Source: an uncultured Prevotellaceae bacterium (lineage in GTDB: Bacteria > Bacteroidota > Bacteroidia > Bacteroidales > Bacteroidaceae). Taken from it: a stretch of 64,000 bases of DNA. Shown here piece after piece: positions 1 to 64,000 of the stretch. The notes below the pieces were generated by a model. It was not told the origin of the DNA and searched no databases. It worked only from the letters and a program-made list of their open reading frames with translations. A program made the translations under genes and the position numbers. Location: NCBI GenBank assembly GCA_902774815.1, contig CACYJV010000004.1:57172-121171 (forward strand). The letters are read 5' to 3'. Within the stretch, counting starts at the first letter, position 1. Each line of letters starts with the position of its first letter.

Positions 1-34
1 AGGAGTAAATCTAATCAACGTAAATCTAAGAATC

Positions 35-1222
35 ATGTACGGAAAAATGAAAGAACATCTCAGCCAGACACTGGCCGAGATTCGCGAGGCAGGACTCTAC
101 AAGGAAGAGCGCCTCATCGAAAGCCCGCAGCGTGCTGCCATCGAGGTCGCAGGCAAGGAAGTGCTGAACTTTTGCGCCAACAACTACCTTGGCTTGAGCG
201 ATAACAAGCGCATCATCGAGGCTTCGAAGAAGATGATGGACGAGCGCGGCTTCGGCATGTCGTCGGTACGCTTCATCTGCGGAACTCAGGACATTCACAA
301 ACAGTTGGAGAAGGCCATCTCTGAGTATTTCAAGACCGAGGATACCATTCTCTACGCGGCTTGCTTCGATGCCAATGGCGGCGTGTTCGAACCATTGCTC
401 ACCGACGAGGATGCCATTATCTCCGATGCCCTGAACCATGCCTCCATCATCGACGGCGTACGCCTTTGCAAGGCTAAGCGCTATCGCTATGCCAATGCCG
501 ACATGCAGGACCTGGAGCGTTGCCTGCAGGAAGCCCAGGAGCAGCGTTTCCGTATCATCGTCACCGACGGTGTGTTCTCGATGGACGGCAATGTCGCCCC
601 AATGGACAAAATCTGTGACTTGGCCGAGAAATACGATGCACTGGTCATGGTCGACGAGAGCCATTCAGCAGGCGTAGTCGGCAAGACAGGCCACGGCGTG
701 AGCGAGTTCTTCAACACCTACGGACGTATTGACATCTATACTGGCACATTAGGAAAGGCCTTCGGCGGTGCCCTCGGTGGCTTCACCACAGGTCGCAAGG
801 AAATCATCGACATGCTGCGCCAGCGCTCACGTCCTTATCTGTTCTCCAATTCACTGGCTCCCTGCATCATCGGTGCATCGCTCGAGGTGTTCAAGATCCT
901 CGGCGAAAGCGACGAACTGCACGACCGCCTCGTTGAAAACGTGGAGTACTTCCGCGACAAGATGATAGCCGCCGGCTTCGACATCAAGCCCACACAAAGT
1001 GCCATCTGCGCCGTCATGCTGTATGATGCCAAGCTGTCGCAGGTCTATGCCGCCAAGCTGCAGGAAGAGGGCATCTACGTCACTGGTTTCTACTATCCCG
1101 TGGTGCCGAAGGGCCAGGCCCGCATCCGCGTGCAGATCTCTGCCGGTCACAACCGCGAGCAACTCGACAAGTGCATCGCAGCCTTCATCAAGGTCGGTAA
1201 GGAACTTGGTGTGCTGAAATAA
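35..1222 (+). CDS. kbl: Glycine C-acetyltransferase (2-amino-3-ketobutyrate CoA ligase)
   Basis: A 395-residue PLP enzyme of the alpha-oxoamine synthase family. It converts 2-amino-3-oxobutyrate and CoA to glycine and acetyl-CoA, the second step of threonine breakdown in the cytosol. NNYLGLS lies near residue 48, VDESHSAG near 206, and TGTLGKAFGG carries the PLP lysine at about residue 241. The length is normal for the family. An AGGAG sequence sits at the window edge 30 bp upstream, too far to act as a ribosome site for this ATG. The partner threonine dehydrogenase, if present, would lie upstream outside the window. Other members of the family (KAPA or 5-aminolevulinate synthase) are possible, but the sequence reads as KBL throughout. 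The gene ends at a large bidirectional hairpin shared with lpxH. Confidence 0.95.
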   Translation: MYGKMKEHLSQTLAEIREAGLYKEERLIESPQRAAIEVAGKEVLNFCANNYLGLSDNKRIIEASKKMMDERGFGMSSVRFICGTQDIHKQLEKAISEYFKTEDTILYAACFDANGGVFEPLLTDEDAIISDALNHASIIDGVRLCKAKRYRYANADMQDLERCLQEAQEQRFRIIVTDGVFSMDGNVAPMDKICDLAEKYDALVMVDESHSAGVVGKTGHGVSEFFNTYGRIDIYTGTLGKAFGGALGGFTTGRKEIIDMLRQRSRPYLFSNSLAPCIIGASLEVFKILGESDELHDRLVENVEYFRDKMIAAGFDIKPTQSAICAVMLYDAKLSQVYAAKLQEEGIYVTGFYYPVVPKGQARIRVQISAGHNREQLDKCIAAFIKVGKELGVLK

Positions 1223-1251
1223 TAAAAGAAGCCCACACACAACCCACCCCC

Positions 1252-1360
1252 AAAAACCCACCCCCAACCCCTCCCCAAGGGAGGGTAGCTTGAAAACCCT
1301 TTCAATTGAAAAGACTAATCAGGCTACCCTCCCTTGGGGAGGGGTTGGGGGTGGGTTTTT
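1252..1360. terminator. Perfect 38-bp inverted repeat, likely bidirectional terminator
   Basis: Arms 1252-1289 and 1323-1360 are perfect reverse complements over 38 bp with a 33-bp loop. They lie between the convergent kbl and lpxH genes, and the outer ends are A-rich on the left and T-rich on the right, as a two-way terminator needs. Each arm also contains its own palindrome, CCCTCCCTTGGGGAGGGG. The same palindrome occurs at 14345-14380 and 14456-14491, so this is a pair of dispersed elements in inverted orientation rather than a terminator made from unique sequence. Confidence 0.8.
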
Positions 1361-1364
1361 TATT

Positions 1365-2174
1365 TTATGGCTGACTCTCTCCCTCTACGTATTCTTCAAG
1401 CAACAAGTGCTCACCATCAAAGACGGCATAGGTGAACTGCCAAATCCAATCGCCCAAGATGAGCATACGAGGACGACGTGGCGTATCCTGACCTTGCTGG
1501 CGCTGCGTTCGGTCAGGCGGCGCGGGCAACGAAAGGTCGAGCTCGATGTGGCGATGGCCAAAGATGAATACGTCTATGTCGGGGTGTGTCTGCAGATAAT
1601 CCTTGGCATAGAGCACCAGATGCTCGCGATCCTCACCCATATAGGGAGGCTCTTTGCCGTCGGCACGCTTCAGTCGTGAGTGCTTGGCCCAGCGCTGGCC
1701 CAACTGCATGCCCCACCACGGATGCACAAAGTTCAGCAAACGCTGGCAGACACGATTGTGGAACATCCATTTCAGGAACTTAAACTTGCGGTCGGGATCA
1801 CCCAAACCATCGCCATGAGCCAGATAGAACACGCGTCCATAGATGTCGGTCGTCAGCGGCTGGCGATGAAGGATGACGCCACACTCCTGCTCCAGATAGC
1901 CATAAGTCCAAATATCGTGGTTACCGGTGAAATAGTGCACCTCCACCCCATTGTCGGTCAGTTCCGAGATTTTTCCAAGGAAACGCGTGTAGCCTTTCGG
2001 CACAACATGCTTGTACTCGTCCCAGAAGTCGAACATATCGCCCAACAGGTAGACAGCGGCAGCCTTTTCCTTGATGCTGTCAAGGAATCTCACAAGGCGA
2101 CGCTCCTGCATGCGCTGATGTGGTATCGCCAGTGAGCCAAGGTGGGCATCGGCCAGAAAATAGACGTTCTTCAT
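1365..2174 (-). CDS. lpxH: UDP-2,3-diacylglucosamine diphosphatase
   Basis: A 269-residue calcineurin-type metallophosphatase of the LpxH family, which hydrolyses UDP-2,3-diacylglucosamine to lipid X and UMP in lipid A synthesis at the inner membrane. The metal ligands are in order: DAH at residues 9-11, GDMFDFW at 45-51, GNHD at 84-87, HGDGLGD near 120 and GHRH near 206. The C-terminal region holds the aromatic and basic residues typical of the LpxH cap. The ATG lies only 6 bp from the left arm of the neighbouring repeat cassette, so any transcript from upstream must pass through that cassette. It is convergent with kbl. Confidence 0.92.
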   Translation of the reverse strand: MKNVYFLADAHLGSLAIPHQRMQERRLVRFLDSIKEKAAAVYLLGDMFDFWDEYKHVVPKGYTRFLGKISELTDNGVEVHYFTGNHDIWTYGYLEQECGVILHRQPLTTDIYGRVFYLAHGDGLGDPDRKFKFLKWMFHNRVCQRLLNFVHPWWGMQLGQRWAKHSRLKRADGKEPPYMGEDREHLVLYAKDYLQTHPDIDVFIFGHRHIELDLSLPAPPDRTQRQQGQDTPRRPRMLILGDWIWQFTYAVFDGEHLLLEEYVEGESQP

Positions 2175-2180
2175 TATTAT

Positions 2181-2703
2181 ATAGTTGATAGTTGACAGTT
2201 GAAAGTTGATAGTTATGATTACTATTCGTGATAGTACCGCCTTTGGCGCTACTACTATATCGATTAAATCATATAATACCCATATTCTTCTTTTTGGTCT
2301 TGATGATACTAGTGAGAATCTTTATGATTTCAATGTTGTCGGCCTCCATAGAGTAGAACTGCTTGTTCGTAAGGTAGCCTCCCGTGTACAATTTCTTTAA
2401 CCAGTAAAGTGTTTCATCGGCTTCTTTAAGTGCAATTGACAGTTTGCTAACAAAGTCGGCATCGCTCTGAGCATTCTGGCTTTCCGTGATATTGGCCCCT
2501 ATGCTTGTGCCGCTGCGATAGACCTGTTTTGCCATAATGGTCTCAATATTCCCATTGACAAGATACTTATACATCAGCACTATCCTGTCGGTGAAACAAT
2601 CGGCTTTTATCTCTATAAGGGATCTTCTTCTAGGCAATACCATTATCCACCGCTGCTAAGAGTAATCACAACTATCAACTTTCAACTCTCAACTGTCAAC
2701 TGT
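2181..2703. mobile_element. Inverted heptad-repeat cassette enclosing a four-helix-bundle gene
   Basis: Arms 2181-2223 and 2661-2703 are 43 bp each and match as reverse complements at 39 of 43 positions. Most mismatches would be G-U pairs in RNA. Each arm is made of degenerate 7-bp units (GTTGANA-like) ending inward in a TGATTACT motif. The arms enclose a single gene at 2269-2643. The right arm ends directly at the stop codon of the DUF59 gene and the left arm stops 6 bp before the lpxH ATG, so the cassette fills the gap exactly. In RNA it would form a long stem with the gene in the loop, as in 23S rRNA intervening sequences that carry related genes. Mobility is inferred: no transposase and no target-site duplication are visible. 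A smaller hairpin lies at 2232-2254. Confidence 0.5.
2269..2643 (-). CDS. Four helix bundle protein (S23 / 23S rRNA-intervening-sequence family)
   Basis: A 124-residue, all-helical small protein. The signature RSGTSIGANITES is at about residues 43-55, followed by the helix-rich DFVSKLSIALKEADETLYWLK region and a lysine-rich tail. This matches the four helix bundle family first found inside 23S rRNA intervening sequences and related to the accessory protein Avd of diversity-generating retroelements. No reverse transcriptase or rRNA lies nearby, so neither context applies here. The function of free-standing members is unknown to me. The gene is enclosed by inverted heptad repeats and may be the protein partner of that repeat family. 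Confidence 0.85.
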   Translation of the reverse strand: MVLPRRRSLIEIKADCFTDRIVLMYKYLVNGNIETIMAKQVYRSGTSIGANITESQNAQSDADFVSKLSIALKEADETLYWLKKLYTGGYLTNKQFYSMEADNIEIIKILTSIIKTKKKNMGII

Positions 2704-3024
2704 TCATTCGAACCCCAGTTCCACGCGTGCCTCTTCGGACATCATAGACTGGTCCCAGGCAGGTTCGAACACGAGGTTGACAGTACAGCCCTTCACCCCC
2801 TCAAGTGCATCCACTTTCTGGCGGACATCCTCCAGGATGAAGTCGGCAGCCGGACAGGAGGGAGCCGTGAAAGTCATGTCAATCTCCACTTCGCCGTCGT
2901 CCTTTACCTCTATGCGATAGATGAGTCCAAGCTCATAGATGTCAACGGGAATCTCAGGATCGTAGACGGTTTTCAGCACGTCAACAATCCGTTCTTCAAT
3001 CCAAATTTTCTCGGTTTGTTCCAT
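2704..3024 (-). CDS. DUF59 / MIP18-type Fe-S cluster assembly protein (SufT-like)
   Basis: A 106-residue single-domain DUF59 protein. DPEIPVDIYELGLIY is in the N-terminal half, and TAPSCPAADF contains the conserved cysteine expected in this family, which helps deliver or mature Fe-S clusters in the cytosol. I start at 3024 (MEQTEK), not at an in-frame upstream codon at 3063, because a strong -7 element (TATCTTTG, 3034-3041) lies within that longer reading frame. The transcript leader would be nearly absent. No other suf genes are in the window. The stop codon abuts the right arm of the four-helix-bundle cassette. Confidence 0.85.
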   Translation of the reverse strand: MEQTEKIWIEERIVDVLKTVYDPEIPVDIYELGLIYRIEVKDDGEVEIDMTFTAPSCPAADFILEDVRQKVDALEGVKGCTVNLVFEPAWDQSMMSEEARVELGFE

Positions 3025-3033
3025 ATATGTCTG

Positions 3034-3064
3034 CAAAGATAATGGAATTTGAAGACAACACAAA
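3034..3064 (-). promoter_or_regulatory. Bacteroidales-type promoter of the DUF59 gene
   Basis: Read on the minus strand, TTTG at 3061-3064 is followed after exactly 19 bp by TATCTTTG at 3034-3041, matching the Bacteroidales consensus of TTTG and TAnnTTTG. The ATG begins about 9 bp beyond the -7 element, so the message is close to leaderless. Confidence 0.75.
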
Positions 3065-3070
3065 ATTTTT

Positions 3071-3196
3071 TAATTGATAATTGACAATTGATAATTGACA
3101 GTTATGATTACCTTATTCCTTTTGCGGTTTCCACAGACAGGCCAAGCAGACAAGGGAAATCATAATTATCAATTATCAATTTTCAATTATTAATTT
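3071..3196. repeat. Inverted heptad-repeat pair without a gene (empty cassette)
   Basis: Arms 3071-3110 and 3157-3196 match as reverse complements at about 34 of 40 positions. They use the same 7-bp repeat logic (ATTGATA units) and the same inner TTATGATT motif as the cassette at 2181-2703. The 46 bp between them contains no reading frame. The right arm includes the stop codon of the sugar kinase gene at 3190-3192. This may be an empty or deleted form of the gene-carrying cassette. Confidence 0.6.
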
Positions 3197-4215
3197 CGAA
3201 CAGGAATCTGTTCGATTATCTCTTCTTCCGTCACCAGGTTGAAGTCGCCTGCGACAGAATTCTTCAGTTGTGAGGCAGCTATCGAGAAGTCCAAGCAGTG
3301 TTGTGGCTGGCCATTCCACTTTTCTGCGGCATGGATGTAGGCTGCAACGAAGGCATCGCCCACACCAACGGGATCGACTATCGGGTATATGTCGTAGATA
3401 TGGCCTTGATAAATCTCGCCCTCATACCACAGCAACGCCGTCAGCGTGTGATGAGTGGAGGTTATCTGGTTGCGCAGGCCCAGCATCATCTCGCGACAGT
3501 TCGGGAACTGGCGGTGCATCTCGTCGAAGTAGCGACGATAGGCATCCATGTCAAGTTCGGTATCAGCCATCATGTGATCCATGGGTACCTGCTTCACGCC
3601 CGTAGCCACTTCCCACTCGTCCTGATCACCGAAGATATAGTCGCTGTACTGCATCAGCGCGTTCAGCGTCTTGTGGGCATCGGCACCTTCGTAGCGCCAA
3701 AGGTTCTTGCGGAAGTTGATGTCGCACGTGATGCGCAGTCCCATGTTCTTGGCCGTCTGCACTGCCTCGAACGTGGCATCGGTGGCCGACTGCGACACGG
3801 CACAAGTGATTCCCGAACAATGGAAGATGTCCGTACGGCTGAAGATGTCTTTCCAAGGGAACATGCCTGGTGCACACGAGTAGAACGATGACCCACGGCG
3901 GTCGTAAACCACCTGAGAGCGGCGCAGTCCGGCAGCTGCCTCGAAGTAATAGGTGCCCAGACGATCACCACCGCGCACCACGTCGTGCGTGTCAATGCCG
4001 TAGTAGCGCAGTTCGTTCAGGCAGGCCTGCCCCATTTCGTTCTGCGGCACGCGCGACACGTAACCCACCTTGTTGCCAAGCATCGCCAGCGACACGGCCA
4101 CGTTAGCCTCGGAACCACCAAACTTGCCCGTCCACGACGTGCCTTGCTTCAGCCGCATGTGCTCGTCCTTCGACCACCGCAGCAATATCTCGCCAAACGT
4201 TACGATCCTCTTCAT
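3190..4215 (-). CDS. PfkB-family sugar kinase, probably 2-keto-3-deoxygluconate kinase
   Basis: A 341-residue ribokinase/PfkB-fold kinase. The N-terminal motif GGSEANVAVSLAMLG is near residue 33, and the C-terminal anion hole and catalytic base is DPVGVGDAF, with GVGD in place of the usual GAGD and the aspartate kept. The overall pattern, including the FGEILLRWS start and the DINFRKNLW segment, is that of KDG kinases, which phosphorylate 2-keto-3-deoxygluconate from uronate breakdown. No aldolase or uronate isomerase is adjacent, so substrate assignment rests on similarity alone. A strong promoter and three tandem hairpins lie upstream. The stop codon falls inside a heptad repeat. Confidence 0.75.
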   Translation of the reverse strand: MKRIVTFGEILLRWSKDEHMRLKQGTSWTGKFGGSEANVAVSLAMLGNKVGYVSRVPQNEMGQACLNELRYYGIDTHDVVRGGDRLGTYYFEAAAGLRRSQVVYDRRGSSFYSCAPGMFPWKDIFSRTDIFHCSGITCAVSQSATDATFEAVQTAKNMGLRITCDINFRKNLWRYEGADAHKTLNALMQYSDYIFGDQDEWEVATGVKQVPMDHMMADTELDMDAYRRYFDEMHRQFPNCREMMLGLRNQITSTHHTLTALLWYEGEIYQGHIYDIYPIVDPVGVGDAFVAAYIHAAEKWNGQPQHCLDFSIAASQLKNSVAGDFNLVTEEEIIEQIPVRN

Positions 4216-4240
4216 ATTAGTTTATTAAGCTATTCTTTGG

Positions 4241-4271
4241 CAAAGATACGAAAAATCGAGCGCAGAACAAA
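4241..4271 (-). promoter_or_regulatory. Promoter of the sugar kinase gene
   Basis: On the minus strand, TTTG (4268-4271) and TATCTTTG (4241-4248) are separated by 19 bp, the ideal Bacteroidales spacing. The ATG begins 26 bp past the -7 element. Three tandem hairpins that contain further TATCTT-like sequences lie just upstream at 4304-4493. Confidence 0.75.
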
Positions 4272-4303
4272 AGAAACGCGTTTCTTTTTTATGCCGAGAT
4301 AGA

Positions 4304-4493
4304 GTATCTTCGCGACTTTTGTCGCAAAGATACGAATAAGTGAGTGAAAAACCAAATTTATTTGAGTTTTTCCGAGCGGGAGTATCTTCGACGAATGTCA
4401 AAGTTACGAATAAGTGAGTGAAATGCAAAGCAAAAAACAAAGTTTTTGATTTCATTTCCGAGCGGAAGTATCTTCGACGATTGTCAATGATAC
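4304..4493. repeat. Three tandem imperfect hairpins upstream of the sugar kinase
   Basis: Hairpins at 4304-4333, 4382-4407 and 4468-4493 start 78 and 86 bp apart. Each has a left arm GTATCTTCGNC, a 4-nt loop and a right arm reading GTCNNAGATAC or a close variant. The first pairs at 12 of 13 positions, the other two at 9 of 11. The flanks are repeated too: CCGAGCGG before copies 2 and 3, and ACGAATAAGTGAGTGAAA after copies 1 and 2. The arms resemble -7 elements facing each other. They fill most of the 415-bp gap between the kinase and rpsT. No gene is visible in the gap. Confidence 0.75.
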
Positions 4494-4630
4494 GAAGATG
4501 ATGTCGAACTGCAAAAAGAAACTGACAGATCTGTTCAACAAAAACATTCAGGCCGCCTTCCTCCTCTGCGGATGGAAAAGCGGCCTGTATAAAATGCGGT
4601 TTAGGGAAAATTTGTCTTGCCCTGAATCTC

Positions 4631-4882
4631 TTAGAGCTTAGCGATGTGCTTGGTCAAACTCGACTTCAGGTTGGCAGCCTTGTTCTTGTGGATGACATTG
4701 GTCTTAGCCAGCTTGTCAAGCATCTTCTGCACCGAAGGATACAGCTTCATAGCCTCTTCCTTGTCGGTCATAGCGCGCAGCTTGCGAACTGCATTGCGCA
4801 TGGTCTTGCCATAATAACGGTTGTGCTCGTTGCGAGTCTTGGTCTGACGAATTCTCTTCAGAGATGATTTGTGATTTGCCAT
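4631..4882 (-). CDS. rpsT: 30S ribosomal protein S20
   Basis: An 83-residue, lysine- and arginine-rich helical protein beginning [18 protein letters not shown], which is the S20 signature. S20 binds 16S rRNA early in assembly of the small subunit. The length is typical. It is a single-gene unit with about 175 bp to the tRNA-Glu gene upstream. That gap contains GC-rich short inverted repeats but no gene. Confidence 0.97.
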
Positions 4883-5057
4883 TGTTCTTTTAACTTTTTA
4901 ATTGTTGAATAATGTTACGACGGAAGCCTATGGGTCTTGCGCTTCTGAGGGCTGCCCTGAGCCGGCGGCGAACCGCCTTTCGTCACCATTTTCTCGCCGT
5001 CTGGCGGTTAGCGATAGCGCATCGCTGCGCAGATGACAAATTCCTGTTGATTGAAAG

Positions 5058-5129
5058 TAGTCCCTAGGAGAGTCGAACTCCTCTTTAGAGAATGAAAATC
5101 TCTCGTCCTAACCGATAGACGAAGGGACC
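5058..5129 (-). tRNA. tRNA-Glu (anticodon TTC)
   Basis: The minus strand folds as a 72-nt cloverleaf. The acceptor stem is GGTCCCT with AGGGACT, the D-arm has TCGGTTAGG, the anticodon stem is AGAGA/TCTCT around the loop TTTTCAT, and the T-arm is AGGAG-TTCGACT-CTCCT. Anticodon TTC reads GAA and GAG. No CCA is encoded. One G-U pair closes the acceptor stem. Confidence 0.95.
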
Positions 5130-5229
5130 AAGGCTTTTTGCTTCTTTCAGTAAAGTGGGTGCAAAGGTAAGGATTTTTTTTTAATCCACCAAATTTTTCT
5201 TTATCTTTTCATTCTTTCGGAACAAATTT

Positions 5230-5537
5230 GCACTTTTTCGCCCCTCTACCTTTGCTTTTTCGCGCACGTACCATACCTTTTCGCGCAGGAACCATTGCTT
5301 TTTTTGCCGAAAGACCATTGCTTTGCAGGCAAGTACGCAATGCTTTGTCGCCGACAACTCAATGCTTTCTCGCCCATAAACCAATGCTTTCGAGTCAACA
5401 ACTCAATGCTTCGTCGCTTACAAAGCAATGACCCGCAGTCTGCAAAGCATAGCTCTATACCCCTATAAAGCTATGCTTCTTATCGTACAAAGCTATGGGT
5501 CTTGCAGCATAAAGCTATCCTTTGTTCGCTCCGAGGT
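5230..5537. repeat. 22-bp phased dyad array A
   Basis: About 14 consecutive units, nearly all exactly 22 bp, each beginning ATTGCTTT, AATGCTTT or a variant and often ending AAAGC, so unit junctions form the dyad AAAGCWWWGCTTT. Exceptions are units of 21 bp at 5230-5250 and 5273-5293, one of 23 bp at 5294-5316, and the 23-bp unit 5449-5471 containing TATACCCCT, which is followed by exactly three more units. That 23-bp unit and the next one form a 15-bp stem with a CCCC loop (14 of 15 paired). The units are not identical, so this is neither a CRISPR nor a simple tandem duplication. It lies upstream of tRNA-Glu. Confidence 0.85.
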
Positions 5538-5992
5538 AAAGATTATTGACGATTTCTGAATCATTCATGTTCAATTTATGATAATTCCTGTTTGATCATA
5601 AAGAAAACAGCTTTGTGGTCGGCCTCTGGCCTCAAAATCAATAGAAAATCTTTTTGAAAATCAATCAGTCCGTGAAAGATTTTTGAATCAATTTTTGAAA
5701 GATTTTGAGCGTAGCGACCCAATGACTATTAGAATTCATTTCATTCGCAACATTCTTTCCCCGCTACGCTCTGTTCGCTATCTATGTTGTGCGACATCTT
5801 CCTATACTACCTGTGTTTTTATTTTTTGCTGCAACTGCTGCCAGTTTGCAAAAGTTATTGATGCACCGTGTGTTACGGACTGGCAGCAACATGGCAGCAC
5901 TGGCAGCAAACCCCGATTTTAACTAAATATTAACACTTTTCTCACTTTCTAACGTAGTGTATGTTCAGTGTATGTTTAGTGTATTAACTTTG
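5538..5992. other. Non-coding gap with inverted repeats
   Basis: No convincing gene. Visible structure: A/T-rich AAATC and GATTTT repeats at about 5632-5710, a 10-bp perfect inverted repeat GAGCGTAGCG (5707-5716) with CGCTACGCTC (5762-5771), and CTGCTGCCAGT at 5834-5845 facing several ACTGGCAGCA copies at 5879-5910. The last 50 bp, with CACTTTCT, ACGTAGTGTATG and GTGTATG repeats, is duplicated at about 11102-11150 downstream of the full-length beta-barrel gene. Confidence 0.6.
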
Positions 5993-6271
5993 TTACCTCG
6001 TTACCTTGAACTTATAGCCCAGCGTCAACATGAAGGCACGGTTGCGCATGTGGCCGACATCCTCCTTGGAGATATTCGCCAGGCCAAACACGTAGCGGGC
6101 GTCCAGCGAGAGGTTTCGCCATTCGTAGGCAATGCCCACGGGGATGCCCAGGTCGAACGTGTTCACCACTTCCTTAATACTACCGTCGACCTCTACTCCC
6201 ACAAGACCACTCATGGAAGGATCTCCTATTGTAGTCATGCCTTCATCCTGGGGATTAGCGAATGCCGCCAC
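5993..6271 (-). pseudogene. Truncated copy of the outer-membrane beta-barrel gene
   Basis: The last about 55 residues are nearly identical to the C-terminus of the beta-barrel protein at 11250-11981, including NLSLDARYVFGLANISKEDV. The signal peptide and first two thirds are missing. An in-frame TAA lies three codons upstream of the first possible start (a GTG), so the frame cannot extend further. The downstream flank is shared with the intact locus as well. It is best read as the 3' remnant of a duplicated barrel gene after a deletion. The remnant directly follows the BspA-like gene. Confidence 0.8.
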
Positions 6272-6319
6272 CTCCGATTATAAGTTGAAACCATATCAGC
6301 TGGGCCTTCGTCATACGGA

Positions 6320-9300
6320 TCAATTCACGTACACTTTCTTTACCTTGCCGTTACGCATGCGCACGATGTTGATGCCGCGCCCAAGCTGCTGGCGCTCGAT
6401 GCCGTTCACGTCGTAGATGCGGTCAATGCTCCCGTCGTCGGCTCCACCAGTCTGGATGCCCTCGATGGCGGTGGCGTCGAACTCCACAATCTGTTTGAAA
6501 TTTTTCCAGCCGTAGGCTTCACGGTAGGCATCAGCACAGCCCTCAGGCACATGAATCACGCAATTATACTTATTGACATAGAAGAACTGGGATACTCCCT
6601 CACTATAGGCCTCTCCATAATCATTCCTCTTAAAGTAGTCAGCCGGATCCACCACGGGAGGATCCTCGCTGTAGCAATAAATTTTACCCAGGGGATAATC
6701 ATAGTCAAAGAATGCACCATAGTAGATGCTTGTCACAGGGCAGATCCGTCCGCCGATAGTCACCTCTTTCTGTATTGAAAACTCCTTAGCATCCCAGTCG
6801 ACAGCATCACATACTTCTGCCGTGCCATCGTCCTTCAGTCTGTAGCCAATACCATCAATCTCTACATCATAAGGCTCCACGATACGATAGAAATTCCGCC
6901 AACCAGAGGTATTGCGATATGCTCTCTCAGCCCCTTGAGGAACATGAAGAACCAGACGCACCTTGCGCCTCAACCCTTCATCAAATGAATAAGGGAATAC
7001 ATTATCGGAATAATACCCACCATATTCAAAAGGCTCTACTTGATCAATCCAAACATCTTTCAAATGATAATTTTCATTGAAAACACCATCACCCAGCATT
7101 TTCAGAGACTTAGGAAGGTAAATAGTCTTTAATCCACTACTGCGGAATGCCCACGTATCGATAGCCTCAACTCCTTCAGGGACTATTAGCGTTTGGAGGT
7201 TTTGAGTATAAGAAAATGCACTGAGTGGGATGATTTTTAGGCTATGAGAAAGGACCAATTCAGTCATATTAAAACAGTCACTAAAGGCCCCTTCACCCAA
7301 TTCCTCTAATCCTTCAGGCAAAATAACAGACTCCAGTTCGCTACAATGTTTGAATGCCCAATTACCAATTTTCTTCAATGTCTTTGGGAACGTTACTTGG
7401 CGGAGATTGGAACACTCACGGAACGCAGCTCCCCCAATTGTCTGCAGGCCCTCAGGCAGCACCACTGTCTCCAGCTTCTTATCATACATAAACACATTAG
7501 CACCGATTTCCTTCAACGTATTAGGGAACGTTACTTGGCGGAGATTGGAACACTCACGGAACGCAGCTTCCCCAATTGTCTGCAGGCCCTCAGGCAGCAC
7601 CACCGTCTCCAGTTTCTTATCATACATAAACACTTTAGCACCGATTTCCTTCAACGTATTAGGGAACGTTACTTGGCGGAGATTGGAACACTCACGGAAC
7701 GCAGCTTCCCCTATCGACAGCAGGCCCTCAGGCAGCACCACCGTCTCCAGCTCCTTGAACTCTTTGAACACATCAGCGCCGATACTCGTCACCTTGTACT
7801 CGACATCGTTCAGCGTGTATGTGCCCGGCACCACGAGGTTGGCCTCCAATTGGCAGGTATCTGCTTTATAGAGCCTTGCCGTTTTATCCTCATTTAAGAG
7901 ATATGTGTAGATGCCATCTGACACTCTACCCGGGTCGAAGACGTTCTTAAACCTGCACCAATCTGCCTGTCCCATATACAGTTCAGTCAGACCCTTGGGT
8001 ATCGATAGCACGGCATTGCTATACACCTCGGCATCAAAAGCTCCGGTATATCCGTCCGTCGGAATCACAGGACACGAAGCCTTCATCTTTGCATTGACTG
8101 ACTTTATGCCTTTGCAGCCATCGAAAGCACCACCGGAGATACTGGTCAATGATTCCGGCAGCTCGACCGACTCCAAATTAGTGCAATTCCCAAAAGCTTT
8201 ATAGCCAATGTTTTTTATTTGCTCTGGGAAACTGACGGTCCGAATGTTCTTGCAGTTCGTAAATAGGTTGTTGTTAACGGTCTCAACACCTGCAGGTATC
8301 TGCAAGTCGACAATCTCCTGATCGTTTTCATAGAGTGAACTCTCTTGAATATAAAGATCTCCGGCCGTCAGTCGGCAGAACGACGCCAGATCGGCAACAT
8401 GCAGATTGGCACTGCTACTGAAAAACGCAGCCTCCCCAATTCTGGAGAGACTTTTGGGCAGCCAGATGTCTTTCAAATCCTTACAATTATAAAAAGCTAA
8501 ACGGCCAATGGAAGTCAGGCCTTCCGGGAGTTTCAAAGTGCGGATGTTAAATCCCGCATATATGCAATCTGTGATGGAAGTGATGTCGTCGGGCAACTCC
8601 CAGTCGACGATTTCTTCACCGTTGAGCATTAAGTGTAAAGGAATTTCGTTGATGCCATAATGGGTAAAGTCGTGTTGAATCTTCATATGCCAGAATGCTG
8701 ACAAATCCTTCACGTGGACCGATAGTTCGTCCATACCGCAGAAAGCTGCTGCTCCAACTTCTTTCAGCGATGTGGGAAGGTAAACATCTCTAACAAAAAG
8801 ACACTCCCCAAATGCACCCTCACCAACGACCGTGACACCTTCAGGAATCGTCACACTCTTGAGACTCAGACTCCAAGAGAAAGTGAAGTCTTTAATGGTA
8901 TCAACCTCTTCAGGAATGACCAGGTCGGTCAGCAGTTCGTCGTTGAGGTAAAGATAATGCTCTAAAAATAATGGCTCGACCTTAATCTTATCACTATAGC
9001 CATTCACTGCAGCGATGATGCACTTACGGTCAATCTTGCAATAGGCTGCCAGGTCGGTAATATACAGATTCTTGCAGATATTCTCATAAATCTTATATGG
9101 GGTTGGGCTAATGGCCATCGCGTATATCGTCTCGATCGTGCTGGGAAGATGCAGGTCACGGGTGCAGACAACACAACCTTCAGCACCCGAAAAGGCCAGC
9201 GAGTCGATGCCTGCCACTCGATAGCCATTCACCTCGGACGGAATGGTCAGCACCGGGCAGAGTTCGTATGTCGCAGTTTGCACGGTGTCGGCTGCGACAA

Positions 9301-9475
9301 AAGCATGAGTGGCAACGAAGCAACGTTTCTCGGCCTCGCTGTCGACACGGAAGCGCATGTCGATGCCTTCCACGGTCTGGGCTACAAACACGTCGCCATC
9401 GTCGGCAAACGACGTCATCGGAAGCCATGAGGCAACCATCATCAGGGCTGAAATCATCAAAGTCTTTTTCATCAT
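6320..9475 (-). CDS. BspA-like leucine-rich-repeat surface protein
   Basis: A 1051-residue secreted protein. It has a signal peptide of about 25 residues, then many LRR_5 (BspA/TpLRR) repeats of the form LPEGLxxIGxxAFxxCxxL from about residue 180 to 800, and a C-terminal tail with YDVNGIERQ, GRGINIVRM and KVKKVYVN like the sorting tails of Prevotella surface proteins. Family members act in adhesion at the cell surface; no ligand can be predicted. Three 46-residue blocks near the middle are almost identical (DNA 7391-7756). A second tail region includes GWKNF and GWRNF segments typical of these proteins. The promoter is at 9502-9533. Confidence 0.9.
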   Translation of the reverse strand: MMKKTLMISALMMVASWLPMTSFADDGDVFVAQTVEGIDMRFRVDSEAEKRCFVATHAFVAADTVQTATYELCPVLTIPSEVNGYRVAGIDSLAFSGAEGCVVCTRDLHLPSTIETIYAMAISPTPYKIYENICKNLYITDLAAYCKIDRKCIIAAVNGYSDKIKVEPLFLEHYLYLNDELLTDLVIPEEVDTIKDFTFSWSLSLKSVTIPEGVTVVGEGAFGECLFVRDVYLPTSLKEVGAAAFCGMDELSVHVKDLSAFWHMKIQHDFTHYGINEIPLHLMLNGEEIVDWELPDDITSITDCIYAGFNIRTLKLPEGLTSIGRLAFYNCKDLKDIWLPKSLSRIGEAAFFSSSANLHVADLASFCRLTAGDLYIQESSLYENDQEIVDLQIPAGVETVNNNLFTNCKNIRTVSFPEQIKNIGYKAFGNCTNLESVELPESLTSISGGAFDGCKGIKSVNAKMKASCPVIPTDGYTGAFDAEVYSNAVLSIPKGLTELYMGQADWCRFKNVFDPGRVSDGIYTYLLNEDKTARLYKADTCQLEANLVVPGTYTLNDVEYKVTSIGADVFKEFKELETVVLPEGLLSIGEAAFRECSNLRQVTFPNTLKEIGAKVFMYDKKLETVVLPEGLQTIGEAAFRECSNLRQVTFPNTLKEIGANVFMYDKKLETVVLPEGLQTIGGAAFRECSNLRQVTFPKTLKKIGNWAFKHCSELESVILPEGLEELGEGAFSDCFNMTELVLSHSLKIIPLSAFSYTQNLQTLIVPEGVEAIDTWAFRSSGLKTIYLPKSLKMLGDGVFNENYHLKDVWIDQVEPFEYGGYYSDNVFPYSFDEGLRRKVRLVLHVPQGAERAYRNTSGWRNFYRIVEPYDVEIDGIGYRLKDDGTAEVCDAVDWDAKEFSIQKEVTIGGRICPVTSIYYGAFFDYDYPLGKIYCYSEDPPVVDPADYFKRNDYGEAYSEGVSQFFYVNKYNCVIHVPEGCADAYREAYGWKNFKQIVEFDATAIEGIQTGGADDGSIDRIYDVNGIERQQLGRGINIVRMRNGKVKKVYVN
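7391..7756. repeat. Three near-identical 138-bp repeats in the BspA-like gene
   Basis: The marker CGTTACTTGG recurs at 7391, 7529 and 7667, exactly 138 bp apart, and the sequence between copies is nearly identical at DNA level. Each copy encodes 46 residues (two LRR units). Such identity implies recent duplication or gene conversion, and copy number could change by recombination without shifting the frame. Confidence 0.9.
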
Positions 9476-9501
9476 GATTCAAAGTTTTTAGTTATCTGCC
9501 G

Positions 9502-9533
9502 CAAAGATAGAAAAAAGCATCAATAAATGCAAG
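9502..9533 (-). promoter_or_regulatory. Promoter of the BspA-like gene, duplicated at 12785-12816
   Basis: The minus strand carries TATCTTTG (9502-9509) with a TTG-type -33 element about 20 bp upstream. The 65 bp from the -7 element upstream is closely matched at 12785-12846, including the ATGCAAGAAAA and TGTGCATTT blocks, so the two loci share a duplicated promoter. Confidence 0.7.
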
Positions 9534-9574
9534 AAAAAGAGTGTGCAAAAACTGTGCATTTGATTTTATCGTAG

Positions 9575-9617
9575 GGGCAGACGCCCGTGTCTGCCCTTCA
9601 AAACGCCCGTGTCTGCC
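9575..9617. repeat. GGGCAGAC hairpin with a repeated half
   Basis: GGGCAGAC (9575-9582) and GTCTGCCC (9589-9596) form a perfect 8-bp stem with a 6-nt loop. The sequence ACGCCCGTGTCTGCCC then recurs at 9602-9617. It lies just downstream of the sorting-tail gene and may end its transcript, although no T-tract follows. Confidence 0.6.
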
Positions 9618-9662
9618 CGCCTCCATGCCATCTGCCTCCTTAGAAACGACTTCTCCTGCAGA

Positions 9663-11027
9663 CTACTTCACCACGAACTTCCGCCCGTTCTGGATGTACA
9701 CGCCCTTCGGCAATTTACGATTTACGGATTTACGATTTTCGATTATTCTTCCGCTAAGGTCGTAGATGGCTGCATTGCATGTCGGTTTATACTGTTTAGG
9801 CAAATCTACGTCCAATATGTCCTCCTTCGGAAGAATGTGGGCATCAAACTTGACCTCTTCATTAACAGTGCAGAGCATCAGCCTATAGATGGCACCTGTC
9901 CTATTCCCCAAAATGGGGAACAACAGCCCACGAAGGCTTCCCAGCCCTTCAACCATCTCTCCTTCAGAGGTTACGTGCAGATGGTAATACTCGTTGTCGT
10001 ATGAGACGTAAGCATCTCCATATTTCAATAAGTCGCCGGAATTCCAAATGGTTTTGATTTCGTTGTCGAACATGATGGTCAGGATATTACCAAACGGCAT
10101 GTTGAAATCGTAGAGAAGATGTGCATCTTTTCTCCCATCTTCAATAAACCATACTTTCCTATCCTCCTCGTATATACCCCCGAAATATTCCACTTTGCCA
10201 CTTCGCCGGTGATTGTTGGCATACAGCTTACAACATTGTCGGCCATTGATAACAGTGTCACCACTCGTGAAATACTGGTAGGTCCAAGCGGGTATATCAA
10301 CATCGCCAGGAAAACTGCCACAATACCATACTTTATGGTCTTCTATCGTAGGTCTGTAGGTGTAGGTGCCGACACGTTCCATATCGAAATCAGCAGTGAA
10401 AAAAGTGTACTGGTCGTCAGTAAATGACAGAAACCTGAGGCTGTCGCCCATTGCTAATGACTTCAATCCATCAACTACTGCTAATCCTGTTTTCAAGGAC
10501 CCTATTCCGGAAATCCAGATGTCGCAAGGCTCTGTCTCGTCATCCACATATAAATAATAGCGGTCCCGTAGTTGACCGTTGACATTGACAAGGTCGGCCA
10601 TACGGATGTCGCCTTGAGCCTGGACAATACCATTTCCCCAATACGTGGAATGGCTACCCATATCCATATCAAATGCAAAGATGCAATTCTCTTTCATGCC
10701 CTCTTCCATGTCATAAGAGAATGTCCTATAGGCAGTCTCTCCGAGCAGATATCTGACGATGGTGTCTTCTGGCGTTTCATAAGCAAGTTTGTAGCGATGA
10801 CGGCTATAACCTTGAAGTGTGACCACCGTGTCTCCTATTATACGCAGCGACACCTTTTCCGAGTTGCCGTCTGCCTTAATCCGTTCATAGTTCCAGCAAT
10901 GGCCTGTCTCCAGCATTTTCTGAATATGCAGACCGTACCCTATATTACTAGCCAACACAGAGTGGCTACAGAATACTGACAGAAGCAACAGTAGGTATAT
11001 AACGATTCTTTTTACGATTGTTTTCAT
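9663..11027 (-). CDS. Secreted protein with a C-terminal sorting tail, function unknown
   Basis: A 454-residue protein with a clear N-terminal signal peptide (cut near residue 27). The body contains no catalytic domain that I recognise; it is rich in aromatic and acidic residues and includes repeated YDF/WYCG segments suggestive of beta structure. The last 40 residues read AAIYDLSGRIIEN, then KLPKGVYIQNGRKFVVK, the usual type IX sorting signal, which exports proteins across the outer membrane. Between these two parts lies an extra RKSVNRK-type segment encoded by a 7-bp tandem repeat (9712-9747). It lies between the BspA-like gene and the barrel operon, on the same strand as both. Confidence 0.8.
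   Translation of the reverse strand: MKTIVKRIVIYLLLLLSVFCSHSVLASNIGYGLHIQKMLETGHCWNYERIKADGNSEKVSLRIIGDTVVTLQGYSRHRYKLAYETPEDTIVRYLLGETAYRTFSYDMEEGMKENCIFAFDMDMGSHSTYWGNGIVQAQGDIRMADLVNVNGQLRDRYYLYVDDETEPCDIWISGIGSLKTGLAVVDGLKSLAMGDSLRFLSFTDDQYTFFTADFDMERVGTYTYRPTIEDHKVWYCGSFPGDVDIPAWTYQYFTSGDTVINGRQCCKLYANNHRRSGKVEYFGGIYEEDRKVWFIEDGRKDAHLLYDFNMPFGNILTIMFDNEIKTIWNSGDLLKYGDAYVSYDNEYYHLHVTSEGEMVEGLGSLRGLLFPILGNRTGAIYRLMLCTVNEEVKFDAHILPKEDILDVDLPKQYKPTCNAAIYDLSGRIIENRKSVNRKLPKGVYIQNGRKFVVK
9712..9747. repeat. Heptad repeat inside the sorting-tail coding region
   Basis: About five 7-bp units of the TTTACGA type with one 1-bp slip. The same TTACGAT-type repeat lies between ftsZ and ftsA at 16631-16660. 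Here it is read in frame within the C-terminal sorting tail. Confidence 0.7.
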
Positions 11028-11249
11028 GTTATGCAGAAGATTGTATGAGCGTTTTCTCTTCTCTAATACTTTGACAAGAGCAAAAAAGAAATATTAAAAT
11101 TACAACTTTTCTCACTTTCTGACGTAGTGTATGCTTAGTGTATGTTCAGTGCATGTATGAAACGAAGCAAAAGCCTTCATTTGCAGGCACTTCCAACGCT
11201 TTTAGTGTACCCTCTCTGAAATTTCTTTCAAAAAAAACAATTAACTTTG

Positions 11250-11981
11250 TTACCTCGTTACCTTGAATTTATAGCCCAGCGTCAACATGAAGGCACGGTT
11301 GCGCATGTGGCCGACATCCTCCTTGGAGATATTCGCCAGACCAAACACGTAGCGGGCGTCCAGCGAGAGGTTCTTCCAATCGTAGCCAATACCGACGGGA
11401 ATGCCAACATCGAACTTGTTTACCTCGTCACCGAGGTCGCCATCCACATTTCCACTCTGAAGACTGACTATCGGATAATTGCTGCCGAGTTCGAAATCAT
11501 CCCTTTGTGACGTCGTTGCCACAGAGCCTATTGCTATATATCCCTTGACATGGCTGCGGACGCAGTAGCCAAGTTGCAGGCCTGTGCGCAGCGACAACCC
11601 CTGCCATGGATGGAATGCCACCGTCAATGGCACTACCAGGTAGTCAAGGCTATATGTCAAGCTACTTTTCTCGAAGATAACCACACCCAGCCTTGATTTC
11701 TGCCCAGAAATCAAGGCTTCGCTTCTGTCTAAGCTGAAGTCGCGGGCACCCAGTTGCGTGTAGTTCACACCTGCTTCAAACGACCACAAGGGGCTGAGCC
11801 CATACTCCAGGTTGAAGCCGCCCGTCAGCCCCACCTTGTCGGTGGCTCCGCCGGCACCGCTGCCGGTGAACGTGGCGATGGTCATTCCTACTCGCGGCTC
11901 TATTGTCAGCCGTCCTTTCTCTTGTGCGTTGCTGCCCAATGCCACCAGCATCAGCGCAGCGGATAATAGTATTATCTTCAT
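11250..11981 (-). CDS. Outer-membrane beta-barrel protein (PorT-like family)
   Basis: A 243-residue protein with a signal peptide ending at SNAQ (about residue 20), followed by alternating hydrophobic strands and a C-terminal aromatic strand (MLTLGYKFKVTR), as in the small outer-membrane beta-barrels of Bacteroidetes. I place the start at 11981 because its ATG overlaps the TGA of the upstream lipoprotein gene (ATGA), which indicates translational coupling, and because the signal peptide then starts directly. A 3' fragment of a paralogue is at 5993-6271. The role is unknown; such proteins often accompany surface-protein operons. Confidence 0.8.
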   Translation of the reverse strand: MKIILLSAALMLVALGSNAQEKGRLTIEPRVGMTIATFTGSGAGGATDKVGLTGGFNLEYGLSPLWSFEAGVNYTQLGARDFSLDRSEALISGQKSRLGVVIFEKSSLTYSLDYLVVPLTVAFHPWQGLSLRTGLQLGYCVRSHVKGYIAIGSVATTSQRDDFELGSNYPIVSLQSGNVDGDLGDEVNKFDVGIPVGIGYDWKNLSLDARYVFGLANISKEDVGHMRNRAFMLTLGYKFKVTR

Positions 11982-12676
11982 AGGTTGTTTCCTTTTTGTT
12001 TTTGCTCTTTTAAGTATTTTTCCCATAGCTCTCTTTTTTCCCACATCCATTTCAATTTTCTGTACCTCATATCAGAAAATGGCAGATGGTCTGATTTAAC
12101 AAAATGATATCTTCTTGGGCTAGATAATACCCCTATCGTGTCATGCATTTCTTTCAACACTTCCTCATGAATCATGCTGATATAATAGACCATTTCAATG
12201 GTATCGCTATCTATCAGCCTATATTTACTCTTGGTCAGCATCCAATAGAAATATAGGGGCTTAATTACAAAATAATATGGTTCATATCGGTTTGCTTCTA
12301 TGATGTCACCATGTTTAGTATAAACTCCAAAATCCCATTTCCATTGATTGTTTTTTTTGCTATATCCATAGTATTCATATAGATTGTCCCAATTAACGTC
12401 TTGTGTTCCAACATGATGGTACCTCAAATAATTGCACGAGGTCATATAGCCGCCATCCTCAAAGAAAAAGAGTAATTCTTCGGGGCTATTCTCTAAGTCC
12501 TCTGCAATATAATAACCATCTGTTCTAATTCCATCATGACGGAACTGCTCTGGATCCTGATACTTTATATCAGAGATAGTTTTTATATAATTTCCAAATG
12601 AGCAAGATATCAACATTGTACTTGTTACCAAGCCAAATATGAAAAACCTAGTATAGTGATATTTTAAAAATTCCAT
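11978..12676 (-). CDS. Putative lipoprotein, function unknown
   Basis: A 232-residue protein with an N-terminal hydrophobic segment ending in LISC, a fair lipobox, so it is probably anchored to a membrane facing the periplasm. The rest is rich in Tyr, Trp and charged residues, with no family that I recognise; the C-terminus is lysine-rich. The gene overlaps the beta-barrel gene by 4 bp and is likely translated with it. It is markedly more A/T-rich than the neighbouring housekeeping genes, as is common for accessory genes. The duplicated promoter lies about 110 bp upstream. Confidence 0.65.
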   Translation of the reverse strand: MEFLKYHYTRFFIFGLVTSTMLISCSFGNYIKTISDIKYQDPEQFRHDGIRTDGYYIAEDLENSPEELLFFFEDGGYMTSCNYLRYHHVGTQDVNWDNLYEYYGYSKKNNQWKWDFGVYTKHGDIIEANRYEPYYFVIKPLYFYWMLTKSKYRLIDSDTIEMVYYISMIHEEVLKEMHDTIGVLSSPRRYHFVKSDHLPFSDMRYRKLKWMWEKRELWEKYLKEQKQKGNNL

Positions 12677-12784
12677 AGTGTCAACGGATTATTATAACCA
12701 AAGTAAGAAAACATTCCAACTCTCATTTTGTCAATATCAGCTGTACTTTCGTCATACGGTCATATTATTATGTTATCAGCGCCG

Positions 12785-12816
12785 CAAAGATAATAAAATC
12801 CATCAAAAAATGCAAG
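12785..12816 (-). promoter_or_regulatory. Promoter of the lipoprotein / barrel operon
   Basis: TATCTTTG on the minus strand at 12785-12792 with a TTG-type -33 element about 20 bp upstream, a duplicate of the BspA promoter. The leader then runs through GTATGACGAAAG (about 12750-12762), which at the other locus lies after the BspA stop codon rather than before a gene. Confidence 0.65.
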
Positions 12817-12857
12817 AAAATCAATGTGCAAAAAATGTGCATTTTACAAACGGCTGA

Positions 12858-14543
12858 TTATAAGACGGTTACAAGGGCGTCCCAATCGCTTGGTTTTCCG
12901 CTTTTCTTCATGGCTTTCTCGTAAAGACGGCGGCGCGAGGACGTCACAGACTCACGGCTGTGGGCTGTCAGCAGGGCTATATCGGACGGTTTCACCCCGA
13001 TTTTCAGCAACAGGCAGACGTGGTACTCATGGGCGTTCATGGCGGTCAGCGACGTCAGCTTCGACCGGAAGTTCGGATAGACGGCGTTCACCATCTGGTG
13101 GAGCTGCTCCCACTCGTCGTCGTTCAGCGCCACGTCGTCAGTGCTCCGCAGGTGCGACTGGATGGCGGCATAGACGGGTGAGCCGAAAACCTGCTCACGC
13201 TCCGACTGCTTCTGCTGCTCTGTCTTCTGCTCGTAGGCGTAGCGCAGCAACTCGGTCTTGCCCATGCTGGACTGCACAAGCTGCCGACGATATCGGTGGC
13301 GGAGCACCACGATGCCAGCCAGCAGCAGCATGACGACCACGGCCAGTGACGACAGCAGCAGGTAGTGACGCAGCCGGTCGTTCTTCTCCTTCAGCTCGTG
13401 CGCCTCACGCTCGTGCTTCTGGTAGTTATAGGCGGCGTGCATACGGGCAACGGTCTCGGCATTGTCCATCTTGCGGATAGAGTCCTCCAGAATATTATAT
13501 TGGACTATGTGCCGGTAAGATTCCAGATTATTACCTTTTACTCTGTAATAATCAGCAAGTTCTTTATGTGCAAAACTTTTTCCTGCAAGATTTCCATATT
13601 CGAGAAGTTTACTATAACAATAAAGAGCTGAGTCTGTGTTGTTCTCTTGCTTATAGATTTTGGAGGCGACACAGTATGTAGACGTAAGATCCAAGGTGTC
13701 TATATGCTTCAAAGCAGGAATAATATAGGATTTTGCCAGTTGAAAGTTATTAAGCCTGATGTATGAACTCGCTAATTGGGTCTGCAACTGCCTTACCATC
13801 TCCACATTATCAGAACTCTTGGCCAAGCCAAGTGATAGTTGATAATAAACAAGGCTGCTGTCGATGATACCTATCTGTTTGTATTGCTCAGCGATATCCC
13901 TGTGGTTGTAAATAATGTCCAAAGTATCCTTGCAAAGGGTAGCCCAGCGGTTTGCTTCCTCCATGCTTGAAATGGCCTCTCTATATAAATCCTGATAGAT
14001 AAAAAGTGTTCCGATGAAGCTGTGCAGCAGGCCTCGCTGCTTAGCGAGGCGGCGAGTCTCCTCATTTTCAATTTTCCATTCTCCATTTTCAATTTGCCCG
14101 ACGGGCATCACGTCAAGGGCACGCTGGTAGTAGTCGAGGGCTTGCGGGGCGTCGCCGAGGTCGGAGTAGATACGGCCGGCATAGAGGTAGGGCAATGCAG
14201 GACCGGTGCTGCCCAGCAGGCGTGGCAGCACGCGCGGATGGCGCTCGAAGTAGTCGATGAGCTGCAGGATGGTGTCGCGGTAGTGGGTAACGGGGCGGTA
14301 GAGCTTGTCGTCGATCTTGATACGCAACAGCTCCCAAACTTCCTTCTCCCCTCCCTTAGGGAGGGGCTGGGGGTAGGCTTCAGGATGTCGGCAGAGTCGG
14401 GATTGACGTCGGCAATGGAGTCTATCAAAGCCAACTGCGTTGCAACCGCATCGTTTCCCCCTCCCCTTTGGGGGAGGGAAGGGGTGGGGCCACATGCTGC
14501 AAGCAGGAGCGTAAAGGCTATATATAATAAGGTGTCGCTTCAT
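12858..14543 (-). CDS. TPR membrane regulator with C-terminal HTH and frameshifted 5' end
   Basis: A 561-residue frame. From about residue 70 it reads as a normal Bacteroidetes regulator: TPR repeats (about 100-370), a coiled coil, one membrane segment (LLLSSLAVVVMLLLAGIVV, about 398-418), and a C-terminal LuxR-like helix-turn-helix (MNAHEYHVCLLLKIGVKPSDIALLTAHS). The first 70 residues are abnormal. Another frame of the same DNA encodes a perfect lipoprotein signal (IAFTLLLAACG) and a sensible linker up to about 14380, but has no start codon. A 2-bp loss in the TATATA tract near 14520, together with insertion of a palindromic repeat at 14345-14380, would explain this. A third repeat (14061-14095) is read in frame. 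Either the protein is expressed with a garbled N-terminus or the gene is inactive. Confidence 0.7.
   Translation of the reverse strand: MKRHLIIYSLYAPACSMWPHPFPPPKGRGKRCGCNAVGFDRLHCRRQSRLCRHPEAYPQPLPKGGEKEVWELLRIKIDDKLYRPVTHYRDTILQLIDYFERHPRVLPRLLGSTGPALPYLYAGRIYSDLGDAPQALDYYQRALDVMPVGQIENGEWKIENEETRRLAKQRGLLHSFIGTLFIYQDLYREAISSMEEANRWATLCKDTLDIIYNHRDIAEQYKQIGIIDSSLVYYQLSLGLAKSSDNVEMVRQLQTQLASSYIRLNNFQLAKSYIIPALKHIDTLDLTSTYCVASKIYKQENNTDSALYCYSKLLEYGNLAGKSFAHKELADYYRVKGNNLESYRHIVQYNILEDSIRKMDNAETVARMHAAYNYQKHEREAHELKEKNDRLRHYLLLSSLAVVVMLLLAGIVVLRHRYRRQLVQSSMGKTELLRYAYEQKTEQQKQSEREQVFGSPVYAAIQSHLRSTDDVALNDDEWEQLHQMVNAVYPNFRSKLTSLTAMNAHEYHVCLLLKIGVKPSDIALLTAHSRESVTSSRRRLYEKAMKKSGKPSDWDALVTVL
14061..14095. 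repeat. Five heptads inside the TPR regulator gene
   Basis: Five consecutive 7-bp units (CTCATTT, TCAATTT, TCCATTC, TCCATTT, TCAATTT) with no indel between them. They are translated on the minus strand as the polar segment QIENGEWKIENEE between two TPR-like helices. Confidence 0.85.
14345..14491. repeat. Two palindromic CCCTCCC/GGGAGGG elements in the 5' end of the TPR regulator
   Basis: Copies at 14345-14380 and 14456-14491 lie in the same orientation. Each holds a palindrome like CCCTCCCTTAGGGAGGGG followed by a G-rich tail (CTGGGGGTAGG and AAGGGGTGGGG). Both match the arms of the perfect inverted repeat at 1252-1360. In the current frame they encode FPPPKGRGK and PQPLPKGGEK. Confidence 0.85.
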
Positions 14544-14570
14544 GATTATTCTATAATGGTGGAGATGCCG

Positions 14571-15299
14571 TCAGAAGAGTTGCTGGAGGATTGGGAGAGA
14601 ACGCAGTTCGGGGAAGGCGGGCACGTGGAGGCGGTAGTAGGTGAGGATGACCTCGGTGAAGCGGTTACGCTCGTCGCGCGAGAAGCGGAACAGGTGCATG
14701 GTGTCAAAGGTCATACGCATAAGGGTAACCACAAGCGCCGAGTCGGCAGCGCTAAGGAAATTGGCGTGCAAGGGTGGAAGCGACGTGAAGCTGCTGGCCT
14801 CGAGGTCGAAGAAAGCGCCTGGTACATAGCCTTCTAGATTGGGATAGAAGCCCACAAAACGCGAGAGTCGCAACATGAAGACAAGGTGGAAGTTGGCTGT
14901 CTTCATTGGCGTTGTGTTGGCATCGAGCCACAAAAGGCTACTCTCCACATAGCGAAAGAGTGGTAGATTGGGCTGCTCGTTGCGTGTGGCGTAGGTCAGG
15001 AATTCAGCCGTGAAGAGTGCCACGGAGAGTTTCGTGGCATCAAAGGGGATGCTGGTGTAGGCATTGGCCAGCCGTGCATCGCGCATGTGCTGCAGCTGAC
15101 GGTTGGGACGATGGTCAACTTGCAGTTCGAGAATGGAGAGTGGCTGAAAGAACTGCTTCTTGAGCCGTCCCTTTTGCGTCTTCGGAATACGACACATCGC
15201 CGACATGCGACCGAGTTGTTCGGTCAGCATGTCGACGATGAGCTGGTTCTCGCTGAACTTCACCGTGCGAAGTACGATGGCACGTGTGGTAGCGAGCAT
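14571..15299 (-). CDS. recO: DNA repair protein RecO
   Basis: A 242-residue protein with an N-terminal OB fold (RAIVLRTVKFSENQLIVDMLTE), a basic segment and a helical C-terminal domain, matching RecO, which loads RecA onto SSB-coated DNA with RecR. The zinc-binding cysteines of some RecO proteins are absent, as is common in this phylum. I use the ATG at 15299; a TTG one codon earlier is also possible. The ATG overlaps the ftsZ stop codon (TGATG), so recO is translated as the last gene of the division cluster. Confidence 0.88.
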   Translation of the reverse strand: MLATTRAIVLRTVKFSENQLIVDMLTEQLGRMSAMCRIPKTQKGRLKKQFFQPLSILELQVDHRPNRQLQHMRDARLANAYTSIPFDATKLSVALFTAEFLTYATRNEQPNLPLFRYVESSLLWLDANTTPMKTANFHLVFMLRLSRFVGFYPNLEGYVPGAFFDLEASSFTSLPPLHANFLSAADSALVVTLMRMTFDTMHLFRFSRDERNRFTEVILTYYRLHVPAFPELRSLPILQQLF

Positions 15300-16630
15300 C
15301 AAGCAAAGCTGATGAGACCCTGCACAGGCTCGGCATCGTCGCGCTGTTGTGCGGGTTTATTGCCGGCTGCCTGATTGCGAATCTCCTCCAACATCTGGCG
15401 TGTACGCTTGTAGGTCGGCGTGTTCTCAACGGCAAGGATGATATCCTCGTTGTCGAGGTCCTCGGGGCGGAACAGGAAGATGTGTGGGCGACGCTTGTAC
15501 TGCGTGTTGTTGCCATCCTTGCCATAATAGCGGCCGCGGCGTTCCTCACGCTCGGCACGTTTCTCCTCCTCCATGGCGATGCGATTAGCCTCCTCTTCGG
15601 TATGTTTCTTCAGATGGCCGCTCATGCCATCGACATCTTCGATACCGAAGCCAGTAGCCAGAATGGTGACCTTCACCTTCTCGCCCAGTTCGGGATCGAG
15701 GGCCAGTCCCCACTTCAGTTCGAAGTCCTCGCCGAACTTCAGCATGAAGTCGTTGACGTCGTTCATCTCGTCCATGGTCAGCCCGGGATTCTCCTTGCGT
15801 TCGCTGGCGAAGGAGATGGAGAGCAGGATGCGCTTGGAGTTGAACACATTGTTGTCGTTGAGCAACGGCGAGTTGAGAGCATCGTCGATAGCCTTCTTCA
15901 CGCGACCTTCGCCCTCACCATACCCTGTAGACATAATGGCTACACCACCATCCTTCAGCACGGTCTTCACGTCGTTGAAGTCGAGGTTGATGAGTCCATG
16001 GACGGTAATGATCTCGGCGATGGACTTTGCAGCCACGGAAAGGGTATCGTCGGCCTTGCCAAAGGCATCGAGCACGGTGAGATCAGGATAGATTTCACGC
16101 AGGCGTTCGTTGTTAATCACAAGCAGGGCATCGACATGCTTCGACATCTCCTCGACACCGTCGAGAGCCTGGTCAATCTTTCTCGGACCCTCGAAACGGA
16201 AAGGAATCGTAACGATACCGACGGTAAGGATACCGAGTTCCTTCGACACTTCAGCAATGACCGGAGCGGCACCAGTGCCGGTGCCACCGCCCATGCCAGC
16301 GGTGATGAAGGCCATGCGTGTGCCATCGGAGAGCATGTTGCGAATGTCTTCGATACTCTCTTGTGCGGCCTGACGAGCTTTCTCGGGCTTGTTGCCTGCA
16401 CCAAGACCTTCCTTACCCAACTGCAAATGCACAGGTACGGGCGAGTCGTTGAGTGCCTGATTGTCGGTGTTGCAGAGCACGAAGGTGACATCGTGGATAC
16501 CTTCGCGATACATGTGGTTAACGGCATTGCCGCCGCCACCGCCTACGCCGATGACTTTGATGATGCTTTTATCTTTCTCGGGCTCATCGAAATCGATGAT
16601 GCCAGGAGTATTGTTGGTGAGATCTAACAT
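15299..16630 (-). CDS. ftsZ: Cell division GTPase FtsZ
   Basis: A 443-residue tubulin homologue that forms the division ring. The phosphate-binding GGGGGNAVNHM is near residue 27, the tubulin signature GMGGGTGTGAAPV near 112, and the T7 loop NLDFNDV near 212. After the globular core (about residue 330) comes a charged linker, then a conserved tail region with DNEDIILAVE and a final GLISFA. The tail is where FtsA and other partners would bind. It follows ftsA with a 132-bp gap filled by heptad repeats and overlaps recO by one base. Confidence 0.97.
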   Translation of the reverse strand: MLDLTNNTPGIIDFDEPEKDKSIIKVIGVGGGGGNAVNHMYREGIHDVTFVLCNTDNQALNDSPVPVHLQLGKEGLGAGNKPEKARQAAQESIEDIRNMLSDGTRMAFITAGMGGGTGTGAAPVIAEVSKELGILTVGIVTIPFRFEGPRKIDQALDGVEEMSKHVDALLVINNERLREIYPDLTVLDAFGKADDTLSVAAKSIAEIITVHGLINLDFNDVKTVLKDGGVAIMSTGYGEGEGRVKKAIDDALNSPLLNDNNVFNSKRILLSISFASERKENPGLTMDEMNDVNDFMLKFGEDFELKWGLALDPELGEKVKVTILATGFGIEDVDGMSGHLKKHTEEEANRIAMEEEKRAEREERRGRYYGKDGNNTQYKRRPHIFLFRPEDLDNEDIILAVENTPTYKRTRQMLEEIRNQAAGNKPAQQRDDAEPVQGLISFA

Positions 16631-16762
16631 GATTATTTACGATTTACGGATTTACTATTTTGCCGATCGGTCCGCAGGAACGCTTTCATAACGCAGTGGA
16701 GAAAGAACCACGGATGTCACGGATGGTAATCATAATTATCAATTATCAATTATCAATTTTCC
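16631..16762. repeat. Two heptad arrays between ftsA and ftsZ
   Basis: The gap holds TTACGAT-type heptads at 16631-16660 and four ATCAATT-type heptads at 16731-16760, the latter preceded by GGTAATCATAATT, the same motif found at the inner edge of the arm at 3157-3196. Between them is the repeat-like ACCACGGATGTCACGGATG (16708-16726). No promoter consensus is evident, so ftsZ is probably read through from ftsA. Confidence 0.75.
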
Positions 16763-18214
16763 CTACTCCTCTTCGGCCATGATGTCCTTACCAAACTTCT
16801 TCAAGCCACGGAGAGCCTTGTTCCAGAAACTGTTCTCGCGCTTCTCGCGACGAAGACGTTCCTCTTCGTCGGCCTGACGCTGGCGTTCGGCCTCTTCCTC
16901 TTCTTCACGGCGACGGCGGGCTTCCTCTTCAGCCTTCTTCTTCTCTTCTTCCGTCTGCACGATACCGCGGCCACTAATCTCGTTGATGGCACGTGGTGGC
17001 TTGTGACTGTTGTCGCCAACAGTAGCAGGCTGATCGCCTGTACCACCGAAGAGGTCGTTGGTGATTTCCTCACCAGCACAATTCATGTCGCCCTTCTCAA
17101 GCAATCCGAGCACCGTATTCATGGTGGCGTCATGAGCCGTGATTTCTGCCTGGCTGGCATTGATGGTGGGCAAGATGAAGCGGGCCACACGAATCTTCTC
17201 AATATGGGTATGGTTGCGGAAAGCGCGCTCGATGTTGCGCATGTTGCTGCCACCACCCGTGAGGATAATGCCTCCAAGGAGTTTGTCAATGTACTCGTTA
17301 GGCACCTGGAACCATACGTTCTCCACGATTTCCTGCAAACGGCCTTCGACGATGTTGATGAAATCGCGGCTGAGAATGTCGCGATCCTGATCAATAGTGA
17401 GACGCAGGGTGTTGTCTATGTCGCTGTTCTCGGTATATGCGCTGGCATACTTGATCTTCATGCGTTCAGCATCGCGCTCCTCCATCTGAAGGGTTGCAAT
17501 ATCCTTGGTAATGTTGTTGCTACCAAGAGGAATGACGGCCAGATGACGGAGAATGTTCTTATAGTAGACGCTGACCGTAGTGGTGTCGGCACCAAGGTCG
17601 ACAAGTACACAACCAGAACGTTTTTCACCTTCGCTGAGTACGCTATCGGCCATTGCCAGAGGTGCCAGATACATGTCGGCAATGGCAATGCCAGCCTGCT
17701 CGAAGCACTTGTTGAGGTTGCGATAGAAGGCCTTACGCCAGAGGATGTTCAAGAAGTTGCCTTCGAGCCTTGAGCACTGGATGCCCACAGCATCGAGCTG
17801 ATACTGCTGGTCGACCTTATACTCCTGCGTGGCAGCGTCGAGTATCTCCTGTTCAGGATAGGTCATATTACGATTGGCATCCATCAACTCGTTGATCATG
17901 TCCTGCGTGACGACAGTAGGCTCAGTAAACTCCTTCACGATGACATTCTTCATCGAGCGGATGCTCTGACCGCCCACGCCGACATAGACATAGGCGATTT
18001 TCGATTTCAGTGCCGTCTCCATTTTTTTGATGATGTTGGTCAGGCACATTACTGTCTTGTCAATGTTGTAGACCACACCTTTGCGAATGCATGTGGTGGA
18101 GTCCTCCTTGACGACAGCTAGAATGGAAATGCTGCCGTCGAGATTCTTTCTTCCTGCGATACCGGTTATCTTCGATGAACCGAGTTCGATTGCTACGATA
18201 AACTCCTTTGGCAT
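16763..18214 (-). CDS. ftsA: Cell division protein FtsA
   Basis: A 483-residue actin-like protein that ties FtsZ to the membrane. The N-terminal phosphate loop is IELGSSKITGIAG, and later actin-type motifs are LVDLGADTTTVSVY and GGIILTGGGSNMRNI. The C-terminus is extended: about 50 residues of almost continuous Arg, Glu and Lys (RRREEEEEAERQRQ-like), then SFWNKALRGLKKFGKDI, which forms the amphipathic membrane-targeting helix. E. coli FtsA is about 420 residues, so this charged linker is an addition. It follows ftsQ, with a heptad array in the gap. Confidence 0.95.
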   Translation of the reverse strand: MPKEFIVAIELGSSKITGIAGRKNLDGSISILAVVKEDSTTCIRKGVVYNIDKTVMCLTNIIKKMETALKSKIAYVYVGVGGQSIRSMKNVIVKEFTEPTVVTQDMINELMDANRNMTYPEQEILDAATQEYKVDQQYQLDAVGIQCSRLEGNFLNILWRKAFYRNLNKCFEQAGIAIADMYLAPLAMADSVLSEGEKRSGCVLVDLGADTTTVSVYYKNILRHLAVIPLGSNNITKDIATLQMEERDAERMKIKYASAYTENSDIDNTLRLTIDQDRDILSRDFINIVEGRLQEIVENVWFQVPNEYIDKLLGGIILTGGGSNMRNIERAFRNHTHIEKIRVARFILPTINASQAEITAHDATMNTVLGLLEKGDMNCAGEEITNDLFGGTGDQPATVGDNSHKPPRAINEISGRGIVQTEEEKKKAEEEARRRREEEEEAERQRQADEEERLRREKRENSFWNKALRGLKKFGKDIMAEEE

Positions 18215-18247
18215 AATGCTATTTTTATATTTACTATTTACTTATTT

Positions 18248-18309
18248 ATAATTGACTATTAACCTTTCATCCTTCGTCCTTAATCTTTCATCCTTCATCC
18301 AACCATCCA
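18248..18309. repeat. Heptad array between ftsQ and ftsA
   Basis: About nine 7-bp units of the types ACCTTTC, ATCCTTC and ATCTTTC run up to the ftsQ stop codon at 18310. The period holds throughout, although individual bases differ between units. Confidence 0.8.
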
Positions 18310-19101
18310 TCATCTGCGCTTACAAATAATCTGGTTGTCGAACTCAAGATTGATGCTACTGTACTTGTTCCAGCCAGCCTGCGAGAGACCGTAGCGATAG
18401 AACTTCTCCAGACGGGTGAGTTTCAGCTTCAGGAACTCATCAATTTGACGAGCCACCTCACTCTTAGTCTTACCTTCTGGCAGCGGGCCCAAGATGATGA
18501 TGTGGTTACCCACACGAGGCACAAGTTCAATGGTGTGGTCGGCAAGCACATTGATCTGTTCTATCTGGTTGCTCCACAGTTGATTGGCCATGAGACTCTT
18601 GCTCAGGGGTGATATATAGTTGGCTGCGAACTGGCGGCTGATGTTTCCCGTAGCGATGATGAGATCGCTGGTATAGTGGGAGTTAGGCATGACGCGATCG
18701 TTATCGTCGAGATAGTAGTCATCGCCATTCTGAGCCTTGATGCGTACGAGCGGCAGACGCTGAGTGATGCTGATGTTGACATGGCCATCCTGTGTCTTGA
18801 AACATTCGGCGGTCTGCACGAACGGACTTGTCTTCAGCGTCTCTTCAATCTTACGGGCATCGACATAGCGCATCGGTTTGTTGAGGGGATAGAGGTGGGT
18901 GGTCTCCAGTCGTTTCTTGATTTCCTTCGTATTGATGAAGCCATTCGTAGTCTCATCGGCAATATTGATGACCACCTTCGTGCAGACATGAGCTGTCTCG
19001 TCAGGCTTGTTGAAAGCCGTGAACGCAAGCACGAGGTAGGCGGCAAGCACCACGTCGGCTATGATGGTGAGGGTCTTCTTCCAGTTGATTCTTATCTTCA
19101 T
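18310..19101 (-). CDS. ftsQ: Cell division protein FtsQ
   Basis: A 263-residue bitopic protein. It has a short cytoplasmic start, one membrane segment (about 12-32), then a POTRA-like region (about 40-115: VVINIADETTNGFINTKEIKKRL) and a beta domain. The position between murC and ftsA fits FtsQ, which recruits FtsL and FtsB to the divisome. Sequence conservation in this family is low, so gene order carries much of the weight. Confidence 0.9.
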   Translation of the reverse strand: MKIRINWKKTLTIIADVVLAAYLVLAFTAFNKPDETAHVCTKVVINIADETTNGFINTKEIKKRLETTHLYPLNKPMRYVDARKIEETLKTSPFVQTAECFKTQDGHVNISITQRLPLVRIKAQNGDDYYLDDNDRVMPNSHYTSDLIIATGNISRQFAANYISPLSKSLMANQLWSNQIEQINVLADHTIELVPRVGNHIIILGPLPEGKTKSEVARQIDEFLKLKLTRLEKFYRYGLSQAGWNKYSSINLEFDNQIICKRR

Positions 19102-19143
19102 GAACTCTTTGCTTCTTACTATGTGGGGTGTGAGGAGACCTGC

Positions 19144-20526
19144 CTATGGCTTCTTGGCCTCAAGGATCTTGGTAATCTGTGGCACGAGATTATCGAGGTC
19201 ACCTGCACCAAGCACCACGAGAACGTCGAAATCACGGCTCTTTACCAGCGGCAACACCTCGTCGAGGCTGATCATGCTACGCTCCATGTCCGGACGGAGA
19301 TTGTCGTAGATCAACTTAGACGTCACTCCGGGAATGGGTTGCTCACGGGCTGGGTAGATATCGCAAAGGATAACCTCGTCGAGCAGGCTCAGTGCATCGG
19401 CAAACTCGCGATAGAAATCGCGGGTTCGTGTATAGAGATGCGGCTGGAAGATAGCCGTAATCTTACGATGCTGATAGAGTTGCCGAATGCTACGAGCACT
19501 TGCAAGGATTTCCTTCGGATGGTGAGCGTAGTCGGAAAGGAATACATGGCGTTGGTCTTTCAGCTTGAAGTCGAAGCGACGGTCAACGCCGCGATAGGTT
19601 TTCATGCCATAACGAAGTTCCTCAGCTGTGCAACCAGCCAGTTGTGCCATGGCCATGGCTGCCACGCCATTCTCGATGTTGATAGGCACAGGATGCCCTA
19701 ACCATACATTGTCGACATTCTCGATGGGCGACACGAAGTCGAACACGATCTCGCCATTGTCAATGCGGATGTTGGCAGCATGGAAGTCGCCTTCCTTAAG
19801 ACTGTAATCGTAAGTGCGAACACCTTCAGGCACGTCGGGCTGCATCTCCAGTCCACGATGGATGATGAGCGCCCCACCCTGCTGGATGAGCGTTGTATAG
19901 TGGCGGAAACTTTCGAGATAGGCTTCCTTTGTGCCGTAGATATCGAGATGGTCGGGGTCGGTCGAGGTGATGACAGTCATCCATGGGCGCAGCCAGTGGA
20001 AGGAACGGTCAAACTCATCGGCTTCGATAACCACATAATCGCTATTGTCGGAGAGCAGATAGTTAGTGCCGTAGTTCTTGGTAATGCCACCGAGGAAAGC
20101 ATTGCATTCCACATGGCTTTGGTGAAGAATATGGGCACACATCGCCGACGTGGTAGTCTTGCCATGCGTACCTGCCACACAGAGTCCCTTGTGCATACGG
20201 GTAAGGATGCCCAACACCTGAGCACGCTTCTGCACCTCGAAACCTCCTTCACGGAAGAAAATAAGTTCCTTATGGTCGGCAGGTACGGCAGGTGTATAGA
20301 CGACAAGGCATGACTCGGGTTTCTTACAGGCGTGAGGTATCTCGCTGACGTTCTCCTCATAATGTAGCAGCATGCCTTCCTTCTCCAGACGCCGTGTCAG
20401 CTCAGAGGGAGTCTTATCATAGCCTGCCACCACCATGCCACGATGCATGAAGTAGCGGGCGATGGCACTCATGCCGATTCCACCAGCACCAATGAAATAT
20501 ACAGCTTTTATATCTTTCAGTTCCAT
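19144..20526 (-). CDS. murC: UDP-N-acetylmuramate--L-alanine ligase
   Basis: A 460-residue Mur ligase that adds L-alanine to UDP-MurNAc, the first peptide step of peptidoglycan synthesis. The Rossmann motif GAGGIGMS is at 13-20, the ATP loop GTHGKTTTSAM at 119-129, and the C-terminal domain has YAHHPKEI, typical of MurC. The length is normal. A 20-bp gap separates it from murG upstream and 42 bp from ftsQ downstream, so it sits within one operon. Confidence 0.96.
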   Translation of the reverse strand: MELKDIKAVYFIGAGGIGMSAIARYFMHRGMVVAGYDKTPSELTRRLEKEGMLLHYEENVSEIPHACKKPESCLVVYTPAVPADHKELIFFREGGFEVQKRAQVLGILTRMHKGLCVAGTHGKTTTSAMCAHILHQSHVECNAFLGGITKNYGTNYLLSDNSDYVVIEADEFDRSFHWLRPWMTVITSTDPDHLDIYGTKEAYLESFRHYTTLIQQGGALIIHRGLEMQPDVPEGVRTYDYSLKEGDFHAANIRIDNGEIVFDFVSPIENVDNVWLGHPVPINIENGVAAMAMAQLAGCTAEELRYGMKTYRGVDRRFDFKLKDQRHVFLSDYAHHPKEILASARSIRQLYQHRKITAIFQPHLYTRTRDFYREFADALSLLDEVILCDIYPAREQPIPGVTSKLIYDNLRPDMERSMISLDEVLPLVKSRDFDVLVVLGAGDLDNLVPQITKILEAKKP

Positions 20527-20546
20527 GATTACTTCTCAGTTCCTTT

Positions 20547-21659
20547 CTACTTGTTTTCAGCCAGTCGCAACACCTCGTCGGCAATGATGTCTGCCGAATT
20601 GGGAAGCGCCAGCTTCAGTATGTTCTCTCTCAACGATGCCAGACGACCGTCGTTAGTGACCGTTTCAATGGCCAATGGCAGCAGCGTCTGGGGTGCATCA
20701 GCATCCTTCACGTAGAGGGCGGCCTGCTTATTGACGAGTGCCATGGCATTTTTGGTCTGATGATCTTCAGCCACATTGGGGCTGGGCACAAGGATGACAG
20801 CCTTTCCAATGAGGCAGAACTCCGAGATGGAGCTGGCTCCGGCACGACTAATGACCAAGTCGGCAGCCTTATAGGCTGTACCCATATCGCTGATGAAGTC
20901 TGTCACCTTCAAATTGTCGGGACATCCCACCTGACGAAGTTGCTCGGCAATCTGGGCACTATAGTATTTTCCTGTCTGCCAAATGAACTGCACATCGCTC
21001 TGACGAACCAAGTCAAGATGTTGCAGGACACTTTCGTTAATGGTACGAGCCCCCAGGCTACCACCCACGAGCAGGATGGTTTTCTTTGCAGGATCGAACC
21101 CAAACGAACGTACTGCCTCTTCATGGGAGATCGTCGTTTCGAGCAAGGCCTGACGTACAGGATTGCCCGTCATCATGATGCGGTCGGCAGGGAAGAAGCG
21201 TTCCATTCCCTCGTAGGCCACGCATATTTTCTTTGCTGTCTTACCCAGTATCTTATTGGTCTTGCCTGCAAAGGAATTCTGCTCCTGAATGAGGCAGGGA
21301 ATTCCACGTGAAGCAGCGGCCTTCAACGTGGGGAAACTGGCATAGCCTCCCACACCCACTGCTGCCATAGGACGAAAGTCCTTCAGGATACGTTTGACCA
21401 TACGGTCGCTCTTCCACATCTTGAAAGGCAGGGTGATGTTCTTCAACAGGTTGGAACGGTTGAAGCCACAAATAGGCAGGCCTTTGATTTCGTAGCCGGC
21501 AGCCGGCACACGTTGCATCTCCATGCGGCCCTCTGCACCTACAAACAGGATTTTAGCATCGGGACGCTTTGCCTTGATGGCATTGGCTATGGAAACAGCG
21601 GGGAAAATGTGTCCGCCGGTACCACCGCCACTTATGATGATTCTAAGTTCGTTCTCCAT
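20547..21659 (-). CDS. murG: Lipid II synthase (UDP-GlcNAc transferase) MurG
   Basis: A 370-residue GT28 glycosyltransferase that adds GlcNAc to lipid I on the inner face of the membrane. The N-terminal GGGTGGHIFPAVSIA (12-26) and the second glycine-rich GGSLGARTIN are both present, as is the UDP-binding SRAGASSISEF segment. The 74-bp gap upstream, to ftsW, contains a TATTTTTG element on the minus strand (21673-21680) without a clear -33 box, so an internal promoter is possible but weak. Confidence 0.96.
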   Translation of the reverse strand: MENELRIIISGGGTGGHIFPAVSIANAIKAKRPDAKILFVGAEGRMEMQRVPAAGYEIKGLPICGFNRSNLLKNITLPFKMWKSDRMVKRILKDFRPMAAVGVGGYASFPTLKAAASRGIPCLIQEQNSFAGKTNKILGKTAKKICVAYEGMERFFPADRIMMTGNPVRQALLETTISHEEAVRSFGFDPAKKTILLVGGSLGARTINESVLQHLDLVRQSDVQFIWQTGKYYSAQIAEQLRQVGCPDNLKVTDFISDMGTAYKAADLVISRAGASSISEFCLIGKAVILVPSPNVAEDHQTKNAMALVNKQAALYVKDADAPQTLLPLAIETVTNDGRLASLRENILKLALPNSADIIADEVLRLAENK

Positions 21660-21733
21660 TGATTATAAAGTGCAAAAATAAAGAAATATTTTGTCAATCT
21701 ATCATTTTTTACCAATTATTTTAGGCCAAAGCC

Positions 21734-23011
21734 TCAACTTACTGCCACTACAGGTTTTAGACGAGATTGGACGGGTTCGTCTTTCTTCTTGGCAGAACGG
21801 CTCACACTGAGGATGGCACCCACATAGATACAGTTGATCATGGTAGAGGTTCCACCCTTACTGACTAGTGGTAATGGCTGACCTGTGACAGGTGCCAAGC
21901 CTACTGCAACACACATATTGAACAGTGCTTGCGTGACCAGCAACAGTGCAAGTCCCATGGCCAGAAAAGCCGGGAAGTTGTTCTCGCATCGGTTAGCAAT
22001 GCGCCCTGTACGGAAAAGTAGGATGATATATAGCATCGCCACGAAGACGGCACCGACAATGCCCATTTCCTCAATGATGATGGCATAGATGAAGTCGGAG
22101 AAGGCCTGCGAGAGGAAGTCGCGCTCAACCGAGTTGCCAGGCCCCTTACCAACGACATTGGATGAGGCAATGGCAATGTTGGCATGCGAGGTCTGTGCAT
22201 CTTTGTTCAGGTCAACATCGGCTGGTGCCACGTAGCTATGGTCGGCGAACTTCAAGACGCGTGACTTCCAAGTACCGAAGCGATGGAAAACCTTCTCAAC
22301 GGCACTCTGTCGCACGTTTTCAACCTTCTCGGTCTGCTCTACGAGTGTCTGGTTGTCGGCAGGGGTTTTCGACGAGGCAGAACCAAACACCATAATCATC
22401 AAAAAGAAGACTACACCCAACAGCATCACAACGCCCAATAGCTTGCCCAATTGCTGCATAGGCACACGACCAAGAATCATCATCATGAAGATGACCACAC
22501 AGATGAGTGCTGCCGTGGAGAAGTTTTCGACCAAGATAAGGGGCACAATAAAGGCACAGACGATGAGGATGTACTTGAAGGCATGGCGATCGGCACCATT
22601 CTCTGTCTGCATGGCACTGAGTATCTGTGCAGTAGCAAGCACCAAGGCACCCTTTGCGATTTCCGATGGCTGGAATTTCAGTCCCATGAAGCCAACCCAA
22701 CGCGATGCGTCATTGGCATCATGCCCATCGACCAATGCCCAAATGAGCATGAGCACCGAGAGGATAAGCAGGAAGGGCGTTACTATCTTGAAATACTTGC
22801 ACTTGATGTTGAGCGTCACTACCATGCAGAAAATGCCCATTAGGAGGATACCCAGATGCTTCATCACAGGTGCAAGATAGCTTCCACCTTTGTAGGTCAG
22901 CTGCGACGAAGCCGAATAGACTTCGATGACGCTGATGATGCAAAGGAAGAAGAAGACCATCCAAATGACCTTGTCGCCTTTGAAGATATTGTTTAGAGTC
23001 TTATTGATCAT
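21734..23011 (-). CDS. ftsW: Peptidoglycan polymerase FtsW
   Basis: A 425-residue SEDS-family membrane protein, with about ten membrane segments and a large extracellular loop (about 200-290). The conserved end GLAPVTGQPLPLVSKGGTSTMIN is present, with GTSTM in place of the more usual GGTS-S form. FtsW polymerises lipid II at the septum together with FtsI. The C-terminus is short and basic. It sits between murD and murG, as in most division clusters. Confidence 0.95.
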   Translation of the reverse strand: MINKTLNNIFKGDKVIWMVFFFLCIISVIEVYSASSQLTYKGGSYLAPVMKHLGILLMGIFCMVVTLNIKCKYFKIVTPFLLILSVLMLIWALVDGHDANDASRWVGFMGLKFQPSEIAKGALVLATAQILSAMQTENGADRHAFKYILIVCAFIVPLILVENFSTAALICVVIFMMMILGRVPMQQLGKLLGVVMLLGVVFFLMIMVFGSASSKTPADNQTLVEQTEKVENVRQSAVEKVFHRFGTWKSRVLKFADHSYVAPADVDLNKDAQTSHANIAIASSNVVGKGPGNSVERDFLSQAFSDFIYAIIIEEMGIVGAVFVAMLYIILLFRTGRIANRCENNFPAFLAMGLALLLVTQALFNMCVAVGLAPVTGQPLPLVSKGGTSTMINCIYVGAILSVSRSAKKKDEPVQSRLKPVVAVS

Positions 23012-23035
23012 GTTTCGCTTACAGCTTTGAGTGGG

Positions 23036-24367
23036 TTAGAGATTACGAACCAGCGTCTTGAACTGGTCGCCACGGTCTTCCATGTTCTTGAACAGGTCGA
23101 ACGAGGCACAGCAGGGTGAAAGCAGAACAGTATCGCCAGGACGAGCCATCTCGTAGCAGGCCTCAACACAGTCTTTCATAGAATGGACATCGCGCACGGG
23201 AATGCCTATGCCATCGAAGTTGTCGTGCAGTTTCTGATTGTCGGCACCTAAATAGACCAATCCAACGCACTTCTTCCTGATGAGTGGTTTGATGGGCTCG
23301 TAGTCGTTGCCCTTGTCCTTGCCACCTATAATGAGGATAGTAGGAGTCTTCATACTCTCGAGGGCATACCAACAGGCGTCTACATTGGTGGCTTTCGAAT
23401 CGTTAATGTATTCAACACCACGCACACGACACACTTTTTCCAACCTATGCTCCACACCAGGGAAGTCGCTCAGACTCTTGCGAATAACATCCTTGCGTAT
23501 GCCAGCAATATTGGCCGCCAGTCCTGCGGCCAGTGAATTATAGACATTATGCGTGCCTGTCAGGGACAGTGACTCCTGCTCCATGTTGAAAGGCGTTGGA
23601 TATTCCAGTTTATATTGTCCTTCCTCGATATAGCCTATGATGCCTTTTTGCTTCAAAAGCGAGAAAGGACACTGCACGGCCTTGATGTCGTACTTCTTCA
23701 GCTCACGGCTGATGATGGGATCATCGGCCCAATAGATGAATGCATCGTCTTCGGTCTGGTTCTGCAAAATGCGCATCTTGGCATCAACATAGTTCTGCAT
23801 CTTGAAGTCATAGCGATCCAAATGGTCAGGCGTGATATTGAGTAGCACAGCAATGTTGGCACGGAAGTCGTACATATTGTCGAGTTGGAACGACGAGAGT
23901 TCGATGATGTAGTATTCGTGGGGTTCTTCAGCCACCTGCAACGCCAGCGAATGGCCAATGTTACCAGCCAGACCGGCATCGTAGCCAGCTGACTTGAAGA
24001 TGTGGTAGATGAGACTAGTGGTGGTTGTCTTTCCATTGGAGCCTGTGATGCAGATCATCTTCGACGTAGTATAGCGACCTGCAAACTCTATCTCGCTGAT
24101 GATGGGAATGCCTGCTGCGATGGCCTTTGCCACCATGGGTGCCGTATCGGGAATACCGGGACTCTTGATGATCTCGGTGGCATTCATAATCAGTTTCTCT
24201 GTATGCTGACCTTCCTCCCAAGCTATGCCACGTTGATCGAGCATTGCCTTGTATTTATCCTTGATGCCCGACATGTCGCTGACGAACACATCGAAGCCCT
24301 GTTTCTTTGCCAGTGCTGCAGCGCCAACACCACTTTCGGCTGCGCCTAAAACGACTATTCTCTTCAT
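23036..24367 (-). CDS. murD: UDP-N-acetylmuramoylalanine--D-glutamate ligase
   Basis: A 443-residue Mur ligase that adds D-glutamate. The N-terminal GAAESGVGAAALA (8-20) is the MurD-type UDP-binding fold, the ATP loop GSNGKTTTTSL is at 109-119, and the later motif EYINDSKATNVDA is characteristic of MurD. The length is normal. It is 24 bp upstream of ftsW and 18 bp downstream of mraY. Confidence 0.97.
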   Translation of the reverse strand: MKRIVVLGAAESGVGAAALAKKQGFDVFVSDMSGIKDKYKAMLDQRGIAWEEGQHTEKLIMNATEIIKSPGIPDTAPMVAKAIAAGIPIISEIEFAGRYTTSKMICITGSNGKTTTTSLIYHIFKSAGYDAGLAGNIGHSLALQVAEEPHEYYIIELSSFQLDNMYDFRANIAVLLNITPDHLDRYDFKMQNYVDAKMRILQNQTEDDAFIYWADDPIISRELKKYDIKAVQCPFSLLKQKGIIGYIEEGQYKLEYPTPFNMEQESLSLTGTHNVYNSLAAGLAANIAGIRKDVIRKSLSDFPGVEHRLEKVCRVRGVEYINDSKATNVDACWYALESMKTPTILIIGGKDKGNDYEPIKPLIRKKCVGLVYLGADNQKLHDNFDGIGIPVRDVHSMKDCVEACYEMARPGDTVLLSPCCASFDLFKNMEDRGDQFKTLVRNL

Positions 24368-24385
24368 GTTGTCTGTTCTCCTTTT

Positions 24386-25657
24386 TTATCGCATTTTCAA
24401 CGTTATAATGGTCAGTGCGGCAAGGATGATGGTGGTAATCCAGAAGCGCACCGTGATTTTCGACTCATGGAACTGACGATGCGGCCATTTGCGGAACACA
24501 TACTGACTGGTTTCATCAAGTTGTGAGTCTAGTTTTCGGAAATTATCGTGAATGGGTGTTGCACGGAATACGCGCACACGCTTACCTTTACTTTTATAGA
24601 TCTTGAACACCTGCGTCTGGATGATGACACTCAGACTCTCGACGAAGAAGATGCCGCAGAGGATGGGCAACAGCAGTTCCTTGTGAATGATAACGGCTCC
24701 CACGCCGATGATGCCACCAATCATGAGCGAGCCAGTATCGCCCATAAACACTTGTGCCGGATAAGCATTATACCACAGGAAACCAATCATGGCACCAATG
24801 AAGGCACAAAGGAACACTACCAACTCTTGCGAGCCAGGTATATACATGATATTCAGGTAGGAAGCCATCTCAATGTGGCTCGACACGTAGGCCAATATGC
24901 CCAAGGCCACACCTATGATGGCTGAGTTACCAGCACACATACCGTCCATACCATCGTTAAGGTTAGCTCCGTTGGATACAGCCGTAACGACAAGGATGGT
25001 CATGATGACGAAGAGCACCCAGCCGGCAGCATTCTTGTGTTTACCACAGAACGACATGATGTCGTCGTAGCCTAAGTTATGGTTCTTCACAAATGGAATG
25101 GTGGTCTTCAACGATTTCACAGGTTCCGACTTATGGGTAACTACTGTTTCTATGCCCTGCCGTTCGGTGACGATATTCTCATGAATCACGGCATCGGGAC
25201 TAAGCCAAAGTGTCAGGCCTACGATGAGTCCAATGCTGACTTGGCCAACTATCTTATACTTTCCCTTCAGTCCTTCTTTGTTGCGACGGAATATTTTGAT
25301 ATAATCGTCGAGGAAACCAAGGAAGCCAAGCCACAGCGTCGTACCTATCATAAGTAACAGGTAGATGTTACGCATACGGCCAAGCAGCAACACGGGTACC
25401 AGAATTGAAACGGCTATGATGATGCCTCCCATCGTGGGCACACCCACCTTCTTTTCGCCGAAGGGGTCGATACTACGGTCGCGTGCTGTCTCGGAGATAT
25501 TGCGACGCTTCATGTACTTGATGAATCGCTCACCAAACCATGCAGAGATGAGGAGCGAGAGGATGAGCGTGAGCAACGAGCGGAACGAGATGTACATCCA
25601 CATGCGCGAGCCTGGTATGTCATATTGCTCTAAGAAACGAAACAGATAGTATAGCAT
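24386..25657 (-). CDS. mraY: Phospho-MurNAc-pentapeptide transferase
   Basis: A 423-residue polytopic transferase that makes lipid I from UDP-MurNAc-pentapeptide and undecaprenyl phosphate. Catalytic motifs are present: FLDDYIKI (the DD pair), NLNDGMDGM, and VFMGDTGSL. It is about 60 residues longer than E. coli MraY. One insertion is in a periplasmic loop (about 180-235). Another follows the usual HHH site, where this protein reads TPIHDNFR and then about 20 extra residues before FHESKITVRFWI. The HHH motif is thus replaced by HDN. Confidence 0.95.
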   Translation of the reverse strand: MLYYLFRFLEQYDIPGSRMWMYISFRSLLTLILSLLISAWFGERFIKYMKRRNISETARDRSIDPFGEKKVGVPTMGGIIIAVSILVPVLLLGRMRNIYLLLMIGTTLWLGFLGFLDDYIKIFRRNKEGLKGKYKIVGQVSIGLIVGLTLWLSPDAVIHENIVTERQGIETVVTHKSEPVKSLKTTIPFVKNHNLGYDDIMSFCGKHKNAAGWVLFVIMTILVVTAVSNGANLNDGMDGMCAGNSAIIGVALGILAYVSSHIEMASYLNIMYIPGSQELVVFLCAFIGAMIGFLWYNAYPAQVFMGDTGSLMIGGIIGVGAVIIHKELLLPILCGIFFVESLSVIIQTQVFKIYKSKGKRVRVFRATPIHDNFRKLDSQLDETSQYVFRKWPHRQFHESKITVRFWITTIILAALTIITLKMR

Positions 25658-25714
25658 ATTTTGAGCGTTATTTCGTTATTACATTTTTCGTTATTTCGTC
25701 ATTTAGGGGCTTCA

Positions 25715-27163
25715 TCACGACTGAAATACTTCGCGGAGCACTTCCTTGTCATCGAAGTGGTGCTTCACGCCTCGTATTTCCTGATAGTCTTCATGTCCTT
25801 TGCCTGCTACAAGCACGACGTCGCCTTTCTGGGCCAGCATGCAAGCCGTGCGGATAGCTTCGCGGCGGTCGACGATGCTAACCACCTTTTTCATCTGCTT
25901 GGCATCAAGTCCTGCCAACATGTCGTCGATGATAGCCTGAGGCTCTTCGAAGCGAGGGTTGTCGCTGGTTATAATGACACGGTCGCTTTGGCGGACGGCT
26001 TCTTGTGCCATGAGTGGTCGCTTACCCTTGTCGCGGTTACCACCGGCACCACAGACGGTGATGACATGACCTTTTCCGTCAAGCACTTCATGGATGGCCT
26101 TTAGCACGTTCTCCAATGCATCGGGAGTATGGGCATAGTCGACGATGGCCGTGAATCCCTCTGGCGAGCGAAGCGGTTCCAATCGCCCGCTGACGCTATG
26201 CAGGGTGCTCAGCGTCACAAGGATGTCATCGGGCTGCTTACCCAACATGATGGCGGCACCATAGACAGCCAATAGGTTCGACACGTTGAACTTACCGATG
26301 AACTGAACACCCACCTCACGACCATCAATCTCAAGATACATGCCTTCGAAGTGGCACTCAAGGATACGGGCACGGAAATCGGCCATTGCACGTGTGGAGT
26401 AGGTCTTCACCCGGGCACGAGTGTTCTGTACCATGAACATACCATTTTTGTCGTCGAGGTTGGTTATGGCAAATGCCGACTTGGGCAACATGTCGAAGAA
26501 GGCTTTCTTTGCATCACGATAGTTCTCGAATGTTTTATGGTAGTCAAGATGATCACGTGTCAGATTGGTAAACAGACCACCTGCAAACTGCAATCCACCA
26601 ATGCGTTTCTGTGCAATGGCATGGCTGGAACACTCCATGAAGGCATAGTCACAGCCAGCCTCTACCATACGGGCCAACAATCGGTTGAGTTCAATGGCAT
26701 CAGGAGTGGTGTGAGAAGCAGCAATTGCTTCGTCCTCGATGTAGTTGCAAACCGTGGAGAGCAGGCCGCACCGATGTCCCATCTTCCTAAACATATTATA
26801 TAATAAGGTGGCGATGGTCGTTTTTCCATTGGTTCCTGTAACGCCCACAAGCTTCAACCGACGAGAAGGATCGCCAAAGAAGAGGGTTGCCACAGGGCCC
26901 ACTGCATCCTCGGTGGAAGCCACCTGCACATAGGTTGCTCCTGAAGTATCTTCCGGCAGATCTTCACAGAGCACGGCAGCAGCACCTAGTTCGACAGCCT
27001 TAGGGATGAAACGGTGACCATCCACCTGCGTCCCCTTCATAGCCACAAAGAGAAAGCCAGGCTGTACCTTACGTGAGTCTATCTCAACACCCGTGATGTC
27101 TATTTCTTCATTGCCGACAACAGCAGTCGGCTTGATGTTCTTAAGCAGTTCGCTAAGTTTCAT
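25715..27163 (-). CDS. murE: UDP-MurNAc-L-Ala-D-Glu--meso-diaminopimelate ligase
   Basis: A 482-residue Mur ligase that adds the third amino acid of the stem peptide. The ATP loop GTNGKTT is at 110-116. SDNPRFEEP near residue 400 contains the DNPR motif that selects meso-diaminopimelate over lysine, so this organism has DAP-type peptidoglycan. I start at the ATG at 27163 ([10 protein letters not shown]); a longer frame back to 27214 begins in the intergenic region and adds residues with no family match. It follows ftsI by about 55 bp. Confidence 0.96.
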
Positions 27164-27217
27164 ATATCGTTGTTTTATTTCATTACCATTATAAAAGCAG
27201 TCCACAAAAGCCAAAGG

Positions 27218-29425
27218 TCAAACTTCAAGCAACAGTTCACAAATGTCGCCTTTCTTAATTTGATGGCCTGGCTCCAGACTTTGTTTGGTGACACGGCCAC
27301 GACCGCGAAGTCGCACACGCACACCACGGCGTTCAATCTGATAGACTGCATCGCGGGCACCCATACCAACTACATCGGGAATCGTTCCAAGACTCTGTTG
27401 CGACTGCTGGCTGAGGGATATCTCCTTATTGCCGTTCTGAGCAGCCTTTCCCCAAACGGGATTGCCATCGACATAGGAGCCCGACCAATTGTTATTGGGC
27501 ACAAACCCAAGATAATTAAGCACGTAGTTGGCTGCCGTGAGGTTACCATCCTTGACATCGGGCAGCAGGATTGAGGTCGAATCGCGCGACTCCTTCACGT
27601 CGAGCATCAGGTTCTGGGCAAGGATACCTTCGGAGATGTGATGGAACACCACGCCCGACATGCCGCCACCGGAGGCAGGAAGTCCCGATTTCTGAATGCA
27701 GACGATGCACGAATAACGTGGGTCGTTGGCAGGGAAGAAACCTGCGAAGGAGAGCAGATACTGCATGGTGCCAGTGTGATAGCCTGCCGTACCATGCGAG
27801 ATTTGTGCCGTACCCGTCTTACCTGCAACCTTGAACGACTTCGAACCCGCTTTCTTACCGAGGCCAATACTGACCACCTGCTCCAGAATGGTCTGTATCT
27901 TCTTGATGGTCTCGGGCTTAGCTATGCGTTCGTGGAGCACCGTTGGCGGATAGTCGGCTATCACTTCGCCATTCTTCACCACCTGCTTCACGAAGCGAGG
28001 CTTCATCATCCGACCATTATTAGCTATAGCGTTGTAGAAGGTTAATGTGGAAATTGGTGGCACCTGAGTCTCATAACCTATTGACATCCAAGGAAGTGCG
28101 GTATCACTCCAACGGTTGCCAGTCCACTTACCTCGCTTGTCCTTGAAAGGTTTGCGGATGACTGCGGGCGACGAACCCATGAGGGGTATGTGCAGATCGT
28201 CGGCCAATCCGAGACGATAGATGCCTTCCACGAACTGATCTGGTTGGTTGTGGTAGTACTCATCAACGATACGGCTCACGCCGATGTTCGAGCTGAAGTG
28301 CAGCGTCTGGGGCAACGTCAGTGTACCATAACCTCCCTTGCGCCAGTTGTGATCCTTCATCTGTCGTTTGTACATGGGCCAAACGCCGCCACCGGTCTCC
28401 ACCCGTTTTGTGGTGTCGCACTTGCCATCGTCAAGACACACCATGATGGAAGCTGTCTTAAATACCGATCCAGGTTCAAGCAGGTCGCTGACGGCATGGT
28501 TCTTGATCTCACGGTATTCACCGTCGGCACATTTCTCCATATTGACAATAGCCTTGATATCACCCGTCTTTACCTCCATGACTATCGCTACGCCAACGTT
28601 GCCATTGATAAGTTTCAACTCGTCGATAACGGCACGCTCACAGAGATCCTGGATGCCTACATCGATTGTAGTTACGATATCGGCGCCATCCACGGGCGGC
28701 GTATCCATGATGTCGAGCCACTTGTTCAGAATCTTACGACGGTGAATGATTCCATTCTTTCCGCGAAGGATGCTATCGTAGCTCAGTTCGAGTCCGAAGC
28801 GAGCCGAGTCCTTACCCAAATACATATCGCCCACCGTACGGCCTGCTGCCGAACCGAAGGGGCGCTGACGCGAGTTGTACTCCTCCACACTGAAACCGCT
28901 ACGGTAAGATGCCCGCACGATACAGTCATTGGTGGCTGTTTCCTTATTGAATGGCATGTTGAAGATGGGGAGCGAACGAACCTCTGAGAAAGTGTTGAAG
29001 TCGATACGCTGACGCCAGACGGGCCAGTGACGACTCATCTTGGCACGTCCTTCTTCGAGGTCAGCCTTGAAGGCTGCGGCAGTCTTCTCGGGGAATATCT
29101 GCGAGAGCTGCAGGCAGATGGTGTCGAGGTTTGCATCCCAAAGTGAATCGTTCTTGGCATCACTCAGCGCCTTGAAGTCCATGTAGATACGGAATTTAGG
29201 CAGCGACGATGCCATCAGCTGTCCGTCGCACGAGAGGATGTTGCCTCGGTTGGGCTTTACGCTGACGCTGTCCTTCTTCTGTCTGGCGGCCACCTCCATC
29301 CAATAGTCGTGCTTGGCCGTCATTATATATAATGTCTTGCCCACCACACCAGTTGCCACCAGTGCCATCACGATGGCGATGAAACTGTAGCGGGGCATGA
29401 TCTTCTTATGTTCAAACTTACTCAT
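27218..29425 (-). CDS. ftsI: Septal transpeptidase FtsI (PBP3) with PASTA domain
   Basis: A 735-residue class B penicillin-binding protein that crosslinks septal peptidoglycan with FtsW. One N-terminal membrane segment (about 12-32), a dimerisation domain, then the transpeptidase with active-site GSVFKT (serine near 319), SSN (HFSSNIG, near 385) and KTGTAQ (near 535). The last 60 residues form a PASTA domain (IPDVVGMGARDAVYQI, ending ICELLLEV), which is absent from proteobacterial FtsI but common in this phylum. Confidence 0.95.
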   Translation of the reverse strand: MSKFEHKKIMPRYSFIAIVMALVATGVVGKTLYIMTAKHDYWMEVAARQKKDSVSVKPNRGNILSCDGQLMASSLPKFRIYMDFKALSDAKNDSLWDANLDTICLQLSQIFPEKTAAAFKADLEEGRAKMSRHWPVWRQRIDFNTFSEVRSLPIFNMPFNKETATNDCIVRASYRSGFSVEEYNSRQRPFGSAAGRTVGDMYLGKDSARFGLELSYDSILRGKNGIIHRRKILNKWLDIMDTPPVDGADIVTTIDVGIQDLCERAVIDELKLINGNVGVAIVMEVKTGDIKAIVNMEKCADGEYREIKNHAVSDLLEPGSVFKTASIMVCLDDGKCDTTKRVETGGGVWPMYKRQMKDHNWRKGGYGTLTLPQTLHFSSNIGVSRIVDEYYHNQPDQFVEGIYRLGLADDLHIPLMGSSPAVIRKPFKDKRGKWTGNRWSDTALPWMSIGYETQVPPISTLTFYNAIANNGRMMKPRFVKQVVKNGEVIADYPPTVLHERIAKPETIKKIQTILEQVVSIGLGKKAGSKSFKVAGKTGTAQISHGTAGYHTGTMQYLLSFAGFFPANDPRYSCIVCIQKSGLPASGGGMSGVVFHHISEGILAQNLMLDVKESRDSTSILLPDVKDGNLTAANYVLNYLGFVPNNNWSGSYVDGNPVWGKAAQNGNKEISLSQQSQQSLGTIPDVVGMGARDAVYQIERRGVRVRLRGRGRVTKQSLEPGHQIKKGDICELLLEV

Positions 29426-29453
29426 AACTCTTTACTTCTTGCTTCAAACTAGT

Positions 29454-29502
29454 ACTTAACACTCAACACTAAACGCTAAACATTCAACACTCAACTAAAA
29501 CT
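29454..29502. repeat. Heptad array between ftsL and ftsI
   Basis: Seven 7-bp units in register (ACTTAAC, ACTCAAC, ACTAAAC, GCTAAAC, ATTCAAC, ACTCAAC, TAAAACT). The array ends in the ftsL stop codon at 29501-29503. It is among the most regular heptad arrays in the window. Confidence 0.9.
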
Positions 29503-30160
29503 ACTCCTGCACCTGAATGACATATGGCGGCTGACTGGGTATCTTCAATACGCTGTCTTTATTGACTTGCAGCAGTTCAAGAACACGGCTTTCGCGCGTT
29601 TTTTCCGTCAGTTGGCTACTGCTGGAAAGGGCTTTGTACTTGGCGTCCTTCAGTTCCTTTTGCAATTTGTCAATCTCAATGAGGTTCTGCTGACAACTGT
29701 AGCGATTGGAGATGTAGATGATGACGAAGAACGTGATGAGCAGAAACAGCCAAATCTGTCGGCGCATGACCTGAGTCGTCAATATGTCGCCACCAAGAAT
29801 CTTGCGCAAAGTAAAACTCTTCGACATGGGTGCCTCGTCCTCAGTAGCCTGCTCGCGGATGATTTCCTGCAAGGATGGCGTGGCTTCGGATTCGTCGTCC
29901 TCGCTGTCGCGTGCCAACTTGCCATTGTCTTGTTGGGGACGTTGTTGAGCGTTGGCAGCAATCTTGGGCTCGGCCTTCGTGGCCGTTTCCTTCTTAATCT
30001 TGCCTTCGGCGTTAGCTCTGGTCTTCGTCAAAGCCTCCTTCAGCACATTGGTCCCTGCAGACTGCTGCGACGACTGAGCGGTAGCGTCAGCCATTCCAAC
30101 CTCCTGAGCTTGCTCAACGGTCAACTTTGGACCCTTCTCTATTTCGTTCTTCTCGTTCAT
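29501..30160 (-). CDS. ftsL: FtsL-like divisome protein with long cytoplasmic extension
   Basis: A 219-residue bitopic protein. The C-terminal half has one membrane segment (IWLFLLITFFVIIYI, about 132-148) followed by a leucine-heptad coiled coil (about 155-195), as in FtsL, which with FtsB and FtsQ activates FtsWI. The first 120 residues are low-complexity (Gln, Ala, Lys, Glu rich), an extension not found in the roughly 100-residue E. coli FtsL. The call depends mainly on position between rsmH and ftsI and on topology. Confidence 0.82.
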   Translation of the reverse strand: MNEKNEIEKGPKLTVEQAQEVGMADATAQSSQQSAGTNVLKEALTKTRANAEGKIKKETATKAEPKIAANAQQRPQQDNGKLARDSEDDESEATPSLQEIIREQATEDEAPMSKSFTLRKILGGDILTTQVMRRQIWLFLLITFFVIIYISNRYSCQQNLIEIDKLQKELKDAKYKALSSSSQLTEKTRESRVLELLQVNKDSVLKIPSQPPYVIQVQE

Positions 30161-30184
30161 CTCATTAACACTAAACTCTCAACT

Positions 30185-31105
30185 CTAAACTTTCTCCGCC
30201 ACTCTCAGCTTGGCACTGCGGCTGCGGGGATTGCGTTCCTGCTCGTCGGTATCAGGAGTAATCACCTTGTTATTCACCAACACGAATGGACTGTTGACTC
30301 TGCCGAAGAAGTCCTGTTCCAAACGTCCCTCAACGTTGCCTGCCTTCATCACGTTCTTCACAATGCGGTCCTCCAACGAATGGTAGGTGATGACCGACAG
30401 CCGCCCACCTTCGCAAAGAAGGGATGTGGCAGCCAGCAACATTTCGCGCAGGGCATCCATCTCGTGGTTTACTTCGATGCGAAGGGCCTGGAAGAGTTTG
30501 GCCATATCTTTCTTCAAGCTTCGATCGTCACCGCGGTTGCCATGGCTGAGCAGAGGCTCGGCCAACGACATGAGATCGCCCGTTGTGAGCAAAGGTTGCG
30601 AAGCACGTGCCTTTACAACGGCCGAAGCCAGACGGCGTGCAGGCTTCAGTTCGCCGAAGAGGTAGAACACGTCGGCCAACTGTTGCTCGCCATAGCTGTT
30701 GAGCACATCGGCAGCAGTCTGTCCTGCTCGTTTGTTCATCCGCATGTCCAGAGGAGCATCAAAGCGGAATGAGAAACCTCGCGTCGCGTCGTCGAAGTGA
30801 TGACTCGAAACGCCAAGGTCGGCCAGCAGACCATCGATGTGATCCACGCCATAGTAACGCATCCAGTTCTTCAGATAGCGGAAGTTCGAGCGCACAAAGG
30901 TCAGCCGCTCGTCGCCAATGATATTTTGCTCGGCATCGGCATCTTGGTCGAAACTGAACAAACGACCATTGCTTCCGAGACGGCGAAGGATTTCACTTGA
31001 ATGACCACCACCGCCAAAGGTGACGTCCACATAGATGCCATCGGGCTGAACGTTCAGCCCGTCGACACTCTCTTTCAGTAGTACTGGCACGTGGTAGCTA
31101 TCCAT
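30185..31105 (-). CDS. rsmH: 16S rRNA (cytosine(1402)-N(4))-methyltransferase
   Basis: A 306-residue SAM-dependent methyltransferase that N4-methylates C1402 of 16S rRNA. VPVLLKESVDGLN is at the start, the SAM loop is DVTFGGGGHS, and GLLADLGVSSHHFDDATRGFSF is the family signature. The end SRSAKLRVAEK is typical. The stop codon lies in another run of 7-bp repeats (about 30163-30190) shared with the gap to ftsL. Confidence 0.97.
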   Translation of the reverse strand: MDSYHVPVLLKESVDGLNVQPDGIYVDVTFGGGGHSSEILRRLGSNGRLFSFDQDADAEQNIIGDERLTFVRSNFRYLKNWMRYYGVDHIDGLLADLGVSSHHFDDATRGFSFRFDAPLDMRMNKRAGQTAADVLNSYGEQQLADVFYLFGELKPARRLASAVVKARASQPLLTTGDLMSLAEPLLSHGNRGDDRSLKKDMAKLFQALRIEVNHEMDALREMLLAATSLLCEGGRLSVITYHSLEDRIVKNVMKAGNVEGRLEQDFFGRVNSPFVLVNNKVITPDTDEQERNPRSRSAKLRVAEKV

Positions 31106-31200
31106 ACGCTTTCAACTTAATGATTAACTCTAAACTCTTTTTTCCCGAACTGCCCGCAGGCCTTTGAGCTTCTTGAGCTGCCCGCAGTGCATTTCAGCCA

Positions 31201-31650
31201 CTATTCCAAACTCCCCATAACACTCTGCAAGGCTGCGCCGAATTCTTCCTTCGACAGCTTTGCCGCCTCCACCTTCTCCGACGCCCAGATCTCAATGGTG
31301 TCGCCATTGCCAATAAAACGAATCGATTGTTGGATGGAAGCCATTTGCAGATAGCGCTTCGGAAGCAGGAAGCGGCCGTTGCCGTCGAGCGTCAGCAACT
31401 CCACCTCCGACACAAACTGCCGCCAGAGTCGCTGATGCTGGGCATTGTAGCGATTCAAACGCGAGCGAAGCAGATCGGTCTGCTCGTTCCAGATACTTTC
31501 TGGGTAGAGCACCAAGCAATCCTCGAACACATCCTTACGCAACACAAGGTTCTCCTCGCCCGACGTCTGCAACACTTTGCGGAAGACGGAAGGCAGGAAA
31601 GCACGCCCTTTGGCATCGATTTTAGCCTCTATGTTACCTATTAAACGCAT
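31201..31650 (-). CDS. mraZ: Division and cell wall cluster repressor MraZ
   Basis: A 149-residue protein with two AbrB-like DNA-binding halves, each with the conserved LDGNGRFLLP / DAKGRAFLPS motif. MraZ proteins bind TGGG direct repeats upstream of their own operon and adjust its expression. I use the ATG at 31650 (MRLIGNIEAK); a TTG two codons earlier is less likely. The gene heads the 14-gene division cluster, and three matching boxes lie 50-74 bp upstream. The 95-bp gap to rsmH contains a short heptad run (31111-31138). Confidence 0.95.
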   Translation of the reverse strand: MRLIGNIEAKIDAKGRAFLPSVFRKVLQTSGEENLVLRKDVFEDCLVLYPESIWNEQTDLLRSRLNRYNAQHQRLWRQFVSEVELLTLDGNGRFLLPKRYLQMASIQQSIRFIGNGDTIEIWASEKVEAAKLSKEEFGAALQSVMGSLE

Positions 31651-31681
31651 ACGCAATTCTTCTATATATAGAAAACGACTA

Positions 31682-31724
31682 CAAAATTAAAACATTTTTC
31701 CCCACTTTCCTCCACTTTTCCCCA
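31682..31724 (-). promoter_or_regulatory. mraZ promoter with three MraZ-type boxes
   Basis: On the minus strand TGGGG-N5-TGGAG-N5-TGGGG spans 31700-31724: three 5-bp boxes at exact 10-bp spacing, one helical turn. MraZ of E. coli and Mycoplasma recognises TGGGN repeats with 5-bp spacers. A -7 element TAATTTTG is at 31682-31689, so the boxes cover the region where the -33 element would be and binding would block the promoter. Confidence 0.8.
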
Positions 31725-31879
31725 CATTTTTTAGAATTTAACATAAATTATCGATTGGAGTGCCTTTTGCAAACCCACCCCTAAGACCTTTTCATCACTT
31801 TTATGAAAGTTTTTTGAGGAAAATGCATGCAGTTTACAATAATTTTGTTATTTTTGCAGATTGTAAGTACAAAATCATC

Positions 31880-32710
31880 ATGAGCGAAACCTTTCAGAAA
31901 ACAATAGACATCGACAAAGTGTTGCACGACAAAATGGGCGATAAGGCCAAATGGGTGCCCAAACCTGCCGTGTCATGGCTGAAGAAGGTCATCCATCAAG
32001 ACCAGGTTAACGCATTCCTCTGGGACAGTCGCGAGCTGACAGGAACACCTTGGCTTAAGGCGTGCGTCGACTACCTTGAGATGACGCTGAAGGTGGAAGG
32101 CACCGAAAACCTGCCTTCCAAGGACGACGGACGGCTTTACACCTTCGTCAGCAACCATCCGCTTGGAGGTATCGACGGCGTTGCTCTCGGCAGCATCATC
32201 GGCGAACACTACGATAGCAACTTCCGCTACCTTGTCAACGACCTGCTCATGAATCTGCCCGGTCTGGCTCCACTCTGCATCCCCATCAACAAGACTGGCA
32301 AGCAGAGCCGCGACTTCCCCGCTATGGTAGAGGCAGGATTCAAGTCAGACCATCACATGCTCATGTTCCCAGCAGGGCTCTGCTCGCGCAAACATCCAGA
32401 CGGTCAAATACGCGACCTCGACTGGAAGAAGACCTTCATCAGCAAGAGCGTCGAGACGCAACGCGACGTAGTACCCATCCACTTCGGCGGACAGAATTCC
32501 GAACGGTTCTACAACATTGCCAATTGGTGCAAGCGACTCAACCTGAAGTTCAATGTGGCTATGCTTTTCCTTGTCGATGAAATGTATAAGAACGTGGGCA
32601 AATCCTTCCGCGTTGCCATCGGAAAACCCATTCCCTGGCAGACCTTCGACAAGTCGAAGACACCCGTACAATGGGCACAATGGGTGAAGGAAGAAGCCTA
32701 CAAACTCTGA
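31880..32710 (+). CDS. glsA: PlsC-like O-acyltransferase, probable glycine lipid synthase GlsA
   Basis: A 276-residue acyltransferase of the PlsC superfamily. The active-site motif is NHPLGGIDG (H with D six residues later, one more than in the usual HX4D box), followed by FPAGLCSRK as the substrate-binding block. Directly downstream is a GNAT acyltransferase. The pair matches the GlsB/GlsA enzymes described in Bacteroides, where GlsB N-acylates glycine and GlsA adds the second acyl chain to make glycine lipids. I start at 31880 (MSETFQ), since the upstream in-frame sequence contains a TATTTTTG -7 element (31849-31856). The lipid product is inferred from the pairing. Confidence 0.8.
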   Translation: MSETFQKTIDIDKVLHDKMGDKAKWVPKPAVSWLKKVIHQDQVNAFLWDSRELTGTPWLKACVDYLEMTLKVEGTENLPSKDDGRLYTFVSNHPLGGIDGVALGSIIGEHYDSNFRYLVNDLLMNLPGLAPLCIPINKTGKQSRDFPAMVEAGFKSDHHMLMFPAGLCSRKHPDGQIRDLDWKKTFISKSVETQRDVVPIHFGGQNSERFYNIANWCKRLNLKFNVAMLFLVDEMYKNVGKSFRVAIGKPIPWQTFDKSKTPVQWAQWVKEEAYKL

Positions 32711-32711
32711 A

Positions 32712-32789
32712 CCCATTCGGACTATTCGAACAATCCCCAACCAATCAGAACCATTCTCAACCAATCTGAACTATTCTGAACATCTCCAT
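32712..32789. repeat. Degenerate 10-bp tandem repeat between glsA and glsB
   Basis: About seven 10-bp units of the CCAATCTGAA type fill the whole gap between the two acyltransferase genes. The period (10 bp) differs from the 7-bp and 22-bp families elsewhere in the window. Confidence 0.7.
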
Positions 32790-33791
32790 ATGGAACAACC
32801 CATCATTGCACCCATCGACAAGCAGCTACTGAAAGCTGAACTCACACGCGAGCGACAGCTCCGCATGACCAACAAGAGCAACAACGAAATCTATGTCATC
32901 ACAGCCCACGAGGCACCCAACGTGATGCGCGAAATTGGTCGTTTGCGCGAAATCGCCTTCCGAGAGGCTGGCGGAGGTACGGGCATGGAGGTCGACATCG
33001 ACGAGTTCGACACCTGTGAGAACTGCTATAAGCAGCTCATCGTCTGGAATCCCGAGGCTGAGGAAATCATCGGCGGCTATCGCTACATCTTCGGTACCGA
33101 TTGGGAACTCGATGCCAACGGCCAACCCATCCTGGCTACGAGCCACATGTTCCATTTCTCCGAAAAATTCCTGCGCGACTACATGCCCTATACCGTTGAG
33201 TTGGGACGTTCCTTCGTTTCGCCCGACTACCAAAACGTGCGCAAAAACACCAAGAGCATCTTCGCCCTCGACAACCTTTGGGATGGACTGGGCGCACTAA
33301 CCGTGCTCAACAAGAATGTGAAATACTTCTTTGGGAAAGTCACCATGTACCCATCGTATGTCCGACGCGGACGCGACATGATCCTCTATTTCCTGAATAA
33401 GCACTTTGGCGACAAGGAAGGGCTCATAACACCGATGAAACCGTTGAAAATTGAAGCTGATCCAGCTGAAATGGAAGCACTTTTCTGCGAAGATAGCTTC
33501 AAGAAAGACTACCGAATTCTCAACTCTGAGGTACGCCGGTTGGGCTATAACATCCCTCCATTGGTGAATGCCTACATGAGTCTCTCGCCCACGATGAAAC
33601 TGTTTGGCACCGCTATCAACTACGGATTTGGTGATGTTGAGGAGACTGGCATCCTTATTGCCGTCGACGAGATACTCGAGGAGAAGCGCATACGCCACGT
33701 CGACTCCTTCCTTAACGACCATCCCGATGCCCTTCAGATTGCCACCGAGGCACAGAAGCTCATCGCTAACCACAACATAAAGAGGCAGTAA
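32790..33791 (+). CDS. glsB: GNAT-family N-acyltransferase, probable glycine lipid synthase GlsB
   Basis: A 333-residue acyltransferase of the hemolysin/OlsB-like GNAT group. REIAFREAGGGTG (about residues 52-64) and a following FDTCENCYKQLIVW segment are typical of this group, which acylates amino acids with acyl-ACP (ornithine or glycine). Adjacent glsA supports N-acyl glycine synthesis, the first step of glycine lipid formation. The start is the only reasonable ATG after the 10-bp repeat. An intrinsic terminator lies 33 bp after the stop and is built from the first units of array B. Confidence 0.82.
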   Translation: MEQPIIAPIDKQLLKAELTRERQLRMTNKSNNEIYVITAHEAPNVMREIGRLREIAFREAGGGTGMEVDIDEFDTCENCYKQLIVWNPEAEEIIGGYRYIFGTDWELDANGQPILATSHMFHFSEKFLRDYMPYTVELGRSFVSPDYQNVRKNTKSIFALDNLWDGLGALTVLNKNVKYFFGKVTMYPSYVRRGRDMILYFLNKHFGDKEGLITPMKPLKIEADPAEMEALFCEDSFKKDYRILNSEVRRLGYNIPPLVNAYMSLSPTMKLFGTAINYGFGDVEETGILIAVDEILEEKRIRHVDSFLNDHPDALQIATEAQKLIANHNIKRQ

Positions 33792-33823
33792 GCCCATTGT
33801 CTTACTTTCCTCGTCATTTCCAT

Positions 33824-33860
33824 AGCATTGCTTCGTCACAAAAGAAGCAATGCTTTTTTG
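33824..33860 (+). terminator. Intrinsic terminator of glsAB formed by array B units
   Basis: AGCATTGCTT (33824-33833) and AAGCAATGCT (33845-33854) form a perfect 10-bp stem with an 11-nt loop, followed by a run of Ts. The stem arms are the first two dyads of the 22-bp array. Confidence 0.85.
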
Positions 33861-34047
33861 TTTATAACGCTTTGCTTTTTTACTTACAAAGCATAGCTTT
33901 GCCTGTTATATCTCATTGCTTTGACAGTTACAGAGCAATGCTTTTATGATTCTAAAGCATAGCTCTATACCCCTATAAAGCATTGCTTTATATCGCACAA
34001 AGCATATAGTCATAGCATATAAAGCAATACTTTGTTCTGTAGATGAG
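33827..34047. repeat. 22-bp phased dyad array B
   Basis: Ten units: nine of exactly 22 bp and one of 23 bp at 33959-33981, which is identical to the 23-bp unit of array A (5449-5471). Three units follow it, the last reading AATACTTTGTTC. Junctions give AAAGC-WWW-GCTTT with the middle triplet ATT, AAT or ATA. The array lies between convergent genes. Confidence 0.9.
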
Positions 34048-34263
34048 GAATGAAGAAGAGAAATAGAGATAAAGGATGAAATGCATCCAGCAGCTCTTCT
34101 CAAACTTTTTGTCTTCGTTGCAATTGCCACAACTCATTCTTTATCCGTTGACAAACAATGAGTTACAACACCAAAACGAAACAGAAGAGTAGATAGAACT
34201 TCTGAATTATCGTGGATTAACTAATGCGTTTGAAGCAAAGTCAATACCATTATGTCACCCAAC
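34048..34263. other. Gap with no recognised feature
   Basis: Between array B and the ToxR-like gene. ACTCATT and AATGAGT form a short inverted repeat around 34132-34164. No gene, promoter or terminator is convincing. Confidence 0.5.
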
Positions 34264-34977
34264 TTACACGTCATCCAATCGGTAACTACGTCCACGGTCG
34301 GCACTGATAGTCAAGGTGCTACATGTGGCTAGCACTGTTTTGAGCCGACGCACTAGGGTGTGGAGAGTCTCAGTGGCATCGGGCTTCTTAGGCCAGAGAG
34401 TTTCGGTAATGGACAGGCGAGATAACTCATGGGAGGGTGTCGTAAAAAACATGGTAAGCAACTGATGTTGCATGGGTGTAAGATGGACAGTGCGTCCGCA
34501 GGCATCATAGAAATGACTATCGGCTGAAGAATAACGAAGACCACCCAAAGTCAGTGCTTCAGGATCATCTACCGGCATTTCCATCATCGTTGGAAGCGGT
34601 AGCCGTTTCACCTTTCTGCGGAACAAAAAAACCGATGAAATCGCCCAAAATGCAGCCAAAAGCGACAGAACAGCTGACAGACGCTGGTCGCTGATGTGCC
34701 AGATGGCAGCCATAGAACAACGCCCTTCTATCTCCCCTCGCAGTGAATAGCTGAGGTAGGCAGAATCACGCAATGCGATGATGCTTAGGTTTGCTCGGTA
34801 ATTGGCAATGGTATCAGGCGTGATAACGTCGCATTGCTGCATGGACATCGTCTGCACAAGTGCGTGATGCAAGTCAGTATCGGCTAATTGGCGAGCGTCG
34901 TCATAGCTCTTCATACCTGCAAGTGCCGATGAAATGGCGAAAAACAGGAATACAAGTATTGAATGATAAGGGCGCAT
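34264..34977 (-). CDS. ToxR-like membrane regulator with winged helix domain
   Basis: A 237-residue protein. It has an N-terminal signal anchor, a periplasmic-type segment (about 22-100), a membrane segment (about 103-122: LSAVLSLLAAFWAISSVFLF), then a cytoplasmic winged helix domain (about 150-237) of the OmpR C-terminal type, with LTPMQHQLLTMFF, ITETLWPKKPDATETLHTLVRRLK and a final DRGRSYRLD wing. This places sensing outside and DNA binding inside, in reverse order to ToxR itself. Ligand and targets are unknown; neighbours give no clue. Confidence 0.7.
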   Translation of the reverse strand: MRPYHSILVFLFFAISSALAGMKSYDDARQLADTDLHHALVQTMSMQQCDVITPDTIANYRANLSIIALRDSAYLSYSLRGEIEGRCSMAAIWHISDQRLSAVLSLLAAFWAISSVFLFRRKVKRLPLPTMMEMPVDDPEALTLGGLRYSSADSHFYDACGRTVHLTPMQHQLLTMFFTTPSHELSRLSITETLWPKKPDATETLHTLVRRLKTVLATCSTLTISADRGRSYRLDDV

Positions 34978-35044
34978 AATCTTCAGTCTTGAATGGTGAA
35001 CAGTGTATAGAGAACCGCAAATAGTTTATGATCTCCTAGGAATT

Positions 35045-36385
35045 CTAGACGATGGGCAACGAGATGCCGTTGATTTTTTGATATACGTCGAGAGCAAACA
35101 CATCGGTCATGCCACAAAGGTAATCGAGAACAGCCATAATACGCGTTTCGGCCTGCTCCGAACGGATGTCGTACTGAGGACTGACAAGGTCGAGAAGCTG
35201 TCGCGAATGGAATCGGTATGGGTGCATGGCAGCTTCGATGAAGGCATGGAGCAGCGTTTCTATGATTTTGTAGCCGCTGAGTTCAACGTCGAGAACGGGC
35301 TTACTGCGATAGATGCGCTCCACCGACCACTGTGCGCATTGCTCATAGGCCGTGCGAATAGGTTCCACAGTGTGCTTGACGAGACTACCTTCGAAGGTTC
35401 CATCGAGAATCTCGCGTTCATGTTCCACGAATACATCTACACAAGCATGTTCAAGAAGTCCAATGGCACATGCCCGCATATAGACAACACGTTCATTGAT
35501 GTCGCTGACGTCTTCCTCTTCCAAGCGCTGTAAGATGCGATTTTTGGCGGTTTCATCGAAGAATCCGAGCAACAGACGCTCCGTTTCCTCATAGGAAATA
35601 AGCTTCAGTTTGTGGGCATCCTCAATGTCCATAATCTCATAGCAGATGTCATCGGCAGCCTCCACGAGGTAGACCAATGGATGACGGGCATATGCAGCAC
35701 CCTGTTGATCACCCGATGGGACTTGTGGGATTCCCAACTCATCGGCAATGCGCCGATAGGCTTCAGCCTCGGTGGCGAAGAAGCCGAACTTGCCCTTTTT
35801 ACTGGCATGATCTGAGGCATAAGGATACTTGATGATGCTGGCCAACGTGGCATAAGTCATCACGAAACCACCTTTGCGACGGCCAAGGAAGCTATGGGTG
35901 AGCAAGCGAAAAGCATAGGCATTGCCCTCGAAATGCGTGATGTCCGACCAGAACATCGGCGTGACCATCGACTTCAACTCTTGTCCAGGTCCCTCCGAGA
36001 AATAGGTTTGGATGGCTTTTTCGCCACTATGACCAAAGGGAGGATTGCCCATGTCGTGCGCCAGGCAAGCTGCTGAGACGATGGTACCAATCTCCTCGAA
36101 GAGAGTTCCAGCCAGTTCAGGGTGAATAGCCTTCAGCCTGTGGACGACATCGTTACCGAGCGACATGCCCACACTGGCCACCTCCAAAGAGTGTGTGAGC
36201 CGGTTGTGCACGAAGATGCTGCCAGGCAGGGGGAATACCTGTGTCTTGTTCTGCAGTCGGCGGAAAGGAGCCGAGAAGATAAGCCGGTCGTAATCGCGCT
36301 TAAACTCCGAGCGATCGTCGTGGCGATCGGGATGCCGGTGCTCCTGACCGAGACGTTTGTTGGAAATAAGTTGTTGCCAATTCAT
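35045..36385 (-). CDS. dgt: Deoxyguanosinetriphosphate triphosphohydrolase (dGTPase)
   Basis: A 446-residue HD-domain phosphohydrolase that splits dNTPs, usually dGTP, to nucleoside and triphosphate. HNRLTHSLEVASVG and CLAHDMGNPPFGHSGE carry the HD metal ligands, and YLVEAADDICYEIMDIEDAHK supplies the later histidine and aspartate. I start at 36385 (MNWQQL), since the frame upstream runs through a heptad repeat and has no family match. It is divergent from dut, another nucleotide-pool enzyme. Confidence 0.9.
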   Translation of the reverse strand: MNWQQLISNKRLGQEHRHPDRHDDRSEFKRDYDRLIFSAPFRRLQNKTQVFPLPGSIFVHNRLTHSLEVASVGMSLGNDVVHRLKAIHPELAGTLFEEIGTIVSAACLAHDMGNPPFGHSGEKAIQTYFSEGPGQELKSMVTPMFWSDITHFEGNAYAFRLLTHSFLGRRKGGFVMTYATLASIIKYPYASDHASKKGKFGFFATEAEAYRRIADELGIPQVPSGDQQGAAYARHPLVYLVEAADDICYEIMDIEDAHKLKLISYEETERLLLGFFDETAKNRILQRLEEEDVSDINERVVYMRACAIGLLEHACVDVFVEHEREILDGTFEGSLVKHTVEPIRTAYEQCAQWSVERIYRSKPVLDVELSGYKIIETLLHAFIEAAMHPYRFHSRQLLDLVSPQYDIRSEQAETRIMAVLDYLCGMTDVFALDVYQKINGISLPIV

Positions 36386-36405
36386 AGGCGCAAAGTTACA
36401 AAAAA

Positions 36406-36439
36406 GTTTAGAGTTGAACGTTGGGAGTTGAGAGTTTTT
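36406..36439. repeat. Heptad array upstream of dgt
   Basis: Units GTTTAGA, GTTGAAC, GTTGGGA, GTTGAGA in register, in the divergent gap between dgt and dut. It is the only heptad array here that lies between divergent genes. Confidence 0.75.
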
Positions 36440-36561
36440 GCCACGAATATATAAAAAATAGGTGTCGTTGACTTTCTTTAACTCAGAAACTTGACACACA
36501 AAACAAGAAACTCAAAAAAAAGATGTACCTTTGCACATTATTTACTGATAAGCGACTCAAT

Positions 36562-36999
36562 ATGGTAAAAGTGAAAGTCATCAACCGCGGGCACCAGCCC
36601 CTGCCTCAATATGCCACACCGCAGAGTGCCGGCATGGATTTGCATGCAAACCTCAGTGAACCCATCGTACTGAAGCCGTTGCAGCGTTGTCTGGTCCCAA
36701 CCGGACTTTACATTTCCCTGCCCGAAGGCTTTGAGGCTCAGGTGCGTCCCCGCAGTGGGCTTGCCCTGAAGAAAGGGATTACCGTGCTGAATGCCCCAGG
36801 CACCATCGATGCCGACTATCGTGGCGAAGTAGGAGTCATTCTGTGCAACTTGTCGAACGAAGAGTTTATCGTCAACGATGGTGAACGCATTGCCCAAATG
36901 GTGATTGCCCGTCACGAAACAGCCGATTTCATCGAGGTTGAAGAACTGGACGAGACCGAGCGCGGTGCAGGAGGATACGGTCACACGGGTGTGAAGTAA
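36562..36999 (+). CDS. dut: Deoxyuridine 5'-triphosphate nucleotidohydrolase
   Basis: A 145-residue trimeric dUTPase that converts dUTP to dUMP and keeps uracil out of DNA. All five motifs are visible: [35 protein letters not shown] and [11 protein letters not shown] start at 36562 (MVKVKV). A TACCTTTG -7 element at 36526-36533 lies within the longer frame, so the upstream start is unlikely. It heads an apparent operon with the TPR, DUF4292 and EnvC-like genes, an arrangement I associate with Bacteroidales. Confidence 0.95.
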
Positions 37000-37080
37000 T
37001 CCATTTTGACGACAATCTAATCAACTGTAAACTGGTTCATTTAAGGTAAACCGCAAACTGTGATCAATCATAAATATAGT

Positions 37081-39207
37081 ATGGCACTGATAATGGCTGA
37101 ATTCGTGACGATTGCAGCCATGAGTTCGTGTGGGGCAGCGATAGCACCGATGCTCATGGGAGGTTTGACTGGTGCTTCAAGCGTTGCAACAACATCCATG
37201 TACTCATCTGGAAAGAATGTCAACACGAAGACGAAATCGAAGAAAACCGCCACCAACGATAAGAACCAAAAGAAAGTGTTGGCGGATGCTTTGCTCTCTC
37301 ACGACGACTCACTACGCTACAACTACTACTTTCTAGAGGCCATCCGCCAGCAAAACGCAGGCCATTACGATGCTGCTTACGACCTGTTGCGCCGCAGTCT
37401 TGACATTAACCCGCAGGGAGCAGAGGCATGGTACTATCTGTCGATGTACCAAAGCGAAATGGATCAGGACTCGTTGGCGCGCCAAAGCCTTGAGCATGCG
37501 GCATCGCTGAGTCCGAAAAACAGTACTTACCAAGAGCGCCTTGGCCAGTACTTCCTGCACACCCGCGACTATGCAAGTGCAAAGGCTGTCTACGAACAAC
37601 TGGCCGACGACCATCACACCCGTACAGATGTGCTTCGCATCCTGTTGCAGCTCTATCAGCAAGACAAAGACTATCGTGGCATGCTGAGTGCCATCGAGCG
37701 CATTGAACGCGTCGAAGGAAAGGGCGAGGAGTTCACCCTCGCCAAGATGCACGTTTACGAACTTATGGGCGACAAGAAGTCGGCATGGCAGGCATTGAAG
37801 TCTCTGAGCGACGAGCATCCCAGCGACCTGAACTACCGAGTGATGATGGGCAACTGGCTGATGCAGAACGAACGGCAGAAGGAAGCATTGAAACTGTTCA
37901 CCGCAGCCCTGCGCGAAGAGCCCGACAATACCTATGCCCAGTCGTCAATGTACGACTACTATCGCGCTACAGGCCAGGATTCGCTGGCTCGTCAGACCAT
38001 GCGTGCCATCGTGTTGAGCCCGAAGTCAACCACCGAAAACAAGAGTTCGATGATACGGCAGGCTGTGAAGGAGAATGAAGAAGCCAATGGCGACAGCACG
38101 GAAATCCTGCAGTTGTTTGACGATATCATGGCTGTCAATCCCAACGACTCCGACATGATGGAGATGAAGGTGGCCTACATGAACTTGAAGAAAATGCCAG
38201 AAGACAGTATAGCGACAGCTTTGCGACAGCTACTTGCCATTATGCCCGAAAACGCCGGGGCACGCTTGCAACTCTTAGGCACACATCTTCGTCGTCAGCA
38301 GTATAGCGACGTGGCCAGTCTCTGTCATGAAGGCACGTTGTACAACCCCGATGAGATGGTGTTCTATTACTATGAGGGATTGGCATACTATAACGAAGAC
38401 CGACGCGACGATGCCCTTGCCACCTTCCAAAGGGGCGTCAGCCAAATCAATAGCGAAAGCAATGCCGAACTGGTGGGTGACCTCTACTATTTCATGGGCG
38501 ACCTACTCCACCAACGTGACCGTGACAAGGAAGCCTTTGCGGCCTACGACAGCTGCCTGCAATGGGTACCTGAACACATGGCATGCCTCAACAACTATGC
38601 CTACTACCTCTGTCTGCAAGGCGGCGACTTGGAACGTGCTGAGCAGATGAGCTATAAGACCGTGAAGGCCGATCCCAAAAACACCAATGCATTGGACACC
38701 TATGCATGGATCCTGTTCCGACAGGAACGCTACGCAGAAGCTAAAATCTACATCGACCAGGCCTTGACCTTGGAACTGGCCAAGGTGGACTCCACAATGT
38801 TAAGCGACGAATTGGCAAAAGCTATCACACCACAGACTGATGTCAAGCCTCAGGAACAAAAGGCCGAAGAGGCAAAAAACACCGATGAAATCGACGATTT
38901 TGAAGCCGAACTTTTAGGTGAATCCAAACACGATGAGCAGGAAACAACCAAAACGCCTATCGGCGTGGTAGACGTCAACGAATCAGAGGCTGGCATCGAA
39001 GAGACAGACATTGAAGAGGCCGACACGGTCGATGTCGATGAAATAACGCCCAGTTCTGTGGTGTTGGAACATGCAGGCGACATTTATGCGATGACAGGCG
39101 AAACGGATCGTGCCGTGGAACTTTGGAATCTAGCTTTGGATTACACCCCAGATCGTCAGGCCATCATCGAAAAGAAGATACGCCTTCGCAAATATATGGA
39201 TGACTAA
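37081..39207 (+). CDS. TPR-repeat lipoprotein
   Basis: A 708-residue protein with a short hydrophobic N-terminus ending in AAMSSCG, a plausible lipobox. TPR repeats run from about residue 80 to 600 (e.g. YDAAYDLLRRSLDINPQGAEAWYYL, shortened here), followed by an acidic, disordered stretch (about 585-660) and one last TPR. Such proteins act as scaffolds for envelope complexes; the partner is probably one of the two downstream products. A GTG at 37060 is an alternative start, but it would place polar residues before the signal. Confidence 0.8.
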   Translation: MALIMAEFVTIAAMSSCGAAIAPMLMGGLTGASSVATTSMYSSGKNVNTKTKSKKTATNDKNQKKVLADALLSHDDSLRYNYYFLEAIRQQNAGHYDAAYDLLRRSLDINPQGAEAWYYLSMYQSEMDQDSLARQSLEHAASLSPKNSTYQERLGQYFLHTRDYASAKAVYEQLADDHHTRTDVLRILLQLYQQDKDYRGMLSAIERIERVEGKGEEFTLAKMHVYELMGDKKSAWQALKSLSDEHPSDLNYRVMMGNWLMQNERQKEALKLFTAALREEPDNTYAQSSMYDYYRATGQDSLARQTMRAIVLSPKSTTENKSSMIRQAVKENEEANGDSTEILQLFDDIMAVNPNDSDMMEMKVAYMNLKKMPEDSIATALRQLLAIMPENAGARLQLLGTHLRRQQYSDVASLCHEGTLYNPDEMVFYYYEGLAYYNEDRRDDALATFQRGVSQINSESNAELVGDLYYFMGDLLHQRDRDKEAFAAYDSCLQWVPEHMACLNNYAYYLCLQGGDLERAEQMSYKTVKADPKNTNALDTYAWILFRQERYAEAKIYIDQALTLELAKVDSTMLSDELAKAITPQTDVKPQEQKAEEAKNTDEIDDFEAELLGESKHDEQETTKTPIGVVDVNESEAGIEETDIEEADTVDVDEITPSSVVLEHAGDIYAMTGETDRAVELWNLALDYTPDRQAIIEKKIRLRKYMDD

Positions 39208-39292
39208 ACCCTATGGAAAGAGTCGCTAAAGCGGCTCATTTCAAAAGACAAAAGACTTCATAAAAATACAAAAACTCAATAGAATTACGAAC

Positions 39293-40183
39293 ATGAAGAA
39301 ACTGAATATGATGATAGTGGCAACAGGTATCGTGCTGTTTTTCAATGCCTGTGCATCGAAGAAGGCCATCGTCGACACGCAGACAGTTGCCACACCCACC
39401 ACGGGAACTACAACGACCAGCAAGGCAACGCAGACACAGAATGCATCGGCAGCCTTCGTAAAGAAAGTTGCTGACACTCAAGTGTATGCCAAGAACGTCG
39501 TCAGCGACCTGTCGTTCAACGTGAAGATGGGTTCGAAAGACATCACCGTGCCCGGCTCTCTGCACATGCGCCGCAACGAAGTCATCCGTCTGCAACTCTT
39601 CATCCCCCTTCTTGGCACGGAGGTGGCACGGTTGGAGTTCACACCCAGCGGTGTTCTCATCATCGATCGCATGCATAAGGAATACATAGAAGGCGATTAC
39701 ACGCAACTTGACTTTCTTAAGAAGAACGGCCTGAACTTCTATAGCCTTCAGGCATTGTTCTGGAACCAACTCTTAGTGCCAGGCGAAACGTCTGTGACCG
39801 ACAAGGATCTTACCCGTTTCGAGGTGGGAAGTGGTCTGCAAAACGTAAAGTTGGAGAACGGCAACATGACCTACAATTGGACAACGCAGCCCCAGACGGG
39901 ACAGATCGTTATGACCAACGTGGCCTATGCCAGTGCGAAGAACGGTGCATCGTCATTGCTTTGGCAGTACTCCGACTTCAAACCGATGGGCACGAAGTAC
40001 TTCCCCGCACGACAGGAGTTTCAGTTCAGCACCACAGCCACCAAACAAATGAAGACCGTCAAGGTGGTTCTCAGTATGGACGACCCGAAAGACAAGGCCG
40101 ACTGGGATGCAAAAACAACGGTTTCATCGAGATATAAGAAGGTGGAAGCTGCCGATGTGCTGGGCAAGTTACTTAATTTCTAA
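39293..40183 (+). CDS. DUF4292 lipoprotein
   Basis: A 296-residue protein with a lipoprotein signal ending in FFNACAS (cysteine near residue 20), a Thr-rich linker, then a beta-rich domain of LolA/LppX-like appearance (FNVKMGSKDITVPGSLHMRRN; ISPLLGTEV-like IPLLGTEVARLEF). This matches the DUF4292 family of Bacteroidetes, of unknown function, thought to handle lipids or lipoproteins in the periplasm. It lies between a TPR lipoprotein and an EnvC-like protein, separated by 85 bp and 7 bp. Confidence 0.8.
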   Translation: MKKLNMMIVATGIVLFFNACASKKAIVDTQTVATPTTGTTTTSKATQTQNASAAFVKKVADTQVYAKNVVSDLSFNVKMGSKDITVPGSLHMRRNEVIRLQLFIPLLGTEVARLEFTPSGVLIIDRMHKEYIEGDYTQLDFLKKNGLNFYSLQALFWNQLLVPGETSVTDKDLTRFEVGSGLQNVKLENGNMTYNWTTQPQTGQIVMTNVAYASAKNGASSLLWQYSDFKPMGTKYFPARQEFQFSTTATKQMKTVKVVLSMDDPKDKADWDAKTTVSSRYKKVEAADVLGKLLNF

Positions 40184-40190
40184 TTGAAAC

Positions 40191-41840
40191 ATGAGAAGAT
40201 TATTCCATATACTTCTGGCTTTGCTTCTGGCCATGCCTATGACGGCACAGACCAAGAAGGCAACCACAACGACCAAAAGGACTACTACGGCGACGCAGAA
40301 GAAAACCACCTCTGCGACGACGCAGAAGAAGGCTGCCACAACCACTAAGAAGAAGACTTCCACAACATCATCAAAAAAACAAAAGAAGAAACAACAGACC
40401 TACACCAATGCCGACATTAAGAACCTGCAGAACCAACGTCAGCAAATCCAGAAGCAGATTCGACAGCAGGAACAGGCTTTGAAAGCCAATAAGGCCGACG
40501 TAAAGGAACGCTTGCAGAACCTGATTGCCCTGAACACAGCCATCGGCGAACGTCAGAAGAGCATCGATAACATCCAGAAAGATATCACAGGACTCGATGG
40601 GGACATCAATATCCTGAACGCCCAGCTCACCACCCTTGAAGAACAACTTGCCGACCGCAAGCAGAAATTCATCAAGTCCATGCAGTATCTGGCACGTCAC
40701 CGCAACGTGCAGGACAAGCTTATGTTTGTTTTCTCAGCCGACAACTTTGCACAAATGTTCCGTCGCATGCGCTTTGTGCGGCAATATGGCGACTATCAAC
40801 GTGCCCAAGGCGAAGCTGTCAAGGAGAAACAGCAGCAGGTAATGGAAAAGAAACAACAGATTGAGAAGGCCCGTGGACAGAAGAATGCCCTGCTTTCGAA
40901 GGACAAACGTGAACGCGAAGCACTCCAAGGTCAGCAGGACGAACAGCAGAAGATGGTCAATTCGCTACAAAAACAGCAAAAGACCATTCAAGGCATCATT
41001 ACCCAACAGAAACAGAAAGACGCTGCCCTCAACGCGCAAATCGACCGACTCATCGCTATCGAAGTGGAAAAGGCACGTCTGCGTGCAGAGGCAGAGGCCA
41101 AGAAGAAGGCCGCTGCAGAAGCCGCTGCCAAGAAAAGACGTGAGGAAGAACTGGCTCGCAAGAAGGCAGCCGCCGAAGCAGCAGCCCGTGAGAACGAACG
41201 CCGCATAGCCGAAGCCAAGCAACGCGAGGCTGAAGCAAAGGCTGCAGCGCGTGAAGCACAGCGTTCGAAGGACGAAGCTGCCCGTGCACGTGCCAACCAG
41301 CGTGCCCGTGAAGCCGAGGCTGACCGAGAGGCTGCAGAACGTAAAGCCAAAGTCGATGCCGACCGTAACAAGAAGGAACTGGCCGAAGCCAAGAAAGAAG
41401 CAGAAGAAAGCACTTCGCTGAGCAAGGCCGACCGCATGATCAGTGGTGGGCTGGAACTTAACAAAGGTCGTCTGCCCATGCCCATTACCGGTTCGTATCG
41501 CATTGTGAGCCACTTCGGGCAACATAACGTCGAGGGACTTAAGAATGTCGTTCTCGACAACAAGGGAATCAACATTCAAGGCAATGCCGGAGCCATGGCA
41601 CGTTGCGTCTACGACGGCGAAGTGAGTGCCATCTATCAGTATTCAGGCATCTGGGTGGTCATCGTACGCCATGGTGCCTACTTCTCAGTATACTGTAATC
41701 TGCGCTCCGTCAGCGTCGGCAAAGGCCAGAAGGTATCGCCCCGACAAACCATCGGTGCCGTCGGCCCTGACAACATCTTGCAATTCCAACTCCGAAAAGG
41801 CACCGCCAAACTGAATCCTGAAGCTTGGCTGGGCCGATAA
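40191..41840 (+). CDS. EnvC-like murein hydrolase activator (coiled coil + degenerate LytM)
   Basis: A 549-residue periplasmic protein. It has a signal peptide (to about residue 20, MTAQ), a Thr/Lys-rich low-complexity stretch (21-65), a long coiled coil (about 70-410, including an Ala/Arg/Glu/Lys-rich run), and a C-terminal M23/LytM domain (about 425-549). The zinc ligands are missing: GINIQG stands where GVDI should be and LQFQLRK replaces the final HxH. This fits EnvC, which activates amidases rather than cutting peptidoglycan itself. It is the last gene of the dut operon. Confidence 0.88.
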   Translation: MRRLFHILLALLLAMPMTAQTKKATTTTKRTTTATQKKTTSATTQKKAATTTKKKTSTTSSKKQKKKQQTYTNADIKNLQNQRQQIQKQIRQQEQALKANKADVKERLQNLIALNTAIGERQKSIDNIQKDITGLDGDINILNAQLTTLEEQLADRKQKFIKSMQYLARHRNVQDKLMFVFSADNFAQMFRRMRFVRQYGDYQRAQGEAVKEKQQQVMEKKQQIEKARGQKNALLSKDKREREALQGQQDEQQKMVNSLQKQQKTIQGIITQQKQKDAALNAQIDRLIAIEVEKARLRAEAEAKKKAAAEAAAKKRREEELARKKAAAEAAARENERRIAEAKQREAEAKAAAREAQRSKDEAARARANQRAREAEADREAAERKAKVDADRNKKELAEAKKEAEESTSLSKADRMISGGLELNKGRLPMPITGSYRIVSHFGQHNVEGLKNVVLDNKGINIQGNAGAMARCVYDGEVSAIYQYSGIWVVIVRHGAYFSVYCNLRSVSVGKGQKVSPRQTIGAVGPDNILQFQLRKGTAKLNPEAWLGR

Positions 41841-41889
41841 TGACGCTTTTATATCCTATCAGCAAAGTATTCCGATGCCATGCTGACAA

Positions 41890-42963
41890 TCAGTCCCTGC
41901 CAAGCAATTGCTGGTAGGTGGCAATGGCATCATTTATCTCACTCATACAGATATACTCGTCAGCAGTATGCGAACGGGCACTGTCGCCAGGGCCCAGCTT
42001 CAGCGAGGGGAACGGCATCAGTGCCTGATCGCTCAGTGTGGGTGAGCCGAACGGTTGCTTGCCCATGTCCACCAGACGGCTGACAAGCGGATGATCAGAA
42101 GCGATGGACGACGACGAGAGTCGCGTGCTCCGAGCCATGACACGACTGTTCAGGTGCGAGCTAATGATGTCCAACACTTCCTGATTGGTGTAGAGTTCGT
42201 TGGTTCGTACATCAACTACGGCATGACAAACATCGGGCACGACATTGTGTTGCGTACCCGCGTTGACTTGAGTAACCTGCATGAGCGTAGGCCCAAGCAG
42301 AGGACTGATGCGCGGAAAGCGGTAACTGCGCAGCCAAAGCAGGTCGTCGAGCATCAAGTTGATGGCGTTGATGCCCTCGCCACGTGCGGCATGACCAGAA
42401 CGACCACGCGCTTCAACGTCGAGAACCATAAGTCCTTTCTCAGCAATAGCAGGTTGCATGCCTGTAGGTTCGCCAACGATGGCTACGTCGATGGGCGGCA
42501 ACAAAGGCAGCACACGACTGATACCATCGGCACCAGACACCTCTTCCTCGGCCGAAGCCAGAAACAACAGGTTGGCTTTCTGCCTGCCATCAATGGTAGC
42601 ACCTACATGGTAAAGCTGGCGAAAGACCGCCAATAGGCTCACCAACCCACCCCCACAGTCGTTGGAACCCAGTCCATAGAGCCGGTCATCCTCCTGCGTT
42701 GGAACGTAGGGATCATGCTTCCACGATGCCACAGGCTTCACCGTGTCGATGTGGGCATTCAGCAAAATGGTGGGAAACTGTGCGTCATAACACTCGGAAA
42801 CAGCCCACACGTTGTTTGCCTCGCGTTGAGGTTGCAGTCCCCATTGCCGCATATGGCCCTCCAAAATATCGGCAGCGGCCTGCTCTTGACGACTCGTACT
42901 GGGCGTGCCAATAAGGTCTTTGAGCAATTGGATAGCGTCGTTTGTCATCATTCTTCCACTCAT
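41890..42963 (-). CDS. M20 metallopeptidase, ArgE/DapE-like deacylase
   Basis: A 357-residue zinc-dependent deacylase. Metal-site motifs are NAHIDTV, GLGSNDCGGG and SAEEEVSG, then VGEPTG, and RSGHAARGEGINAI in the dimerisation domain. In Bacteroidales, relatives remove succinyl or acetyl groups from citrulline or ornithine in arginine synthesis. No other arg gene is nearby, so the substrate is open. I start at 42963; the ATG at 42951 is possible. A good promoter (42972-43002) ends only 8 bp before the first ATG, so the message would be nearly leaderless. Confidence 0.8.
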   Translation of the reverse strand: MSGRMMTNDAIQLLKDLIGTPSTSRQEQAAADILEGHMRQWGLQPQREANNVWAVSECYDAQFPTILLNAHIDTVKPVASWKHDPYVPTQEDDRLYGLGSNDCGGGLVSLLAVFRQLYHVGATIDGRQKANLLFLASAEEEVSGADGISRVLPLLPPIDVAIVGEPTGMQPAIAEKGLMVLDVEARGRSGHAARGEGINAINLMLDDLLWLRSYRFPRISPLLGPTLMQVTQVNAGTQHNVVPDVCHAVVDVRTNELYTNQEVLDIISSHLNSRVMARSTRLSSSSIASDHPLVSRLVDMGKQPFGSPTLSDQALMPFPSLKLGPGDSARSHTADEYICMSEINDAIATYQQLLGRD

Positions 42964-42971
42964 ATCTGCCG

Positions 42972-43049
42972 CAAAGTTAGCTAAAACCGCGTGCAAAGCA
43001 AAATAATTTTCAAAATATTTTGCACTTTGCCGTTTTTGGCGTATCTTTG
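42972..43049. promoter_or_regulatory. Back-to-back promoters for the M20 peptidase and acyl-CoA synthetase
   Basis: Minus strand: TAACTTTG (42972-42979) with TTTG at 42999-43002, 19 bp apart. Plus strand: TTTG (43019-43022) and TATCTTTG (43042-43049), 19 bp apart. The two -33 elements are separated by only 16 bp. Confidence 0.78.
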
Positions 43050-43078
43050 CACTTAGCAAACAAGTAGCACCTTAGCGT

Positions 43079-44887
43079 ATGCAAAACAATTGCCATCTTT
43101 CGACGCTCATCCATGAGCAGGCCAAGAAATACGGTTCGAAACCCGCGCTGAACTTCCGCAAGTTCGGTTCGCTCGAATGGATTTCCGTTTCGTGGAAACA
43201 GTTCTCGCTTCGCGTGAAGCAGGTCTCTAACGCCATGCTCAACCTCGGAATGCAGCCCCAGGAGAACGTTGCAGTGTTCTCGCAGAACTGCGTTCAGTAC
43301 TTGTACACAGACTTTGGAGCCTATGGAATCCGTGTGGTAACGATTCCCATCTACGCCACTTCCAGCGAACAACAAATCCAATACGTCATCAACGATGCCC
43401 ATGTGCGCTTCCTCTTTGTAGGCGAACAGGAGCAGTACGACAAGGCCCACCGCGTGTTCCCGCTCTGTCCCTCGCTGGAACGCATCATCATTTTCGACCG
43501 TTCCGTGCGCATTTCAAGCCACGATCCCAATGCTCTTTATTTCGAAGACTTCATCGCCTTGGGCGAAAACCTGCCCCGTCAGTCGCAGGTCGAGCAGCTC
43601 TGGAACCAGGCATCCATGGACGATGTCTGCAATATCATCTATACCAGCGGCACAACAGGCGACTCGAAGGGTGTCGTGCTGAAGTACAGCCAGTACTACG
43701 CAGCCATGGAAGCCAACAATCAGTGTGTACCCGTCGGCGAGAAGGACCGAGTGATGTGCTTCCTGCCACTCGCCCACATCTTCGAACGCGGATGGTCCTA
43801 TCTGTGTCTGACCGAAGGTGCCCAGCTGATCCTCAACACCTATCCGAAGGAAATTCAGCAATCGATGCGCGAGACACATCCTACCTGTATGTCGAGTGTT
43901 CCCCGCTTCTGGGAAAAGGTGTTCATTGGAGTGAAGGAGAAGATCGAAAGCTCATCGTCAACCAGCCAGAAACTGTTCCGCCACGCATTGTCCGTTGGCC
44001 GGAAGCACAACATTGAGTATCTGAGCCGTGGCAAGCGCCCGCCTCTTGGGTTAGCCTTGGAATACAAAGCCCTCAACAGTACAGTGCTCAGCCTTGTGCG
44101 AAAGCAACTCGGATTGGAGAATGCCCACTTCTTCCCCACAGCAGGCGCCTACGTGTCGCCCGAGGTTGAGGAGTTCGTCCACTCCATTGGCATCTGGATG
44201 ATGGTGGGTTATGGTCTCACCGAGAGCCTTGCCACCGTGTCGTGCGACCACATGGACAAGCCTTACACCATCGGTTCCGTAGGACGACCCATCAACGGCA
44301 TTGACGTAAAGATTAGCGACGACGGCGAAATCCTGCTGAAAGGCCCGACCATTACCTGTGGTTACTACAAGCGTGACGACGTCAACGCCACAGCTTTCGA
44401 TGCCGACGGCTACTTCCATACCGGCGATGCAGGCTACCTGCGCGACGGCGAACTGTTCCTGACCGAGCGCATTAAGGACCTCTACAAGACCTCAAACGGC
44501 AAATACATTGCCCCGCAGATGGTGGAAGCCATGCTGCTGGTCGACAAATACATCGACCAAGTGGCCGTCATTGCCGACCAACGCAAGTTCGTATCGGCAC
44601 TCGTCGTACCCGAATTCCGCCTCGTTGAGGAGTGGGCACGCGACCGTGGAATACCTTTCGACTCGCGTGAGGAGCTCTGTCAGAACCCCGATGTGCACGA
44701 AATGGTCATGGAACGCATCGACACATTGCAGCAAAGACTTGCCGGTTACGAGAAGATCAAGCGCATAACGCTCATCCCCCACCACTTCTCGATGGAGAGT
44801 GGCGAGCTAACCAATACGTTGAAGATGAAGCGCTCGGTCATCAACAAGAACTATAAGGATATCATCGACAAGATGTACGAGGAATAA
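43079..44887 (+). CDS. Long-chain acyl-CoA synthetase (AMP-forming)
   Basis: A 602-residue adenylate-forming enzyme that activates fatty acids to acyl-CoA. The P-loop is IYTSGTTGDSKGVVL (about 195-209), then GYGLTESLATVS, and the C-terminal FHTGDAGYLRDGELFLTERIKD hinge. The GLENAHFFPTAGAYVSPEVEEF segment resembles the FAA1/COG1022 group. It lies 3 bp before prfB, so the two are likely cotranscribed. Fatty-acid length preference cannot be read from sequence. Confidence 0.9.
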   Translation: MQNNCHLSTLIHEQAKKYGSKPALNFRKFGSLEWISVSWKQFSLRVKQVSNAMLNLGMQPQENVAVFSQNCVQYLYTDFGAYGIRVVTIPIYATSSEQQIQYVINDAHVRFLFVGEQEQYDKAHRVFPLCPSLERIIIFDRSVRISSHDPNALYFEDFIALGENLPRQSQVEQLWNQASMDDVCNIIYTSGTTGDSKGVVLKYSQYYAAMEANNQCVPVGEKDRVMCFLPLAHIFERGWSYLCLTEGAQLILNTYPKEIQQSMRETHPTCMSSVPRFWEKVFIGVKEKIESSSSTSQKLFRHALSVGRKHNIEYLSRGKRPPLGLALEYKALNSTVLSLVRKQLGLENAHFFPTAGAYVSPEVEEFVHSIGIWMMVGYGLTESLATVSCDHMDKPYTIGSVGRPINGIDVKISDDGEILLKGPTITCGYYKRDDVNATAFDADGYFHTGDAGYLRDGELFLTERIKDLYKTSNGKYIAPQMVEAMLLVDKYIDQVAVIADQRKFVSALVVPEFRLVEEWARDRGIPFDSREELCQNPDVHEMVMERIDTLQQRLAGYEKIKRITLIPHHFSMESGELTNTLKMKRSVINKNYKDIIDKMYEE

Positions 44888-44890
44888 AGA

Positions 44891-46009
44891 ATGATAACGC
44901 AAGATCAACTCAAAGACATACTCAACCGAACCGAGAAGCTACACCACTATCTGAACATACCACAGAAGCAGATAGAGTTCGAAGAAGAACAGCTGCGCAC
45001 GCAGGCACCCGACTTCTGGGACGATGTAAAGCGGGCCCAGGAACAGATGAAAAAGGTGAAAGGCATTGAGAAATGGCTGAAAGACTATAAGGCCGTGCGC
45101 ATGGCTGCCGACGAGTTACAGTTGGCTTTCGACTTCTATCACGACGAGATGGTGACCGAACAGGAGGTGGATGCCGACTACGAACAAGCCTTGAAACTCA
45201 TTGAAGACCTGGAACTGAAGAACATGCTTCGCCAGAAAGAAGACCCAATGGACTGTGTCCTGAAGATCAACTCTGGCGCTGGAGGCACCGAAAGTCAGGA
45301 CTGGGCACAGATGCTCATGCGCATGTATATGCGGTGGGCTGAGGCTCATGGCCACAAAGTGACCATTTCCAACCTGCAGGAAGGCGACGAAGCCGGCATC
45401 AAGAGTGTCACTATGGAGATAGAAGGCGGTGAGTTTGCCTACGGATTCCTCAAGAGCGAGAACGGAGTGCACCGCCTTGTGCGCGTATCGCCGTTCAATG
45501 CGCAGGGTAAACGAATGACTTCGTTCGCCTCAGTCTTCGTTTCGCCGCTCGTCGACGACACCATCGAAGTCTATGTCGACCCCGCCAAACTGTCGTGGGA
45601 CACGTTCCGTTCGAGCGGCGCTGGTGGTCAGAACGTCAACAAGGTGGAATCGGGTGTGCGTCTGCGCTATTGGTACACCGATCCCGACACGGGCGAGGAA
45701 GAAGAGATTCTCATTGAGAACACGGAAACGCGCGATCAGCCCAAGAACAAGGAACGTGCGCTGACCTTACTGCGCTCGCAACTCTACGATCGCGCCATGA
45801 AGAAGCGTCTGGAGGCACAGGCTAAGATTGAAGCAGGCAAGAAAAAGATTGAATGGGGCTCACAGATACGCTCCTATGTCTTCGACGATCGCCGCGTGAA
45901 AGACCACCGTACCAACTACCAGACCACTGATGTCGATGCGGTAATGGACGGCAAAATCGACGGTTTCATCAAAGCCTACCTCATGGAATTCCCTGTGAAC
46001 GAGGAGTAA
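44891..46009 (+). CDS. prfB: Peptide chain release factor 2
   Basis: A 372-residue class I release factor for UGA and UAA. The codon-recognition tripeptide SPF is near residue 200 (VSPFNAQ) and GGQ near 246 (SGAGGQNVNKV). The frame is continuous from the ATG, with no in-frame UGA near codon 25, so the programmed +1 frameshift that controls prfB in many bacteria is absent here. The N-terminus (RTEKLHHYL) aligns with the site where that shift normally occurs. Confidence 0.96.
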   Translation: MITQDQLKDILNRTEKLHHYLNIPQKQIEFEEEQLRTQAPDFWDDVKRAQEQMKKVKGIEKWLKDYKAVRMAADELQLAFDFYHDEMVTEQEVDADYEQALKLIEDLELKNMLRQKEDPMDCVLKINSGAGGTESQDWAQMLMRMYMRWAEAHGHKVTISNLQEGDEAGIKSVTMEIEGGEFAYGFLKSENGVHRLVRVSPFNAQGKRMTSFASVFVSPLVDDTIEVYVDPAKLSWDTFRSSGAGGQNVNKVESGVRLRYWYTDPDTGEEEEILIENTETRDQPKNKERALTLLRSQLYDRAMKKRLEAQAKIEAGKKKIEWGSQIRSYVFDDRRVKDHRTNYQTTDVDAVMDGKIDGFIKAYLMEFPVNEE

Positions 46010-46219
46010 AAGCACCACTCTAACTCTCCCTAAGGGGGTAAAGAGCGCAGACAGGGTGATGCCGGGTAATTCTCACTTACAGAAAGAGAGGGTTCAACAC
46101 AGAGAAAGAGAGGCTTCCAACATAGAGTAACCAAAGAACAATCAACAATAACCGCCTGCAACTCCCCACTAAATGCAGGCCTTCCCTTTACATAAAGGGT
46201 CGGGGGAGATTACTATCCT
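46010..46219. other. Gap with decayed repeats
   Basis: Contains CTCTCCCTAAGGGGG (about 46023-46040) and CCCTTTACATAAAGGGTCGGGGG (46184-46206, partly quoted), which look like decayed copies of the CCCTCCC palindrome, and two AGAAAGAGAGG blocks about 23 bp apart (46080-46115). No gene. Confidence 0.5.
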
Positions 46220-46360
46220 ATGAGCAAAAAGAACAATGCCAAGCGTCAGGCCTATCAGAAGAAGCAAGCAGAGCAGGGACGCAACGTCGTTATGTGGATC
46301 ATTGGAGCACTCATTGTACTCGCTGTCGTGTTCCTCTTCTGGACAACTTACAACTCCTGA
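46220..46360 (+). CDS. 46-residue single-pass membrane peptide
   Basis: A small gene from ATG 46220 to TGA 46360. The first 23 residues are polar and basic (MSKKNNAKRQAYQKKQAEQG), followed by one membrane segment (VVMWIIGALIVLAVVFLFW, about 24-42) and a short tail. The stop codon overlaps the ATG of the CYTH gene (TGATG), which strongly suggests that it is real and translated with it. The positive-inside rule puts the N-terminus in the cytoplasm. No family is recognised; its function is unknown. Confidence 0.75.
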   Translation: MSKKNNAKRQAYQKKQAEQGRNVVMWIIGALIVLAVVFLFWTTYNS

Positions 46361-46860
46361 TGAGCGGATTCGAAATCGAAAGGAAATTCCTTGTCAGGAA
46401 AGGCGGCAACTATCGCAATGCCGCCTTTTCGTGTAGCCACATCCAACAGGGGTATATACCTGCCGAAGGGGCCACTGTCCGCATCCGTCTACGCGACGAC
46501 GAGGCATTCTTAACCATCAAGGGAAAGTCGGCAGATGGCGGCCTTTCGCGCTATGAGTTCGAGAAATCCATCTCCGTGGACGAGGCTCAGCACCTGCTTC
46601 AGCTGTGTCGGGGCGGTTTAATCGACAAACATCGCTATCTGGTGAAGAGCCCCGACGGACGCCACACGTTCGAAGTCGATGAGTTTCACGGGCAGAACGA
46701 TGGTCTGGTCATGGCCGAAGTAGAGCTTTCCAGTGCAGACGAACCGTTCGAAAAGCCCGATTTCATCGGCCGAGAGGTCACGGGTGACCGCCGTTTCTAC
46801 AACAAACACATGCTCCGCTATCCCTTCTGCCTCTGGCGCGACACCATCGAAGAGGAGTAG
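46360..46860 (+). CDS. CYTH-domain protein (triphosphatase / adenylyl cyclase-like)
   Basis: A 166-residue single CYTH domain. EIERKFLV at residues 4-11 contains the ExExK signature, followed by IRLRDDEAFLTIKGK and EVDEFHGQNDGLVMAEVEL with the acidic metal ligands. Bacterial single-domain CYTH proteins usually hydrolyse inorganic or organic triphosphates. I start at 46360, where the ATG overlaps the stop of the small membrane gene. A strong intrinsic terminator follows at 46890. Confidence 0.88.
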   Translation: MSGFEIERKFLVRKGGNYRNAAFSCSHIQQGYIPAEGATVRIRLRDDEAFLTIKGKSADGGLSRYEFEKSISVDEAQHLLQLCRGGLIDKHRYLVKSPDGRHTFEVDEFHGQNDGLVMAEVELSSADEPFEKPDFIGREVTGDRRFYNKHMLRYPFCLWRDTIEEE

Positions 46861-46889
46861 TAGGTACCGAGCAGGTGTACCAACCATAC

Positions 46890-46938
46890 AAGAACACCTT
46901 GAAAGCAGCCGCTCTGTTGCTTCAAGGTGTTCTTTGTT
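46890..46938 (+). terminator. Intrinsic terminator after the CYTH gene
   Basis: AAGAACACCTTGAA (46890-46903) pairs with TTCAAGGTGTTCTT (46921-46934), with an AGCA/TGCT extension and one bulge, followed by TGTTTTGT. Array C starts directly after it. Confidence 0.85.
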
Positions 46939-46951
46939 TTGTATAAAGACC

Positions 46952-47172
46952 ATTGACTTTTCGCTGCTATAGCATAGACTTGATGCTGACAAAGCAATGA
47001 CTTACAACCTCCAAATCAATGCTTTACTACCTCCAAAGCATTGCTTTACAACATCTAAAGCATTGACTTACCACCTCTAAAGCATAGCTTTATACCCCTG
47101 CAAAGCATAGCTTCATAGCATATAGAGCATTGCCCCGCTGCCTATAGAGCAATGCTTTGTCGACCCAAAAGT
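46952..47172. repeat. 22-bp phased dyad array C
   Basis: Ten units: nine of exactly 22 bp and one of 23 bp at 47084-47106 (contains TATACCCCT), followed by three units, the last starting AATGCTTTGTC. Two adjacent dyads at about 47013-47047 pair over 12 of 13 bp. The array lies between convergent CYTH and VanZ genes and has the same polarity and end order as arrays A and B. Confidence 0.9.
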
Positions 47173-47231
47173 AATAATATTTTACAAAAGAAGGCACAAA
47201 CAAGGGGAGATGAAACGCAGTTTTTCTAGTT

Positions 47232-47639
47232 CTATCGCTTCACTCTCCAACACAAGACCATGCCGATGAGCACGCCCAGACATACGCCTAGCGAATTGGC
47301 AAGGAAGTCGAGCCATTCGCCACTACGCCTTCCGCCCGTGCAATAAGCCTGAGCTAGTTCCACAAGACCACCCATTGCGATGGGAGCAAGGAATGCAAAA
47401 AGGAAGAGCCTCCAACCGTTGCGCACGGTGTGTTGCCGCAGATATTCCCACCAAATCGTTGCCGTCAGCGTGCCATACATGACCAAATGCGTCCACTTGT
47501 CAATGAGTCGGACGTGGTTCAACGGACTTTCCGGTATCCAGGGCGTCAGGCATAGCACCCAGATGACAACGATGAGCATACAAGAGAGCGGGTAGCGCTG
47601 CAAGAGATTCTTCTGTTTTTCCTTTTTCATAGGTCTCAT
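47232..47639 (-). CDS. VanZ-like family membrane protein
   Basis: A 135-residue protein with about four membrane segments and the VanZ-like pattern DKWTHLVMYGTL, then LVELAQAY and GEWLDFLANSLGVCLG. VanZ of enterococci gives low-level teicoplanin resistance, but most family members have no known role. The start is at 47639 or 47630. A TAACTTTG -7 element is at 47655-47662 on the same strand. It is divergent from the NSS transporter. Confidence 0.85.
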   Translation of the reverse strand: MRPMKKEKQKNLLQRYPLSCMLIVVIWVLCLTPWIPESPLNHVRLIDKWTHLVMYGTLTATIWWEYLRQHTVRNGWRLFLFAFLAPIAMGGLVELAQAYCTGGRRSGEWLDFLANSLGVCLGVLIGMVLCWRVKR

Positions 47640-47782
47640 GTTACTTTTCGGATGCAAAGTTAGCAATTATTTCCTACATTTTGTACCGTCAACCACGTTT
47701 TTGCTTTCGAATAAGAACATTTTCTCGTTGTTTTTTTATAAATTTGCATCCACAAACTGAGTATATCAACGAAACAAAGACA

Positions 47783-49207
47783 ATGGCGCATTCATCAGAG
47801 AGAGCAAACTTCGGTAGCAAACTGGGCGTGATATTGGCCACGGCAGGCTCGGCTGTGGGGTTGGGAAACGTCTGGCGCTTCCCCTATATGACAGGCGAGA
47901 ACGGCGGTGCCGCCTTTATTCTTATTTATATCGCATGCGTGGTGCTGCTGGGCATCCCCTGTATGCTGAGCGAATTTATCATTGGCCGCCATGGAGCTGC
48001 CAATACCAGCCGCGTTTATGCAAAGGTTGCAGCCGAAGGACTTGCCGATGCCAACAGCAAAAAAGCCCGTTGGCAACTGCTATTCCCCAAGTTTATTGGT
48101 TTTCTGGGCATCACCACGGGTTTCCTCATCACCAGTTACTACGCGGTAGTGAGTGGTTGGTGCCTGCAATACATCTACGCCTCGGCCGCAGGCCACCTGA
48201 AAGGCGATGCCAACTTCGTGAGCAGCTACTTCCAGGACTTCTCCTCGTCGCCCTTGAGGCCTGTTTTCTGGACCGTTGCCATCCTCTTCATCACCCATTT
48301 CGTCATCTGTCGGGGTGTGCGAGGGGGCATTGAGAAGGCTTCCAAGTTGCTCATGCCCACGCTGTTCATCCTGCTTTTGGTCATCGTAGTGGCATCGTGC
48401 ATGCTCCCGGGGGCCACGGCGGGCATAGAATTCCTGCTAAAGCCCGACTTCACGCGACTCAATTCGGGTGTTTTCCTCAGTGCCTTAGGCCAGTCGTTCT
48501 ACTCGTTGAGCATCGGCATGGGCTGTCTGGCCACCTACGCCAGCTACTTCAACCGGCAGACCAACCTGCTTTCGTCGGCCGTTCAGATTTCGTTTGTCGA
48601 CTCATTCATCGCCATTCTTGCCGGACTGATGATCTTCCCGGCTGCTTTTTCAGTCGGTGTAAGCCCCGATAGCGGTCCCTCGCTGGTGTTCATCACGCTG
48701 CCCAACGTGTTCAACCAAGCCTTCTCGGCCATGCCGGTGGTAGGCTATGTGGTGGCATTCTTCTTCTATGCGCTGCTCTCCCTGGCTGCCCTGACGTCGC
48801 TCATTTCCCTTCATGAAGTGTCGACAGCCTTCTTCCACGAGGAATTCCACCTTCCCAGAGGGCGTGCAGCACTCATTGTGACGGTGCTTTGTAGCATCAT
48901 CGGTGCCTTCTGTTCGCTCTCGTTGGGTGCCGTCGAGGGCATCAGCATTGCCGGAAGGTCACTCTTCGACGTGTTCGACTTCGTCACCGGGCAGATTTTC
49001 CTGCCCATCGGAGGCTTCCTTACCTGTCTGTTCCTGGGCTGGTTCGTTCCGCGTAAGCTCATCAACGACGAGTTTACCAATGGCGGAACGGCATGGCAAC
49101 GCAGCGGAAGGTGGCTCTTTGCGGCATTCCTATTCCTCATTCGCTTTGTCTGTCCTCTGTGCATCCTGGCCATCTTCCTAAACCAGTTGGGCATCATTCA
49201 CTTCTGA
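47783..49207 (+). CDS. NSS-family sodium-dependent amino acid transporter
   Basis: A 474-residue LeuT-fold transporter with about 11-12 membrane segments. GSAVGLGNVWRFPYMTGENGG in TM1 (unwound sodium and substrate site, shortened) and SIGMGCLATYASYF in TM6 are typical of the sodium:neurotransmitter symporter family, which in bacteria usually import amino acids. I start at 47783 (MAHSSERANFG); a TAAATTTG -7 element at 47739-47746 lies in the longer frame. Its stop is 15 bp before the hybrid sensor gene, which suggests joint expression. Confidence 0.9.
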   Translation: MAHSSERANFGSKLGVILATAGSAVGLGNVWRFPYMTGENGGAAFILIYIACVVLLGIPCMLSEFIIGRHGAANTSRVYAKVAAEGLADANSKKARWQLLFPKFIGFLGITTGFLITSYYAVVSGWCLQYIYASAAGHLKGDANFVSSYFQDFSSSPLRPVFWTVAILFITHFVICRGVRGGIEKASKLLMPTLFILLLVIVVASCMLPGATAGIEFLLKPDFTRLNSGVFLSALGQSFYSLSIGMGCLATYASYFNRQTNLLSSAVQISFVDSFIAILAGLMIFPAAFSVGVSPDSGPSLVFITLPNVFNQAFSAMPVVGYVVAFFFYALLSLAALTSLISLHEVSTAFFHEEFHLPRGRAALIVTVLCSIIGAFCSLSLGAVEGISIAGRSLFDVFDFVTGQIFLPIGGFLTCLFLGWFVPRKLINDEFTNGGTAWQRSGRWLFAAFLFLIRFVCPLCILAIFLNQLGIIHF

Positions 49208-49224
49208 AACCACCATTCCACCCC

Positions 49225-52200
49225 ATGACGCCAACGCATAAGCACCTTATCGCGACCATCCTTTGCCTTCTGCTGCTGGGCTTTGCCACTTCACGGGCGC
49301 AGAACGAGGAGCGGTTGTTGCAGAACATTGCCTTCAAGACGCTGGGAGTTGCCGAGAAGATTCCCGTCAGCAACATTACAACCCTGCACCAAGACGGCGA
49401 CGGTTTTCTATGGATAGGTACCGACAACGGGTTTTATCGTTACGACGGCTACAGAGTGAAACGCTACAAGAGCGACCCCCTCTACCCTGCCCTTCTCACG
49501 TCGAACCATGTCACGGCCATAGCCGATCACGACCATGTGCGATGGATTGGCACACGTAAGGGACTCACCCGTATCAACACGGCAGGCGAATCGCGCCACT
49601 ATCACTTCACCGACTTCCCCAATTCCGACGTCGTCAACGTCGTCATGTTTACCCGAAAAGGAACCCTCTGGGTGGGTACTGAGGGCGGACTCTATCGTTA
49701 TGACGCTGCAAACGACGCCTTTACGCTCTGCTGCAACCAGCGAGGCAACTCGAAAGTGCCGCATTGCTCGGTCACATCCATCATGGAAGACTCGCGTGGA
49801 TGCCTCTGGATAGGCACCTGGGACAAGGGGTTGTTCCGCTATATGCCTACCGATAACGGTGCCGGAAAGGACGATGAGCTTGCCCGATGGTACGAGATGC
49901 CCCGCTTCAACGACCTGAACTCGGCGCAGAAGGTGTTCGAAGACTCGCAGCATCGGCTCTGGGTGGGCACCTGGGGGCGCGGTTTGTTCTGCATCGCCAA
50001 CCCTTGGGAGACGGGCCAGCCGCTGCAATACCGCATCTACAACACCGCGAACACGGCAGGAGCACTGCCCGAGGACATCGTCTGGGCACTGCATGAGGAC
50101 CGCTATACCGGGCTTCTCTGGATTGGAACGCGGCGTGGACTGAGTTTCATCTCTACCCGTCCGACTGCGGGTGAGGCATCGAAACTGCCCACTTCCTCCA
50201 TGTTTGCCCTGCCCCCGGAACTGGAACCCGAGCCGGGTTACTTTGCCAATGGTGCCTCGATGATATTCCTCGACAAGAACGGACGTATGTGGTTGCACGC
50301 CAATCGACGCGGCATCGTCTCAACAACCATACGCCCCTCGCTCTTCAACACGCAGCCTTTGCCTGCCAATGTGCCTGCCAATGACTACGTGTCGAGCATC
50401 GACTACCTTCCTGATGGGCACCTTGTCGTCGGACTGGCACACAACGGACTGCTCACCAACGAAGGAACTGCCCTGCGACACATGCCTCTGAACATCTCGA
50501 AGGTGTTCGCTGTGGTCGACGGAGGCCACGATTCGCTCATCGTAGCCACCGAGCGCATGGGCATCGTTACCATTCATAATGGCAGCATCGCACGTCAGGA
50601 GAACACGGCTAACACCCCTTGGCTGGCCGACAACTGCGTCTATGCCCTGCTCAACGATGGCAAAGGCAACCTCATTGCCGGCACGTGGAAGGGACTATCG
50701 GTGAAATACGCTAACGGAAAGGGACTCCATCTGGAGGGCAACGGCATCAAGCCTTTGGAACAGGCCAAAGTGAAGAGCATGGCACAGGCACCGGATGGAA
50801 GTCTGTGGCTGGCCACCGACGGCAACGGAGTGATGCATCTCAGCGGCAGTCTGCACAATCCGCAGTCGCTACGGCTGGACGTTTTCGACCATCTGGCTAA
50901 CTCACCCCTTGCCACACTCAACATCTTCAGCATCCGATGCGACCGCGAGGGGCGCATCTGGGCGTGCAGCAAGGAGGCCGGACTGATGCTTTACCGTGCG
51001 CAGGAAGGTGGTTTTCTGGCCATGAACCAGCCGTTTGGCATTCCCGACGACGACATCTACAGCATCGAACAGAGTGCTGACGGCGCTTTCTGGGTGGCCT
51101 CTCGCTACAGCCTCATTCGCTTCCAGCTCGACAAAGACGACCAAGCGCGCAACCTACGCTTCTTCATGCGTGGCGACGTGCTGGGCAATGACTTCTTCGG
51201 ACTGAACATGTCGGCAGCCTCAACGCGTGGTTTGCTCTGCTTTGCAGGCCACACTACACTCGCCACCTTCCGTCAACAGGTCGACCAACTGCCTGCTGCC
51301 AGCACCCATCCCTTCATCAGCGACGTGAAAATCCTGAACACTTCCATTGAACTTCTCGACAGTTTGCAGCGCCAAAAGGCCAGCGGCGGCATGCTGCCTC
51401 CCTATGCCACGACCATCACCCTGCAGCCTTCGCAGCGCGAACTGACCTTGGAATTCGCCTCGATGATGCCTGGCGACAACGAGGAGACGCGCTTTGCCTA
51501 CATGCTTGAGGGCTTCGACCACGACTGGAAGTACACGGAAGTGGGCGAAAACATGGCTACTTACGGCAACCTGCCTGCCGGACACTACACGTTCCGCATG
51601 CGTTGCACCGACCGAAACGGCCTGTGGGGTACCGAAGAGGCCACCATCAGCATCCACGTCCTGGCACCTGTCTGGCAACGATGGTATGCCCGGCTGACCT
51701 ACGCGCTGCTCCTTATCGGCCTGCTCCTGCTGGTTTTCCGCTACTATCAGCGGCGTTCAGCTGAACAACACGAGCTGCAACTGGAGCGCATGAAGGCTCA
51801 AAGCATTGAGGAACTGAACCATAAGAAACTGCAATTCTTTACCAACATCACCCACGACCTGATGACTCCGCTTACCATCATATCGGCATCGTCGTCAGCA
51901 ATCAAGGAACAAAATCCGCAACTCAGTGCCGATTTCAACGTCATCGATAACAACGTGAACCGCCTGATGCGCCTTTTGCAGCAGATACTGGAATTCCGAC
52001 GCACCGAAACGGGCAACCTCCACCTGCGTGTGTCGCAGGGAAACCTTGCCGACTTCGTGCGTCGCGAGGTGGAAAGCATTCGTCCGCTGACCAAAGACAA
52101 GCACATAGACATGTCGTTGGTGTGCTCGCCCAGCGACATCTTTGGCTATTTCGATAGCGATAAGATGGACAAAATCCTCTACAACCTCATCTCCAACGCC

Positions 52201-53343
52201 GTGAAGTACAACCGCGAAAACGGATTCATACAGGTTGCTCTGGTCAGCAACGACGGTTCCACCGCACAGATCACCGTAAAGGACAACGGTGTGGGTATTC
52301 CAGCCAAAAAACTGCCCGACCTTTTCCACCGGTTCTATGAGGGTGAGCATCGTCGTTTCAACACTTACGGTACGGGTATCGGTCTTTCGCTGACGAAAGA
52401 CCTGACCGAACTCCATCACGGAACAATCAGTGTTGAGAGCAAAGAGGGCGAGGGAACTCTGTTCACCGTGACCATTCCCATCAGCGCAAGTGCCTATCAG
52501 GATGAGGAAATGGACAGTCCGCAGCCTGCACCCACACCTACCGGCAAGCTACGACATGACACTGCTAGGCAAGGCGAAGCCACCGTCCTCGTGGTGGAGG
52601 ACAATGAGGAGTTACTTGTCCTCCTGAAGCAACTCTTGAGCAGCCATTACCATGTGCTAACTGCCTACAATGGCAAGGAAGCACTGGAGGTTTTGGAGAA
52701 CGAACCCGTCAGTCTGGTGCTGACAGATGTCATGATGCCAGTGATGGATGGCAACGAACTGACTCGCCAAATCCGTGAAAACCAACAGTTGGCAGCCACT
52801 CCGGTGCTGATGCTCACTGCCAAACGCGACGATGATGACCGCGCCGAGGCATACAGAATAGGTGCCGACGCCTACATCACAAAGCCTTTCAACTCGGCAG
52901 TGCTGCTGGCACGCATCCAAAACCTGATCGATCACAAGCTGAAAGCTGACGAAAAACTGGCCGAACAGCTCTTTGCAGGTATCAAAGACGTAAAGGTCAG
53001 CCATGCCGACGAGGACTTCCTCAAGGCCTGCGTGGCCTGTGTGCAGCGCCATCTGGCCGATGCAGATTTCTCACTGCCCGCCTTTGCCGAGGAGATGAAC
53101 ATGTCTACGTCGGCACTCTACAAGCGACTACGGGCTACAACGGGCCTCACCACATCGGCTTTCATCCGCACTTTGCGCATGAAATCGGCACAACGGCTGC
53201 TCCAACAGAACCCGCATGCACGCATTTCCGACGTGGCTTATGCCGTGGGTTACACCGATCCGAAATACTTCTCCAGCTGTTTCAAGAAAGACTTCGGCGT
53301 CCTGCCTTCGGAGTTTCTTTCCACACAGAATCGTGAAGAGTAG
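49225..53343 (+). CDS. Hybrid two-component system regulator (HTCS)
   Basis: A 1372-residue one-protein signalling system. Signal peptide to about residue 25; periplasmic propeller repeats (about 45-690: FLWIGTDNG, LWVGTEGGLYRYD, LWIGTWDKG); Y_Y_Y domain (about 715-810); membrane segment (about 820-840); histidine kinase with NITHDLMTPLT, phospho-His near 877; ATPase with NLISNAVKYN and GTGIGLSLTKDL; receiver domain with phospho-Asp near 1168 (TDVMMPVMDG); and a C-terminal AraC helix-turn-helix (about 1270-1368). HTCS proteins normally sense glycans and switch on nearby polysaccharide genes. Here no susC/susD pair adjoins; the closest partner is the NSS transporter 15 bp upstream. Confidence 0.95.
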   Translation: MTPTHKHLIATILCLLLLGFATSRAQNEERLLQNIAFKTLGVAEKIPVSNITTLHQDGDGFLWIGTDNGFYRYDGYRVKRYKSDPLYPALLTSNHVTAIADHDHVRWIGTRKGLTRINTAGESRHYHFTDFPNSDVVNVVMFTRKGTLWVGTEGGLYRYDAANDAFTLCCNQRGNSKVPHCSVTSIMEDSRGCLWIGTWDKGLFRYMPTDNGAGKDDELARWYEMPRFNDLNSAQKVFEDSQHRLWVGTWGRGLFCIANPWETGQPLQYRIYNTANTAGALPEDIVWALHEDRYTGLLWIGTRRGLSFISTRPTAGEASKLPTSSMFALPPELEPEPGYFANGASMIFLDKNGRMWLHANRRGIVSTTIRPSLFNTQPLPANVPANDYVSSIDYLPDGHLVVGLAHNGLLTNEGTALRHMPLNISKVFAVVDGGHDSLIVATERMGIVTIHNGSIARQENTANTPWLADNCVYALLNDGKGNLIAGTWKGLSVKYANGKGLHLEGNGIKPLEQAKVKSMAQAPDGSLWLATDGNGVMHLSGSLHNPQSLRLDVFDHLANSPLATLNIFSIRCDREGRIWACSKEAGLMLYRAQEGGFLAMNQPFGIPDDDIYSIEQSADGAFWVASRYSLIRFQLDKDDQARNLRFFMRGDVLGNDFFGLNMSAASTRGLLCFAGHTTLATFRQQVDQLPAASTHPFISDVKILNTSIELLDSLQRQKASGGMLPPYATTITLQPSQRELTLEFASMMPGDNEETRFAYMLEGFDHDWKYTEVGENMATYGNLPAGHYTFRMRCTDRNGLWGTEEATISIHVLAPVWQRWYARLTYALLLIGLLLLVFRYYQRRSAEQHELQLERMKAQSIEELNHKKLQFFTNITHDLMTPLTIISASSSAIKEQNPQLSADFNVIDNNVNRLMRLLQQILEFRRTETGNLHLRVSQGNLADFVRREVESIRPLTKDKHIDMSLVCSPSDIFGYFDSDKMDKILYNLISNAVKYNRENGFIQVALVSNDGSTAQITVKDNGVGIPAKKLPDLFHRFYEGEHRRFNTYGTGIGLSLTKDLTELHHGTISVESKEGEGTLFTVTIPISASAYQDEEMDSPQPAPTPTGKLRHDTARQGEATVLVVEDNEELLVLLKQLLSSHYHVLTAYNGKEALEVLENEPVSLVLTDVMMPVMDGNELTRQIRENQQLAATPVLMLTAKRDDDDRAEAYRIGADAYITKPFNSAVLLARIQNLIDHKLKADEKLAEQLFAGIKDVKVSHADEDFLKACVACVQRHLADADFSLPAFAEEMNMSTSALYKRLRATTGLTTSAFIRTLRMKSAQRLLQQNPHARISDVAYAVGYTDPKYFSSCFKKDFGVLPSEFLSTQNREE

Positions 53344-53507
53344 GTTTTGAAGGGTTCAGGCAATGCTTTCTTCTTAATTACCATATGTCAAGTTCTATGC
53401 ATTCCATCAAGAAAAGTAGCCAAACACTTCCGTATGTAGAAACTTTTTAGTAACTTTGCAGGTTGAAAAGAGCGCAAACCAGCAAAACATAAATCAACAA
53501 TATCATT

Positions 53508-55034
53508 ATGGCAAAGAAAGCACTTCTAATGATTCTCGACGGATGGGGAATCGGTAAGCATGGCAAGGGCGACGTAATCTACAACACGCCGACCCCGTAT
53601 CTGGACTATCTGACAGCCGTTTCGGCACACTCTCAGCTGCAGGCTTCAGGCGAAGACGTCGGTCTGCCTGACGGACAGATGGGTAACTCGGAGGTTGGAC
53701 ACCTCAATATCGGTGCCGGACGCATCGTCTATCAGGACCTTGTGAAGATCAACCGTGCCTGCAAGGATGGCTCTATCATGGAGAATCCGCAGGTAAAGGC
53801 CGCCTACTCGTATGCCAAAGAGCAGGGTAAGAAGCTGCATCTCATGGGTCTGACCAGCGATGGCGGCGTGCACTCAAGCCTCGACCACCTGTTCAAGCTC
53901 ATCGAAGTGGGCAAAGCCTATGGATTGAAGAACCAGACTTTCGTCCACTGCTTCATGGACGGCCGCGATACCGACCCTCACTCGGGCAAAGGCTTCATCG
54001 AGCAGGTCACAAAGGTATGCCAAGAAAACGACGCAGCCATCGCCAGCATCGTGGGACGCTTCTATGCAATGGACCGCGACAAGCGTTGGGAGCGTGTCAA
54101 GGAGGGTTACGACCTGATTGTCAATGGTGTGGGCAAGCAAGCTCAGGACATGGTCGTCGCCATGCAGGAGTCTTACGATGAAGGAGTGACCGACGAATTC
54201 ATCAAACCCATTCACAATGCCACCGTCAACGGATGCATTGAGGAGGGCGACGTGGTCATTTTCATCAACTTCCGCAACGACCGCGCCAAGGAACTCACCA
54301 TCGTTCTGACGCAGCAGGATATGCCTGAGCAGGGCATGAAGACCATTCCCGGCCTGCAATACTACTGCATGACGCCCTACGATGCCAACTTCACCGGCGT
54401 TCACATCCTGTTCCCGAAAGAGAATGTCGAGGACACGCTCGGCGAATACCTGTCGCGTCTGGGCAAGAAACAGCTGCATACGGCAGAGACTGAGAAGTAT
54501 GCCCACGTGACATTCTTCTTCAATGGCGGACGCGAAGCACCCTTCGAGGGCGAGGATCGCATCCTCGTGGCATCGCCGAAGGTGGCCACTTACGACCTGA
54601 AACCTGAGATGTCGGCCTACGAAGTGAAGGACAAACTCGTCGGAGCCATCAACACTCAGGAGTACGACTTCATCGTTGTGAACTTCGCTAACGGTGACAT
54701 GGTGGGACACACCGGTGTCTATAATGCCATCGCCAAAGCCGTTTGGGCTGTTGATAACTGCGTGCGCGAGGTCATCGAAACCGCCAAGGCCAACGACTAC
54801 GAGGCCATTATCATTGCCGATCACGGCAATGCCGACAACGCCATCAACCCCGATGGCTCGCCCAACACGGCCCATTCGCTGAACCCAGTGCCGTTCATCT
54901 ACGTGACGAACAACAACTCTGCAACCGTGAAAGACGGTCGTTTGGCCGACGTTGCACCCAGTATCCTCCACATCATGGGACTGGAACAGCCTGCCGACAT
55001 GACCGGTGAGTGCCTCATCAGCGACAACTGCTGA
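53508..55034 (+). CDS. gpmI: 2,3-bisphosphoglycerate-independent phosphoglycerate mutase
   Basis: A 508-residue manganese-dependent phosphatase-fold mutase, interconverting 3- and 2-phosphoglycerate in glycolysis. [11 protein letters not shown] carries the first metal ligand, [18 protein letters not shown] has the catalytic serine, and [22 protein letters not shown] and IIADHGNAD contain later ligands. The length is normal. A TAACTTTG -7 element is at 53451-53458. The stop is followed by a strong two-way terminator. Confidence 0.97.
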
Positions 55035-55064
55035 TGTTGCATCTGCCACCCTCATCATGAAAAA

Positions 55065-55105
55065 GCCTCCCGACGAGCATCGTGCTTGTCGGGAGGCTTC
55101 TTCTT
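55065..55105. terminator. Bidirectional terminator between gpmI and the alanine symporter
   Basis: GCCTCCCGAC (55065-55074) and GTCGGGAGGC (55088-55097) form a 10-bp stem that extends inward by AGCA/TGCT through a G-U pair. It is preceded by AAAA and followed by TTCTTCTT, fitting transcription from both sides. Confidence 0.9.
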
Positions 55106-55130
55106 GATATAGAGCTATAGCGACGTAACG

Positions 55131-56492
55131 CTATGATTCCTCTTCCATCTCAGTATCCAATCGGTTGCTCCAAAGATATTTATCCGTCTCTTGGGCAGCC
55201 ACTTTGCTTAGCAGAAGCAGTGCCACAAGGTTGGGAATGGCCATCAACGCGTTCATGCTGTCGGCGATATTCCAGATGGTATCGAGGTTGATGATGCAGC
55301 CAAAGAACAGCAGGACAATGAAGACAATGCGGTAGAAGAGATTTGCCCGTTGGTGTTCGATGTAGTTGACGGCACTTTCACCATAATAACTCCATCCCAA
55401 GATGGTGCTAAAGGCAAACGTCAGGATTCCAAACGTCAACAATGGTGCACCGATATAAGGTATTTTCGAGAAGGCAACCTTTGTCAAGGCAGCTCCGTCG
55501 GCATAGGTAATGTCAGGATAGGCAATGATGCTGCTCACGAGCACAATGCCTGTCATCGCACAAATAATCACCGTATCCCAGAAAGTGCCCGTACTCGACA
55601 CAAGTGCCTGCCGGACAGGATTGCGAGTCTGTGCCGTTGCAGCCACAATAGGTGCCGAACCCATACCGCTCTCATTGGAAAACAATCCCCGCGCAATGCC
55701 ATAGCGCGCTGCCATCATCACTGTAGCTCCTACAAAGCCTCCGCCAGCTGCCGAAGGATTGAAAGCCGACACGACTATCAGTTTCACGGCAGGCCAGACG
55801 TAGCCACTGTTCATGAATAAGATAACGATGCACCCGATGACATAGAGTATTGCCATGAACGGAACCAGGAAGGTACACACACGGGCGATTGCCTTCACGC
55901 CTCCAAGGATGACCGCGGCAGCCAGCAAGCAGACGAATATGCCGACTATCCAAGTGGGTATGCCAAACGTCTCATTGGTCAGCAAGGCAATGGAATTGGC
56001 CTGCACTGTACAACCAATGCCAAACGATGCCAATGCCGTAAACACCGCAAAGAGCACCGCCAGCCATTTCATGCCGAGGCCACGCTCCAACGCATACATC
56101 GGACCGCCATAGAAGTGCCCATCCTCTGCCTTTACACGATACTTCACGGCCAGCAGGCCTTCCGCATATTTCGTTGCCATGCCGAAGATGCCCGTCAGCC
56201 AGCACCATAGCACCGCTCCAGGTCCGCCAAGGGCTACGGCTGTAGCCACTCCGACAATATTTCCCGTACCTATCGTTGCCGCCAAAGCAGTTGCCAAGGC
56301 TCCGAACTGGCTCACATCTCCATCGGCTGACGAATCTTTCTTTATCGACAGGCGAATGGCAGTGAACAGTTTACGTTGCGGAACCTTCAGCCTGAAGGTC
56401 AGAAACACATGGGTTCCCAACAATAAAACTATCATCGGCCAACCCCAAAGATATGAACCAAGTTGTGAAAAGAATTCGTTAATCGTCTCCAT
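55131..56492 (-). CDS. Alanine/glycine:sodium symporter (AGCS family)
   Basis: A 453-residue transporter with about ten membrane segments. GALATALAATIGTGNIVGVATAV and the GGPMYALERG and NESGMGSAPIVAATAQT motifs are typical of the AGCS family, which imports alanine or glycine with sodium. The promoter (TAACTTTG at 56512-56519, minus strand) overlaps that of ung. Confidence 0.93.
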   Translation of the reverse strand: METINEFFSQLGSYLWGWPMIVLLLGTHVFLTFRLKVPQRKLFTAIRLSIKKDSSADGDVSQFGALATALAATIGTGNIVGVATAVALGGPGAVLWCWLTGIFGMATKYAEGLLAVKYRVKAEDGHFYGGPMYALERGLGMKWLAVLFAVFTALASFGIGCTVQANSIALLTNETFGIPTWIVGIFVCLLAAAVILGGVKAIARVCTFLVPFMAILYVIGCIVILFMNSGYVWPAVKLIVVSAFNPSAAGGGFVGATVMMAARYGIARGLFSNESGMGSAPIVAATAQTRNPVRQALVSSTGTFWDTVIICAMTGIVLVSSIIAYPDITYADGAALTKVAFSKIPYIGAPLLTFGILTFAFSTILGWSYYGESAVNYIEHQRANLFYRIVFIVLLFFGCIINLDTIWNIADSMNALMAIPNLVALLLLSKVAAQETDKYLWSNRLDTEMEEES

Positions 56493-56508
56493 ATACGTCT
56501 AGTTTTGC

Positions 56509-56543
56509 TTGCAAAGTTAACAAATTATTTGTATTTTTGCAAA
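56509..56543. promoter_or_regulatory. Overlapping divergent promoters of ung and the alanine symporter
   Basis: Plus strand: TTG near 56509-56511 and TATTTTTG at 56532-56539. Minus strand: TTTG at 56540-56543 and TAACTTTG at 56512-56519. Each promoter occupies the same 35 bp, so both cannot be bound by polymerase at once. Confidence 0.65.
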
Positions 56544-56561
56544 CGAAAAAAAACAAATGAT

Positions 56562-57227
56562 ATGAATGTGCAGATAGAATCCACGTGGAAAGAACAATTG
56601 CAAGGGGAATTTAACCAAGCCTACTTCCAACATTTGACGGAAGCTGTGCGCCAGGAATACCTGACAACGACGTGCTATCCACCGGGCAGACTGATTTTCA
56701 ACGCTTTCAATCTATGCCCGTTCGATCGTGTAAAGGTGGTCATCATCGGACAAGACCCATACCATGAGCCAGGACAGGCCCATGGGTTGAGTTTCTCAGT
56801 GATGGACGGAGTGCCCTTCCCACCATCGCTGCAGAACATCTTCAAAGAGATTCACGACGACCTGGGGACACCTATTCCCATGACAGGCAACCTCACGCGA
56901 TGGGCTGAACAGGGCGTTTTGCTGCTCAACGCATCGCTTTCGGTACGTGCACATCAAGCAAACAGCCACTCGCAGCTGGGTTGGCAGACGTTTACCGATG
57001 CCGCCATCCGCTCTCTCGCCACCCACCGCGAGCACATCGTCTATATGCTCTGGGGAAGCTATGCCCGTGGAAAAGCCTACATGATAGACCGTCAGAGGAA
57101 CCTGGTCCTTGAATCTGTGCATCCCTCACCCCTCTCGGCCAATCGCGGTGGTTGGTTCGGTCAGCACCAGTTCTCGCGCTGCAATGAGTACCTGAGTCAA
57201 AACGGCATCGCACCGATAGAGTGGTAA
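56562..57227 (+). CDS. ung: Uracil-DNA glycosylase
   Basis: A 221-residue family 1 uracil-DNA glycosylase that removes uracil from DNA. GQDPYH (catalytic aspartate at 65), FPPSLQNIFKEI, LLLNASLSVR and HPSPLSANRGGWFG are all present. I start at 56562 (MNVQIES), since the longer frame covers the promoter. It slightly precedes the DUF3109 gene and probably shares its message. Confidence 0.97.
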   Translation: MNVQIESTWKEQLQGEFNQAYFQHLTEAVRQEYLTTTCYPPGRLIFNAFNLCPFDRVKVVIIGQDPYHEPGQAHGLSFSVMDGVPFPPSLQNIFKEIHDDLGTPIPMTGNLTRWAEQGVLLLNASLSVRAHQANSHSQLGWQTFTDAAIRSLATHREHIVYMLWGSYARGKAYMIDRQRNLVLESVHPSPLSANRGGWFGQHQFSRCNEYLSQNGIAPIEW

Positions 57228-57283
57228 CAAACGATTCACTATTCTCAATCATCAGTTCAAAATTGGAAAAGCTTCTTCCCATC

Positions 57284-57862
57284 ATGCAAGTGGGCGACGT
57301 ACTGATATCGCCCGACATCCTGACCGAGCGCTTCTGTTGCGACTACGAGAAGTGCAAGGGAGCCTGCTGTATTGAAGGCAACGCAGGTGCACCCGTAACC
57401 CTTGATGAAATCGGCGAAATTGAAGATGCGCTCGACGCGGTGTGGGGCGACCTCTCGGCTTCGGCACAAAGCGTCATCGACCGTCAAGGCGTAGCCTATA
57501 GCGACCCTGAAGGCGAGCTTGTGACAAGCATTGTGCATGGGAAAGACTGCGTATTCACCTGCTATGACGGCGACAACTGCCTGTGTGCGCTGGAGAAAGC
57601 CTGCCGTTCAGGCCGCTCAAAGTTTATGAAACCCATATCATGTTCGCTCTATCCCATTCGTGTGAAGAAGTTTTCGAATGGAACAGTCGGACTGAACTAC
57701 CACCGATGGGACATTTGTCGCGATGCCATCGTGAAGGGTAGGCAACTCGATGTGCCCGTCTATAAATTCCTGCGCGAGCCACTTGTGCGCCGTTTCGGAC
57801 AGGAATGGTACGACGAACTCTGTGCCCTTGCCAACGAACTGCATGAGCAAGGGATGATTTAA
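57284..57862 (+). CDS. DUF3109 family protein, cysteine-rich
   Basis: A 192-residue protein with CCDYEKCKGACC near the start and further cysteines (FTCYDGDNCLCALEKAC, SCSLYPIR, WDICRD), typical of DUF3109 and likely to bind zinc or an Fe-S cluster. Its biochemical role is unknown. I start at 57284 (MQVGDVL), which fits family members; a GTG start at 57221 would overlap the end of ung. It is convergent with the AraC gene. Confidence 0.8.
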   Translation: MQVGDVLISPDILTERFCCDYEKCKGACCIEGNAGAPVTLDEIGEIEDALDAVWGDLSASAQSVIDRQGVAYSDPEGELVTSIVHGKDCVFTCYDGDNCLCALEKACRSGRSKFMKPISCSLYPIRVKKFSNGTVGLNYHRWDICRDAIVKGRQLDVPVYKFLREPLVRRFGQEWYDELCALANELHEQGMI

Positions 57863-57894
57863 TGGGGCGATAAAAGGATTTGTCTGTTGTTTTT

Positions 57895-58794
57895 TTATTT
57901 TCGGGGCCTGTGACGACGATACTCCGAAGGACTCATGCCGACATGTTCCTTAAAGTAACGCCCGAAAAACGACTGGTTTGGGAAGTTCATGTCCTCGGCT
58001 ATTTCCTTGATACTCCTTGTTGAATTGCGCAGTAGCACACGTATTTCCAGCGTTACGTAGTTGTCTATCCACTCGTTAGGTGTCCTTCGGCTGACCTGCT
58101 TGATGGTTTCCGAGAGATACTTCGGCGAGATGCACAGCTCGTGGGCATACCAGCTGACTCGACGCTCATTGTGGAAGTTCTTTTCCACAAGCTGCAAAAA
58201 CTTCGTGAAGATGCCTTCGGCCCGTGTCTGCCTCCGATCGCTGATGCTTTGCATACGGATGATGATGTTGCTCAGGTCGTAAACCATCGTCGTAAGCAGC
58301 GAGCGCACTGTCTCGCGGCGGAAGTGGTGCGACAGGTCATCGGTTTTCTGTTTCAAAACCTGGAAGTAGCTCATGATAGTGTCGCATTCCTGTTGCGTAA
58401 GGTGGCACACTGGATGTGTGCGGGTGAACAGGAACAACTGCGAAAGATCGTGGATATCCTTGATAATCTCATCGAAAAACGAGTTAGAAACCATGATTGC
58501 GATGCCATTGCAGTCGCGCGACAACATATAGTCGTCGGTTACCTGCCCTTCACTGATAATAATCATGTCGTTGGCCAGCATAGTATGCGCCTCGGTATCT
58601 ACGCTATACTGAACCTCACCCTGCGTACAGAGAGCAAAAAACTTGCACCCCATGCGACGCGGTTCATTGGGAATGGGCAGTTGACCGATATGGTCGAACA
58701 ACATCAAGTCGTTGTCAATGCAGCTCCCCTGACAGACTTGCCGCGCCGATTCGACATTGATTTCAGAGATAATGCTATGGTCTTTCTTCATCAT
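57895..58794 (-). CDS. AraC-family transcriptional regulator
   Basis: A 299-residue regulator. The N-terminal 170 residues form a cupin-like sensor (KFFALCTQGEVQYSVDTEAHTML, shortened), and the C-terminal AraC domain (about 190-295) has two helix-turn-helices with LCISPKYLSETIKQVSRRTPNEW and IAEDMNFPNQSFFGRYFKEHVGMSPSEYR. It lies 48 bp downstream of the GH95 gene on the same strand and may be cotranscribed with it, or may regulate it. I use the ATG at 58794; a GTG precedes it. Confidence 0.88.
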   Translation of the reverse strand: MMKKDHSIISEINVESARQVCQGSCIDNDLMLFDHIGQLPIPNEPRRMGCKFFALCTQGEVQYSVDTEAHTMLANDMIIISEGQVTDDYMLSRDCNGIAIMVSNSFFDEIIKDIHDLSQLFLFTRTHPVCHLTQQECDTIMSYFQVLKQKTDDLSHHFRRETVRSLLTTMVYDLSNIIIRMQSISDRRQTRAEGIFTKFLQLVEKNFHNERRVSWYAHELCISPKYLSETIKQVSRRTPNEWIDNYVTLEIRVLLRNSTRSIKEIAEDMNFPNQSFFGRYFKEHVGMSPSEYRRHRPRK

Positions 58795-58841
58795 CACACG
58801 TTTTACTCATGACTAAACGATAGCTTCAAAAATCGCCGGTT

Positions 58842-61352
58842 TCATCGAACGATTTTCAGTTTACCCTTCTTCAGTTTCAGAAGTTTCTGCTGTCCGTTGT
58901 AAACAACCATCACTTCGCAGTTGTTGTTGGCTACGAGCGATGCCTCAACGACACGACCTTCCTTCCACGTCATGGCCACTTCGATGCCGCCACGTGCCTT
59001 CAGACCACTCACGCAACCCGACTTCCAGGCATCGGGCACTGCAGGAAGCAGTTCCAAAGTGTAGCGGTTCTTGACGTTTGCATTCAGCTGGTCATAGCGA
59101 CTCTGCAGTAACATCTCGCAAACGCCGGCCGTCCCACCAAAGTTACCATCGATTTGGAAGGGCGGATGGGCATCGAACAGGTTGGGATAGGTACCGCCTG
59201 AGCGTCGACGGTCAGGTCCACGGTAGCGGTCGGGCGACACATAGGTGAGCAGTTTCTGGTAGATATGATAGGCTTGGTCAGGTCGATGCAGGCGTGCCCA
59301 GAGGTTTATGCGCCAGCCAGTGGACCACCCTGTGGTCTGATCACCTTTCTGAACGAGTGTTTGTTCGCATGCCTTGGCTATCTCGGGAGTTGAAGAAAGC
59401 GTGATGTGCGAACCTGGATAGAGGCCGATGAGGTGGCTTTGGTGGCGATGATGTGGATCCCAGTCGCGCCAATCGTGGTACCACTCGTTCAAGTCGCCAT
59501 CCTTACCGATGGTATATGGATGCAGTTTGTTCAAAGATATCTGCATGGGAATGCAATCATCGACGATGCCCCAACCGTTTTGCTTGTCGCCGTGCCCTAC
59601 CAAGACCTTGTGGGCAGCGATAGTATTGGTGAACAGTTCGCGGATAATGGCGAGATCGGCCGTGCCACCATAACACGTAGTGCCGTGATAGCCCTCGGGA
59701 GTGACGTATTCGTTCTCGGGAGACGTCGAGGGGGATGTGATTAGCTCGCCTGGTTGCTTGGGATTCTCCACCAACCAGTCAAGCATGAACTCCGAAGCGC
59801 CCTTCATTAGCGGGAATGCCTTTTGCCTTAAGAAGTTCTGATCCTGTGTGAACAGGTAGTGATCCCATAGGTTTTCGGTCAGCCAAGCTATGCCCATGTT
59901 CCAATTACTCCATTCGGGACTCTCGCGTTTCATGCCTACGGGGTTGGTCATCGCCCAGATATCGCTGTTATGACTGGAGCAGAAGCCGCGCTGAATGCCA
60001 TAGTAGTTGCGGGCTGAATACTTGCCATTGTCGGCCAAAGCCTGCATGAAGGTCCAGAGAGGCTCTGTCATCTCCGACAGATTGGCCACCTCGGCTGGCC
60101 AATAGTTCTCCTCCAGGTTGATGTTAATGGTGTAATTGGCATGCCAAGGCGCATGAAGATGAGGACTCCAGAGGCCTTGCAGGTTGGCCGGCACACCGAG
60201 TGTGCGCGACGAACTGATGAGCAGGTAGCGGCCATACTGCATGTAGAGGGTTTCCAGATAACTGGCATTGCCACTTGACTGGGCCTCTGCAGGCGCATCG
60301 TTGTACTGCTTCAGCAACTGGTCCGTAGGTAAGCGCAGGGCATCAGGCATCGACAGCGATGCAACTGGACTCGTTGAGGGGTTCAACTGCAGTTTTAAGC
60401 GGTCAAAGAATTGCTTGTAGTCCTGCACATGGCGTTGCATTACCTGGTCAAACGTACAGTTTACGGTGTGCCAGGCATCGTCGGTAGCCTGCTCAATGTA
60501 GGGAGATCCCTCACGCACAGGGTGCTTGTCGTAGCCGTTGAACGATGTTCTGTTGACGATATAGATGGTCAATTCCTTCGCATTCCGTACCACCAGCGAG
60601 CTGTCGGTGGCCTCGAGTTGTGCGCCCTGGTCGGCATTGGCACGCAGAATGGTGCAGAAGTGCATCTGCTCCTGTGGGTCGCCAAGGGCATGGCCCGTCA
60701 TCATCAACTGTCCAGACTGCCCGTTTGCAGGCGACACTTTTACGCGATGGGGAACCAGCGAAGTCATTTGCAGCTCCTCGCTGAGTGTTCCGCCCGTGGC
60801 AGTGAGGCGGATGACGATGGCCTGATCAGGATGACTCACAAGGTATTCCTTCCTTACCTGCACGCCACCACGGCGATATTGGTTCATGCAGACGGCACTA
60901 TCGAGCGACAACTGGCGGTAATAGTCGGTCCAAGGTTCACGGTTGAGCGAGCGAAGGCTCAGCGTTCCCAGCGGCATATAGTCGCTACTGTTAGGCCCTT
61001 GGATGTTGAGTTGCAGCGAATCGGCGGTGCGATAGTCTTCGCACCACAATGCCTCGCGAATCTTAGGCAGCCACTTGTGGGCCTCGCTGTCCATCTGTCG
61101 GTCGTAAGGACCACCCGTCCAGAACGTGATGTCGTTGAGTTGGATGACGTCCTCGTCAGGGTTGCCATAGACAATCGCTCCCAAACGACCGTTGCCGACG
61201 GGCAACGACTCCTCGAAAAACTCTGCGGGCTGGTTGTACCACAGCCGCATGGGCAGCTGATTGCAGGATTCTGACGCGCTTTGTGCCATGACTGAGCTCA
61301 CGCAGAAACAGCAAAAGGCTATGACCGAAAACAGCATTTTCTTCATCTTCAT
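58842..61352 (-). CDS. GH95 family alpha-L-fucosidase
   Basis: An 836-residue secreted glycoside hydrolase. Signal peptide to about residue 23 (VMAQ). LPVGNGRLGAIVYGNP is the N-terminal GH95 motif. The asparagine pair of the active site is in NINLEENYWPAE, the catalytic glutamate probably in TSPSTSPENEYVT, and the aspartate in FQIDGNFGGTAGVCEM. GH95 enzymes cleave alpha-1,2-fucose, or sometimes L-galactose, from host or plant glycans. No susCD or other glycan genes adjoin, only the AraC regulator. The gene has normal length, and array D starts about 130 bp upstream. Confidence 0.93.
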   Translation of the reverse strand: MKMKKMLFSVIAFCCFCVSSVMAQSASESCNQLPMRLWYNQPAEFFEESLPVGNGRLGAIVYGNPDEDVIQLNDITFWTGGPYDRQMDSEAHKWLPKIREALWCEDYRTADSLQLNIQGPNSSDYMPLGTLSLRSLNREPWTDYYRQLSLDSAVCMNQYRRGGVQVRKEYLVSHPDQAIVIRLTATGGTLSEELQMTSLVPHRVKVSPANGQSGQLMMTGHALGDPQEQMHFCTILRANADQGAQLEATDSSLVVRNAKELTIYIVNRTSFNGYDKHPVREGSPYIEQATDDAWHTVNCTFDQVMQRHVQDYKQFFDRLKLQLNPSTSPVASLSMPDALRLPTDQLLKQYNDAPAEAQSSGNASYLETLYMQYGRYLLISSSRTLGVPANLQGLWSPHLHAPWHANYTININLEENYWPAEVANLSEMTEPLWTFMQALADNGKYSARNYYGIQRGFCSSHNSDIWAMTNPVGMKRESPEWSNWNMGIAWLTENLWDHYLFTQDQNFLRQKAFPLMKGASEFMLDWLVENPKQPGELITSPSTSPENEYVTPEGYHGTTCYGGTADLAIIRELFTNTIAAHKVLVGHGDKQNGWGIVDDCIPMQISLNKLHPYTIGKDGDLNEWYHDWRDWDPHHRHQSHLIGLYPGSHITLSSTPEIAKACEQTLVQKGDQTTGWSTGWRINLWARLHRPDQAYHIYQKLLTYVSPDRYRGPDRRRSGGTYPNLFDAHPPFQIDGNFGGTAGVCEMLLQSRYDQLNANVKNRYTLELLPAVPDAWKSGCVSGLKARGGIEVAMTWKEGRVVEASLVANNNCEVMVVYNGQQKLLKLKKGKLKIVR

Positions 61353-61483
61353 TTGGCTTTGCAGTTTAACTATTGCACAAAGATAGTGCTTTTTCGGCTT
61401 TCAGCCAAATGTTTTGCTGTTTTTTGCGGTCGGAAAGGGGGATGATGTCGCTTTTAGGGGATCGGCTATGATGTCGGAATAAG

Positions 61484-61747
61484 ATGTTTCGTGTTCTTTG
61501 AAAGCATAGGGATGACTCTTCAAACCCATAGTTTTCGCCCTGCTAAAGCAATGCTTTTGGTGTCTCAAAGCATTGCTTTTGCGGGATGAAAGCTATGGGA
61601 TTGAAGGGCGAAAGCAGCCCTTTAGAGGATCGATTGCATCGGGTTCACGGAACTTTACGATAGCAAAAAGATCTTTTCACTACAGCAAAAAACTCATTTG
61701 ACTATAGTAAAAAGATCTTTTGACCTTAGTAAAGCACTAAGAAAGGC
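61484..61747. repeat. 22-bp phased array D
   Basis: Twelve consecutive units of exactly 22 bp (264 bp), ending 8 bp from the gyrB stop codon. Units 1-6 follow the AAAGCWWWGCTTT dyad; units 9-11 use another theme (TAGCAAAAAGATCTTTTCAC, a dyad AAAAAGATCTTTT) with the same period. Dyads at about 61546-61580 form a 13-bp perfect stem. The 23-bp TATACCCCT unit is absent. It fills most of the 403-bp gap between GH95 and gyrB; the rest shows nothing recognisable. Confidence 0.85.
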
Positions 61748-61754
61748 TGTGGCT

Positions 61755-63725
61755 TTATGCGTCGATGTTGGCGTATGTGGCGTTGGCCTCAATGAATTCG
61801 CGGCGCGGTTCCACATCGTCGCCCATGAGCATGGAGAAGATTTCGTCGGCTTCAGCGGCGTTTTCGATGCTCACTTGCTTCAACAGACGGTTGGCAGGAT
61901 CCATGGTTGTCTCCCAAAGCTGCTCGGGATTCATCTCGCCAAGACCTTTGTAGCGCTGCGTGTGCAGCTGCGAGGAGTTCTCGTCGCCTGCCACGTACTT
62001 GTCGATGAAGGCCTGGCGCTGCTGCTCGGTATAGCAATACTCGCTAATTTTCTTGTATGTGCACTTGTAGAGCGGCGGTGTGGCAATGTAAAGGTGTCCT
62101 CCCTGAATGACCTGAGGCATGAAACGATAGAAAAGCGTCATGATGAGCGTGTCGATGTGCGAGCCATCGACGTCGGCATCGGTCATGATGATGATCTTAT
62201 CGTAGCGCAATTTCTCGATGTTAGCTTCGCGATCGCCCTCGCCATCGACACCAAAACGTACGCCAATGGACTGGATGATGTTCATCACCGATTCGGCTTC
62301 GAACACGCGATGCCACTGTACCTTCTCCACATTCAGTATCTTTCCACGCAGCGGAAGGATAGCCTGGAAATGGCGGTCGCGGCCTTGCTTGGCCGAACCA
62401 CCTGCAGAGTCACCCTCGACGAGGAAGATTTCGCACTCCTTAGGATCCTTATTCGAACAGTCGGCCAGCTTTCCAGGCAAGCCACCACCCGACATCGGGT
62501 TCTTGCGCTGCACGCTTTCGCGAGCCTTACGGGCTGCGATACGTGCCGTAGCGGCCAGCACTACCTTCTCGCAGATCTGCTTTGCCTCCTTCGGATGCTC
62601 CTCCAGATAGTACGAAAGAGCCTCGCCAACAGCCTGCTGAACGGCACCTGTCACCTCGGAGTTACCCAGTTTCGTCTTGGTTTGACCTTCGAACTGGGGC
62701 TCAGCCACCTTCACTGAGATGACTGCCGTAAGACCTTCGCGGAAGTCTTCGCCTGCAATCTCGATCTTAGCCTTCTCGATTTGCTTGGAAATCTGCTGGT
62801 CTTGGTCGGCATAAGCCTTCAAAGTGCGCGTCAGAGCCATGCGGAATCCCGTCAGGTGGGTACCGCCTTCGATGGTGTTGATGTTGTTGACGTAAGAATG
62901 AATGTTCTCCGAATAGTCGGTGTTGTACATGATGGCTACCTCGATGGGTATGCCTTGCTTCTCGGTCTTCAGGTAGATGACGTCGTCAACAAGGTGGGTA
63001 CGATGGCGGTCGATGTAACGTACGAACTCCTTCAAACCGTCCTTGGCATGGAAAGTCTCCTCGCGCGTCTTGCCTTCTTCGTCCTTGCGGAGGTCAACGA
63101 GGTGGATGGTGATGCCGGCATTCAGGTAAGCCAGCTCGCGCATGCGGCGTGCGATGATGTCCCACTGGTAGGTTGTAGTGGTGAAAATGGTGGGATCGGG
63201 CCAGAATTGCTGGCGTGTGCCGGTGCGATCGGTATCGCCTACGATCTTCACATCATAGAGAGGCTTACCCTTTTCGTACTCCTGTTGGTAGATATGACCA
63301 TTGCGATAGACCTGCGAAAGCATGTGTTTCGACAGCGCATTGACGCAGCTTACGCCGACGCCGTGCAGACCTCCGGACACCTTATAGGAGCCTTTGTCGA
63401 ACTTACCACCTGCATGCAGCACCGTCATGACGACCTCGAGGGCCGACTTATGCATCTTCTCGTGCTCGTCGACGGGAATGCCTCGACCGTCGTCCTGCAC
63501 GGTTATGGAATTATCTTCGTTGATGGTTACTTCGATGTTCTTACAGTAACCAGCCATTGCTTCGTCGATTGAGTTGTCAACCGTCTCGTTTACCAAGTGG
63601 TGAAGACCCTTTTCGCTGATGTCACCGATATACATAGCAGGGCGCTTGCGCACTGCCTCAAGGCCTTCGAGCACCTGGATGTTACTCGCGGAATAGTTGT
63701 TAACGTTGTTCTGATTTTCTGCCAT
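61755..63725 (-). CDS. gyrB: DNA gyrase subunit B
   Basis: A 656-residue type IIA topoisomerase subunit that powers negative supercoiling with GyrA. The GHKL ATPase has NETVDNSIDEAMAG, DDGRGIPV and GGLHGVGVS; the Toprim domain has EGDSAGGSAKQGRDR (near 436) and TDADVDGSHIDTL; the C-terminal GLGEMNPEQLWETTMDP motif is the GyrB signature. Length is typical of phyla without the E. coli insertion. ParE is excluded by these motifs and length, although not with full certainty. A TAACTTTG -7 element is at 63751-63758. Confidence 0.94.
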   Translation of the reverse strand: MAENQNNVNNYSASNIQVLEGLEAVRKRPAMYIGDISEKGLHHLVNETVDNSIDEAMAGYCKNIEVTINEDNSITVQDDGRGIPVDEHEKMHKSALEVVMTVLHAGGKFDKGSYKVSGGLHGVGVSCVNALSKHMLSQVYRNGHIYQQEYEKGKPLYDVKIVGDTDRTGTRQQFWPDPTIFTTTTYQWDIIARRMRELAYLNAGITIHLVDLRKDEEGKTREETFHAKDGLKEFVRYIDRHRTHLVDDVIYLKTEKQGIPIEVAIMYNTDYSENIHSYVNNINTIEGGTHLTGFRMALTRTLKAYADQDQQISKQIEKAKIEIAGEDFREGLTAVISVKVAEPQFEGQTKTKLGNSEVTGAVQQAVGEALSYYLEEHPKEAKQICEKVVLAATARIAARKARESVQRKNPMSGGGLPGKLADCSNKDPKECEIFLVEGDSAGGSAKQGRDRHFQAILPLRGKILNVEKVQWHRVFEAESVMNIIQSIGVRFGVDGEGDREANIEKLRYDKIIIMTDADVDGSHIDTLIMTLFYRFMPQVIQGGHLYIATPPLYKCTYKKISEYCYTEQQRQAFIDKYVAGDENSSQLHTQRYKGLGEMNPEQLWETTMDPANRLLKQVSIENAAEADEIFSMLMGDDVEPRREFIEANATYANIDA

Positions 63726-63841
63726 TTTTGTTTTGTCTTATAATAACGTGCAAAGTTACTCATTTTCCCTGACATAACGAAATATAAGTTGCAAAAAAAG
63801 CGTAAAAAGCATTGCACAAACATAAAACATTTGCACAAACA

Positions 63842-63875
63842 AACGGTCCCCATCCTTGTAGGGACGGGGACCGTT
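63842..63875. terminator. GC-rich hairpin upstream of gyrB
   Basis: AACGGTCCCC (63842-63851) and GGGGACCGTT (63866-63875) form a perfect 10-bp stem with a 14-nt loop. On the minus strand it is followed by TGTTTGTG, so it may end a gene lying beyond the window. The rest of 63876-64000 shows no gene. Confidence 0.6.
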
Positions 63876-64000
63876 AGAATAAGGGTTCGAAAGGTTTTTA
63901 CTTCTTCACCGATTAAATTAGATCTAAACAGACCGAAACAAACCTTAAACTGAATCATGTAAAACACTGTCTTACAATTAACTCCGTTTAACTAACCTTA

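Follow-up and report, generated by a model that had tools for sequence, protein, structure and literature searches.

The window analysed here, a 64-kb stretch of DNA from an uncultured Prevotellaceae bacterium, contains four intergenic arrays of short dyads repeated with a pitch of 22 bp; the arrays as such are not assigned a strand. Array A (5246..5523) comprises about 13 units, some of them degenerate, and is located upstream of a tRNA-Glu gene (5057-5129, minus strand). Its core, GCTCTATACCCCTATAAAGC, contains a 23-bp step and lies at 5452..5471 on the plus strand. Array B (33822..34033, 10 units) and array C (46952..47158, 9-10 units) are both flanked by convergent genes, and their cores are found on the plus strand at 33962..33981 and 47087..47106, respectively. 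The first two units of array B (33824..33860, plus strand) are computed to fold into a hairpin of 11 bp with a T run behind it, which could function as a terminator. Array D lies downstream of gyrB (minus strand). It was initially annotated as a single array, and in fact consists of a main part of six AAAGC-type dyads (61501..61623), a break, and a second part (61660..61724) of about three 22-bp units with a different palindrome of the AAAAGATCTTTT type.

The self-identity at lag 22 is 0.53 for array A, 0.51 for B, 0.62 for C and 0.54 for D, compared with a mean of 0.26-0.28 in dinucleotide shuffles (2000 per array). At lags 22 and 44 the observed value exceeds that of every shuffle, and at lag 66 it is reached by a single shuffle, of array B; at other lags between 12 and 59 the self-identity of the arrays is at most 0.31-0.35. 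The initial annotation had reported four arrays and named shuffled sequence of comparable periodicity as the outcome that would speak against them; the arrays are present and beyond chance, and shuffling does not give the period. In a search of the window with Rfam at the gathering score the tRNA was the sole match, and the arrays match no known RNA family. Repeats of other kinds in the window include a 138-bp tandem repeat (7364-7756, 2.8 copies) within a gene for a BspA-type leucine-rich-repeat protein (6320-9475, minus strand) and several AT-rich tandem repeats of 7 and 14 bp between small reading frames (2181-3195).

Array anatomy across the genome

The arrays are not limited to the four sites originally described. 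The pattern GCWWWGC-N15-GCWWWGC occurs 163 times in the 3.67-Mb genome of the window (G000), and its reversed control four times. In 456 kb of this genome we counted 19 intergenic sites at lag 22, 20 at lag 44 and 15 at lag 66, the next highest of lags 8-69 being lag 21 with seven; a detector based on lags 22 and 44 marked 25 intergenic regions in the same DNA, a few of which are not array-like.

The 39 arrays collected from G000 contain 315 units. Steps between units are mostly of 22 bp (236 of 22, 34 of 23 and 6 of 21 bp), and within dyads the inner C and G are kept in 96% and 94% of units and the remaining arm positions in 72-89%, with a weak base bias in the spacers; both the step counts and the dyad conservation are somewhat flattered, because the chaining favours steps of 22 bp and the units were selected for their match to the dyad. 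The register, first described as almost unbroken, is thus dominated by 22 bp, but arrays A, B and C each have one 23-bp step, located at the conserved core GCTYTATACCCCTATAAAGC, and array A has additional irregular steps around 5246-5312. In the junction AAAGC-WWW-GCTTT the inner C and G are kept best, and many units have only one good arm. The dyad centres are almost always AAT, ATT, ATA or TAT, so that one GCAT half is kept at each such site. Neighbouring units are 75% identical in their dyads and 45% in their spacers. The spacers therefore drift, as had been proposed, but are not entirely free to vary, random G000 spacers being 30% identical.

Fifteen G000 arrays share the core GCTYTATACCCCTATAAAGC (with at most three mismatches) and an arrangement in which some seven units stand left of the core and about three right of it. 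In most units of these arrays the arm that faces the core is better kept. The right arm is better kept to the left of the core, and the left arm is better kept in two of the three first units to its right. Pairs of G000 arrays reach 81% identity over 155 bp with spacers included, which indicates that the arrays are, or were, copied. Gaps between convergent genes are enriched among array-containing gaps (25/80, against 131/963 of other gaps; OR 2.9); here and in the other scripted counts, genes were called with a crude ORF caller. A search of plasmid and phage records for resemblance to array B gave no match. Elsewhere in G000, about eight near-identical 22-bp units of another motif, TTTACAGGGCGTAAAGCAGTCA, are found at L039:6355-6650, and look like a young expansion.

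Distribution and constraint of the 22-bp pitch

Confinement of the arrays to one strain, without conservation, was the other outcome that the initial annotation had named against them; it is contradicted by the recurrence of the period in the genus. In all eight genomes of the genus from which at least 80 kb was sampled (G000, G076, G084, G132, G016, G024, G061 and G122), a motif-free scan identifies 22 or 44 as the top intergenic lag, lag 22 being tied with lag 41 in G076. Sites at lag 22 numbered seven in G016, three in G024, seven in G061 and five in G122, and eight in G319, which belongs to another genus of the family. The nearest named organisms of loci fetched through gyrB are Prevotella, including P. 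communis E15-14. Seventeen Prevotella-type loci contain 12 sites at lag 22, six at lag 44 and 0-3 at other lags; 20 random stretches from the genus contain 14, 12 and 0-5, respectively. Lag 22 was found at one site in 12 other Bacteroidales loci, at four sites in 19 other Bacteroidota loci (other lags, 0-6) and at three sites in 32 further loci (other lags, 0-7), the last set being coarsely labelled as non-Bacteroidota and including four MAGs titled Bacteroidetes. Taxa outside the genus are thus mostly at background for lag 22; by eye, lone 22-bp palindromic arrays were also seen in Mediterranea massiliensis, Phocaeicola vulgatus and G161.

When dyad axes are scored without any requirement for sequence repetition, Prevotella has peaks at spacings of 22, 33 and 44 bp (38, 19 and 9 sites under the stricter threshold of the two used). 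At other spacings there are 0-3 sites, except for 41 bp with eight, and in the non-Prevotella sets, G319 included, there is no peak at 22, 33 or 44 bp. The AAAGC motif itself is present only in some genomes of the genus: the paired AAAGC pattern with at most two mismatches was found in one of 118 genomes of the phylum and two of 119 genomes of the order, with the window's own genome counted. The palindrome differs between genomes and between arrays, and the 22-bp pitch is constant.

Array positions are less stable. Array D is absent after gyrB in four relatives (L076, L080, L084 and L101) in which the gene order looks the same, the next gene being read by eye as the same GH95 gene, and in L081 an array of another motif follows gyrB. 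This indicates that positions turn over between distant species. Between the sister genomes G132 and G146, 11 orthologous arrays contain no gap columns and 76 substitutions in 1201 columns, against 418 substitutions and 237 gap columns in 6948 columns outside arrays; gaps were counted from 30 bp inside the array ends, which leaves out of the count one gap of about 22 bp that flanks the array at L028:7748. These 11 are from 18 G132 arrays; a further one, at L069:13806, has a match and is not itself a clear array, and the rest are without a full match in the DNA fetched. At six loci of this pair, substituted columns number 1/102 in dyad arms, 6/85 in centres and 15/187 in spacers (p=0.012), a comparison with a mild bias, since units entered it by virtue of a match to the arm in one genome or the other. 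The step counts, the better conservation of dyads than of spacers and the array lengths kept between sister genomes support the original suggestion that the spacing itself is under selection.

Arrays upstream of HU-HIG genes

The initial annotation had suggested looking for a DNA-binding protein, and a candidate family is the HU-HIG type of the HU superfamily (PF18291). Arrays are located less than 400 bp upstream of 21 of 37 HU-HIG genes. Among control genes they are found upstream of 35/523, of 33/232 with gaps of at least 150 bp and, as the stricter control, of 32/177 with gaps of at least 250 bp (HU-HIG against the latter, OR 5.9, p=4e-6). The genes in L070 and L260 that gave the lead were kept out of the 37, and those in L316 (contig end), L317 (ordinary HU) and L319 (short contig, with an array upstream) were excluded beforehand; one of the 21 arrays (L318) is a low-complexity AT-rich stretch. 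A motif-free lag scan of the same upstream regions detected lag 22 in 18 of the 37 HU-HIG cases (4 for the next best lag) and in 28 of the 177 controls. No 22-bp array was found upstream of the remaining 16 HU-HIG genes, array-positive genes being 0/5 in G061 and 1/3 in G016. In other Bacteroidales a 22-bp array precedes 6 of 19 HU-HIG genes, counted after removal of four ordinary-HU-like genes (L364, L365, L366 and L374); L368 (masked) and L373 (contig start) were also removed for the motif-free scan, which covered 17. In L326, L373, L376 and L305 the upstream arrays of HU-HIG genes seem to have a pitch of 23 or 24 bp, the former being the repeat length of BrickBuilt of Porphyromonas gingivalis.

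A scan of viral contigs with the window's motif gave matches in three stretches of two contigs. One of them, L260 from the IMG/VR viral collection, has four AAAGCATAGCTTT dyads at 22 bp that end 38 bp before a HU-HIG gene (product P0001), and in G075 four variants of the window's motif precede a HU-HIG gene 79% identical to P0001. By eye, a similar reading frame lies upstream in the two cases (L260:6823-7494 and, for G075, L336:1328-1968), and the AAAGC array begins where this frame ends. The profile scores are 90.3 bits for P0001, 60.7 for the L070 gene and 76.5 for the L330 gene, all above the curated cut-off of 26.2, which places the three proteins in the HU-HIG family; compared by sequence with PDB chains, the HU-HIG partner protein gave no match. 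The window's genome has a P0001-like gene (55% identity over residues 78-153) at the end of a contig, which truncates the gene and leaves the region before it outside the assembly, and two other N-terminal HU-HIG pieces in G000 have no array upstream. HU-HIG pieces at the ends of G000 contigs C21, C22, C39 and C44 look as if repeated copies had broken the assembly.

Different HU-HIG genes of one genome are preceded by different palindromes, which suggests one motif per paralogue. By eye, near-relative HU-HIG genes share a palindrome in G076 and G122 and in G132 and G016. The upstream arrays also resemble the dispersed arrays of their own genome, with 17/442 similar pairs within genomes and 18/2560 across genomes (p=2e-6). 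The best matches are from G076, G084, G137 and G132; in G137 the array before a HU-HIG gene, of the TAAGGAGACGGTCTCCTTA type, is 77% identical over 137 bp to a dispersed array. The relatives of P0001 in G137 (62% identity) and G118 (60%) are preceded by other palindromes, and the G065 relative has no array within 390 bp upstream, so that protein similarity alone does not name the motif. Among the matches listed for 150 genus genomes, proteins at least 50% identical to P0001 are found in seven genomes, and five of these (G000, G014, G047, G076 and G118) are among the nine AAAGC-rich genomes, defined by at least 12 pattern matches and at least five times the control. Identity to P0001 is not relied on as a tracker of the AAAGC motif, given the other palindromes in G137 and G118 and the possible close kinship of the genomes.

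The number of HU-HIG matches per genome, ordinary HU included, is 4-23 in 16 genomes of the genus, 17 in G319 and 1-3 in five others. Copy number is a weak tracker of array density (four matches each in G000 and G012, eight in G291 of another family). Most arrays are not beside a HU-HIG gene: the 122 flanking proteins of up to 700 aa include at most one, and none in the families with two or more members. Among the families listed for these 122 proteins there is no recurrent one of note, gyrB being at the top because loci were fetched by gyrB.

Possible function and related repeats

We propose that the arrays are probably phased operator arrays for homodimeric HU-HIG proteins, the likeliest partner family judging from gene neighbourhood and shared motifs. 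Each dyad would be occupied by one HU-HIG dimer, and neighbouring dimers, 22 bp or about two turns of DNA apart, would be able to contact each other, so that the protein may coat the array, perhaps outward from the core where one is present. Each paralogue would recognise a palindrome of its own, and arrays of this palindrome, often present before the gene of the paralogue itself, could provide feedback control. One or a few palindromes per genome would have been dispersed to numerous intergenic positions, with convergent gaps used more than expected, and the protein bound in such gaps may act as a nucleoid, insulator or transcription-boundary element. We put forward more tentatively a wider scheme of several private address systems that would run side by side in Prevotella and its relatives, which has somewhat less than an even chance of being right. 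Here every HU-HIG paralogue would be sequence-specific, polymerise on a 22-bp array of its own palindrome and control itself; in each lineage one address would have spread between genes and would serve chromosome organisation or the insulation of transcription units. Between species, protein and palindrome would change together, with the 22-bp geometry unaltered. Against the proposed operator role, HU has been described as binding DNA without sequence specificity in the accessible text of PMC5683647. If the scheme is true, HU-superfamily proteins would include sequence-specific, self-addressed array binders, and the expanded HU-HIG proteins of Bacteroidales would acquire a DNA target and a testable function; the prediction is one protein, one palindrome, 22 bp apart.

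It is unlikely that the palindromes work mainly at the RNA level, where they would form small hairpins in a row or bidirectional terminators and would end or protect mRNAs at the 3' ends of genes. The enrichment in convergent gaps and the terminator-like hairpin of array B are in line with such a role. Arrays A, B and C also fold better than shuffles on both strands (z from -2.5 to -6.8), which is expected under either reading since any palindromic array folds well. The tandem arrays of G000 alone have a sense-strand excess of G.T (50 vs 28, p=0.017), but 43 tandem-gap arrays have no sense-strand G.U preference beyond base skew (G.T:A.C 136:188, vs 1233:1650 at shifted axes). No covariation between arms or between neighbouring units was found in the 39 G000 arrays, and hairpins explain neither the fixed pitch nor the HU-HIG association. 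With dyads conserved, spacers drifting, and neither arm covariation nor a controlled G.U bias, DNA-level dimer sites fit better than RNA hairpins, and the evidence favours a two-fold symmetric protein on DNA. Thus, of the two readings offered by the initial annotation, we retain a protein that would bind along the DNA, with HU-HIG as the candidate family, and set aside hairpins as the main function.

The arrays could also be mainly selfish or neutral dispersed repeats, of the PINSR kind, spread by copying, with the HU-HIG link arising from long upstream regions or shared mobile elements. The common core and layout of the 15 G000 arrays, the array pairs of up to 81% identity, the absence of array D after gyrB in four relatives with apparently the same gene order, and the possibility that HU-HIG genes are carried by mobile DNA, L260 belonging to a viral collection, agree with this explanation. 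We regard it as improbable, because dyads are conserved against drifting spacers, the pitch is kept and the arms are constrained between sister species, and because the HU-HIG enrichment persists when the controls are restricted to genes whose gaps reach 250 bp; nor does copying alone explain one pitch common to many unrelated palindromes. There is also a slight chance that the arrays are read by a different family of homodimeric DNA-binding proteins, with HU-HIG genes simply as some of its targets, given that arrays precede 32 of the 177 other long-gap genes and that binding by HU-HIG is itself our inference. The flanking proteins are varied, with no recurrent DNA-binding family in the families listed besides gyrB, the fetch key, and the differing palindromes before HU-HIG genes of one genome point to one motif per paralogue, both of which speak against this explanation.

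Several known systems differ from the arrays in their architecture. The iterons of R6K-type plasmid origins are 22-bp head-to-tail repeats, about two helical turns long, read by their own protein; the arrays are chromosomal, number dozens or more per genome and have palindromic units. CRISPR is rejected, since the array repeats diverge and are separated by 9-bp spacers, in contrast to near-identical repeats with long unique spacers. The REP sequences associated with RAYT are short dispersed palindromes, mostly intergenic (PMC3733652, accessible text), whereas the arrays keep a fixed pitch. A RAYT/REP origin was also rejected on the basis of the Y1 transposase (PF01797), which is missing from six array-rich genomes (G012, G017, G039, G084, G132 and G146); G000 has three PF01797 matches, and 11 of 23 genomes have one.

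Among the closest known repeats is PINSR, a 188-bp intergenic repeat of the P. intermedia group with 177-184 copies, one of them downstream of tnaA (PMC4755523, accessible text). The intergenic element of G084 aligns over 187-210 bp, has 11 copies in the 129 kb compared (six in an unselected 100 kb), and one copy lies immediately after a gene that resembles tnaA (PF01212 match, 459 aa). The G084 arrays are very probably PINSR, as judged from position, length and abundance rather than from the published consensus. G017 has the same element, but none right after its tnaA-like gene, and the window's genome carries another sequence. PINSR is reported for one species group, and the accessible text of PMC4755523 does not describe 22-bp dyads, palindromes changing across the genus or HU-HIG. 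The HU-HIG proteins (PF18291) are found here with phased arrays of changing palindromes upstream. The proposed scheme, if true, would explain this anonymous Prevotella repeat.

BrickBuilt of Porphyromonas gingivalis, according to the accessible text of PMC4596501, resembles the arrays in being intergenic, in its 19 dispersed copies, in internal 23-nt tandem repeats of which some positions are conserved and others variable, and in predicted stem loops. It differs by its repeat length of 23 rather than 22 nt and by its leader, tail and terminal inverted repeats similar to those of IS5-family elements; an HU link is not described in that text, and it is by its description that BrickBuilt is set apart from the arrays. 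The part of the literature accessible to us on Prevotella and Bacteroidales intergenic repeats, PINSR, BrickBuilt and HU clades, mostly from outside subscription journals, gave no account of the 22-bp pitch or of an HU-HIG link, and nothing was found in it under the term HU-HIG. The initial view that no such element had been described is therefore only partly right: PINSR appears to be the version of one lineage and BrickBuilt has 23-nt repeats, but 22-bp dyads and the HU-HIG link are absent from the accessible descriptions of both. A second periodic class, with a pitch of 41-42 bp, is present in G076 (L056-L065, L020 and L022), with 13 intergenic lag-41 sites in L056-L065; 41-nt repeats are mentioned in the P. 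gingivalis literature.
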